Positions 1-35,816 of a DNA stretch of 35,816 nucleotides are shown here, piece by piece. The translations under genes and the position numbers were made by a program. Location of the stretch: positions 1 through 35,816 of the forward strand of contig JALUKQ010000047.1 in the NCBI GenBank assembly GCA_027056485.1, in the 5' to 3' direction. Numbering within the stretch: the first letter of the stretch is position 1; each line of letters opens with the position of its first letter. The notes beneath the pieces are model-generated. The model was not told where the DNA came from, did no database searches, and saw nothing but the letters and a program-made list of their open reading frames with translations. Source of the stretch: Campylobacteraceae bacterium (lineage in GTDB: Bacteria > Campylobacterota > Campylobacteria > Campylobacterales > Sulfurovaceae).

Positions 1-17
1 CGAAAGAAAATAACATT

Positions 18-833
18 TTATTTTACCTTTTCTTTTAATATTTTATAGTTCTCTTTAAATACATCAGAATTATTATCTTTTATAAAAGGGAGTATTCTTT
101 TTTCATATATTTCTAAAGCTTTTTGAGAATTGTTATTATCTGCATATACCCATGCTAAAGTATCCAAATGATTTATATCTTTTACTTTTTTTTCAAACTT
201 TTTTAATAAAATCTTATAAAAATTCATATATTGTTTTTCTTTATGCATTTTCCATAAAGTTGAATTTATACTATTTAAAGTAAAAAAAGGATAAAAAACA
301 GAATTTTTATTTTTATCTTTTAATAAAATTACATAGAAAGAAGGTCGTTGCTTCAATTTTGTATCAATAGAATATGCAAATATATCATCTATATTATTTA
401 CAATCCTTTGAAACGATTGATTATCCCAAGATTGAAGACTTCTTGTATAAAAATACTTTTTCTTTTTATTAAAGAGTTCTTGATAACAAATATTTTTTGA
501 AGGAAATATAATTTTTTTATTAAAAAAATCATTAGCAGTCAAAATTGGTAAATATCCAAAAATATTTGTTGTATTATCCTCAGAAAAGAAATATAATTTT
601 TGACTACCATCTACTGCAGGAATAAGTGTTAACTTTTCTTGTGAAATATATCCAAATCTTTGAACTTTATCATTTATATTTTTTAATGAGTCACCAATGA
701 TAATATCACATGTTGATACTGTTATATTTGGTAAAATTATTTTTGTACTATTACTATCTACTTGAATATATACACTATTTGCATTTATCAAATTCATATT
801 GATAATAAATAAAATTACATATTTTTTTAACAT
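18..833 (-). CDS. exported protein of unknown function
   Basis: 271 residues, family not recognised. Residues 1-18 (MLKKYVILFIINMNLINA) look like a signal peptide, so the product is probably periplasmic or surface-attached. The middle is rich in Asn, Lys, Phe and Ile. Around residues 222-250 the segment with LDTLAWVYADNNNSQKALEIY resembles a single TPR-like helical hairpin. The start at 833 has AAAAAGG about 9 bases upstream. It begins only 23 bases after the stop of the CHAT gene and runs the same way, so the two could be co-transcribed. Its base use is visibly more A/T-rich than the CHAT gene, which suggests the two have different histories. The gene ends near the window edge with a clear TAA. 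No function is assigned. Confidence 0.7.
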   Translation of the reverse strand: MLKKYVILFIINMNLINANSVYIQVDSNSTKIILPNITVSTCDIIIGDSLKNINDKVQRFGYISQEKLTLIPAVDGSQKLYFFSEDNTTNIFGYLPILTANDFFNKKIIFPSKNICYQELFNKKKKYFYTRSLQSWDNQSFQRIVNNIDDIFAYSIDTKLKQRPSFYVILLKDKNKNSVFYPFFTLNSINSTLWKMHKEKQYMNFYKILLKKFEKKVKDINHLDTLAWVYADNNNSQKALEIYEKRILPFIKDNNSDVFKENYKILKEKVK

Positions 834-856
834 TTCATAACCTTTTTCAAAAAAAT

Positions 857-1609
857 TTAAACTGCTTCATCATAAATACTCTCACGCATACCAATAACAT
901 TTTTAATGCCAGAAAAAGCAAGAGTTCTAACCAATCCACTCTCTAGCGTTTTATCATCAGCCATAGCAGATTGACAAGAAGAGAGTACCACACACTCAAC
1001 AGTAGAGCCTACAAAAGTACTGTTTAGCTCATCTTCGTCAATGTGTTTTTTTAAACCTATTTTGTCTTCAAATAAAAAATAGCCTTTTCCATCGGCATAA
1101 GAGCTATGTCCACTCAAAAAGACCATATCAGGCTTTTCTTGTTCAATTAGTTTTTTAAGACTCTTAAAGCGTCCATCATTTGGAACAGTTATCTCTACCA
1201 ACCCATCTTGCCTAAAAGGTAGAAGTGTTTCAAGCACTACCTCTTGCTCTTTTTCTACAGAAAGCCGTGCCTCTTCACCAATATCATCAGGAAGCGTTGA
1301 GAAAAAGAGAACCCTTAAAGGTCGTTTCTCTAAAGGTGTCGAACTGTTAGGAAGATTTGGAATTTTGCGACTCAAAGTAAAGTTTGGATGTTGTGCCAAA
1401 AACCCATAAGTCGGATGGTAAAGCAGTTCCCAAGGAAGCTGTAGCGTTTGTGAGTTGTCACTTTCGATGATGATATTTAAAATCTCTCTTGTTGGCTTAA
1501 GAGAATCTATTTCTAAATTTAAACTCTGCCATAATGCTTGACCTATGGCTTGGGTTGATTGAGTTGTGTTTATGCTGATGTTGGTTGGTGGGGTTATGAT
1601 AAATGACAC
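857..1609 (-). CDS. CHAT-domain (caspase-like) protease fragment
   Basis: 250 residues. The fold is recognisable from the LPWELLYHP motif near residue 59, the His box FLSGHSSY (about 164-171) and the Cys box VVLSSCQSA (about 207-215). These give the His-Cys dyad of CHAT (caspase HetF-associated with TPRs) peptidases, usually cytoplasmic and often in signalling or immune proteins. The start is GTG at 1609, chosen because AGGGA lies 7 bases upstream and a -10 box lies further up. The protein stops right after IGMRESIYDEAV. In intact CHAT domains this D/A motif is followed by roughly 40-70 more residues (F..FY..L..G region), and usually by partner domains. Both catalytic motifs are present, but the C-terminal helices are missing. 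This is either a truncated remnant or a minimal variant; I favour truncation. Confidence 0.75.
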   Translation of the reverse strand: MSFIITPPTNISINTTQSTQAIGQALWQSLNLEIDSLKPTREILNIIIESDNSQTLQLPWELLYHPTYGFLAQHPNFTLSRKIPNLPNSSTPLEKRPLRVLFFSTLPDDIGEEARLSVEKEQEVVLETLLPFRQDGLVEITVPNDGRFKSLKKLIEQEKPDMVFLSGHSSYADGKGYFLFEDKIGLKKHIDEDELNSTFVGSTVECVVLSSCQSAMADDKTLESGLVRTLAFSGIKNVIGMRESIYDEAV

Positions 1610-1640
1610 TGAATTTCCCTTTTTCTGTGAAACTGGGGAT

Positions 1641-1646
1641 ATTATA
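1641..1646 (-). promoter_or_regulatory. -10 box of the CHAT gene
   Basis: Read on the minus strand this is TATAAT, 31 bases upstream of the GTG start at 1609, with AGGGA between them. No clear -35 is visible, which is usual for sigma-70 promoters in this phylum. Confidence 0.5.
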
Positions 1647-1859
1647 GCCTATAATCCAAACAAACTCAATCCCTCACACAAATAGCACGGTAAATCATGA
1701 TTAAAAGAGGGTTTTTGTATGATATTAAACTTGCTGAATTTAGAAAGCTTGGGATTTTGGATGAGGTTGGATTGGGTTAGAGGTTGATAGCTCCTATGGA
1801 CAAAACTTATTAGGACAATGTACTCTTCTTTAAGTAGAAAAAGATATACTTGAAATTAT

Positions 1860-1875
1860 CATACTTTGAAGTATG
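1860..1875. promoter_or_regulatory. inverted repeat before the DUF234 ATPase gene
   Basis: CATACTTTGAAGTATG: 7-base arms with a 2-base spacer, ending 18 bases before the preferred ATG at 1894. It could be an operator or a small RNA hairpin in the leader. The upstream in-frame ATG at 1873 lies inside it. Function inferred only from position. Confidence 0.3.
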
Positions 1876-1893
1876 TCTTTTAAAAGGACTCCT

Positions 1894-3237
1894 ATGTTTG
1901 TCAACAGAACAAATGAACTCAAAACTCTCAATAGTGAATTTGGTAGAAGTGGCTCATCTTTTACTGTGATTTATGGTAGAAGACGTGTAGGTAAGACGAC
2001 ACTAATAAAAGAGTATATCAAAGATAAAGAGATGATTTACTACTATGCTACAGAGATAAATCTCTCTATGCAACTCAAATCATTTACCAAAGATGTTTTA
2101 GAGGTTTTAGGCTTGGGTAATGTTCTCTTTGAAAGCTTTGAAGATGCTTTTATATTTTTAGCCAAGCAGATAGCAGAGAGAAAATTGGTGTTGGTTATAG
2201 ATGAGTATCAAAACTTGGTAAAAGTTGAAAAAAGCTTCTCTTCTATGTTACAAAAGGTTTGGGATATGCACTTAAAAGAGACACAGATACATCTGATACT
2301 TTGTGGCTCGACCATATCTATGATGCACTCTGAAATCTTGAACTACTCTGCTCCTCTTTATGGTAGGAGTACTAGTATTATTCAGTTAAAGCCTCTTTTG
2401 GCTCACTATATTCATGATTTTGTTCCAAATTTAAGTAGTGAAGAGTTTATGAATATTTATGCTTCATTTGGAACAATCCCTAAATATTTAGAGATGTATC
2501 AAAAGGATAAATCATTTAAAGAGAACATTTATGAAGTGTTGTTAGACAAAAACTCTTTTCTTTATAATGAGGGGTACTTTTTACTCAAACAAGAGATTAA
2601 TGATGTCTCGACCTATTTTTCCATACTTGAAGCCATTAGTAAAGGGGCTACTAAATTGGGAAATATCTCTAAAATGTTAGAGATGCAGAGTTCTCAACTA
2701 ACGCGATATATTGAAAAACTTATAGCCTTAGGTTTTGTAGACAAAGAGATACCTGTAACAGAAAAAAATCCACTTAAAAGTAAACTGGGTCGTTATAGAT
2801 TTAAAGACAACTTTTTAAAGTTTTGGTTCTTTTATGTCTATAAAAACTATCGTTACTTAGAGATAGATTTGCATGAGTATGTCTTAAAAGAGATAGAGAC
2901 AAATTTTAATGACCATTTTGTCTCATTTGCTTATGAAGATTTTGTACAAGAACAGATACTTCGTGACCCAATAAAGTATTTGGGTTTTGTTCCTCTGAAA
3001 ATTGGTCGTTGGTGGAACAACAAAGAGGAGATAGACTTGGTCGCTTTTGATGAAACAAATATGGCTTTTATAGAGTCTAAATGGAGAAACAAAAAGGTCA
3101 ACAAAAGTGTTTTTGAAGCGTTAAAAGTAAAGTCTGAACTTATAGATGTTTCATTAAAAAAGTCTTATGTTGTTTTTTCTAAAACAGGCTGTAGTGAAGC
3201 TTTGGAAAATGAAGGTATGAGTTGCTTTGTTTTATGA
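1894..3237 (+). CDS. ATPase with DUF234-type C-terminal domain
   Basis: 447 residues from the ATG at 1894, preferred over the in-frame ATG at 1873 because AAAAGGA sits 5 bases upstream and family members begin MFVNRxxEL. Walker A is GRRRVGKTT (28-36) and Walker B is VIDEYQN (101-107), giving an archaeal-type AAA/STAND P-loop ATPase. LCGST near 137-141 is a sensor-like strand. A winged-helix segment lies around 245-285 (ISKGATKLGNISKMLE). The C-terminal part has EID at 379-381 and ESK at 394-396, the E-x-D...E-x-K spacing of PD-(D/E)xK nuclease-like folds, as in DUF234. These ATPases are common and their role is poorly known; some lie in mobile or defence-rich regions. It stands alone here and follows accessory DNA. 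Confidence 0.85.
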   Translation: MFVNRTNELKTLNSEFGRSGSSFTVIYGRRRVGKTTLIKEYIKDKEMIYYYATEINLSMQLKSFTKDVLEVLGLGNVLFESFEDAFIFLAKQIAERKLVLVIDEYQNLVKVEKSFSSMLQKVWDMHLKETQIHLILCGSTISMMHSEILNYSAPLYGRSTSIIQLKPLLAHYIHDFVPNLSSEEFMNIYASFGTIPKYLEMYQKDKSFKENIYEVLLDKNSFLYNEGYFLLKQEINDVSTYFSILEAISKGATKLGNISKMLEMQSSQLTRYIEKLIALGFVDKEIPVTEKNPLKSKLGRYRFKDNFLKFWFFYVYKNYRYLEIDLHEYVLKEIETNFNDHFVSFAYEDFVQEQILRDPIKYLGFVPLKIGRWWNNKEEIDLVAFDETNMAFIESKWRNKKVNKSVFEALKVKSELIDVSLKKSYVVFSKTGCSEALENEGMSCFVL

Positions 3238-3446
3238 TACTCAACACAAAGAACAAATGTTACCTTGTGTTTAGGAATGCTTTTTAAGCTTTTCAATAAG
3301 TTTTAAACATTATTTTTTAAATTTTGGAAGCCCATGACGGATAATCTATTGTTTCTAGTTTAGGAGTAACTTCTACTAAAATTTATATAATAGAGGTGGA
3401 AGTTAACTGTTCAGAATGCACAAAGTTATAAAATATTCATTTATGT

Positions 3447-3452
3447 TATAAT
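3447..3452 (+). promoter_or_regulatory. -10 box of the PPC/DUF285 protein gene
   Basis: TATAAT, 28 bases upstream of the ATG at 3481; AAGG at 3471-3474 is the ribosome-binding site. The rest of the 3238-3480 gap shows only AT-rich sequence and a weak AACACAA/TTGTGTT inverted repeat (3243-3271). Confidence 0.55.
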
Positions 3453-3480
3453 ACGTTGTATTTTAACATAAAGGTAAGAG

Positions 3481-4632
3481 ATGAAAAAAGTTATTTTGAT
3501 TTTAGCAACAATGCAACTGCTATTTGCAAATATTTCATATGAAAAACTGGATTATTCTACGATGCAATTAGAAGAAAGAACTATTAACCAATATGAGAAA
3601 CAGTACTTTACAGTAGACGTACCGAATGGAGAAGAGTTAACTGTTAAGTTAATAGACCTCTCTGCAGATGTAGACTTATATGTTGCTCAAGGCTGGACTG
3701 AACCAACATTACGTTCAAGTGATTGTAAATCTACTAATGGTGGAAATAAAGAAGAAGAGTGTACTGTATCTGCACCAAATTATACACGCCATAATATAAT
3801 GGTTTATGGGTTTAGAGATGCAACTTATAAAATAGTACCTATTCGTAAAAAAGAGACTCTTCTTCCTTTTTTAGGTAAACAAGCTATTAAAAAACATGTT
3901 GGTATCAATCAACATCATCAGTATAGAATAAAATCTAAAGCTGGAGAGACTGTAACAGTACGATTATCTGAGCTTACAGGTGATGCTGACTTAAAGTTAA
4001 GTCTAGGACATAAAGTAAGAAAGAATTCATTTTCATGTAAGTCAACAAATGGTGGTACTACTACTATAGATGAGAATCCTTGTATATCTCTTAGTGATTT
4101 AAAAGAAAAAATAAGTAATGATGAATATATTGAAGATGTCAATACTTCTTGTATTACAGATATGAGTTACTTATTTTCAGGTAAATTAGATTTCAATCAA
4201 GATATTAGTAATTGGGATGTATCTAATGTTACCAATATGAAGTATATGTTTGCCACTGCTGTTAGTTTTAATCAACCTATAGGTAATTGGGATGTGTCTA
4301 ATGTTACAAATATGAATGGTATGTTTTGGTCTGCTTATCGTTTTAATCAACCTATAGGTAATTGGGATGTGTCTAGTGTTATAGATATGAATAGTATGTT
4401 CTACATGAAAGATGAGTTTTCAGATTTCAATCAAGATATTAGTGACTGGGATGTATCTAATGTTAGAGATATGAGAGGTATGTTTTATCAAGGTGATGCC
4501 TTTGGACCAGATGAACATTATAACTTTAAAAATCATGATTTAAGCAAGTGGAATGTAAAAAAAGTAATGAAACATGAAAAGTTCTTTAATAATTCTCACG
4601 TACATAATAATAAAGAACCAAAGTGGAATTAA
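3481..4632 (+). CDS. secreted PPC-domain / DUF285-repeat protein
   Basis: 383 residues. Signal peptide at 1-17. Residues about 31-118 form a bacterial pre-peptidase C-terminal (PPC) beta-sandwich: Y-x-F-T-V-x-V-P, then LSADVDLYV and a NIMVYGF-like strand. A second PPC copy begins near 130 (GETVTVRLSELTGDADLKL) but breaks off after CKSTNGG (186-192). From about 200 the protein switches to DUF285 (BspA-type) units of 25 residues with the core FNQ(D/P)I(S/G)NWDVSNVTNM..MF, four copies, the third with a 3-residue insertion. DUF285 repeats occur in surface and adhesion proteins, so a surface-binding role is inferred. The protein looks like a domain chimera. It has its own promoter, ribosome-binding site and terminator. 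Confidence 0.8.
   Translation: MKKVILILATMQLLFANISYEKLDYSTMQLEERTINQYEKQYFTVDVPNGEELTVKLIDLSADVDLYVAQGWTEPTLRSSDCKSTNGGNKEEECTVSAPNYTRHNIMVYGFRDATYKIVPIRKKETLLPFLGKQAIKKHVGINQHHQYRIKSKAGETVTVRLSELTGDADLKLSLGHKVRKNSFSCKSTNGGTTTIDENPCISLSDLKEKISNDEYIEDVNTSCITDMSYLFSGKLDFNQDISNWDVSNVTNMKYMFATAVSFNQPIGNWDVSNVTNMNGMFWSAYRFNQPIGNWDVSSVIDMNSMFYMKDEFSDFNQDISDWDVSNVRDMRGMFYQGDAFGPDEHYNFKNHDLSKWNVKKVMKHEKFFNNSHVHNNKEPKWN
4192..4500 (+). repeat. four tandem DUF285 coding repeats (75 bp)
   Basis: Units begin at 4192, 4267, 4342 and 4426. The first two are 75 bp and the third is 84 bp. Units 2 and 3 share long identical stretches (for example TTTTAATCAACCTATAGGTA), which suggests recent unit duplication. 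Confidence 0.8.
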
Positions 4633-4642
4633 GGTATTAATA

Positions 4643-4670
4643 AAAAAGAAGCATTTAATGCTTCTTTTTA
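4643..4670. terminator. bidirectional intrinsic terminator
   Basis: Perfect 10-bp stem AAAGAAGCAT / ATGCTTCTTT with a 3-base loop, T-rich on the right and A-rich on the left, so it works in both directions. It separates the convergent PPC/DUF285 and DHH genes. Confidence 0.85.
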
Positions 4671-4671
4671 T

Positions 4672-5724
4672 TTACGCTGTCTTCTCGTCAATATACCCTT
4701 GAACAAAAGCCTTAATATCATTATAGACAAAAGAGTCTCTGTACTCTTTGATTTTCCCTCCACTTGCGTTGGGGTGTCCTCCTCCGTTTCCTATCTCTTC
4801 TGCCATTTTAGAAACATCGAGTTTATCGTGACCTCTTAGTGAGAAGTTTCCTCTCCAGTTGATGTCCATGTAGAAGTCGTAGTCTGGATTTTCTAATAAG
4901 AAAGTATTTCCTAAAATAGACGTATTTCCTAAATTATAGCCTAGCAGACCTTTATGACCACGGTAATCAATGGTGAGTCGTTGTTTATCATCACTTAGGA
5001 GTTTTGTCATATAGATAGCAGCTAAGTTGTCTTTGGTGTTGTCTTCATTTTGTTTAAAGAATGTTTTCTTTATTTGGTGTAGGTCATCATCTAAAGCTAT
5101 GTGTGCATTTTCTTTTTCTACATAGTTTTTCATTGCTTCTATAAGTGAAAGTTTTAAAGCTCTGTCTTGGGCTGGAAAAAGGGTTCTGTTAATTTCTCTT
5201 GCACCAGAAATCATTCCTAAACCTACTTTTCCAAACTCAAAGAGATTATCATCTGAAACCCAAATGTCTATGGCATTGATGGCTTTTACTATTTGTGCAT
5301 AGTTGTTCTCTTTGTCAAAATTATGATGTTGTTGTAGCCACTCGTAGGTGATGAGTGTGGCACATTTTGTGGTGTCCAGTTTATACCAAGCGTATTGTTC
5401 GGCTGTCTTTTGACCTGAACCATGATGGTCAAGTAGTTGTATTTTGGCCCCAACCTCCATAGCTTCTGCTTCTAACCATTTTGCCTCTTTAGTAGTAAGG
5501 TTTAGGTCTGTTACCAAGATAATATGCTCTCTATCATCTTTTCCTATAAATTTTTCACGTTTTATAGCTGTGATTATCTCTTCTAGACGTGCCTTAACTT
5601 CTGGACCATAATTGGCGTTATAAGATTCTATTTTTGAGTTTTTAGTATTGGTAAAGCAGTTTTTGCTTAGGTATTGACAGCCGTAGCCGTCAAGATCAAT
5701 GTGAGAAAGATGGTAGATGTTCAT
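4672..5724 (-). CDS. DHH/DHHA1-family phosphoesterase
   Basis: 350 residues. DHH domain motifs in order: HIDLDGYG (8-15), the VTDLNL aspartate strand (about 91-96) and LLDHHGSG (about 117-124), which bind the metal pair. The DHHA1 substrate-binding domain ends with GNGGGHPNASGG near 315-326. The family cleaves phosphodiester or phosphoanhydride bonds in oligoribonucleotides, cyclic dinucleotides or pAp; the exact substrate cannot be read from sequence. The closest type is the NrnA/NrnB-like cytoplasmic oligoribonuclease. It starts inside the end of the Rrf2 gene (29-base overlap), with GAGGA at 5736-5740 as ribosome-binding site, so the two are translationally linked. Confidence 0.85.
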   Translation of the reverse strand: MNIYHLSHIDLDGYGCQYLSKNCFTNTKNSKIESYNANYGPEVKARLEEIITAIKREKFIGKDDREHIILVTDLNLTTKEAKWLEAEAMEVGAKIQLLDHHGSGQKTAEQYAWYKLDTTKCATLITYEWLQQHHNFDKENNYAQIVKAINAIDIWVSDDNLFEFGKVGLGMISGAREINRTLFPAQDRALKLSLIEAMKNYVEKENAHIALDDDLHQIKKTFFKQNEDNTKDNLAAIYMTKLLSDDKQRLTIDYRGHKGLLGYNLGNTSILGNTFLLENPDYDFYMDINWRGNFSLRGHDKLDVSKMAEEIGNGGGHPNASGGKIKEYRDSFVYNDIKAFVQGYIDEKTA

Positions 5725-6124
5725 TATTAAATATATCCTCTAAAGTAAGTTCTTGTAGGAATGTATCTATTTTATTTTGAAAGGTGGCTAAAAATGGAGA
5801 TATATTACATGAACCAATAGTACCATGAGGACATGAAGCAGTATATTGACTACAATCAAAAACAGCAGGGGTTTTTCCTTCTGCTGCTACGATGATTTCT
5901 GCTATGCTGATTTCATGGACTTTTTTAGCCATAATAAAACCACCATGGGCTCCTTTTTTTGACTCTAAAATATTTGATTTTGCTAAACCTTGCAAGATTT
6001 TAGCTAAAAAGCTTTTTGGTATAGATAGTTCACGTGCAAGTTGTTCTGCACCTTGAGGTTTTTCAGAGTTTCTTATAATATCTAATGATAGTAGGGCATA
6101 TTCACTGGCTCGGGTTAATAACAT
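5696..6124 (-). CDS. Rrf2-family regulator with three-Cys cluster motif
   Basis: 142 residues. The N-terminal winged helix (LTRASEYALLSLDIIRNS; then IPKSFLAKILQGL and KGAHGGF) is typical of the IscR/NsrR/RirA group. Cysteines at 91, 98 and 106 (spacing C-x6-C-x7-C) match the position of the Fe-S ligands, so a redox-, NO- or Fe-S-sensing repressor is likely; which signal cannot be told. Usual family length. AAAGGA lies about 12 bases upstream of the ATG at 6124. It overlaps the DHH gene, a probable co-regulated partner. A perfect 16-bp palindrome 57 bases upstream is a candidate autoregulatory site. Confidence 0.88.
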   Translation of the reverse strand: MLLTRASEYALLSLDIIRNSEKPQGAEQLARELSIPKSFLAKILQGLAKSNILESKKGAHGGFIMAKKVHEISIAEIIVAAEGKTPAVFDCSQYTASCPHGTIGSCNISPFLATFQNKIDTFLQELTLEDIFNNEHLPSFSH

Positions 6125-6180
6125 AGTATTATGATATCCTTTATATATTGTATTAAATTCTAATTGAGACTATTTTACTC

Positions 6181-6196
6181 TAATTAATATTAATTA
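6181..6196. promoter_or_regulatory. 16-bp perfect palindrome between Rrf2 gene and rpsO
   Basis: TAATTAATATTAATTA is perfectly self-complementary and lies between the divergent Rrf2 and rpsO genes. It could be the Rrf2 operator, but an all-A/T palindrome can arise by chance in such DNA. Confidence 0.3.
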
Positions 6197-6234
6197 TAGA
6201 TTTTAACTATATTTATCTTGATTTAAATAAATAG

Positions 6235-6243
6235 TGCTAGAAT
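6235..6243 (+). promoter_or_regulatory. extended -10 promoter of rpsO
   Basis: TGCTAGAAT is a TGn extended -10, 36 bases upstream of the rpsO ATG. AGGAGGT at 6270-6276 is a near-perfect Shine-Dalgarno sequence. Confidence 0.6.
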
Positions 6244-6279
6244 GTCACTTCAAAATAAAATACCAATCAGGAGGTCATT

Positions 6280-6549
6280 ATGGCTTTAGATACGGCGAAT
6301 AAGCAAGAAATTATTGCTAAATATTCAAGAGGTGAGAACGATACAGGTTCTACAGAAGTTCAAGTTGCATTAATTACAGCGAGAATTGTTTACTTAACAG
6401 AGCATCTTAAAACAAATAAGAAAGATCACTCTTCAAGACTAGGACTACTTAAGTTAGTTGGTCAAAGAAGAAGACTTATGAGATACTTGAAAAAAGTAGA
6501 TCTTAAAAGATGGGCTACAATTAAAGCCGATATGGGTATTAGAAACTAG
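6280..6549 (+). CDS. rpsO: 30S ribosomal protein S15
   Basis: 89 residues, the normal full length. It carries the S15 signature: [16 protein letters not shown] near 22-42, [22 protein letters not shown] (about 50-71) and a C-terminal KR. It binds 16S rRNA (helix 20-22 junction) early in small-subunit assembly. It is monocistronic here, with its own extended -10 promoter, a strong AGGAGGT ribosome-binding site and an intrinsic terminator right after the stop. The common rpsO-pnp pairing is absent. Confidence 0.98.
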
Positions 6550-6567
6550 ATTTCTTCCTTTCAACTG

Positions 6568-6598
6568 ACACAAGGTTCTCTCCTTGTGTTACTTTTTA
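6568..6598 (+). terminator. rpsO intrinsic terminator
   Basis: Perfect 8-bp stem ACACAAGG / CCTTGTGT with a 6-base loop, followed by TACTTTTTACTTT. It begins 19 bases after the rpsO stop. Confidence 0.85.
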
Positions 6599-6690
6599 CT
6601 TTAAAACTTTCCTTTTATTTTTCTCTTCATAATATTTTAAAATTATTCAATTATGGGTATCAGAACCTTCATTAGTATAGCTATATAATT

Positions 6691-6715
6691 AACTTTAGTC
6701 ATATAGGCTAAAGTT
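6691..6715. repeat. hairpin element upstream of grpE
   Basis: AACTTTAG / CTAAAGTT, 8-bp arms around a 9-base loop, followed by TTTAT. It shares ACTTTAGTC...GGCTAAAG with the hairpin in front of glnS (34841-34891), so both may come from one small palindromic repeat family. It could also end transcription from the left. The rest of the 6599-6742 stretch shows no gene. Confidence 0.4.
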
Positions 6716-6742
6716 TTATAAACTAAAAAACTAAGCTTAACC

Positions 6743-6771
6743 TTGACAAGATAGACTCAATGTTGTATAAT
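6743..6771 (+). promoter_or_regulatory. sigma-70 promoter of grpE
   Basis: TTGACA (6743-6748), exactly 17 bases, then TATAAT (6766-6771): both boxes match consensus. It is followed about 68 bases later by the grpE ATG with AGGAG upstream. The TTGA...TCAA pair around the -35 (6743-6760) loosely resembles a HAIR (HspR) half-site pair but has one base less spacing. No CIRCE element was seen. Confidence 0.75.
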
Positions 6772-6838
6772 TCTTGCAAATCTTCATATGTGTGTTATTT
6801 GGAGATTCTAAAATCTTAAATTAGGAGTAGTATCTATT

Positions 6839-7396
6839 ATGAGCAAAGAGAATGAAAATTCTACAGTAGAGACTGAACTAGAAGTAGAAACTCCAGAGAC
6901 TGAGGAAGTAACAGAAACTGAAGAAAACTCTACGGATGAACTTACACAGTTAAAGGAATTGGTAACTGAGTGGGAAGACAAATACTTAAGAACCCATGCC
7001 GACTTTGAGAACTCTAAACGACTTTTAGCTAAAGACAAAGCAGCAGCTGTATCATATGCTAATGAGAGCTTTGCAAATGATATGTTGTCAGTTGTTGATT
7101 CATTTGAAAGTGCTTTAGCAACTATTGAAGCTACAGAGAGTGATGAAAGTTCGGAAGTGTTAGATAAAATTAAAGAGGGTTTAGAGTTGACTTATGGTCA
7201 ATTGACTAAAGTTCTTGAAAAAAATGGAATTAAAGCTGTAGAGGTTGAAGGTGAATTTAACTCCGATGTTCATCAAGCCATTATGCAAGTAGATAGCGAA
7301 GATAAAGAATCTGGAGATATAGTACAAGTTTTACAAAAAGGTTATACTATTAAAGATAGACTTTTACGCCCAGCAATGGTTTCAACAGCAAAATAA
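6839..7396 (+). CDS. grpE: nucleotide exchange factor GrpE
   Basis: 185 residues. The first about 35 residues are very acidic and probably disordered. A long coiled coil (about 36-90, WEDKYLRTHADFENSKRLL) leads to the C-terminal beta domain ending GYTIKDRLLRPAMVSTAK, the GrpE signature. GrpE is the homodimeric partner that releases ADP from DnaK. It lies directly before dnaK, but a strong hairpin and a new -10 box separate them, so the two need not be transcribed equally. hrcA, often upstream of grpE in this phylum, is not present here. Confidence 0.97.
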   Translation: MSKENENSTVETELEVETPETEEVTETEENSTDELTQLKELVTEWEDKYLRTHADFENSKRLLAKDKAAAVSYANESFANDMLSVVDSFESALATIEATESDESSEVLDKIKEGLELTYGQLTKVLEKNGIKAVEVEGEFNSDVHQAIMQVDSEDKESGDIVQVLQKGYTIKDRLLRPAMVSTAK

Positions 7397-7407
7397 TTAA
7401 TGAAATT

Positions 7408-7445
7408 TTATAAATGCCACTTTAGGGGCATTTATAATTTTAAAA
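7408..7445 (+). terminator. terminator between grpE and dnaK
   Basis: 11-bp stem TTATAAATGCC / GGCATTTATAA with an 8-base loop, followed by a short T run. It lies 12 bases after the grpE stop and just before the dnaK -10 box. Confidence 0.75.
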
Positions 7446-7451
7446 AAAAAC

Positions 7452-7457
7452 TATAAT
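7452..7457 (+). promoter_or_regulatory. -10 box of dnaK
   Basis: TATAAT after an A tract, 39 bases before the dnaK ATG. AAGGA at 7484-7488 is the ribosome-binding site, 7 bases from the start. Confidence 0.6.
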
Positions 7458-7495
7458 AACATAAATATAAAAATAGAAAATAAAAGGAAGCAAAT

Positions 7496-9373
7496 ATGAG
7501 TAAAGTATTAGGAATTGACTTAGGAACAACAAACTCTGCAATGTCAGTGTTTGAAAATGGTGAAGCAAAGATTATTGCAAACAAAGAGGGAAAAAACACA
7601 ACACCTTCAATTGTTGCATTTACAGACAAGGGTGAAGTTTTAGTTGGTGAGTCTGCAAAAAGACAAGCAGTAACCAACCCAGAAAAAACAATCTACTCTA
7701 TTAAAAGAATTATGGGGCTTATGTTTGACGAAGAACATGCAGCATCTGCTAAAGAGAGACTTCCATACCATATTATAAATAGAAATGGTGCATGTGCTAT
7801 TGAAGTGGCTGAGAAAACTTATACACCACAAGAAATTTCAGCAAAAATTCTTATGAAATTAAAAGAAGATGCAGAGGCTTACCTTGGTGAGACTGTAACT
7901 GATGCTGTTATTACTGTACCTGCTTACTTCAATGATGCTCAAAGAAAAGCAACAAAAGAGGCAGGAACTATTGCAGGTCTTAATGTTTTAAGAATCATTA
8001 ACGAACCAACATCAGCAGCATTGGCGTATGGTCTTGACAAAAAAGAGTCTGAGCAAATTGTAGTTTATGACCTTGGTGGTGGTACATTTGATGTTACTGT
8101 TCTAGAAACTGGAGACAATGTTGTAGAAGTTATGTCTACAGGTGGAGATGCATTCCTTGGTGGTGATGACTTTGATAATAAAATCATTGACTATGTAGCC
8201 AATGAATTTAAAGCTGAAACAGGTGTAGATATTACAGCTGATGTTATGGCACTTCAAAGAGTTAAAGATGCTGCTGAAAATGCAAAAAAAGAGCTTTCAT
8301 CTTCAACAGAAACTGAAATAAACTTACCGTTTATTACGGCTGATGCAAGTGGACCCAAACACCTTATTCAGAAAATTACAAGAGCAAAATTTGAGTCTTT
8401 AATTGAAGATTTAGTGGCTTCTACTATTAAGACTATTAAAACAGTTCTTGCAGATGCAGATGTTTCAACTTCTGAAATTAATGAGATTGTAATGGTTGGT
8501 GGTTCTACACGTGTACCATTGGTTCAAGAAGAGGTTCAAAAATTCTTTGGAAAAGAGCTTAACAAATCAGTTAACCCAGATGAAGTTGTTGCACTTGGTG
8601 CTGCGATTCAAGGTGGAGTTTTAAAAGGTGATGTTAAAGATGTACTTTTACTAGATGTTACACCACTTTCATTGGGTATTGAGACTTTAGGTGGAGTTAC
8701 TACTAAAGTAATTGAAAAAGGGACAACGATTCCTGCTAAAAAGTCACAAGTGTTCTCAACAGCAGAAGACAATCAACCTGCCGTTAGTATTCATGTACTT
8801 CAAGGTGAAAGAGAGTTCTCAAAAGACAACAAATCTTTAGGTATGTTTGAACTTAGAGATATTCCAGCTGCTCCAAGAGGTGTACCACAGATTGAAGTTA
8901 CATTTGACATTGATGCGAATGGTATTTTAACCGTTTCAGCACAAGACAAAGGAACAGGTAAATCACAGGAAATCAAAATCACTGGTTCGTCAGGACTTTC
9001 TGATGAAGAGATAGAAAAAATGGTTCAAGATGCTGAAGCTAATAAAGCTGAAGATGAGAAAAGAAAAGAGATGGTAGATACAAGAAACCAAGCTGATGCT
9101 TTGGTTCACCAAACTAAAAAATCATTAACTGATTTGGGTGATAACTTTGATGCTACAGAAAAAGCTGGAATCGAAACTGCTATCGCAGATGTTGAGGCAC
9201 TTCTTAAAGATGACTCTGCAACCAAAGAACAGATAGAAGAGAAAGTAAAAGTATTGACTGAAAAATCTCACAAACTTGCTGAAGCTGTTTATGCTAAAGA
9301 ACAAGGTGGTGAAAAAGAACAAGCTGCTAAAAAAGCAGATGATGATGATATCATCGATGCTGAAGTAGAGTAA
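7496..9373 (+). CDS. dnaK: chaperone protein DnaK (Hsp70)
   Basis: 625 residues, full length. The ATPase domain shows GIDLGTTNS (6-14), [13 protein letters not shown] (about 168-180), [11 protein letters not shown] (about 192-202) and VGGSTRVP (about 335-342). The substrate domain holds [14 protein letters not shown], and an acidic tail ends [11 protein letters not shown]. Hsp70 binds unfolded segments in an ATP cycle with DnaJ and GrpE in the cytoplasm; dnaJ is not in this window. Transcribed from its own -10 box and closed by an 11-bp terminator. Nothing unusual in the protein. Confidence 0.99.
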
Positions 9374-9399
9374 TCTACTTTAGTTTCTATTATAACTTC

Positions 9400-9434
9400 T
9401 GAGACAAGAACTCTTCTTGTCTCAACTTTCTTTT
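9400..9434 (+). terminator. dnaK intrinsic terminator
   Basis: 11-bp stem TGAGACAAGAA / TTCTTGTCTCA with a 3-base loop, then ACTTTCTTTT. Confidence 0.85.
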
Positions 9435-9448
9435 ACTGAATATTCAGC

Positions 9449-9454
9449 TATACT
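9449..9454 (+). promoter_or_regulatory. -10 box touching the start of the EEP gene
   Basis: TATACT ends 6 bases before the ATG at 9461, so transcription from it would begin at or next to the start codon. No Shine-Dalgarno sequence is visible upstream of this ATG. A leaderless mRNA is inferred. Confidence 0.4.
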
Positions 9455-9460
9455 CCCACT

Positions 9461-10441
9461 ATGAAAATAAAACTAGGTACATTTAATCTTTATCAATTTG
9501 TAGAGCCTCCTTATGCTTGGTATACAAAAAAAGAAAAGTTTAATGAAGAGCAATGGCTTAAAAAAAGTACATGGATAAAAAATCAGATAGTTAAAATGGA
9601 TTGTGATGTTATTGGGTTTCAAGAGGTTTTTTCACGAGATGCTTTAGAGGTTCTGGTTAAGAAGCTGGGGTTTGAGTATTTTGAAACGGTAGATGTGGCG
9701 AAACTTCATAAAAAAACCTATATAAGCACGACGGTTGCCATAGCTTCAAAGTACCCTATAACAAAGATGCAGAGAGTACGTGTAGATATTCCTAGTTATA
9801 AAAAACATAATTTTATAGGTCATTATGGTTTTGCTAGAGTTCCTATAAAAGCTACAATTATGCTTCCTGATGAGAGAGAGATTTTGGTTTATGTGTCTCA
9901 TTTGAAATCAAATAGACTTAATGAGTTTGAATATATATTCAAAGAAGAGCATGATTTGGAGCATAAAAAAAAGGTCGTATCAAAAGCTTTAGAGGGGATA
10001 TCTGATACCTCTTTACAGCAGAGACTATGTGAGGCTTCTTCACTTTATGTTAACATAAAAAGAGCTAAAAATAGACCTGTAGTGTTACTTTGTGACTTTA
10101 ATGATAAAGAGTTTTCCTTGACTATTGATGCTTTATCTAATCACAAATACCATGACCCTAAAAGTGAAGAAGATTTGCTTTTATATGATGCCTCTTATCT
10201 GTATGAAGAGATTGTTGCTAATCCACACCCTGAAGTGAAAGAGAAGGTAAGAAAAGCAACAAGTTATTTTTTAGGAAGAGGAAATGTCTTGGATTATATT
10301 TTTATCTCAAAGCATTTTGATGTGACCAATTATGCTGTTTTAGATGAGCATTTGTATGAACATGGAACAGATTTATTGCTGAAAAGTGACCATGCACAGG
10401 TAGTTTGTGAATTGACCTTTATGAAGGATGATAATGAATGA
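9461..10441 (+). CDS. endonuclease/exonuclease/phosphatase-family protein
   Basis: 326 residues. EEP (DNase I-like) fold motifs in order: LGTFNL (about 5-10), IGFQEVF with the catalytic Glu (about 51-57), VSHLKSN (about 146-152), LLCDFND (about 209-215) and KSDHAQVV near the C-terminus with the catalytic Asp-His. Members cut nucleic acids or phosphoester lipids and sugars; the substrate is unknown. No signal peptide, so probably cytoplasmic. It ends in an ATGA overlap with the pseudouridine synthase gene, a translationally coupled pair. It seems to start without a leader. Confidence 0.85.
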   Translation: MKIKLGTFNLYQFVEPPYAWYTKKEKFNEEQWLKKSTWIKNQIVKMDCDVIGFQEVFSRDALEVLVKKLGFEYFETVDVAKLHKKTYISTTVAIASKYPITKMQRVRVDIPSYKKHNFIGHYGFARVPIKATIMLPDEREILVYVSHLKSNRLNEFEYIFKEEHDLEHKKKVVSKALEGISDTSLQQRLCEASSLYVNIKRAKNRPVVLLCDFNDKEFSLTIDALSNHKYHDPKSEEDLLLYDASYLYEEIVANPHPEVKEKVRKATSYFLGRGNVLDYIFISKHFDVTNYAVLDEHLYEHGTDLLLKSDHAQVVCELTFMKDDNE

Positions 10442-11013
10442 ATAGAACAACGAATGATTCAAAAAAACTTTTAGCACTTAATAAGCCCAAAGGCTATGTG
10501 GTTACACGTTCTGATGAACTTGGACGAAAAACAGTTTATGATCTTCTGCCTGATTGGGTTTTTGATGAGGGCTGGATGCCTATAGGACGGTTGGACTTAG
10601 AGTCTAAAGGGCTTTTACTTTTTACAACTAACGGTAAAATAGGTAATCTGTTGACCAAACCAAAAGGCTGTAAAAAAGTATATGAAATCTGGGTTAGAGG
10701 TCATGTAACCGATGAGCATATTGCAGAAGCGAAGAGGGGAGTGGAGAGTAAGTATGGACTACTCAAAGCTCTTGTGGTTGAGAAGTTAGGAACGGGTGGT
10801 GCAAAGACAAAACTTAAAATAGTCATTGATGAAGGGAAGAATCGTCATATACGCCGACTTTTTGGGGCAATGAAGGATCCAAAATTTGGAACACCGTTAA
10901 AGGTTTTGGAGTTGAAACGGGTTAGTATAGGTGGCTTAGTACTTGACCTTGAAAGTAGCCAGTGGCGTTGGCTTTCGTTGGAAGAAGAGAGAATTTTAAT
11001 TGGTAATTTATGA
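10438..11013 (+). CDS. RsuA/RluE-family rRNA pseudouridine synthase
   Basis: 191 residues. It starts directly with LALNKPKGYVVTRSDE, so the N-terminal S4 domain of RsuA/RluB is missing, as in RluE. The catalytic motif GRLDLESKGLLLFT (about 50-63) holds the conserved Asp, followed by KVYEIWV and GKNRHIRRLFGA. It isomerises a uridine in rRNA (23S or 16S; the site cannot be told). It overlaps the EEP gene by 4 bases. Its stop overlaps the promoter of the next gene. Confidence 0.9.
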   Translation: MNRTTNDSKKLLALNKPKGYVVTRSDELGRKTVYDLLPDWVFDEGWMPIGRLDLESKGLLLFTTNGKIGNLLTKPKGCKKVYEIWVRGHVTDEHIAEAKRGVESKYGLLKALVVEKLGTGGAKTKLKIVIDEGKNRHIRRLFGAMKDPKFGTPLKVLELKRVSIGGLVLDLESSQWRWLSLEEERILIGNL

Positions 11014-11019
11014 TATAAT
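11011..11019 (+). promoter_or_regulatory. extended -10 promoter of the chorismate mutase gene
   Basis: TGATATAAT is a TGn extended -10 overlapping the TGA stop of the upstream gene, 40 bases before the ATG. AAGGA near 11047-11051 is the ribosome-binding site. Confidence 0.6.
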
Positions 11020-11058
11020 ACTTTTTAATCTAATAAGTACCTAAGCAAGGAAATAATT

Positions 11059-11358
11059 ATGAATATAAAAACATGTAATACTCTTGATGAAGCACGAACA
11101 GAAATAGATATAGTAGATGAAAAAATAGTTGAATTGGTCGCTCTAAGAAACAGCTATATTAAGCAGATAGCTAAATTTAAAAATACTGTTGATGAAGTAA
11201 AATCAGATGAAAGAATAGCTGATGTGGTAAGCAGAGCTAGAACCAAGGCTATAGAGCTTGACCTTTCACCAAACCTTATAAATGATATGTTTGTAAGAAT
11301 GATTGATGAGATGGTCGAGACAGAGATAGCAGAGTTAACTAATACAAAAGTATTTTAA
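11059..11358 (+). CDS. stand-alone AroQ-type chorismate mutase
   Basis: 99 residues, all-helical. It has the AroQ pattern R-x-E-I-D-x-V-D-x-x-I-V-E-L (about 13-26), then RNSYIKQIAKFK with the Arg/Lys that bind chorismate, DERIADVVSRAR, and a last helix MIDEMVETEIAEL. The reaction would be chorismate to prephenate for Phe/Tyr synthesis. The position that is usually a catalytic Gln in the last helix reads as Glu in my hand alignment, as in the yeast enzyme; this is uncertain. In this phylum chorismate mutase is more often fused to prephenate dehydratase, so this could be a second enzyme. Own promoter, no partner gene. Confidence 0.8.
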   Translation: MNIKTCNTLDEARTEIDIVDEKIVELVALRNSYIKQIAKFKNTVDEVKSDERIADVVSRARTKAIELDLSPNLINDMFVRMIDEMVETEIAELTNTKVF

Positions 11359-11377
11359 TTTTAGTTAAATAAATCGG

Positions 11378-11527
11378 TTAGTCACCTACTACAGCTCTAA
11401 CACCTGCAGCACCAACATCTATAGTAGCTCCCACAACACTTCCTGCTACAGAAATTGGGGCTGTAACGATTTGTGTACATCCATTTAGAAAGAGTAGAAA
11501 TAGAGTTGTAAATATATATTTTTTCAT
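11378..11527 (-). CDS. small lipoprotein (49 residues)
   Basis: Short gene read directly from the bases: ATG at 11525-11527, TAA at 11378-11380. The N-terminus MKKYIFTTLFLLFLNGC is a complete lipoprotein signal with lipobox L-N-G-C, so Cys17 would be lipidated. The mature part is about 33 residues of small and hydrophobic amino acids (SVAGSVVGATIDVGAAGVR), able to lie in a membrane. AAGGA at 11533-11537 is 5 bases upstream of the start. It converges on the chorismate mutase gene and lies downstream of the larger lipoprotein gene, about 64 bases away. Function unknown; it resembles the small Gly/Val/Ala-rich lipoproteins of other proteobacteria. Confidence 0.75.
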   Translation of the reverse strand: MKKYIFTTLFLLFLNGCTQIVTAPISVAGSVVGATIDVGAAGVRAVVGD

Positions 11528-11591
11528 TTTAATCCTTAATTTTAAATTAGTTTGAATTATGCGATAGTAATTATTAAATTAAGATTAAGTT

Positions 11592-12242
11592 TTAATTTAT
11601 ACTGTTTAGTATATCTAAAGGTAAAATTCTAGGGTAGAGACGCCTGTATTCTGCATTATCACCTAAAAATTTCCACTCACCAGTGTTATTTTTTATAGCT
11701 AGAAGTTTCTCTTCTTTTTTAATGGTTATGGTTCGTCCTATACTATCGACTCTAATGTTTTCCCGTCCATATTTATTTGAGAGTATTTTATCTAAGATAA
11801 GAAGTTTTCGTTGAGTATTATAGAGTTCTGGATTAATAAACTCTATGGTTATAGTTGAGTTGTAATCTACCTTTGCAAACTCTCCTTCTGAAAATGGTTT
11901 TATCTTATCTATATTTGTAATGATAGCATCAAAAGAGTTAATATGTATATCAGATGATATTAACATTGTATTTAGATAGTCTCTAAACATATCTTTATTA
12001 ATAGGTACAAAAAGTTTAGGATAGGTCATCTCAATAATATTTTCTGCATTAAGTGATTTTAACTGTGCTATATATTTATCTAAAGCATTTTTAAGATAGA
12101 TTTGTTCTAAAGTTAATCTACCTAAACTGCTATCTAGAATTGTACTTGTGTTTAACTCTTGAGTCATATCTGTTTTAGGCTTTTTATCTCCAATACATGC
12201 TGTAAAAACTACTAAACTTAATACCAGTATCAAATATCTCAT
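11592..12242 (-). CDS. lipoprotein of unknown function
   Basis: 216 residues. [16 protein letters not shown] is a lipoprotein signal, with Cys16 as the lipidation site. The mature protein is soluble and charged, with no domain that I recognise. One region (about 125-150) resembles the [10 protein letters not shown]...[10 protein letters not shown] layout of small periplasmic alpha/beta proteins. Its ATG overlaps the stop of the DUF255 gene by 4 bases, so the two are translationally coupled and probably act together. The start is fixed by that coupling and by the signal peptide. Confidence 0.75.
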
Positions 12243-14035
12243 GGTTGCTCTTTCATATTTGTTTTGAAAATTATATCATCTTTTAAATATCGAAGCGTAA
12301 CTTGTGTTAATTTAGGTGAAGAGAGAGGCTGACGCATAAGATTGTAAGAGTTGATTTCTAAGGTATTAAATACAAATTTTTTATAGGTTTCATCAACAAA
12401 TGATGAAACACTCATAAGTAATGAGAGTGCTGTAGAGACAGAAGAGGGGTATGTGTTATCATAAATACTCTCTTCTATTTCAAACTCTCCATTAGAAAAA
12501 TTCCATTTTCCATATTTATAAAACTGTTCAATAATACTATTTGAAAATGTAGTTGCCAAGCTTAAGTAAGCTTCATCTGAAGTTACTTGATAAGCTGTAA
12601 TAAGTGCCTCACCTAAGTAAGCATAATCCTCTAAATAGGCTCTGTTTTTTGGTTCTTCATCTTCTATAATAGAGTGATAGAGTATACCGTTAATATAGAA
12701 TTTATTGAGAAGTTCATCTAGTGAATTTATAGCTATATTTTTATATTTCTCATCTACTACACTTGCTTTAAATAGAGTAGATATCATCATAGCATTCCAT
12801 GATGTAATGACCTTTTTATCTATAAAAGGATAAGTTTTGTTTTGACGAATCTCTTGTAAAAGCTTAATAACATTCGGATAGTTATTTAAATTTAAATTTT
12901 TAGGGTCATCTATATGAATAATATTCTCACCATTAAAATCACCATCTTGTGTAATATTTAATGTAGTGCATATTTTGGTGATATCTAAAAGAGAGTAGCT
13001 ATTTTCTTGAAGTTTTTTTAAAATTTCATCGTACCTAAAAGTAAAATATTTTCCATCTACTTTATCACTTTTTGCATCAGACGTTGAGTAAAATAGATAG
13101 GTATTGCTAGTAAAACTGCTCATATGTGAAAGCATAAATTCTATACTCTGAAAAGCTATGTTTCGATAGTAAAAATCACCAGTAAGTTGATATGCTCGTA
13201 AGTAGTTCTCTATAAGTTGAGCATTGTCATAGGTTGTCTTCTCAAAGTTTGGTATGAACCATTTTTCATCAGTAGAGTAACGATGAAAACCTCCATCTAC
13301 ATGGTCATAAAATCCACCTTTTGCCATACCATCTAAAGAGAGTAGGGCTGAGTTTAAAAGAGTTTTATCTTTTGTGAGTTCATAGTAGTCAAAAAGCAAA
13401 GCCAGAGTAGAGGCATGAGGAAATTTTGGGGCTTCTCCAAAACCACCATTTACCTTATCTATTAAATTTTCAGTATGTAATGAAATAGTTTTTATAATAT
13501 CTAATGTAAGTTTGGTCGCTTCTATAGTTCTCTTTTTAGGATTAATATTCTCTAATATTTCGCTGCCTTTTTCAACCAAAGTTTCATATTCTGTAATGTA
13601 TTTTTTGGAAGCACTACGGAGTAACTCTTCAAATCCAAACTCTTCTCTATGAGCAATAGAAGCAATATAACTTGCAGCATAATAGGGTTCTAAGTTTTCA
13701 GTTAGAAAAATAGAAAGAGGAGAACCTCCTTCTCTTCGATTCATAAGTTTATAGACTTCTTGGTAGTACTTTTCAATGTCTGGACGTTCCTCTTTATCAA
13801 CTTTTATGGCTACAAAACGCTCATTTAACAATTCAGCAATTTTTTTGTCTTGAAAAGATTCTAGATTCATAACTTGGCACCAGTAAGAAGAACTGTAACC
13901 AATTGAAAGAAAAATAGATTTGTTTTCTGCTTTTGCTTTGTTTAATGCTTCTTCTCCCCAAGGATACCAATTGATAGGGTTGCTTGCATGTTGTTTTAAG
14001 TAGGGAGAGTTTTCGTTTTTTAAATGGTTAAACAT
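12239..14035 (-). CDS. DUF255 (YyaL/SPATA20-type) thioredoxin-like protein, CxxC lost
   Basis: 598 residues against about 670-700 for most relatives. N-terminal thioredoxin-like domain: [45 protein letters not shown]; then a long alpha/alpha-barrel with [11 protein letters not shown] (about 195-205), [17 protein letters not shown] (about 235-251) and [14 protein letters not shown]. In the family the active site reads STCHWCHVM. Here the first Cys is Ser50, His51 is Tyr and the following His is Gln54, leaving only Cys53. GGWPL also reads GGSPL. No redox relay is therefore expected in the usual form. No signal peptide. AAAAGGA lies upstream of the ATG. Coupled to the downstream lipoprotein gene. 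Confidence 0.88.
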
Positions 14036-14204
14036 ATTTTATTTCCTTTTGCTATTTATACTTATATTTTTAACAGTTAAAAATAATAAATAACATGTTT
14101 TTGATAATTTAATATTTTCTAGACTTCATTTTAGGGAAGAAACTGTAATTTTATGTATATATTTGCTATTATAGTACTACACATATTGTACACGTCAAAT
14201 AGTA

Positions 14205-14210
14205 TATAAT
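14205..14210 (+). promoter_or_regulatory. -10 box of dsbD
   Basis: TATAAT, 45 bases upstream of the dsbD ATG; AAAAAGGGA and GAAGA follow as possible ribosome-binding sites. The 14036-14204 part of the divergent gap shows only AT-rich DNA. Confidence 0.5.
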
Positions 14211-14255
14211 GTTTGAAATATAGTTACATTTCCATTAAAAAGGGATAAAAGAAGA

Positions 14256-16016
14256 ATGAAGTTTTTAAAATTATTTTTAATTGTTACCACATTTTTAGTA
14301 GCAGATTTTGCTTCAATAACAAAAAAAGACAACTTTTTGAAAGCAGATGAGGCATTTAAAGTCTCAGCTGTTCAAAAAGGGGAAGTTATTGAGACCAAGA
14401 TTACTTTAGCTGATAAGATTCATGTTACAGCAGATACATTAAAATATACGATAGTAAAACCTAAGAATATTTTGTTGAATGTTCAGAAACCTGTGGCTCA
14501 TGATGATGATGGTACCATGGTATATACAAAAGAGATAGTTGTAAATATACCTATTAAGAGTATTACATCTAAAGTTGGTGCAGAAGATTATACTTTAGCT
14601 ATTAATTTTTCAGGATGTGCTGATACAGGTATCTGTTATAATCCAATTGAGAAAAAATATAATTTTAAAGGTGACTCTTCAGCAGATATTGGTTTTTATA
14701 CAAAACTTAAAGAGGCTATAAATTCATCTAATCCTAATGCTATTTCAGAGCTTTTAATGGGTGAAAGTTCATTTTTTATTATTTTACTTTTTTTAGTTCT
14801 TGGCTTACTTTTAGCCATGACACCTTGTATCTTCCCAATGATTCCTATTTTATCTTCTATCATTGTTTCTCAATCAAGTGATGGCAAACCAAGTGCATCA
14901 AGAGGTTTCTTTATTTCTCTTATTTATGTACTTTCTATGGCTGTTACCTATACAGCTGTTGGTGTGATTTCAGGTCTACTAGGAGCAGATATACAATCAG
15001 CAATGCAAAACCCATGGGTATTGGTCACTTTTGCTTTAATGTTCTTTGCTTTGGCTCTTTCGTTGTTTGGCTATTATGAGATTCAACTTCCTTCAAAATG
15101 GCAATCAAAAATCAACTCTGCTAGTGATTCAGCTCAAGGACAAGGTATAGTTGGTATTGCTATTATGGGGTTTTTGTCAGCCTTTATTATTGGTCCTTGT
15201 GTTGCACCACCATTAGCAGGTGCTGTACTATTCATCTCCCAAACAGGTGATGCTCTTCTTGGAGGAGTTGCACTCTTTGCAATGAGTATGGGAATGGGAT
15301 TGCCACTACTTATTATTGGTTTAGGTGCTGGTAAATTTATGCCAAGACCAGGTGGTTGGATGACAGCTGTTTCGCAAACATTTGGTGTGATGATGTTGGC
15401 ACTAGCAATATTCATGTTAGGAAAAGTTGTTCCATCAAGTGTTACCATGCTACTTTGGTCACTACTATTTATGGGAACAGCATTTTATATGGGTGTATTT
15501 GATAATTCAGCTGCAAGAGTTGGAATAAAAAAACTTTTCCAACTTTTAGCCTTTGTTTTTCTTATTTATGGAGCTTCTATATTTTTAGGCTTCTTAACAG
15601 GTGCTAAGTCTATGTTACATCCATTTAAATCATTTACTGCAGGAAATCATGTAGTAATGCAAAAAGAAGTAGAAGCAAAAGCAGGTTACACTATAGCAAA
15701 ACTTAAATCTGAAGTAGAAGCTTCATCTAAGCCTGTTGTGGTTGATTTTAGAAAAGATTCTTGTGCTTCATGTGATGAACTAGAAGAGTTTACCTTTTCA
15801 GATGCAGCAGTACAAAAAGAGTTAAAACGTTTTACTTTTATAACTATAGATGTAACGGCTAATGGAGATGCTGAGAAAGCACTTCTAAAATATTATAAAC
15901 TACAAGGTACACCAAATATTATCTTTTTTGATAAAGATAATAATCATCTCCCTAAAAAAGATATGGCTGGTTTTGTTCCAGCTGATAAATTTACTAAACA
16001 TTTAAAGACAATGTAG
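14256..16016 (+). CDS. dsbD: thiol:disulfide interchange protein DsbD
   Basis: 586 residues with all three parts of DsbD. After a signal peptide (1-16) the periplasmic alpha domain holds the pair in GCADTGICYNP (about 123-133). The membrane part, about eight segments from 175 to 450, has TPCIFPMIP and GPCVAPPLAGAV with the two transmembrane cysteines. The C-terminal periplasmic thioredoxin domain has DSCASCDEL (CASC). It passes electrons from cytoplasmic thioredoxin to periplasmic partners, such as cytochrome c maturation or DsbC/DsbG proteins. It overlaps the CvfB-like gene by 1 base (TAGTG). All six cysteines are present. Confidence 0.96.
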   Translation: MKFLKLFLIVTTFLVADFASITKKDNFLKADEAFKVSAVQKGEVIETKITLADKIHVTADTLKYTIVKPKNILLNVQKPVAHDDDGTMVYTKEIVVNIPIKSITSKVGAEDYTLAINFSGCADTGICYNPIEKKYNFKGDSSADIGFYTKLKEAINSSNPNAISELLMGESSFFIILLFLVLGLLLAMTPCIFPMIPILSSIIVSQSSDGKPSASRGFFISLIYVLSMAVTYTAVGVISGLLGADIQSAMQNPWVLVTFALMFFALALSLFGYYEIQLPSKWQSKINSASDSAQGQGIVGIAIMGFLSAFIIGPCVAPPLAGAVLFISQTGDALLGGVALFAMSMGMGLPLLIIGLGAGKFMPRPGGWMTAVSQTFGVMMLALAIFMLGKVVPSSVTMLLWSLLFMGTAFYMGVFDNSAARVGIKKLFQLLAFVFLIYGASIFLGFLTGAKSMLHPFKSFTAGNHVVMQKEVEAKAGYTIAKLKSEVEASSKPVVVDFRKDSCASCDELEEFTFSDAAVQKELKRFTFITIDVTANGDAEKALLKYYKLQGTPNIIFFDKDNNHLPKKDMAGFVPADKFTKHLKTM

Positions 16017-16861
16017 TGAATTTAACCATCGCTATAGGTGAAGTTAACACTTTACGTGTTGAACGAGATACTGACTATGGGCTTTATTTAAGAGCTGAGA
16101 ATTTTGAAGAGGTACTCTTACCAAATATTTATGTTATGGAAGCCGATATGCCCATAGGAGCTGAAATAGATGTATTTGTCTATACTGACTCAGAAGACAG
16201 ACCTGTGGCTACGACTAAGTATCCTTATGCAAAACTAGGTGAATTTGGTTACTTTACAGTTGTTGACTATCAACGTTTTGGAGCTTTTGTAAATTGGGGT
16301 TTACCTAAAGATCTGTTTGTTCCTCTCTCACAACAAAAATGTCACTTTCATATTGGTTCAAAGTACATTTTGCGTGTTTGTCTAGACGCAGAAACAGGAA
16401 GACTTTATGGAACGCATAAAATAGGAAAATGGCTCTCTAAAGATACAAAAGAGCTAGAGGAAAATCAAAAAGTAGATGTTCTTGTCCTTTCACAAACACC
16501 ACTTGGATATAAAGTTATTATAGAAAATCTTTACGAAGGTATGCTTTTTGAAAATGAAATTTTTGAAGAGCTTAAAGTAGGTATGCGAAAAGTAGCCTAT
16601 ATTAAAAAAATCCGTAAAGATGGAAAGTTAGACCTCTCTTTGCAACCCATTGGAAAAAAAGCTACAGGTGATGTTTTCGAGACAAAAGTACTAGAGTTAC
16701 TAAAAGAGAAGGAGGGATTCATAGCCCTAAACTCAAAAAGTGATGCAGATGAGATTTCAAAAGTTTTCGCTATGAGTAAAAAAAGCTTTAAACGCACCCT
16801 TACTTCGCTTATAGAGCAAAAGAAAGTTCTACTTGAAGATGAGGGTATGAAGTTGGTTTAA
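16016..16861 (+). CDS. CvfB-like S1 RNA-binding protein
   Basis: 281 residues. GTG start overlapping the dsbD stop by one base; no strong Shine-Dalgarno sequence, so translation is probably coupled. The protein has the CvfB/YitL plan: tandem S1-type OB folds with EVLLPNIYV, DVFVYTDSEDRPVATTKYP (about 51-69), VDYQRFGAFVNWGLPKDLFVP (about 82-102), another S1 near 150-210, and a C-terminal winged helix (SKKSFKRTLTSLIEQKKV). CvfB binds RNA and affects virulence gene expression in Staphylococcus; its role here is unknown. Cytoplasmic. Its end is followed at once by the REP-like hairpin. Confidence 0.9.
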   Translation: MNLTIAIGEVNTLRVERDTDYGLYLRAENFEEVLLPNIYVMEADMPIGAEIDVFVYTDSEDRPVATTKYPYAKLGEFGYFTVVDYQRFGAFVNWGLPKDLFVPLSQQKCHFHIGSKYILRVCLDAETGRLYGTHKIGKWLSKDTKELEENQKVDVLVLSQTPLGYKVIIENLYEGMLFENEIFEELKVGMRKVAYIKKIRKDGKLDLSLQPIGKKATGDVFETKVLELLKEKEGFIALNSKSDADEISKVFAMSKKSFKRTLTSLIEQKKVLLEDEGMKLV

Positions 16862-16866
16862 AAGAC

Positions 16867-16899
16867 CCGTAGGTCGGGATGTCCTCTTCCCGACCTACG
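16867..16899. repeat. REP-like hairpin, left copy
   Basis: Perfect 12-bp stem CGTAGGTCGGGA / TCCCGACCTACG with loop TGTCCTCT, 6 bases after the CvfB-like stop. Its first 28 bases (16867-16894) recur exactly at 19894-19921. The GTAG tetranucleotide at the stem foot is typical of REP elements moved by RAYT (TnpA_REP) transposases. It may also end transcription of dsbD-cvfB. Confidence 0.8.
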
Positions 16900-16940
16900 C
16901 ACAACATAATCAAAAATAATTAATTTCATCATAAAATTTT

Positions 16941-16949
16941 TGCTATAAT
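16941..16949 (+). promoter_or_regulatory. extended -10 promoter of the STAND-TPR gene
   Basis: TGCTATAAT, 30 bases before the ATG at 16980; AGGGA at 16969-16973 is the ribosome-binding site. Confidence 0.65.
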
Positions 16950-16979
16950 AAACCCATCAGACAAAAATAGGGATTTTAT

Positions 16980-19889
16980 ATGCCACCAATAGCTCGAAAA
17001 CCTCAACAGATATACCTTAACCGTGATATTGATTTTATTATAGAAAACCATATAGAAAACAAAACATCAAAACTTCTTTTTGTACATGGTCAAGGTGGCG
17101 TGGGTAAAAGTACTCTGCTTAAAAAGTTTCTCTCTTATGATGCCGAAGAGATTCCTACAGTGCTGATAAACCTACAAGATAGAAATATCAACAATTTTGT
17201 AGATATTTTACTCGATGAAGATATAACATCGGTAAAACATTGCCCTAGTTTTGAAAAAATCCGTACCATTTTACTCAAAGAGCCAAAACTTTTAAATGCT
17301 ATTATCAAGAGTGATACCGATGTAGTTGAATCACAAATAGAAGAGTATGACAAAGAGTGGGGAGAGTATGCAAAAATAGCAATTGATGGTTTTAAATTTG
17401 GTGCAAAGTTTCTAAAAAATGCTGATGAGAAAAAGAAAAAAGAGTTTTTAAACAATCCAGAGTTTGTTTTGCTCTCTGCATTGACAGAAGATTTTGAAGA
17501 TTATGGACTCTTTATGGTAGATACTTTCGAGAAGATTAAAACCAATGACATCAAATCTAAAATCAACTTTACTGATAGTGGTGAACTCTCTATGCGTCTT
17601 AAAGAGAAACACTATCGTCTAAAAGATTATATTGAGGGCTTGGTCTATCTATTGGTAGGGAGTAGCACCTTTATTATCGCAGGGCGAAACAGTCAAGATG
17701 AACTCAATATGGAAGTTCCTTTGGACTACTGTGATGAGTTGTCGTTAGAGAACTTTTCTATTTCAAATATAAAAGAGCTTTTTTCTATTCATGTCCAAAG
17801 AGACAAAAAACTCTCTATGCCAAGTGACAAACAGATAGAACAGATAGCAGAGCTAACCAATGGTAATCCACTTATTGTAGGGCTTTTCCCAAAAGTAGCC
17901 AAAGAGTATGACTCTTGGGACGAGTTAGATTACGAAGAGATGGAGCGACGCATAAAGACCGATGATGAGTTTGGTCTACTTTACTACATGACCGACAGAG
18001 TGTTGAGTCATTTAGGTGAGTCTAAAGAGGTTTGGAAGTTGGTTATTCCAAGGGTGTTAAACGTAGAGATAGAGAAGCTACTTTTAGATGAAAAGATACT
18101 TAAAGAGCTAATAGAGGTTGGATTAGCCACCAAAGGCACAGGCAGAGACTCAGAACGATACTACCTACACGACGATGTGCATAGAGCCATTGTCGCTTAC
18201 TATGCACGAGAGTTTAAAAATGGCTTTAGCTCTTGGCACGATGCCGAAGTGGTAGCAGAAGTTCATAGGGAGTTGATGGGGTTTTATGAGAACTATACGG
18301 AACTTTATGGAGTTAATAGTACTTTTGAGGGGTGTTATCATAAGATGATGCTGAGAGAGGGGTTTGAGAATGATTTTGAGGTTAGTAGGGAAGAGTTTGC
18401 TTCTTTAACACTTAGTTCTATCAGTTTAAACTATCAGGCAAAATTTCGAGTTTGTAGCTCTTTTGATACTTTGTCTAACTTCCAAATATCTGAACTAATA
18501 AGAATTTGGAAGGAAGAAAAAGATACTTGGACTACTTGGATGAGTCAAAAGTTGTATTCAAGATTAATAAAAGCTTTAAATGAAGGAAAGAGTGACCAAA
18601 TAACAGAAGATATGCCTTTTTTAGAGAGTTTAAAAGAAGAGTTAAAAGATGATTGGTCATACTATTATTTAATTGGGAATGCTTATGCTGAAAAAGGAGA
18701 GTACCACAATGGCATAAAAGCCTATCAAAAAGCAGTAGATATAAATCCTAAAAAAGATGAAGCTTATTATAGTATAGGGAATGCTTATTATGATAAAAGA
18801 GAGTACGACAACGCGATAGAAGCTTATCAAAAAGCTATAGAGATAAATTCTAAAAGAGATGAAGCCTACAATAATAAAGGGAGTGCTTATGATAAAAAAG
18901 AAGAGTATCACAACGCCATAGATGCCTTTCAAAAAGCAGTAGAGATAAATCCTAAAAACGATGAAGCTTATTATAATATGGGGATTGTTTATCGTAAAAA
19001 GGGAGAGTATGACAATGCTATAGATGCTTATAAAAAAGCAGTAGAGATAAATCCTAAAAACGATGAAGCTTATCTTGGAATAAGTAAGATTTATATTGAT
19101 ATTTTAAAAAAAATTGAAAAAGGTATCACTTATGCAAACAAAGCAATCAAAATAAACCCTAATAAAGAAGATTCTTATCATTATATAGGTGTTGGATTAA
19201 CCTCATTAGAAAAATATGAAGAAGCTATCTCTTATTACCGAAAAGCTATAGAGATTAATCCTAATTATTATAATTCTTATCTTAATTTAGGTAATGCTTA
19301 TATTAATTTACATAAATCTAATGAAGCAATAATTGCTAACCAAAAAGCAATAAAAATAAGTTCAAATAGATATGAAGCTTATTCCAATCTTGGTATTCTC
19401 TATATCAATTTAGAAAAATATGAAGAGGGCATTGAGTGTATGGATAAATGTATTAACTTAAATTACAAAACATATGATGTCTATTATGCTTTGGCATTAG
19501 CATATAATGGTTTAAAAAACTATAAACAAGCAATTATTAATTTAATAGAAGCTATACGATTAAATCCTAATCAATATGATAATTATCCAGACCTCTTTGA
19601 ATTCCAACTAACCCAAAACCAACCCTTTGACCAAGCGTTAGAGAAAAAATACATTGAGCTGTTTCAAAATCAAAAAGAGAGCTTTATACAGTATGAAATG
19701 CTAAAGATACTCCAATATATAAGCCATAAACAAGAGGTAAACCTAGAGCAGTGGAAGCAGAAGTATGAGGGTGTTAGTATGGGTGGTTGGAGTTTTGATG
19801 AGTTGGAAGCGTGGATTGATGGGGTTGAGGAGAGTGATTTGAAAGTTAGACTTCGAGAGGCTTTAGAGGGGTTTAAGGGGCATGGGTAA
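16980..19889 (+). CDS. STAND-family ATPase with TPR repeats
   Basis: 969 residues. Residues 37-45 GQGGVGKST are Walker A; LFMVD (177-181) is Walker B; FIIAGR (231-236) is sensor-like; GNPL (295-298) matches the G-x-P motif of AP-ATPase/STAND proteins. A winged-helix region follows (about 345-420, ending YYLHDDVHRAIVAYYAREF). From 558 to about 864 there are nine TPRs of 34-35 residues, then a short helical tail. STAND proteins switch on when the repeat domain senses a ligand, and act in signalling or phage defence. No effector domain is visible at either end, although the Pro-rich start resembles the linker that joins CHAT or other effectors to NB-ARC in fused proteins. Own promoter; flanked by REP-like hairpins. 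Confidence 0.88.
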   Translation: MPPIARKPQQIYLNRDIDFIIENHIENKTSKLLFVHGQGGVGKSTLLKKFLSYDAEEIPTVLINLQDRNINNFVDILLDEDITSVKHCPSFEKIRTILLKEPKLLNAIIKSDTDVVESQIEEYDKEWGEYAKIAIDGFKFGAKFLKNADEKKKKEFLNNPEFVLLSALTEDFEDYGLFMVDTFEKIKTNDIKSKINFTDSGELSMRLKEKHYRLKDYIEGLVYLLVGSSTFIIAGRNSQDELNMEVPLDYCDELSLENFSISNIKELFSIHVQRDKKLSMPSDKQIEQIAELTNGNPLIVGLFPKVAKEYDSWDELDYEEMERRIKTDDEFGLLYYMTDRVLSHLGESKEVWKLVIPRVLNVEIEKLLLDEKILKELIEVGLATKGTGRDSERYYLHDDVHRAIVAYYAREFKNGFSSWHDAEVVAEVHRELMGFYENYTELYGVNSTFEGCYHKMMLREGFENDFEVSREEFASLTLSSISLNYQAKFRVCSSFDTLSNFQISELIRIWKEEKDTWTTWMSQKLYSRLIKALNEGKSDQITEDMPFLESLKEELKDDWSYYYLIGNAYAEKGEYHNGIKAYQKAVDINPKKDEAYYSIGNAYYDKREYDNAIEAYQKAIEINSKRDEAYNNKGSAYDKKEEYHNAIDAFQKAVEINPKNDEAYYNMGIVYRKKGEYDNAIDAYKKAVEINPKNDEAYLGISKIYIDILKKIEKGITYANKAIKINPNKEDSYHYIGVGLTSLEKYEEAISYYRKAIEINPNYYNSYLNLGNAYINLHKSNEAIIANQKAIKISSNRYEAYSNLGILYINLEKYEEGIECMDKCINLNYKTYDVYYALALAYNGLKNYKQAIINLIEAIRLNPNQYDNYPDLFEFQLTQNQPFDQALEKKYIELFQNQKESFIQYEMLKILQYISHKQEVNLEQWKQKYEGVSMGGWSFDELEAWIDGVEESDLKVRLREALEGFKGHG
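18690..19075 (+). repeat. near-identical TPR-coding units (102 bp)
   Basis: The first four TPR units repeat closely at the DNA level. For example GATGAAGCTTATTATA-type segments recur every 102 bases, and the join of units 3-4 and 4-5 shares the AAAGCAGTAGAGATAAATCC stretch. Later units (19080-19570) keep the protein pattern but differ in DNA, so the front units were duplicated or homogenised more recently. Confidence 0.7.
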
Positions 19890-19893
19890 TTTT

Positions 19894-19928
19894 CCGTAGG
19901 TCGGGATGTCCTCTTCCCGACATTTACG
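19894..19928. repeat. REP-like hairpin, right copy
   Basis: Bases 19894-19921 equal 16867-16894 in the same direction. The inner stem TCGGGA / TCCCGA is kept, the outer CGTA / TACG too, with GG opposite CATT between them. It begins 4 bases after the STAND-TPR stop and may act as its terminator. The stretch from 19929 to 20015 shows nothing further. Confidence 0.8.
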
Positions 19929-20015
19929 TGGCATAAAATGAAAATTTGATATAACGAAATAATGTTGGCATATTAAATTTTATTGAACGATGGGGTATAT
20001 TGGTGTGCGTGTTAC

Positions 20016-20141
20016 CTATAGCGTCTCAAAATTAACTATCTCTACAGTATCGCAGCCCTTTTTAAAGAGTTTTAGAGATATCTCTTTATAGGTGTCGTTG
20101 TCACAAATAAGCTGGTAGGTCACGTTGAGTTTTCCTTGCAT
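20016..20141 (-). CDS. small protein of unknown function (41 residues)
   Basis: Read directly from the bases: ATG at 20139-20141, TAG at 20016-20018. The product begins MQGKLNVTYQLICDND and ends VEIVNFETL, is soluble and has two Cys (13 and 30). Support comes from signals: AAGGA about 8 bases upstream of the ATG and an extended -10 (TGTTATAAT, 20181-20189) about 40 bases upstream, all in the right order on the minus strand. No family recognised. It could be a true small gene or the surviving front end of a longer one. It is divergent from the HIT gene and converges on the STAND-TPR gene. Confidence 0.5.
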   Translation of the reverse strand: MQGKLNVTYQLICDNDTYKEISLKLFKKGCDTVEIVNFETL

Positions 20142-20180
20142 TAGATTTTCCTTATAGATGGTTTAGATTTAAGTTGATTA

Positions 20181-20189
20181 ATTATAACA
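20181..20189 (-). promoter_or_regulatory. extended -10 promoter of the 41-residue gene
   Basis: TGTTATAAT on the minus strand, a full TGn extended -10. An inverted repeat, ATGACA-TAT-TGTCAT at 20215-20229, lies between it and the divergent HIT gene and may be an operator. Confidence 0.5.
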
Positions 20190-20214
20190 TAAAAGTAAAA
20201 TAAGCTTTAAAAAC

Positions 20215-20229
20215 ATGACATATTGTCAT
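20215..20229. promoter_or_regulatory. inverted repeat between divergent genes
   Basis: ATGACA / TGTCAT arms with a TAT spacer, upstream of both the HIT gene and the 41-residue gene. Candidate binding site for a dimeric regulator; no regulator gene is adjacent. Confidence 0.3.
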
Positions 20230-20245
20230 TAAATTAGGAGATGTT

Positions 20246-20602
20246 TTGGTATATGAAAATGAATTGATAAAAATAGAGGTAGAAGAGTCAGAGATTCCAT
20301 GGCTTAAAATTTTTACTCAAAAGCCTTATAAAGAGTTTTCAGAATGTAGCAGTGAAGAGAAGTTAGAAATCTGGAGAGTTTTAGATATTATTGAAAAAGA
20401 GATGATAACTTTCTTTCAGCCTAAAAAAATAAACATCGCCTCTTTTGGGAACTATATGCCTCATGTGCATTGGCACATAATGGCACGTTTTGAGACCGAT
20501 AGCTACTTTCCTGAACCTATGTGGGGGAAAGTTCAAAGAGAAGGTTCTTATAGACTTGATGGCTTTAATCAGTTTCTTAATCTACTTAAAGAGAAAATTT
20601 AA
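20246..20602 (+). CDS. HIT-family (histidine triad) protein
   Basis: 118 residues. The signature HVHWHIMARF (about 73-82) is the H-x-H-x-H triad of nucleotide hydrolases and transferases such as Ap4A or AMP-NH2 hydrolases; the exact substrate is unknown. Cytoplasmic. The start is TTG at 20246, chosen because AGGAG ends 5 bases upstream; the nearby ATG at 20241 is in another frame and stops within a few codons. The 3' end overlaps the convergent 64-residue gene by 21 bases. Confidence 0.87.
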   Translation: MVYENELIKIEVEESEIPWLKIFTQKPYKEFSECSSEEKLEIWRVLDIIEKEMITFFQPKKINIASFGNYMPHVHWHIMARFETDSYFPEPMWGKVQREGSYRLDGFNQFLNLLKEKI

Positions 20603-20776
20603 TATATTTTTGAAGAAAGAAGGTTTTTCTTCTTTCTTTGTAGTATAAAATTTTTTATCTATTACTACTTCATCTTTTTCTAGTATTTTCTCTTTTTTTT
20701 CTACTTTTTCAGGTGTCAATCTATCTACATAAGCATGTGCTGCTCTTATCTGTTCGGCTTCAAAATTAATTTGCAT
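20582..20776 (-). CDS. small protein in the MotA/MotB-like operon
   Basis: 64 residues. No family recognised. It begins MQINFEAEQIRAAHAYVDRL (amphipathic helix), has a Lys/Glu-rich middle and ends FFKNILNFLFK, a short aromatic-hydrophobic helix that might touch the membrane. It starts inside the last codons of the MotB-like gene (11-base overlap), so it is probably translated with it and may serve the same complex. A weak purine-rich site precedes the ATG. It overlaps the convergent HIT gene by 21 bases. I believe it is real because of the tight coupling and sensible composition. Confidence 0.6.
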   Translation of the reverse strand: MQINFEAEQIRAAHAYVDRLTPEKVEKKEKILEKDEVVIDKKFYTTKKEEKPSFFKNILNFLFK

Positions 20777-21932
20777 CTAAAATTCTCTCTATTTCGTACA
20801 TGGCATCTTCATTTTTAAGTCTAAACTTTACCTCTATTCTTCTACTTGCATCTTTGTCTTCAACTCCATTAACCTTGATGGCATCGAGGTAAGAACGTCC
20901 ACTGGCTACGAGTTTGTCTTTGATATTATGCTCTTTAATGTAGTCAAGGGTTAAAAGGTAGTTCATAACAGCAAAAGCACGTTGTTGTGAAAGGTTTAGG
21001 TTGTATAGATAGGAGCCATCACTATCTGTATGACCTTCTATAATAATTTTATCTAAATGGTCAGCAATATTTTTGTTTGTAATCAATGTATCGACATAAT
21101 TAATAAAGTTCTCTTTGAGTTCATTCTTTGCACCGTCTTTTAATGTAGAAGAACCTTTGTCAAATAATATATTTGAAGCAAGTCTAAGTGAACCACTATT
21201 TTTATCGATATTAATTTTATTACCCAATGAAGATTTTAACTCTGCGATGACTTTTAATTTGATTCCCGTTAAAGATTTAATTTTTGCTTTTTGGGCTTGA
21301 AGTTTAACCAGTAGCTCATCATATTTTGTCTGTTTATTGTCTACAGCTTTCAATAACTCAAGAAGTTTTTGTTCATTGAGTTTTAATTTATCATCTTGTT
21401 CTGACATACTGTTTGAGAGGAGTACAATTTTATTTTTATATGCTTCCACATCCAATTCTTTTTGGTTCAATGTACGGTTTTGCTCTTCAGTTAAATTTTG
21501 TAATATAACAATATGATTAGAGAAACTATCAACTTTGGCATTTTGAGCTAAAAGAAGTTGATTGAGTTTTTCTATCTCCTCACTTTTTAGCTTTAGAGTG
21601 TTATTTGAGATAATAAGATTTTCTTTACTTGTTTGTAAACTCTCTTCTCGTTGTGCTAAAAGATTTTTTAGTTTAGTAATCTCATCATCTTTTATAAGAA
21701 GCTTTTGAGACATATTAACAAGATGATTAGACTGTTCTATAAGTGTTTGACTCTGTTCATTTAATACATTGTCTTTTTTGCTTATAGCACTTTTTAAAAT
21801 AGTAGATTTAACTATAATCGCACCAATAAGTAAAATAAAAACAAAAAGTAAACCTGCCATTAAGTCAGCATAAGAAATCCAAAAATTACTATTTTCATTG
21901 TTGCAGTTACTGTTATTATTTTTTTTAAACAT
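20766..21932 (-). CDS. MotB/OmpA-like stator protein with long coiled coil
   Basis: 388 residues. A short cytoplasmic start leads into one membrane helix with SYADLMAGLLFVFILL (20-35); Asp23 matches the proton-carrying Asp of MotB, ZorB and related stators. Residues about 45-235 are a long coiled coil in the periplasm, far longer than in MotB. The C-terminal OmpA domain binds peptidoglycan: LFDKGSSTL, IIEGHTDSDGSYLYNLNLS, QRAFAVMNYL and DASRRIEVKF (about 250-380). Its ATG overlaps the stop of the MotA-like gene by 1 base (TAATG). No flagellar genes are nearby, so a non-flagellar motor is inferred, perhaps acting on the cell wall. Confidence 0.85.
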   Translation of the reverse strand: MFKKNNNSNCNNENSNFWISYADLMAGLLFVFILLIGAIIVKSTILKSAISKKDNVLNEQSQTLIEQSNHLVNMSQKLLIKDDEITKLKNLLAQREESLQTSKENLIISNNTLKLKSEEIEKLNQLLLAQNAKVDSFSNHIVILQNLTEEQNRTLNQKELDVEAYKNKIVLLSNSMSEQDDKLKLNEQKLLELLKAVDNKQTKYDELLVKLQAQKAKIKSLTGIKLKVIAELKSSLGNKINIDKNSGSLRLASNILFDKGSSTLKDGAKNELKENFINYVDTLITNKNIADHLDKIIIEGHTDSDGSYLYNLNLSQQRAFAVMNYLLTLDYIKEHNIKDKLVASGRSYLDAIKVNGVEDKDASRRIEVKFRLKNEDAMYEIERILDAN

Positions 21933-23068
21933 TATTTATTCACTATATGACTTGAAATTTGATTATGATATTTAGTTATAGTATCTTGTAGTATAGCATT
22001 TTGTTGGCTAGTGCTGTTTGCAAAGTTTGCAAGTTTGACTATAATATTACTTAACTCATCATCTATTTTATGGAATGTTAAGGTTAATGCATTTTCTAAA
22101 CTACTGTCAAATTTATTGAGTGTTTGATTTAACTCTTTTGTTGTCTTATTGAACTCTATAATGTTTTTTTCAATACTTTCACTAGCAGAAAGAGATGCTT
22201 GTGAGTGTTGCATTTTTTCAAGAGTCTCTTTTAAATCGGTTGATACCATCTGCATATGGTCGGTAATACCTGCAAAACTTTTGTTGGTTTCTGACATAAT
22301 AGTATGAAAATTTTCTAGATGTTTTTCATTGAGTGTCTTTATAAAGTCTAAGTTAAAAGTCTCTTTGAGTGTTTGCATCATTTTTTTGTCACGCATCTCA
22401 TGTTGCATATGTTCATGACGTTTTAGTTCACTTTCATTCCAAATGTAACTCTTATAAACCTCAGATAATTGGTGTGCATCATGGTCAACTTTAGATAGTC
22501 CTCTTTTCTCAAAGAAGTTCCAGAGAATAGAGAGGAATATACCATAGATAGAAGCATAAAATGCAGTTCCAATTCCAGATAATAGAAGTGAAATATCATG
22601 GTCTAGAGCCTCAGTGTCACTAATAGAGAAATTTGGCATAGAGATAGCAATAGCTGTAAATGTACCTAAGATTCCTAGCATTGGAAAGAATGAAGGGGCA
22701 ATTGATGCATAGTTGTCATTTCTAAATGTCTTATAATAGTCTGCTATAAAGTTACCTATATCAATAGTAGATTTGGTTTTATCAAAAATAGTTAAAGAGT
22801 TCTCTTTTATAGCTACTTGTAATTTTTTTTGTAGTTCCACATATTCTCTACGCATTTTACAGACAACAAAGTTTGCATTATGTTGTATAAATAGTAGATA
22901 AATAAAATAGATAATACCTATAATAACTAAAGAGTGTAATTCAACTTTTAATGAAATTATATTTAGATAACCTAAGAGTATTCCTCCAAAAAAAAGTGTT
23001 GGAAGTAAAAGAATGATAAAATAGTTTAGATAACAAGGGGTATTTGAACCGTTTGGATTATTTGTCAT
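21932..23068 (-). CDS. MotA/TolQ/ExbB-type proton channel protein
   Basis: 378 residues. Four membrane segments: about 14-38, 44-62, 124-146 (FFPMLGILGTFTAIAISMP, the conserved GxxGTF channel helix) and 159-185 (LLLSGIGTAFYASIYGIFLS). After the last one comes a cytoplasmic tail of about 190 residues, helical and heptad-like (LKETLEKMQ, FNKTTKELNQTLNKFDSSL). A long tail on a MotA-like channel is also a feature of ZorA. With the MotB-like protein it should form a 5:2 ion-driven rotary unit. AAGGA lies 6 bases before the ATG. It follows mreC by 55 bases in the same direction; a separate promoter is possible. Confidence 0.85.
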   Translation of the reverse strand: MTNNPNGSNTPCYLNYFIILLLPTLFFGGILLGYLNIISLKVELHSLVIIGIIYFIYLLFIQHNANFVVCKMRREYVELQKKLQVAIKENSLTIFDKTKSTIDIGNFIADYYKTFRNDNYASIAPSFFPMLGILGTFTAIAISMPNFSISDTEALDHDISLLLSGIGTAFYASIYGIFLSILWNFFEKRGLSKVDHDAHQLSEVYKSYIWNESELKRHEHMQHEMRDKKMMQTLKETFNLDFIKTLNEKHLENFHTIMSETNKSFAGITDHMQMVSTDLKETLEKMQHSQASLSASESIEKNIIEFNKTTKELNQTLNKFDSSLENALTLTFHKIDDELSNIIVKLANFANSTSQQNAILQDTITKYHNQISSHIVNK

Positions 23069-23123
23069 TTAGATTCCTTCTATGTATAAGTTATAACGAT
23101 ATCATAATATAATTAATAGATTA

Positions 23124-23945
23124 TTAATCTGTGATATTGTTATCTAGTTTTATTTTTGTAATATTTATCTCTTTTGGCTGTTGTAGTACCTCTTTTACTA
23201 AGTAAAAAAAGTTTGGATGAAGTACATCAGCATGAGTTTTAATAATAGCAGTTTTATAGGTACTTTGTGTAATAACTTTAGTAACGTCACCTACTGGAAT
23301 ATTAGGTAGAAAAATATTATCTAGTCCTGAAGTTATAACTTTATCACCTATTGCTATTTTAGACCATTTCGGTATAAAGTTTATCTCCATACTTTGTGCA
23401 TCAATCCCTTTTGCAATACCTGGTGTGTTTTTTGTTCCGATAAATGTAGAGAATTGACACTCTGGATTAGAGAGTAAAACACCTTTTAATGGGCCTTCAT
23501 TTTTAATAGCAATTCCTGCAACAACATTTTTTTGAATTAATCCATATATTTTATCTTTTTTTAGCTCATTGCCTTTGGTAAGATAAATTTGTGAAAAATC
23601 ATTAAGTTTTTTATAGGAGATAGTTTGAACACGTATAATAGTTTCAGACAAATCAAACTTTTTCTGGGAAAATCCATTGAGTTGTTCAAGTTGAATAATA
23701 CTCATTTTTTGCTGATACAGATATTTTCTAAGAAGAATGTTCTCTTTTTTTAAGTTTTCTATAGACTTGGATTGATTTGAAAACCTGTTTATTTTATCAT
23801 GAATATCATTACTAAAGTTAAGATAGCTCTCTTTAATCGGTAGAGTAACGAGTGCAAATTTATCTTGAAAAATCTCCTCTTTTTTTAAGAGGAGTAGTGT
23901 ACTAATAACAAGTATAGTAATTAAAATAGATTTACTATTCATCAT
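23124..23945 (-). CDS. mreC: rod shape-determining protein MreC
   Basis: 273 residues. One N-terminal membrane anchor (5-20), a coiled coil (about 40-85, IENLKKENILLRKYLYQQK) and the periplasmic beta domain with GLIQKNVVAGIAI, SNPECQFSTFIG, GDKVITSGLDNIFLPNIPVG. MreC links MreB filaments to peptidoglycan synthases. Its start overlaps mreB by 11 bases; a second ATG follows directly (MMNSK), so the exact start could be one codon later. There is no mreD immediately downstream; the MotA-like gene comes instead. Confidence 0.93.
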   Translation of the reverse strand: MMNSKSILITILVISTLLLLKKEEIFQDKFALVTLPIKESYLNFSNDIHDKINRFSNQSKSIENLKKENILLRKYLYQQKMSIIQLEQLNGFSQKKFDLSETIIRVQTISYKKLNDFSQIYLTKGNELKKDKIYGLIQKNVVAGIAIKNEGPLKGVLLSNPECQFSTFIGTKNTPGIAKGIDAQSMEINFIPKWSKIAIGDKVITSGLDNIFLPNIPVGDVTKVITQSTYKTAIIKTHADVLHPNFFYLVKEVLQQPKEINITKIKLDNNITD

Positions 23946-24969
23946 AAACAGTTTGTTGTAATAAGTCTATCTCTTCAAGGGCTTTACCTGTTCCCTTAGC
24001 TACTGCAAGTAGAGGATCTTCTGCTACATATACTGGTAACTTAATAATATTGGATAGATATTTATCTAATCCTCTAATTAATGCACCACCACCAGTTAAA
24101 ACAATACCATTTTCAACAATGTCACCTGCCAAATCAGGAGGTGTCTGCTCTAATACAAGTTTCAATGCTTCTCCAATCTCTTTTAATGGCTCTTTTGTTG
24201 CTTCTCTAATATGCTCCGAATTAATTTCTATAGAAGATAGAAGACCAGTAACTTGGTCACGACCTTTTACTTGCATGGTTAACTCTTCATCAAGTTGAAT
24301 GGCTGTACCAATATTGATTTTCATATCTTCTGCAACCCTGTCACCAATAAGAAGGTTAAAGTTTTTTCTCATATAATCAATAATAGAAGCATCCATTTTG
24401 TCACCAGCTGTTCTGATTGACTTTGAAACAACCAAACCACCAAGAGAGATAACACCGATTTCTGTTGTACCTCCACCAATATCAACAACTAAGTTTCCAT
24501 TTGGTTCTTTTACAGGTATACCAGAACCAATAGCAGCTGCCATAGGCTCTTCGATAAGATAAACTTCTCTAGCTCCTGCTGACATAGCAGACTCTTTAAC
24601 TGCTTTTCGTTCAACCTGTGTTAATCCATAAGGAACACAGATAATTATCCTAGGAGAAAAAAGACCTTTTCTATTATGTACTTTTTCTATAAAGTATCGA
24701 ATCATCATTTCTGTAACGTTAAAGTCGGCTATAACACCATCTCTCATAGGTCTGATAGCTTTAATGTTTCCTGGTGTTTTACCCACCATATCTTTTGCCT
24801 CTTGACCTACGGCTAAAATTCTCTCTCTCCCATGTTTATCATACTGAATAGCAACTACTGATGGTTCATCAATACAGATTCCTTTTCCTTTAACCAATAC
24901 CAATGTATTGGCAGTTCCTAAATCTATTGCTAAATCGTTTGAAAACATCCCTAAAAGTTTTTTAAACAT
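23935..24969 (-). CDS. mreB: rod shape-determining protein MreB
   Basis: 344 residues, usual length. Actin-fold motifs: DLAIDLGTANTLV (12-24), EEPMAAAIGSGIPV (about 140-153), VDIGGGTTEIGVISLGG (about 162-178) and ENGIVLTGGGALIRGLD (about 287-303). It forms membrane-bound filaments that guide lateral wall growth in rod cells. It sits 9 bases after the clpX stop and overlaps mreC, in the clpX-mreB-mreC order known from Campylobacter. Confidence 0.98.
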   Translation of the reverse strand: MFKKLLGMFSNDLAIDLGTANTLVLVKGKGICIDEPSVVAIQYDKHGRERILAVGQEAKDMVGKTPGNIKAIRPMRDGVIADFNVTEMMIRYFIEKVHNRKGLFSPRIIICVPYGLTQVERKAVKESAMSAGAREVYLIEEPMAAAIGSGIPVKEPNGNLVVDIGGGTTEIGVISLGGLVVSKSIRTAGDKMDASIIDYMRKNFNLLIGDRVAEDMKINIGTAIQLDEELTMQVKGRDQVTGLLSSIEINSEHIREATKEPLKEIGEALKLVLEQTPPDLAGDIVENGIVLTGGGALIRGLDKYLSNIIKLPVYVAEDPLLAVAKGTGKALEEIDLLQQTVYDE

Positions 24970-24978
24970 TATTATTTC

Positions 24979-26199
24979 CTATGCTGTTTTTGAATTTTTT
25001 ATATATACTGGTTTGATACCACTGTTTATTACATCTTCTGTTACTATAATCTCATATCCACTAAGTTCTGGTAGTTCATACATGATATCTAATAGACTCT
25101 CTTCCATAATAGAACGTAAACCTCTTGCTCCAGTTCTTCTTTTGATCGCTTTTTGGGCAATAGCTTTTAACGCACTCTCTTCAAAAGTCAAAAGTGCATT
25201 GTCAATTTCAAATAGTTTTTGATATTGTTTAATGATAGAGTTTTTAGGCTCAACTAAAATACGTACCATATCATCTAAAGTAATTTGTTCTAAGGTAGCT
25301 GTAACATGAAGTCGTCCAATAAGTTCTGGAATAATTCCAAACTGAACCAAGTCATCAGACTCTATAAGATGCATTACATTATCATTCTCTTTACTACTTC
25401 GTTTTGTTTGACCAAATCCAAGTTGGTTTGCACCAAGTCTTCTTTGAATAATCTCTTCAACACCATCAAATGCTCCACCACATATAAATAGTATATTTGA
25501 TGTGTCTATTTGAAGGAAGTCTTGATTAGGATGTTTACGTCCACCTTTTGGTGGAATATTTACAACTGAACCCTCGATAATTTTAAGAAGAGCTTGTTGT
25601 ACTCCTTCACCAGATACATCTCTAGTAATTGAACGGTTCTCGCCCATACGAGCTATTTTATCCATCTCATCAATAAAGATAATACCTCTTTGAGCCTTCT
25701 CTACATCATCACCTGCAGCTTGAAGCAGTTTAGTTAAAATATTTTCTACATCTTCACCTACATAACCAGCTTCTGTTAAGTTGGTAGCATCAGAAATCGC
25801 AATAGGTACATCTAAAAATCTTGCAATGGTTTGAGCAAGAAGAGTTTTACCAGAACCTGTAGGACCGATAAGTAAAATATTTGACTTATCTATACTGGTG
25901 TCATTCTCTTGCGTATTTTTAAATATTCTTTTATAGTGATTGTAGACAGCAACAGATAAGGTCTTTTTTGCTTGATCTTGACCAATTACATAATCATTTA
26001 ACATTCTATGAATCTCTTTTGGAATCAAGAGAGTTTGTGTTTCACAACTTGGTTGTACTGTATTATCATCTTCTTCACCAAAAAGAATTTTATATGCTGA
26101 AGTGACACAGTTTGAACAGATATAAACACTGTTTCCTGCTATAAATGGATTATTTTCTTTTTCAGTTGTATTACAAAAGCTACATACTTTTTTAGCCAT
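24979..26199 (-). CDS. clpX: ClpX, ATPase subunit of ClpXP protease
   Basis: 406 residues, full length. The N-terminal zinc-binding domain has CSFC (6-9) and CSNC (28-31). AAA+ motifs: [15 protein letters not shown] (about 109-123), [10 protein letters not shown] (about 175-184), the GYVGEDVE pore-loop region, and [14 protein letters not shown] (sensor 2). ClpX unfolds tagged proteins and feeds them to ClpP, which is not in this window. It overlaps lpxA by 8 bases and is followed by mreB. Confidence 0.98.
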
Positions 26200-26983
26200 T
26201 ATTATTTTTCCTTATAAATGGAATACCACGCTTTGACTGCATGATAAACGCTACTAATTTTTTTACATTTTCAGATGGACTAGTGTTAAGTAGTTCTTCT
26301 GCAGATTCTTGAAGTGCTTTGCCACTCTCAAAAAGTTCTTTATATGCTACTTTTAAAGCATTGATCTCATCTCTTTCTAAAGCTCGTCTAAGCCCTGTTA
26401 AGTTAAGACCTCTAAGTGTTGCTCTGTTTCCTTCAGCCATACAAAAAGGAGGTATGTCTTGACTAAGAGCTGATGCACCAGCTACCATAGCAAAGTCACC
26501 TATTTTGACAAATTGGTGTATGGGTGTTAATCCACCTATAACAACATTATTTCCCAATTCAACATGACCAGCAAGTGTTGCACCATTTGCTAAGATACAG
26601 TTATTACCCATTATAACATCATGACCTAAATGTACGTAACCCATAAGTAGATTGTTATTTCCAATCTTAGTGATGCTCCCACCACCTATAGTTCCCGGAT
26701 TAAGTAGTGTAAACTCACGTATTTTATTATTGTCACCGATTATAAGTTCAACATCTTCTCCATTGAACTTTAAATCTTGGGGTATTGAGCCTACAACAGC
26801 ATGTGAAAAAATATGATTTCCATTTCCAATAGTTGTTTTACCAGCAATATTTGCATGAGCATCAATAATATTGTCATCACCTATAATAGTTTGTGAAGAG
26901 ATAGTAACAAATGGACCAATTTTAACATTGTTACCTATGGTGGCACCATCTTCTATAATTGCTGTTGAGTGAATATTTGACAT
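26192..26983 (-). CDS. lpxA: UDP-N-acetylglucosamine acyltransferase LpxA
   Basis: 263 residues. Left-handed beta-helix of hexapeptide repeats ([IV]-G-x-x-x) from 1 to about 185, with [28 protein letters not shown] (about 43-62), [20 protein letters not shown] (about 113-132; catalytic His in GHD), then a C-terminal helical domain with [22 protein letters not shown]. It adds a 3-hydroxyacyl chain to UDP-GlcNAc, the first step of lipid A synthesis. It lies between fabZ, which uses the same acyl-ACP pool, and clpX. Confidence 0.97.
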
Positions 26984-26989
26984 GGATGT

Positions 26990-27439
26990 TTACTTATCCA
27001 CTATCATGGCTTTTAATTCAGCCTCTGCTACGAGTTTGTCATCAACATATGCTTTTGCATCCAGTTGCCAGATGGCACCTCTTTGTTTCATAACAGTTAA
27101 CCTATAGATCAATTGGTCACCAGGAGTTACAGGCGATCGAAATTTAGCTTTATCAATGCTCATAAAATACACAACTTTATTTGACATATCCTCTTGGTCT
27201 TCTTGACTTGAACTCTTAAATGCAAGTACTCCACCAGCTTGAGCCATACCTTCAATAATCATAACACCAGGGTAGATAGGATGGTCAGGAAAGTGTCCTT
27301 GAAAAACAGGTTCAGATATTGATACATTTTTGTACCCCTCTATGCTTACACCTTTTTCAAGTTTTGTGACACGGTCAAGCAGCAAGAATGGGTACCTATG
27401 TGGTAATATCTTTTGAATTTCAACTACGTCATATAACAT
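26990..27439 (-). CDS. fabZ: 3-hydroxyacyl-ACP dehydratase FabZ
   Basis: 149 residues, usual length. Hot-dog fold with [11 protein letters not shown] (15-25) and [20 protein letters not shown] (about 49-68) carrying the catalytic His and Glu. It dehydrates 3-hydroxyacyl-ACP in fatty acid elongation and competes with LpxA for 3-hydroxymyristoyl-ACP. AAAGG lies about 8 bases upstream of the ATG. It is the first gene of the fabZ-lpxA-clpX-mreBC run, 62 bases after queH. Confidence 0.97.
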
Positions 27440-27501
27440 TTTACTAGCCTTTTATATAAAAATTTTTTAACAATTTTATCTAAAAAAAGCTAATAAAGAT
27501 A

Positions 27502-28578
27502 TCATATAGTTAATAGAACCTCTTTTACATCTTCATATATATGGCTTTTGTGAACAATTGCAACTTTTTCTGTTGGAATTTTAACAACAACCAATATAGA
27601 TGACAAGTCATAAGATGAAATAAGTTTCTCTCTAATAAGAATTTCTTCATGAAAAGAGGGACTATTATAGATAAGTTCTTCTATATTTTTATAGTTAAAG
27701 TTGCCCAGTTTATTATAACTTTCAAGTGTTATAAATTTTACTTCATCACGATTCATATAATGAAGGTCCCCTATGTGTGTATCAATTTTACCACGAGTAT
27801 ATTCATTTTTAATTGTAGAATAGGGTAGGAAGTGTGCTGCTACAGTCTTTTTTTTTACTTTTAAGTGACCATACATTTGTCGCCAATTTAAAAAACGCTC
27901 TTTAACTATTTTATACTCTATATTGTCATCTTCATACTTCCAACGTTTCTCATAAAGCTCTATACGAGCTTCTATAGACTCAGGTTGTACCTGTTTGGAG
28001 ATAGGTGAGAAAAGTTCATCTGCTAACTTATCTTGCTGTTCTCGTTGCATGGTTAGTCCAAAGATACAGCCACAGTAATCTTGACGATAGAGTGCATCTT
28101 GTTTGGCAAGTATATTTTGTTCTTGTGTTCCTGAAGCTTTACGGTAATCGGGAGCTATAAAGCTAATACCATGTTTTTCACCTAAAATATCACCAGCATG
28201 TTTGAGTTGTTTTAGTGACTTTTTAGGACTAGTTAGTAGTGTAGATGTGAAGCTTTTTTCATTGAGCTCTTCTGCTTTTTTTGCTGTTACTTCAAAACGT
28301 CTATCAAAGCAGATAGCACACCTTGCACCTTTTTCTGGCTCTTTCTCAAACCCACGAACAGCTTCTAACCAGTTTTGCGTGTCATACTCTCCCTCTATTA
28401 GTTCAATACCAAGTATTTTACAAGAACGTTTTACATCAAGTAGTCGTAAATAGTATTCACTATAGGGATGAATATTGGGGTCATAAAAAAAACCTATAAG
28501 TTTTTCTTGAGGGTAGCTCTCTTGTAGTTTTTTTAAAAAATAGTGGCTGTCTACAGCACAACAGATATGAACAAGAAT
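27502..28578 (-). CDS. queH: epoxyqueuosine reductase QueH, ATT start codon
   Basis: 358 residues counted from ATT at 28576-28578. The product begins (M)LVHICCAVDSHYF and carries all QueH cysteines: vicinal Cys6-Cys7, RCAIC (87 and 90), and CGC (169 and 171), which bind the Fe-S cluster and do the reduction of epoxyqueuosine to queuosine in tRNA. The frame is open from the TAA at 28588-28590 to 27502. I checked it codon by codon: there is no ATG, GTG or TTG before Met177 (28050), which lies after all the cysteines. AAGGAG at 28584-28589 is 5 bases before the second ATT, exactly where homologues start. The residues after about 180 form the C-terminal extension seen in Campylobacterota. An annotation starting at 28050 would lose the catalytic half. 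Confidence 0.88.
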   Translation of the reverse strand: MLVHICCAVDSHYFLKKLQESYPQEKLIGFFYDPNIHPYSEYYLRLLDVKRSCKILGIELIEGEYDTQNWLEAVRGFEKEPEKGARCAICFDRRFEVTAKKAEELNEKSFTSTLLTSPKKSLKQLKHAGDILGEKHGISFIAPDYRKASGTQEQNILAKQDALYRQDYCGCIFGLTMQREQQDKLADELFSPISKQVQPESIEARIELYEKRWKYEDDNIEYKIVKERFLNWRQMYGHLKVKKKTVAAHFLPYSTIKNEYTRGKIDTHIGDLHYMNRDEVKFITLESYNKLGNFNYKNIEELIYNSPSFHEEILIREKLISSYDLSSILVVVKIPTEKVAIVHKSHIYEDVKEVLLTI

Positions 28579-28589
28579 AATATCTCCTT
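28576..28589 (-). promoter_or_regulatory. queH ribosome-binding site and ATT start
   Basis: On the minus strand AAGGAG, 5 bases, then ATT CTT GTT CAT. The first of two tandem ATT codons (28579-28581) is only 2 bases from the Shine-Dalgarno sequence and is less likely. Confidence 0.7.
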
Positions 28590-28692
28590 ATGTTAATAGT
28601 TGTATTTTACATAAAAATTATTAAAATAATTATTTTTTACAAATAAAAAGTATGACAATTTGACATATTATTATATATTTTATTTATTTTTG

Positions 28693-28701
28693 TGATATTA
28701 T
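28693..28701 (+). promoter_or_regulatory. extended -10 before the 153-residue gene
   Basis: TGATATTAT, 30 bases before the ATG at 28732, with AAAGGTG as ribosome-binding site. Flanking DNA is almost pure A/T. Confidence 0.45.
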
Positions 28702-28731
28702 TTGAAATAAATATATAAAAAAGGTGTAAAA

Positions 28732-29193
28732 ATGTTAAGAAGCAATAAAAATAGATACTTTGATATTATACGTGAAGATGTGTTTACTAACAATGGTGAG
28801 TTGGTTTATAATGACTATGTTACAGAGTTTGAACCCTATGCCGTTGCTAAAGAACAGAAAAAATATGCTAACTTTGGAGCTATTGAACTACTTGACTTTA
28901 AAATGAAAGCTGGAGTAAGTCAGTATAAAGATAAAAAGTTTCATAAGAAATATATGAAAATTCAGAATATTATTACTACAACACTCTTTAATACTCCTCC
29001 TATATTAGAGACTGAAGTCTCTGAAGTACTGGGTTATGACTTTATAAGTCCACTTTTAAGGAACCTAACTTATGGTGATACTGAATTATCTGTATGGATA
29101 GTAGATGGATTTACTTATGCATTAGTCAATGCAGGTAGAGGAGATAGTTCATGTAATTTGCTCTTTTTTTGTAGGATTGAAGAGCCGAAGTAA
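28732..29193 (+). CDS. protein of unknown function (153 residues)
   Basis: I do not recognise the family. No signal peptide or membrane segment, so probably cytoplasmic. It begins MLRSNKNRYFDIIREDVFTN and has two Cys close to the end (SSCNLLFFC). The Asp/Tyr/Phe-rich middle looks like a mixed alpha/beta domain. It has its own extended -10, a ribosome-binding site and a hairpin after the stop, and is the only rightward gene between queH and the fbp block. Composition is like its neighbours. Confidence 0.75.
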   Translation: MLRSNKNRYFDIIREDVFTNNGELVYNDYVTEFEPYAVAKEQKKYANFGAIELLDFKMKAGVSQYKDKKFHKKYMKIQNIITTTLFNTPPILETEVSEVLGYDFISPLLRNLTYGDTELSVWIVDGFTYALVNAGRGDSSCNLLFFCRIEEPK

Positions 29194-29205
29194 GATAATA
29201 AAAGT

Positions 29206-29230
29206 GATTTGAGTTATTAAAACTCAAATC
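29206..29230. terminator. hairpin between convergent genes
   Basis: 10-bp stem GATTTGAGTT / AACTCAAATC with a 5-base loop. Read leftward it is followed by ACTTTTATTAT, so it is a plausible terminator for the fbp operon; it includes the last codons and stop of the Cys-rich small gene. Confidence 0.55.
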
Positions 29231-29417
29231 CTCCACCAGCTCCTTTACTCATGCTATTGTATACAGCATGAACATAAGCATCTCGGATAGGACAATTATT
29301 AAGTTTAGAACAAGCAAGGCAAGAGCTTACTTGTTGCTCTTTTTGACAGTTTTCAAGCTTTCTTTTTTCTGCTTTGAGTGCCAATTCCCATTCATCTAGT
29401 GAAAGTTCGTCACTCAT
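29217..29417 (-). CDS. small four-cysteine protein next to fbp
   Basis: 66 residues. A charged helix (1-25) is followed by Cys24, Cys33, Cys36 and Cys42 (C-x8-C-x2-C-x5-C), which suggests a zinc or Fe-S site, and a Gly-rich tail GAGGGFEF. No named family is recognised, but a small hypothetical gene stands at the same place after fbp in Campylobacter, which supports it as real. It starts 3 bases after the fbp stop. Only a weak purine-rich ribosome-binding site is visible, so translation is probably coupled to fbp. Confidence 0.75.
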   Translation of the reverse strand: MSDELSLDEWELALKAEKRKLENCQKEQQVSSCLACSKLNNCPIRDAYVHAVYNSMSKGAGGGFEF

Positions 29418-29420
29418 AAC

Positions 29421-30272
29421 TTATGCTTTTATCCCATAAGCTTTACGAAGAGCAGTTATTTCATATTTACTTCCAAAAAAGCAAGGGCTTGTATCGTGTG
29501 GATGAGCAGGAAGAAGCTCAAGTAGTCTCATACCTTTGTTGTTTATGGCTTCACCACCAGCTTGTTCATACATAAGAGCAAAAGGGATGACCTCAAAAAG
29601 TTGTCTAAGTTTTCCATTTGGTTTATCAGTTGTTCCAGGGTAAGAGAAAAGACCTCCACCTTTTAACATGATTTGGTGTAAGTCTGGAACCATACCACCT
29701 GAGTAACGCAGACGGTAACCCTCTGCAAAAAGAGAATCTATAAATGCTTTATGGTAGTCAGACCAGTTTTGTTGGGTTCCTCCACTTGCGTTAAGTTTTC
29801 CTTTTTCATTCATGAAAATCTCACCTATCTCTTTAAATTTTCCAGCTATAACACGAGAGAGCATAGGTTTACTATCTCTTGTTGCAATAACCAGTTCAAC
29901 TCTAGGTCCATAAACAACATAAGCAGAAGCAACAAGGTTTTTACCCTCTAACTCACCTTCATAGATTCCAAAAATAGAACCAACAGAGAGGTTAACATTA
30001 ACAAGACTAGAACCATCTAGTGGGTCGTAACATACGGTATATTTTCCTGTTTCAGAGAGTTCTAAAACTCCCTCTTTCTCTTCACTAACTAAAGCTTTTA
30101 CAGAGGCTACATTTGCAAATGCTTTTTCTATAATTATATCTGATTGAACGTCGAGTTTAAGCTGGTCTTCTCCTGAAGAGTTTTCAGAATCTGAGTAACC
30201 TAAATCAGATGTTTTAATAGCTGTGTCAATTTCAAAAGCAACTTGTTTTATAGTTTCAAATATATCGTTCAT
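29421..30272 (-). CDS. fbp: fructose-1,6-bisphosphatase class I
   Basis: 283 residues from the ATG at 30272. I prefer this to the in-frame ATG at 30299 because AAGGA (30280-30284) lies 7 bases upstream, the longer form lacks a ribosome-binding site, and it would overlap mobB. Motifs: VSEEKEGV (metal-binding Glu), [13 protein letters not shown], and [18 protein letters not shown] with [19 protein letters not shown]. It hydrolyses fructose-1,6-bisphosphate to fructose-6-phosphate in gluconeogenesis, with Mg2+. It lies between mobB and the small Cys gene. Confidence 0.95.
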
Positions 30273-30282
30273 TCCTGTTTCC

Positions 30283-30777
30283 TTATACGCTTTTTGCATT
30301 TGTATCTATCCACTCTATTATTTGAGTGGTATTGTTTAAATCTAATATATCTATATGAGTAGGAATATTATAATCTTTTAAATTAATGGTATTATCTATA
30401 GCAATAGCTTCACTGTAGCTTAAATAACTCTCTTCAATTTCATTTCTAAAAATAGCTATACGAGGAAGAGCTAAAGTTTTTAAACCTTCAACTAATAAAA
30501 TATCAAAATGATTAAACATTTTAATAATTTCATTTAACTCTTTGTTACGTTTAGAAAAATATGTTGTACGTGTAGAAGAAGCAACAACTACTTCTGCACC
30601 CGTCTTGGAAAATTTATAACTATCTTTTCCTTGTTTATCAAATATAGCCTTATCTTTAGGGTCATGTTTGATGATGGCAACTTCTCTATCTTCAATCAAA
30701 ATTTTAGATAGTTTCTCAACAAGTGTAGTTTTCCCAGAACCTGAAGGTCCAGTAAATGCAACAGCAAAGCGTTTCAT
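30283..30777 (-). CDS. mobB: molybdopterin-guanine dinucleotide biosynthesis protein MobB
   Basis: 164 residues. P-loop GTPase with Walker [15 protein letters not shown] (about 10-23), IIKHDPK (about 37-43), the [17 protein letters not shown] motif (about 53-69) and LLVEGLKTL (about 105-113). It is an accessory factor in attaching GMP to molybdopterin for molybdoenzymes such as nitrate or formate-type reductases. It sits 10 bases upstream of fbp, in the order seen in Campylobacter. Confidence 0.93.
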
Positions 30778-30888
30778 GTATCTCCTATTGTCATTAGAGT
30801 TTTTTAATAAACGAAATTATACATTAATGTTTATTGAAAGTGTGTTAAAATAGCTTTAGACTTATGGTTATATAAAAAAGGTTTCTTA

Positions 30889-31440
30889 ATGTATAAAAAA
30901 ATATTACTTCTATCTTCTGTTTTACTCTTTTCTGCTTGTAGTATTAAAGAGAACTCAAATATTGCACAACTCTTTAAAAAAGATGATATTTATCATATCT
31001 CTTTAATGAACACAAAAAAAGCACAACTTATTGCATCGTTAGAGACAAAAGCTCTTTTAACAGCAACTTACCTCAATCCAGTTTTTGACCATATTGAGTG
31101 TAATGATGCTTGTCACTCTAATCCAAATGAAGAGTTTTTCTTTATAGGGGTCTATATTACTGATAGTGAAGAACATACTTTTAATAAAAAAGGTTATCAT
31201 TTGAGACTTAATGGAAAAAAACCTTTAGGAATTCAAAAACTTGAAAAAGATGACCCTTTACGTTACCAAATGCCCATGATAAATAACTGGAGTACTTACT
31301 ATAAAGTGAAGTTTCCTAAGGTTAAAGGAAATGATTTAAATCTTACTTTCGAAAACGATCGGTTTGGGAAGGATACGCTAACGTATTCAAAAAAGATGAA
31401 ACCTTTGTTTGACTCCTTGAAAGAAGATTTAGGTAGATAA
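30889..31440 (+). CDS. lipoprotein of unknown function
   Basis: 183 residues. MYKKILLLSSVLLFSAC is a lipoprotein signal with lipidated Cys17. The mature part has two close Cys (HIECNDACH, about 66-74) and ends in a Lys-rich helix. AAAGG lies about 7 bases before the ATG. A lipoprotein gene stands at this place between mobB and slt in Campylobacter. Its last 98 bases overlap, tail to tail, the end of the transglycosylase gene. Function unknown; outer- or inner-membrane attachment inferred. Confidence 0.8.
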   Translation: MYKKILLLSSVLLFSACSIKENSNIAQLFKKDDIYHISLMNTKKAQLIASLETKALLTATYLNPVFDHIECNDACHSNPNEEFFFIGVYITDSEEHTFNKKGYHLRLNGKKPLGIQKLEKDDPLRYQMPMINNWSTYYKVKFPKVKGNDLNLTFENDRFGKDTLTYSKKMKPLFDSLKEDLGR

Positions 31441-32938
31441 TATAGTTGGTTAAAACTTTTTTCCCATACTCTTTAGACTCTTCATAGTCTACAAGTTCCA
31501 TACTTAGGTATGGTTCATACTTTCCTTCTTTAAATAGGTTTTTCTTTCTTAAGGTCTTTCTCGTAAATCCTATGCCACCATTGTATGCATAGGCTACAAA
31601 AAGTGGGTGGTAGAGCCAAGAGTTTAAGTAGTCCATGTGTTGGTTGGCATAACTTATAGCAACATAAGGGTTGAACATCTCGCTAAAGTCTAATTTTTTT
31701 CTACGCTCTTTTGCTAAGTGTCTTATAAGAAAAGGCATAATCTGCATCATACCTAAGGCATATGAGGGGGAGACTGAAGCAGGAACAAAACGACTCTCTT
31801 GTCGTGCTATGGCATAAAGCATAGCAACACGCTCTTTAGAGTACCCCCACATAGCTTCACGATATGGCATGGGGTAGTAAGGAACGGTGTAATTTGTAGA
31901 TTTTTCTTTTAGGTAAGTATAAATGCCTTCTGTTTTGTGACTTTTGTAGTTTTCTGCCAAATTAGCTATCTGATTTGGATTCTCTTTCATTTTGAGTTTT
32001 ATCTTTTCCCAATTAATAGGATTTTCAATATCAAAATCTTTTATAGTATCATAACCTAGATTTGGTGTAACTACGTTTGGATATGGCTCTTTTAAAATAT
32101 CTCTAGCACTTAACGTATAAATATTGACCTGATTACTTTTTATTAATTTTTGTAGATATTTTTTATTATCACTGACGAGATATAACCAAAAATCTACTTG
32201 GTCATACTGGTTTTGATACACTGTTTTCGTTCGAGCTATTTTTAAAAATTTAGTAGCATCTTTTAATCTATTAAACTCTACAGCATTTATAGCAAGTAGA
32301 AAATTTGACTTAAACGTTAGATTATTATCTCCTATCTCTATAAGTGATGCTTTCAGATTTTGTAAATCATAGTTGGTTACTATTTTGTGAATTGAGGTAT
32401 TAAACTGTTTTTCTTGAATAAGTTTAGCCAATTGCTCTTTAGTAAATGGCTTGTTAAAATGAGTTTTTCTATACTTATTACCTACATTATTAAAGACATA
32501 AGCTTGAGTACTTCCTGGAAAGTAAGCCAATGTTTTAAACGGCTCATCATCACTAAGAATATGAAGTGTCTCAGAGTATTTATTCTGTTTTAGAATTTTT
32601 TTATAGAGTTTTTTTAAACTCTTTTTGGACTTCTTAGCAGCTGTTGCAGGATATATAATATAGTTATTAGGGTCTCTTTTCTTTTTTGCTTTAGTTGAAG
32701 TATTTTTAGGGATGTATCCAACTTTTTTACGAATAGCTTTTTTTAGTTTTGAACTTTTACGTTTTGACCAAATATATGCTGTTACTGCCTCTTTCTTAGT
32801 AGTTTTTTTATCACCTATAAAACGCCAAATATAATAATCTTTAGCATAAGAGCTAGGCATCACTTCTATCTCTTTTAAGTTAGGAGTTTTAGCCCAAAGA
32901 GCTAAACCTAAAAGTAAAAAGAGTAGAAGTTGTTTCAT
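31343..32938 (-). CDS. soluble-type lytic murein transglycosylase
   Basis: 531 residues. Signal peptide 1-16 (MKQLLLFLLLGLALWA), a basic region and a helical superhelix, then the C-terminal SLT domain: AIARQESRFVPASVSPSYAL with catalytic Glu381, GMMQIMPF, NPYVAISYANQHMDYL and AYAYNGG. It cleaves peptidoglycan glycan strands to 1,6-anhydromuropeptides in the periplasm. It starts within the end of the YggT gene (1-base overlap). The final about 22 residues (after NYIIYLNLL) lie over the opposite lipoprotein gene and may be an extension gained by loss of an earlier stop. Confidence 0.93.
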   Translation of the reverse strand: MKQLLLFLLLGLALWAKTPNLKEIEVMPSSYAKDYYIWRFIGDKKTTKKEAVTAYIWSKRKSSKLKKAIRKKVGYIPKNTSTKAKKKRDPNNYIIYPATAAKKSKKSLKKLYKKILKQNKYSETLHILSDDEPFKTLAYFPGSTQAYVFNNVGNKYRKTHFNKPFTKEQLAKLIQEKQFNTSIHKIVTNYDLQNLKASLIEIGDNNLTFKSNFLLAINAVEFNRLKDATKFLKIARTKTVYQNQYDQVDFWLYLVSDNKKYLQKLIKSNQVNIYTLSARDILKEPYPNVVTPNLGYDTIKDFDIENPINWEKIKLKMKENPNQIANLAENYKSHKTEGIYTYLKEKSTNYTVPYYPMPYREAMWGYSKERVAMLYAIARQESRFVPASVSPSYALGMMQIMPFLIRHLAKERRKKLDFSEMFNPYVAISYANQHMDYLNSWLYHPLFVAYAYNGGIGFTRKTLRKKNLFKEGKYEPYLSMELVDYEESKEYGKKVLTNYIIYLNLLSRSQTKVSSFLNTLAYPSQTDRFRK

Positions 32939-33459
32939 TAGAATGCCATGGTTATTTGTTGTAATAGACCAACAAGAGCTTGCAGACCAAAAATGAGAAC
33001 AATAGGAGATAAATCAATACCACCTATTACTAAAAAAGGAAGTTTCTCACGAATAAATCTTAAAGGTGGATTTGTTAAACGGTTAATGACTTGAACAATA
33101 GGATTATACGGGTCAACTTGTACAAAAGATAGTACAGCAGATATAATAATGAGTATGATATATGAATATACAAGAGAACTAATTATTCCTATAAAAGCAA
33201 CAAATATATTACCTGTGAGTATGCTACTTAGAAGTTGTAACCCAATAATAAGAACTAAAGGTGAAAGGTCAAGACCTCCTACAACAGTAAAAGGAAACTT
33301 TTGACGAACAAATCTAAAAGCTGGTTCAGTGATACGGTTAATTATCTCCACAGCAGGTTGACGAGGGTCAACTTGAAGCAAAGAGAGAACAGCAGAGATG
33401 ATAATAATCCAAATATATATTTGAATAACGAGTAGTATAGGTTGTAATATAAAGTTCAT
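32938..33459 (-). CDS. YggT-family membrane protein, two repeats
   Basis: 173 residues made of two similar halves (about 1-85 and 86-173), each with a membrane helix, the motif VDPxxP..x.INR.T.P..RF.R.K.PF, a GGxDLSP box, and a second membrane helix. This is the usual double-YggT form. The function is not settled; roles in membrane organisation, division or osmotic tolerance are reported for relatives. It links gltX and slt with 1-base overlaps on both sides. Confidence 0.9.
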   Translation of the reverse strand: MNFILQPILLVIQIYIWIIIISAVLSLLQVDPRQPAVEIINRITEPAFRFVRQKFPFTVVGGLDLSPLVLIIGLQLLSSILTGNIFVAFIGIISSLVYSYIILIIISAVLSFVQVDPYNPIVQVINRLTNPPLRFIREKLPFLVIGGIDLSPIVLIFGLQALVGLLQQITMAF

Positions 33460-34706
33460 TATGATGCGACCTCCAATATATAAGATTTAATGTATGGATA
33501 GATTTCACTTAACTCAGGTCCATCACCTGTATTAGTTAAGATTTGACGAAGTACTATTAAGATATCTTTCTCTTCTAGTCCACTGTTAGTCATGATATGT
33601 TCTTTAAATGTATCATAATTTTCAAAATAGGGTGCTTGGTTAATAACTTTTTCTAAAATATTCATCTGCTCACCCCATTTTCCAGAGAAATCTTTAGGTG
33701 AAAATATAGGGCGAATTTTTGTCTCTAACTCATTGATGGTGCTACACTCTTGCAGATAAACCTTTGCAAGTTTTCCAATATCTGCATCGGCAAAACCAAA
33801 AAGTGTAGAGAGCTTTTTGTCATCTATCATTTTTAGATGCTCACGGTTAATGGAGCGTAGTTGTTCTAAGTCAAAGGTAACGTCTGATTTTGATATGCTG
33901 TTCAAATCAAACCACTCAATAGCTTCAGGAAGTGTAAATATCTCTTTTGGAGCATTTGGATTTCCTAAAACCAATAAATAATTTAAAATAGCATCAGGAA
34001 TAAATCCATCTTGAAATAGCTCTTTAACGGATATATTATTAGTTATAGTTGGTATATGAGCATACTCTGTAGTATTTTCATACCCTAAAAGATTTTTTAT
34101 ATGTATCTGTTTGAGTGTACCTAAAAGATGTTCCTCTTCACGTATAACTAAGCTTATATTACTCATCATATCATCAGCTGCAATAGCAAAGTTGGCTGTG
34201 GGTGTGGTATCTGCTTTTAAAATAACAAAAGAGCCTATCTCTTTAGCTGTAGCTATTAAATTACCTTTTATTAAGTCACTATAGCTTATGTTACTCTTAG
34301 GCTCTTTAACTCGAATTACAAATTTTTCAGCAGATTTTTTAAGTTCATTATACTCTTCAGGCTTAAGATTCTCGCACCCTGCTGAACAAGAAGAGGCTAA
34401 CTCTTTATTCTCATTGATACATTTACATACAAATGCTTTTTCATCTTTTAGTAGACGAAGTGCTAGTGTTTGATGCAGATTCAGATGTTCACTCTGATGA
34501 AAGACAGCATCATGTTTAAGTGCAAACTTTTCTAAAATCATCATGATTTCTGTATCCTTACCAGTAATATTTTGCTCTTTATCACCATCTTCTATACGTA
34601 TTAAAAATGGCTCACCTTTTTGTTGTGCAACCAAGTAGTTAAATATGGCAACTCTAAGGTTAGCTATGTGCATGTCACCAGTTGGTGACGGGGCAAATCG
34701 AAGCAT
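33459..34706 (-). CDS. gltX: glutamyl-tRNA synthetase homologue lacking KMSKS
   Basis: 415 residues, against about 430-470 for normal GluRS. Clear family match: LRFAPSPTGDMHIANLR (2-18), LIRIEDGDKE, a zinc-type CKC...CSAGC (94-111), YAHIPTI, FIPDAILNYLLVLGNP and an anticodon-binding C-terminal domain. Several catalytic parts are changed. HIGH reads HIAN. The GEDH-x-SNTP segment reads EEEHLLGTLKQ. After HIPTIT (217-222) the chain goes straight to NNISVKELF, so about ten residues holding KMSKR are gone. AGGAGA precedes the ATG. Order gltX-yggT-slt as in Campylobacter, where two gltX genes exist. It may be inactive, decaying or reused; GluQ-RS is unlikely because that form lacks the C-terminal domain. 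Confidence 0.85.
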   Translation of the reverse strand: MLRFAPSPTGDMHIANLRVAIFNYLVAQQKGEPFLIRIEDGDKEQNITGKDTEIMMILEKFALKHDAVFHQSEHLNLHQTLALRLLKDEKAFVCKCINENKELASSCSAGCENLKPEEYNELKKSAEKFVIRVKEPKSNISYSDLIKGNLIATAKEIGSFVILKADTTPTANFAIAADDMMSNISLVIREEEHLLGTLKQIHIKNLLGYENTTEYAHIPTITNNISVKELFQDGFIPDAILNYLLVLGNPNAPKEIFTLPEAIEWFDLNSISKSDVTFDLEQLRSINREHLKMIDDKKLSTLFGFADADIGKLAKVYLQECSTINELETKIRPIFSPKDFSGKWGEQMNILEKVINQAPYFENYDTFKEHIMTNSGLEEKDILIVLRQILTNTGDGPELSEIYPYIKSYILEVAS

Positions 34707-34732
34707 TCTTTCTCCTGAAAATTATTAGGCGT

Positions 34733-34738
34733 ATTATA
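34733..34738 (-). promoter_or_regulatory. -10 box of gltX
   Basis: TATAAT on the minus strand, 26 bases before the ATG at 34706, with AGGAGA (34711-34716) between. Confidence 0.55.
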
Positions 34739-34813
34739 GGGGATTTTTGTTGAAATTGGTATAAAATATTACATAACAAAACAATAAGCACTAATTGGCT
34801 AAAATACACCCCT

Positions 34814-34819
34814 TATAAT
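34814..34819 (+). promoter_or_regulatory. -10 box of glnS
   Basis: TATAAT, 121 bases before the glnS ATG, so the mRNA would have a leader of about 115 nt that contains the hairpin element. Confidence 0.5.
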
Positions 34820-34840
34820 AGTCTTCTTGAAAAACTATTT

Positions 34841-34891
34841 GGAATCGGAGACTTTAGTCCTGAATAAGACGAGGCTAAAGCCATCGGTTCC
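34841..34891 (+). repeat. 51-nt hairpin in the glnS leader
   Basis: Near-complete inverted repeat: stem of about 22 positions, 18 paired counting G-U pairs, with a 7-base loop. The core ACTTTAG / CTAAAG is perfect and the foot is GGAA / TTCC. GGAGACT (34847-34853) can instead pair with AGTCTCC (34913-34919) next to the glnS ribosome-binding site (AAAAGG, 34925-34930), giving two competing folds. It may be a mobile palindrome, a regulatory leader, or both. Confidence 0.6.
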
Positions 34892-34940
34892 TAGTTTTGC
34901 ACGATTTCTAATAGTCTCCAAATCAAAAGGTTTAATAATA

Positions 34941-35816
34941 ATGGAAAATAAGAGCAAAGATTTTTTACGTAGAATAGTTGAAGAGGATTTAAATGCAGGT
35001 AAATACCAAGAGGTAGTCACAAGGTTTCCACCTGAGCCAAATGGTTTTCCACATATTGGTCACGCCAAATCTATCGCTATCAATTTTGGAATTGCCAAAG
35101 ATTATCAAGGTCACTGTAACCTAAGAATGGATGACACCAACCCCACAACTGAAGATACACAATATGTTGAAGCTCTTAAAGATGCAGTTCAGTGGCTAGG
35201 CTTTGAGTGGGATAAAAATGTACGTTATACCTCTGATTACTTTCCTAAACTTTACGCTTATGCAATAGAACTTATTAAAATGGGTAAAGCGTATGTCGAC
35301 AGTACAAGTGAAGAGGAGATGCGTGAACTCCGTGGAACAGTGATCCAAGCAGGAAAAAGAAGCAAATATGCTGATAGAACGGTAGAAGAGAATTTAGAAC
35401 TTTTTGAGCGAATGAAAAATGGCGAGTTTAAAGATGGAGAACATGTCTTAAGAGCCAAAATTGACATGTCTGCTTCTAATATGAAAATGCGTGACCCACT
35501 CCTTTACCGAATCCGTCATGCACACCATTTTAGAGCAGGAGATGAGTGGGCTATTTATCCTATGTATGACTTTGCTCACTGTCTCTCTGATTATATTGAA
35601 GGGGTTTCTCACTCTATCTGTACATTAGAGTTTGAAAACAACCGTGACATCTATAATTGGGTCTTAGATACGTTAGGATTAAAGCCTACAAGACCTTATC
35701 AGCATGAGTTTGCAAGACTTGGTATAAACTATACTGTTATGAGTAAAAGAAAGCTTTTAGAGTTGGTAGAGGGTGGTCAAGTGAATGGTTGGGACGACCC
35801 AAGAATGCCAACTATC
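34941..35816 (+). CDS. glnS: glutaminyl-tRNA synthetase, 5' part
   Basis: First 292 residues; the window ends inside the gene, and the usual length is about 550. GlnRS features: [20 protein letters not shown] with an intact [31 protein letters not shown], [21 protein letters not shown] [32 protein letters not shown], and VMSKRKL (KMSKS). It charges tRNA-Gln directly with glutamine. Most Campylobacterota that I know lack GlnRS and make Gln-tRNA from Glu-tRNA with GatCAB, so this gene was probably gained by transfer. It is divergent from the degenerate gltX. Confidence 0.95.

Follow-up and report, generated by a model that had tools for sequence, protein, structure and literature searches.

A GluRS2 homologue without catalytic motifs beside a GlnRS gene: recurrent motif loss in the GluRS2 of Campylobacterales

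The locus and its damaged synthetase gene

The window, by which we mean the whole 35,816-nucleotide stretch of DNA that was analysed, ends in a pair of divergent synthetase genes: glnS, and a homologue of GluRS2 that we designate gltX2*, the first gene of a row gltX2-yggT-slt (Table 1). The product of yggT resembles two YggT units in tandem. A sequence-only reading of this DNA had described HIAN at the HIGH-type motif, a changed GEDH region and a missing KMSKS in an open frame, and all of this holds good: no internal stop interrupts the 415 codons of gltX2*, the second motif reads REEEH, and an alignment against intact GluRS2 leaves a 12-column gap at the KMSKS loop. Compared with active bacterial GluRS (GltX, TIGR00464), the protein has neither the HIGH-type motif nor the KMSKS motif with its loop, and it scores 291.2 bits against that profile, above the curated cut-off of 289.95. 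It groups with the GluRS2 of Campylobacterales, both by profile and in trees, and keeps the gltX2-yggT position. Identification as GluQRS (YadB, TIGR03838) was rejected, with a score of 140 bits against a cut-off of 276.7 and C-terminal helical domains present.

Table 1. Features at the gltX2*-glnS end of the window
Feature	Position	Strand	Remarks
glnS (GlnRS)	34941..35816	+	divergent from gltX2*; incomplete, window and contig end
gltX2*, GluRS2 homologue without catalytic motifs	33459..34706	-	open frame, 415 aa
HIAN where HIGH-type motif HIGN expected	34659..34670	-	residues 13-16 of gltX2*
Probable metal site CKC...C...C	34374..34427	-	CxC kept, Tyr -> Cys, shortened loop
REEEH where RGEDH expected	34128..34142	-	residues 189-193 of gltX2*
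Deleted KMSKS loop, junction TNN/IS	34029..34043	-	between N224 and I225, break ~34034/34035
Former anticodon-loop cluster	33546..33581	-	intact LKGK..F..PLR = GLEEKDILIVLR in window
GGAGG	33470..33474	-	in final codons of gltX2*; probably the yggT ribosome-binding site
yggT (named by eye)	32938..33459	-	173 aa, overlaps gltX2* stop (TAATG)
slt-like lytic transglycosylase gene (named by eye)	31343..32938	-	third in row gltX2-yggT-slt

The possibility that the window carries a sequencing error or a frameshift was considered and rejected, since three relatives that are 82-85% identical (L038 in genome G021, L074 and L081) lack the same loop in open frames. The genome also holds the second gltX that the sequence-only reading had proposed to look for, a GluRS carrying KLSKRDG (G000:C37:3-668) whose HIGH region falls outside the assembly because the contig start cuts the gene; for gatCAB, GatB is found at G000:C43. 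The same reading had placed an intact glnS 235 bases away. The distance stands (234 bases separate the two starts), as do the HIGH and MSKR motifs, while intactness can be vouched for only over the ~290 residues readable before the window and its contig (G000:C47) stop at 35816. In the closely related genome G021, GlnRS is full-length (L005).

GlnRS presence and GluRS2 erosion across Campylobacterales

In a first survey of Campylobacterales, GluRS2 lacked HIGH and/or KMSKS in 57 of 58 GlnRS-bearing genomes, whereas 51 of 52 genomes without detected GlnRS kept both motifs, the exception being G128; motif loss goes with GlnRS, in support of the proposal made from the window that the arrival of GlnRS removed the need for GluRS2. 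Another eroded genome in which GlnRS was not detected is G045 (82% complete). A blind test, in which the prediction was made before the look-up, gave a much weaker association than the first survey (27 of 38 predictions correct, Fisher p 0.022), with GlnRS present in 14 of 19 eroded loci and absent in 13 of 19 intact ones. Its failures were five eroded loci for which no GlnRS was found (L085, L097, L103, L121, L141) and six with GlnRS that kept their motifs (L101, L104, L108, L109, L113, L114). For L097 and L121, the genome also lacks any GluRS1 match. In the pooled data GlnRS accompanies 77 eroded and 9 intact loci, and none was found for 7 eroded and 65 intact ones, a tally that takes in L087 and L131, recognised only through their adjoining GlnRS, and leaves out 14 more eroded named loci with adjoining GlnRS. 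Among the seven eroded genomes showing no GlnRS, one of which (G128) is 96% complete, we assume that a missing contig explains the absence in G128, G202, G211 and G194. Elsewhere GlnRS absence is a matter of match counts, checked directly for some genomes, G076, G089 and G151 not among them. The nine GlnRS-bearing loci that keep both catalytic motifs are 68-89% identical to each other, so coexistence of GluRS2 and GlnRS can last.

Outright loss also occurs. In the order sample, comprising at least 51 GlnRS-bearing genomes and 108 others (GluRS2 read in 50 of the latter), GluRS2 is absent from 9 of the at least 51. It is cleanly gone from between glnS and yggT in G183, its C-terminal part is lost in G162 (278 aa) and G067 (313 aa), and the GluRS2 of G044 has lost the acceptor insert.

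A single inactivation inherited by all is rejected by both trees that were built. The careful tree (43 rows) requires 13 state changes, 9 of them forced (bootstrap range 12-13), and the quick tree (108 rows) 15, of which 10 are forced; provided that lost motifs are not regained, the eroded state would have arisen at least nine times. GlnRS itself, judged by its sequences, passes horizontally between families of Campylobacterales, its quick tree containing 16 family changes against a minimum of 7. The phenomenon occurs, repeatedly, in Sulfurovum-like bacteria and those relatives that gained GlnRS. The [ML]SKR motif is present in all 97 full-length GlnRS sequences and HIGH in 111 of 113 loci; of the remaining two, L052 is masked and L106 is cut. 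One further GlnRS locus, L254, is split. Since GatB is retained in 159 of 160 genomes and no AsnRS scored above cut-off in any of 27 genomes (control 7/14), Asn-tRNA formation presumably continues to depend on GatCAB.

What is lost, what is kept, and selection on the remainder

Residue conservation was weighed in a set that leaves out proteins shorter than 370 aa, identical copies, L194 and copies lacking HIGH only. Within it, the weighted share of eroded lineages keeping a given residue is 0.39 for the H and 0.31 for the G of the HIGH-type motif, and 0.08 for G200 and 0.17 for D202 of RGEDH, and the KMSKS loop positions are gapped in 0.62-0.73; R3 (0.96) and E39 (0.70) are largely kept. K400 (0.20) and K402 (0.16, mostly Glu instead) belong to the K390-K402 cluster, which we take to be the anticodon contact. 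The K390/K400/G401/K402 cluster is altered in 77 of 81 GlnRS-bearing rows as against 4 of 50 GlnRS-minus rows, and mean net charge moves from -4.6 in intact to -16.6 in eroded GluRS2, which leaves the earlier supposition that the protein keeps its tRNA-binding parts unsupported. A tRNA-binding factor with its anticodon parts preserved is accordingly disfavoured, the lysines being usually lost and the protein acidic. Loop and catalytic positions are both changed in 70 of the 81 rows, the loop only in 7, catalytic positions only in 3 (L180, L054, L084) and neither in 1. Seven of eight coexisting copies checked have lost an anticodon-loop lysine or glycine and keep all tested catalytic positions. 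That the anticodon loop goes before the catalytic motifs is only a tendency, and this coexisting set leans to loop-first because it was picked for kept motifs.

A cysteine site persists alongside these losses. CxC..C is found in 80 of 88 eroded proteins and missing in 8, and in 22 of those 80, as in the window, a cysteine occupies the Tyr/His place, compared with none of 71 intact proteins; the site in gltX2* would probably bind metal. The fold is confidently predicted by AlphaFold (pLDDT 92.5, or 91.3 when the alignment was restricted to eroded relatives), and the top PDB matches are GluRS.

Selection on this remainder is purifying. Over 29 eroded pairs, 28 of them without the loop in both members and with dS up to 1.8, dN/dS spans 0.08-0.36 with a median of 0.21. 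The median for intact pairs is 0.07, and neutral simulations average 0.72-1.00, with a lowest single run of 0.55. By domain, eroded GluRS2 gives 0.16-0.44, and 0.16-0.32 upstream of residue 412. No internal stop was flagged among the eroded copies listed; a simulation without stop rejection accumulated 4-6 stops per lineage (paired runs, dS 0.21-0.26). Eroded GluRS2 is under purifying selection and is not plainly decaying, so the earlier suggestion of present decay fails as a general account and survives only locally, in the absences and truncations described above, while its alternative, another role, gains support in general terms. With catalytic residues gone, fold kept by prediction and purifying selection persisting after motif loss, gltX2* can be described as a pseudo-synthetase.

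A probable former tRNAGln enzyme and its possible second role

The explanation we favour, at a probability of roughly 60%, is that of a pseudo-synthetase which arises recurrently in company with GlnRS and has a role under selection at the protein level, derived from a GluRS2 whose job passed to an acquired GlnRS. An incoming GlnRS would take over the tRNAGln work of the old tRNAGln-specific GluRS2. Where GlnRS is present, GluRS2 usually sheds the anticodon-loop lysines together with HIGH, RGEDH and KMSKS, in many cases including the entire KMSKS loop; the remainder is predicted to fold and stays under purifying selection. The gltX2* product would be unable to make Glu-AMP or to charge tRNAGln, and GlnRS would therefore be the working enzyme. 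Because the gene is retained under selection as a folded protein, a second job may exist, one that would draw on the protein body and the cysteine site and make no use of ATP or the anticodon. Our first guess at a partner is a protein in what is left of the transamidation machinery, GatCAB with AspRS, and our second is GlnRS. Against this reading it counts that the gene is dispensable and sometimes lost or truncated, and that the cysteine site is missing from the eight proteins mentioned. The nine coexisting loci, the seven eroded genomes showing no GlnRS and a dN/dS above that of intact copies weigh on the same side.

The main rival, which we judge unlikely, is that gene order alone is being retained: the 3' end would hold the yggT ribosome-binding site and translation would feed yggT and slt, the protein being functionless and held by selection merely to a foldable, harmless state. 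The arrangement of the genes fits such coupling. All 88 eroded genes are followed by yggT, with overlap in 87 (first-ATG start), compared with 62 of the 68 intact genes that have yggT next (four more lack it, the row being present in 68 of the 72 intact relatives whose neighbour was visible). An SD-like motif lies in the last 24 nt of 86 of 88 eroded genes, as against 63 of 73 intact ones; the truncated G162 gene still overlaps yggT, glnS now substitutes beside yggT in G183, and the last six codons of gltX2* are low in synonymous divergence (0.09). Coupling alone, however, would tolerate missense change and in-frame core deletion, whereas dN/dS is 0.16-0.32 in domains far from the 3' end, and it leaves the mostly kept, sometimes rebuilt cysteine site without a reason. 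That GluRS2 is simply an outgoing relic, caught before frameshifts build up, seems to us improbable. Erosion is indeed graded (the nine coexisting copies show 1-8 deviations and 57 eroded copies show 9-55), nine genomes have dispensed with the gene and others have truncated it, and dN/dS in eroded copies is ~3 times that in intact ones; yet values of 0.08-0.36 persist at dS up to 1.8 between copies nearly all loop-less on both sides, and the stops that the stop-tolerant simulation produced are not seen among the listed copies. GluQRS lacks an anticodon domain and is active, and by analogy with its charging of queuosine-tRNAAsp, a GluRS2 freed from anticodon reading might charge glutamate to some other acceptor. 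The retention of R3 and E39 would suit such an enzyme, as would the nine coexisting copies that keep HIGH and KMSKS, seven of eight checked having lost a loop lysine or glycine. We nevertheless give it very little credence, as no ATP activation is expected of a protein that, like the window's, has lost HIGH as well as KMSKS, and the window protein's 140 bits lie far below the GluQRS cut-off of 276.7. The gltX2* product shares the GluRS-like catalytic fold with GluQRS but has the anticodon domain and is without the catalytic motifs.

Read as a selected pseudo-synthetase, gltX2* has partial parallels among known proteins. The tRNAGln-specific GluRS2 of the Helicobacter pylori indirect pathway, as the available part of its description has it (PMC9976931), is taken as the same GluRS2 type, with the same fold and domain order; gltX2* differs in lacking HIGH, RGEDH, KMSKS and the anticodon lysines, in being strongly acidic and in occurring with GlnRS. 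SLIMP, the SerRS-like subunit of animal mitochondrial SerRS, likewise retains a synthetase fold without its catalytic pocket, but in the portion of the account available (PMC10570016) it contributes to recognising the tRNA and its partner is known, whereas gltX2* is losing its anticodon residues. HisZ, a HisRS paralogue that regulates HisG according to the accessible text (PMC9437257), is also a bacterial synthetase paralogue without adenylation activity, as gltX2* is predicted to be; gltX2*, in contrast, would be the enzyme that once served its tRNA, repeatedly inactivated at its own locus. Closest to the present case, Dasgupta and Basu 2014 (PMC3927822) found GluRS2 and GlnRS together in 6 of 10 epsilon-proteobacteria genomes, the GlnRS having a YqeY domain and a patchy distribution within genera, and called the co-occurring GlnRS possibly non-functional; the available portion of that paper gives HxGN as the GluRS2 HIGH-type motif, does not mention KMSKS and reports no GluRS2 motif loss. 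The co-occurrence is the same here, but the sequences point the opposite way, with GluRS2 eroded and GlnRS motifs intact, and the inference as to which enzyme works, so far as that portion conveys it, is reversed.

When an acquired GlnRS makes the indirect glutamine route redundant, usually just the final outcome is visible; in the present case, GluRS2 copies that are intact, eroded in part or in full, or lost can be compared inside single families and genera, over at least nine origins. Automatic annotation would probably name gltX2* glutamate--tRNA ligase, because its TIGR00464 score exceeds the cut-off, and a dead protein so mis-named can lead metabolic models and predictions of essentiality astray. 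Should the retained protein be functional, GluRS2 would have a second job not yet described, going by open-licence papers. We would go further only tentatively, at less than even odds, in proposing that the GluRS2 of Campylobacterales always had a second, non-aminoacylating role in its protein body, which every GlnRS arrival lays bare by stripping off the synthetase function; if so, these pseudo-synthetases would be natural separation-of-function mutants, and the hidden role would be expected in the intact GluRS2 of their relatives.

The GluRS2 homologue of the window

The gene gltX2*, the window's homologue of the tRNAGln-specific GluRS2 of Campylobacterales, matches the bacterial GluRS profile TIGR00464 over nearly its whole length (291.2 bits; cut-off 289.95), and structure comparison also returns GluRS structures. 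The sequence-only reading of a product with HIAN for HIGH, an altered GEDH region and no KMSKS is borne out by alignment, which places the deletion of the KMSKS loop at about 34034, shows REEEH for RGEDH and adds PTANFA for PTYNFA. The gene row is gltX2-yggT-slt, the last two names being assigned by eye; its first two genes overlap by one base, and relatives have, in the place of yggT, frames of about 87–98 or 173–176 aa. A check of the window's own genome (2.48 Mb, 187 contigs, 87% complete) for a second gltX and for gatCAB turned up another GluRS, truncated at a contig start and carrying KLSKRDG, as well as GatB.

Features of the window
Feature	Position	Strand	Remarks
CHAT-like frame	857-1609	-	250 aa; by look of sequence only
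ATPase with TPR repeats	16980-19889	+	969 aa; by look of sequence only
yggT	32938-33459	-	173 aa; looks like two tandem YggT units
gltX2*	33459-34706	-	415-residue GluRS homologue; frame and profile match
glnS (GlnRS)	start 34941	+	opposite to gltX2*; runs off contig end

GlnRS and the loss of GluRS2 motifs

PF00749 searches covered 40 relatives plus the window's own genome, 34 genomes of its genus and 160 genomes from the order, with the own genome counted in both of the latter sets. The other order genomes are all at least 95% complete, and the order set was searched a second time with an alignment of eroded proteins, that is, GluRS2 copies that have lost HIGH and/or KMSKS. Most of the 80 relatives retrieved with their titles are MAGs labelled Sulfurovum, Campylobacteraceae or Epsilonproteobacteria. 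HIGH, KMSKS or both are lost in 57 of 58 GlnRS-bearing genomes (16 of them of the window's genus, own included), and both in 48; both are kept in 51 of 52 genomes in which no GlnRS was found, counting among the 51 the frame-shifted copy of G068, with G128 as the eroded exception. At least 51 order genomes besides the window's bear GlnRS; 42 of these have a GluRS2 frame, eroded in all but one (G146), and no GluRS2 was found in the other nine (G070, G029, G071, G032, G059, G073, G086, G145 and G183). GlnRS was likewise not found in the genomes G045 (82% complete), whose copy is eroded, and G048, whose copy is intact.

When GlnRS status was predicted beforehand for 38 named genomes, the calls were right in 14/19 and 13/19 (p = 0.022), and the rule linking GlnRS to GluRS2 erosion is therefore a strong one that has exceptions. 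In the pooled data, eroded copies occur with GlnRS in 77 cases and with none found in 7; for intact copies GlnRS was not found in 65 and is present in 9. These nine coexisting copies (L101, L104, L108, L109, L113, L114, L131, L086 and L087) are 68–89% identical to one another, so that coexistence is not one recent event.

Some loci and genomes are irregular. The GluRS2 of L194 (the G068 locus), in a single-contig genome without detected GlnRS, is frameshifted with readable catalytic motifs, possibly through sequencing error. At L254 the GlnRS is split near codon 423 while the same genome (G218) has a GluRS2 that keeps its motifs; the split is either a sequencing error or a sign that here it is GlnRS that is being lost. 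G032 and G086 (family f9), listed as 97–100% complete, have GlnRS and no GluRS of either type that we could find, probably because of assembly gaps, though the pattern recurs in these two relatives.

On a careful tree of 43 proteins, built without the HIGH, RGEDH, KMSKS and anticodon-loop columns, 13 changes between intact and eroded are required (bootstrap range 12–13), and starred branches force 9 of these; a quick tree of 108 rows requires 15, with 10 forced. Assuming that lost motifs are not regained, these are separate losses. Families cohere in the careful GluRS2 tree and break up in the quick GlnRS tree, and GlnRS therefore moves horizontally. Of the 42 order genomes that have both genes, 19 carry them less than 2 kb apart; GlnRS is upstream and co-oriented in 13 of these and divergent in 6. 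PMC3927822 reports the co-occurrence of GluRS2 and GlnRS in 6 of 10 epsilon-proteobacteria, suggesting that this GlnRS is possibly non-functional; here, in contrast, GlnRS keeps [ML]SKR in 97/97 full-length sequences and HIGH at 111/113 loci, the other two being masked (L052) or cut (L106).

Anticodon loop and tRNA binding

At 96 columns nearly invariant in 43 genomes without detected GlnRS outside the window's family, the 15 members of that family without detected GlnRS deviate at a median of 1 (0–4), the nine coexisting copies at 6 (1–8) and 57 eroded copies at 32 (9–55). At least one of K390, K400, G401, K402 and F405 is lost in all nine coexisting copies and in one of the 15 family rows, G012 (74% complete). 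Among 81 GlnRS-bearing rows, the loop alone is changed in 7 and catalytic positions alone in 3, so that loop-first erosion is no more than a tendency. Frequent substitutions such as Lys to Glu, Asn to Asp and Gly to Glu can each arise by a single transition, as relaxed constraint would lead one to expect; we do not claim positive selection.

That the protein keeps its tRNA-binding parts, as first proposed, finds no support in these copies. The anticodon-loop cluster is changed in 77/81 GlnRS-bearing rows versus 4/50 rows without detected GlnRS, and mean net charge is −16.6 in eroded versus −4.6 in intact copies (pI 5.3 versus 6.5); in each of the nine genera having both kinds, the eroded copies have the lower charge. 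Both observations argue against a tRNA-binding relic.

Constraint on the retained body

Of the two fates offered by the sequence-only reading, another role is favoured, and plain decay is not supported: dN/dS is 0.08–0.36 (median 0.21) in 29 eroded pairs, the KMSKS loop being absent from both members in 28, whereas simulating the window gene under neutrality gives averages of 0.72–1.00 (lowest single run 0.55) and, with stops not rejected, 4–6 stops per lineage. Among intact pairs the median is 0.07 (17 pairs; three excluded for saturated dS). By domain, pooled eroded dN/dS is 0.16–0.44; relative to intact pairs, relaxation is weakest in the first half of the anticodon domain (1.9-fold) and in the stem-contact body (2.3-fold), and strongest in the anticodon loop (5.4-fold). 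Structural positions are kept in eroded copies (R3 0.96, D40 0.97, F61 1.00, DDM 0.94–0.98, G255 1.00, N308 0.98, Y425 0.98), and AlphaFold gives gltX2* a pLDDT of 92.5, or 91.3 with an alignment of eroded relatives only. A CxC..C motif, a putative metal site, is kept in 80/88 eroded copies; Cys stands in its Tyr/His place in 22 eroded versus 0/71 intact copies.

The main rival explanation is that gltX2* is kept since the yggT ribosome-binding site sits inside it. Indeed, yggT follows all 88 eroded genes, overlapping 87, and 86 of the 88 have an SD-like motif; in G183, where GluRS2 is gone, glnS is followed directly by yggT, which favours such coupling or at least dispensability. However, constraint extends over the full length of the protein, and its cysteine site is mostly kept, neither of which such coupling explains well.

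Our search of the open-licence literature found no earlier report of GluRS2 converting to a pseudo-synthetase after GlnRS gain. H. pylori GluRS2 is tRNAGln-specific (PMC9976931). SLIMP (PMC10570016) is the nearest parallel to gltX2*, and HisZ is described in PMC9437257. GatB is present in 159/160 genomes and AsnRS was over the cut-off in 0/27 (control 7/14), so that Asn-tRNA formation presumably still depends on GatCAB. In the mechanism that we propose, GlnRS would take over tRNAGln and GluRS2 would cease reading and charging it; for the retained body of gltX2* we favour a protein role, with the remaining transamidation machinery as the first choice and GlnRS as the second.
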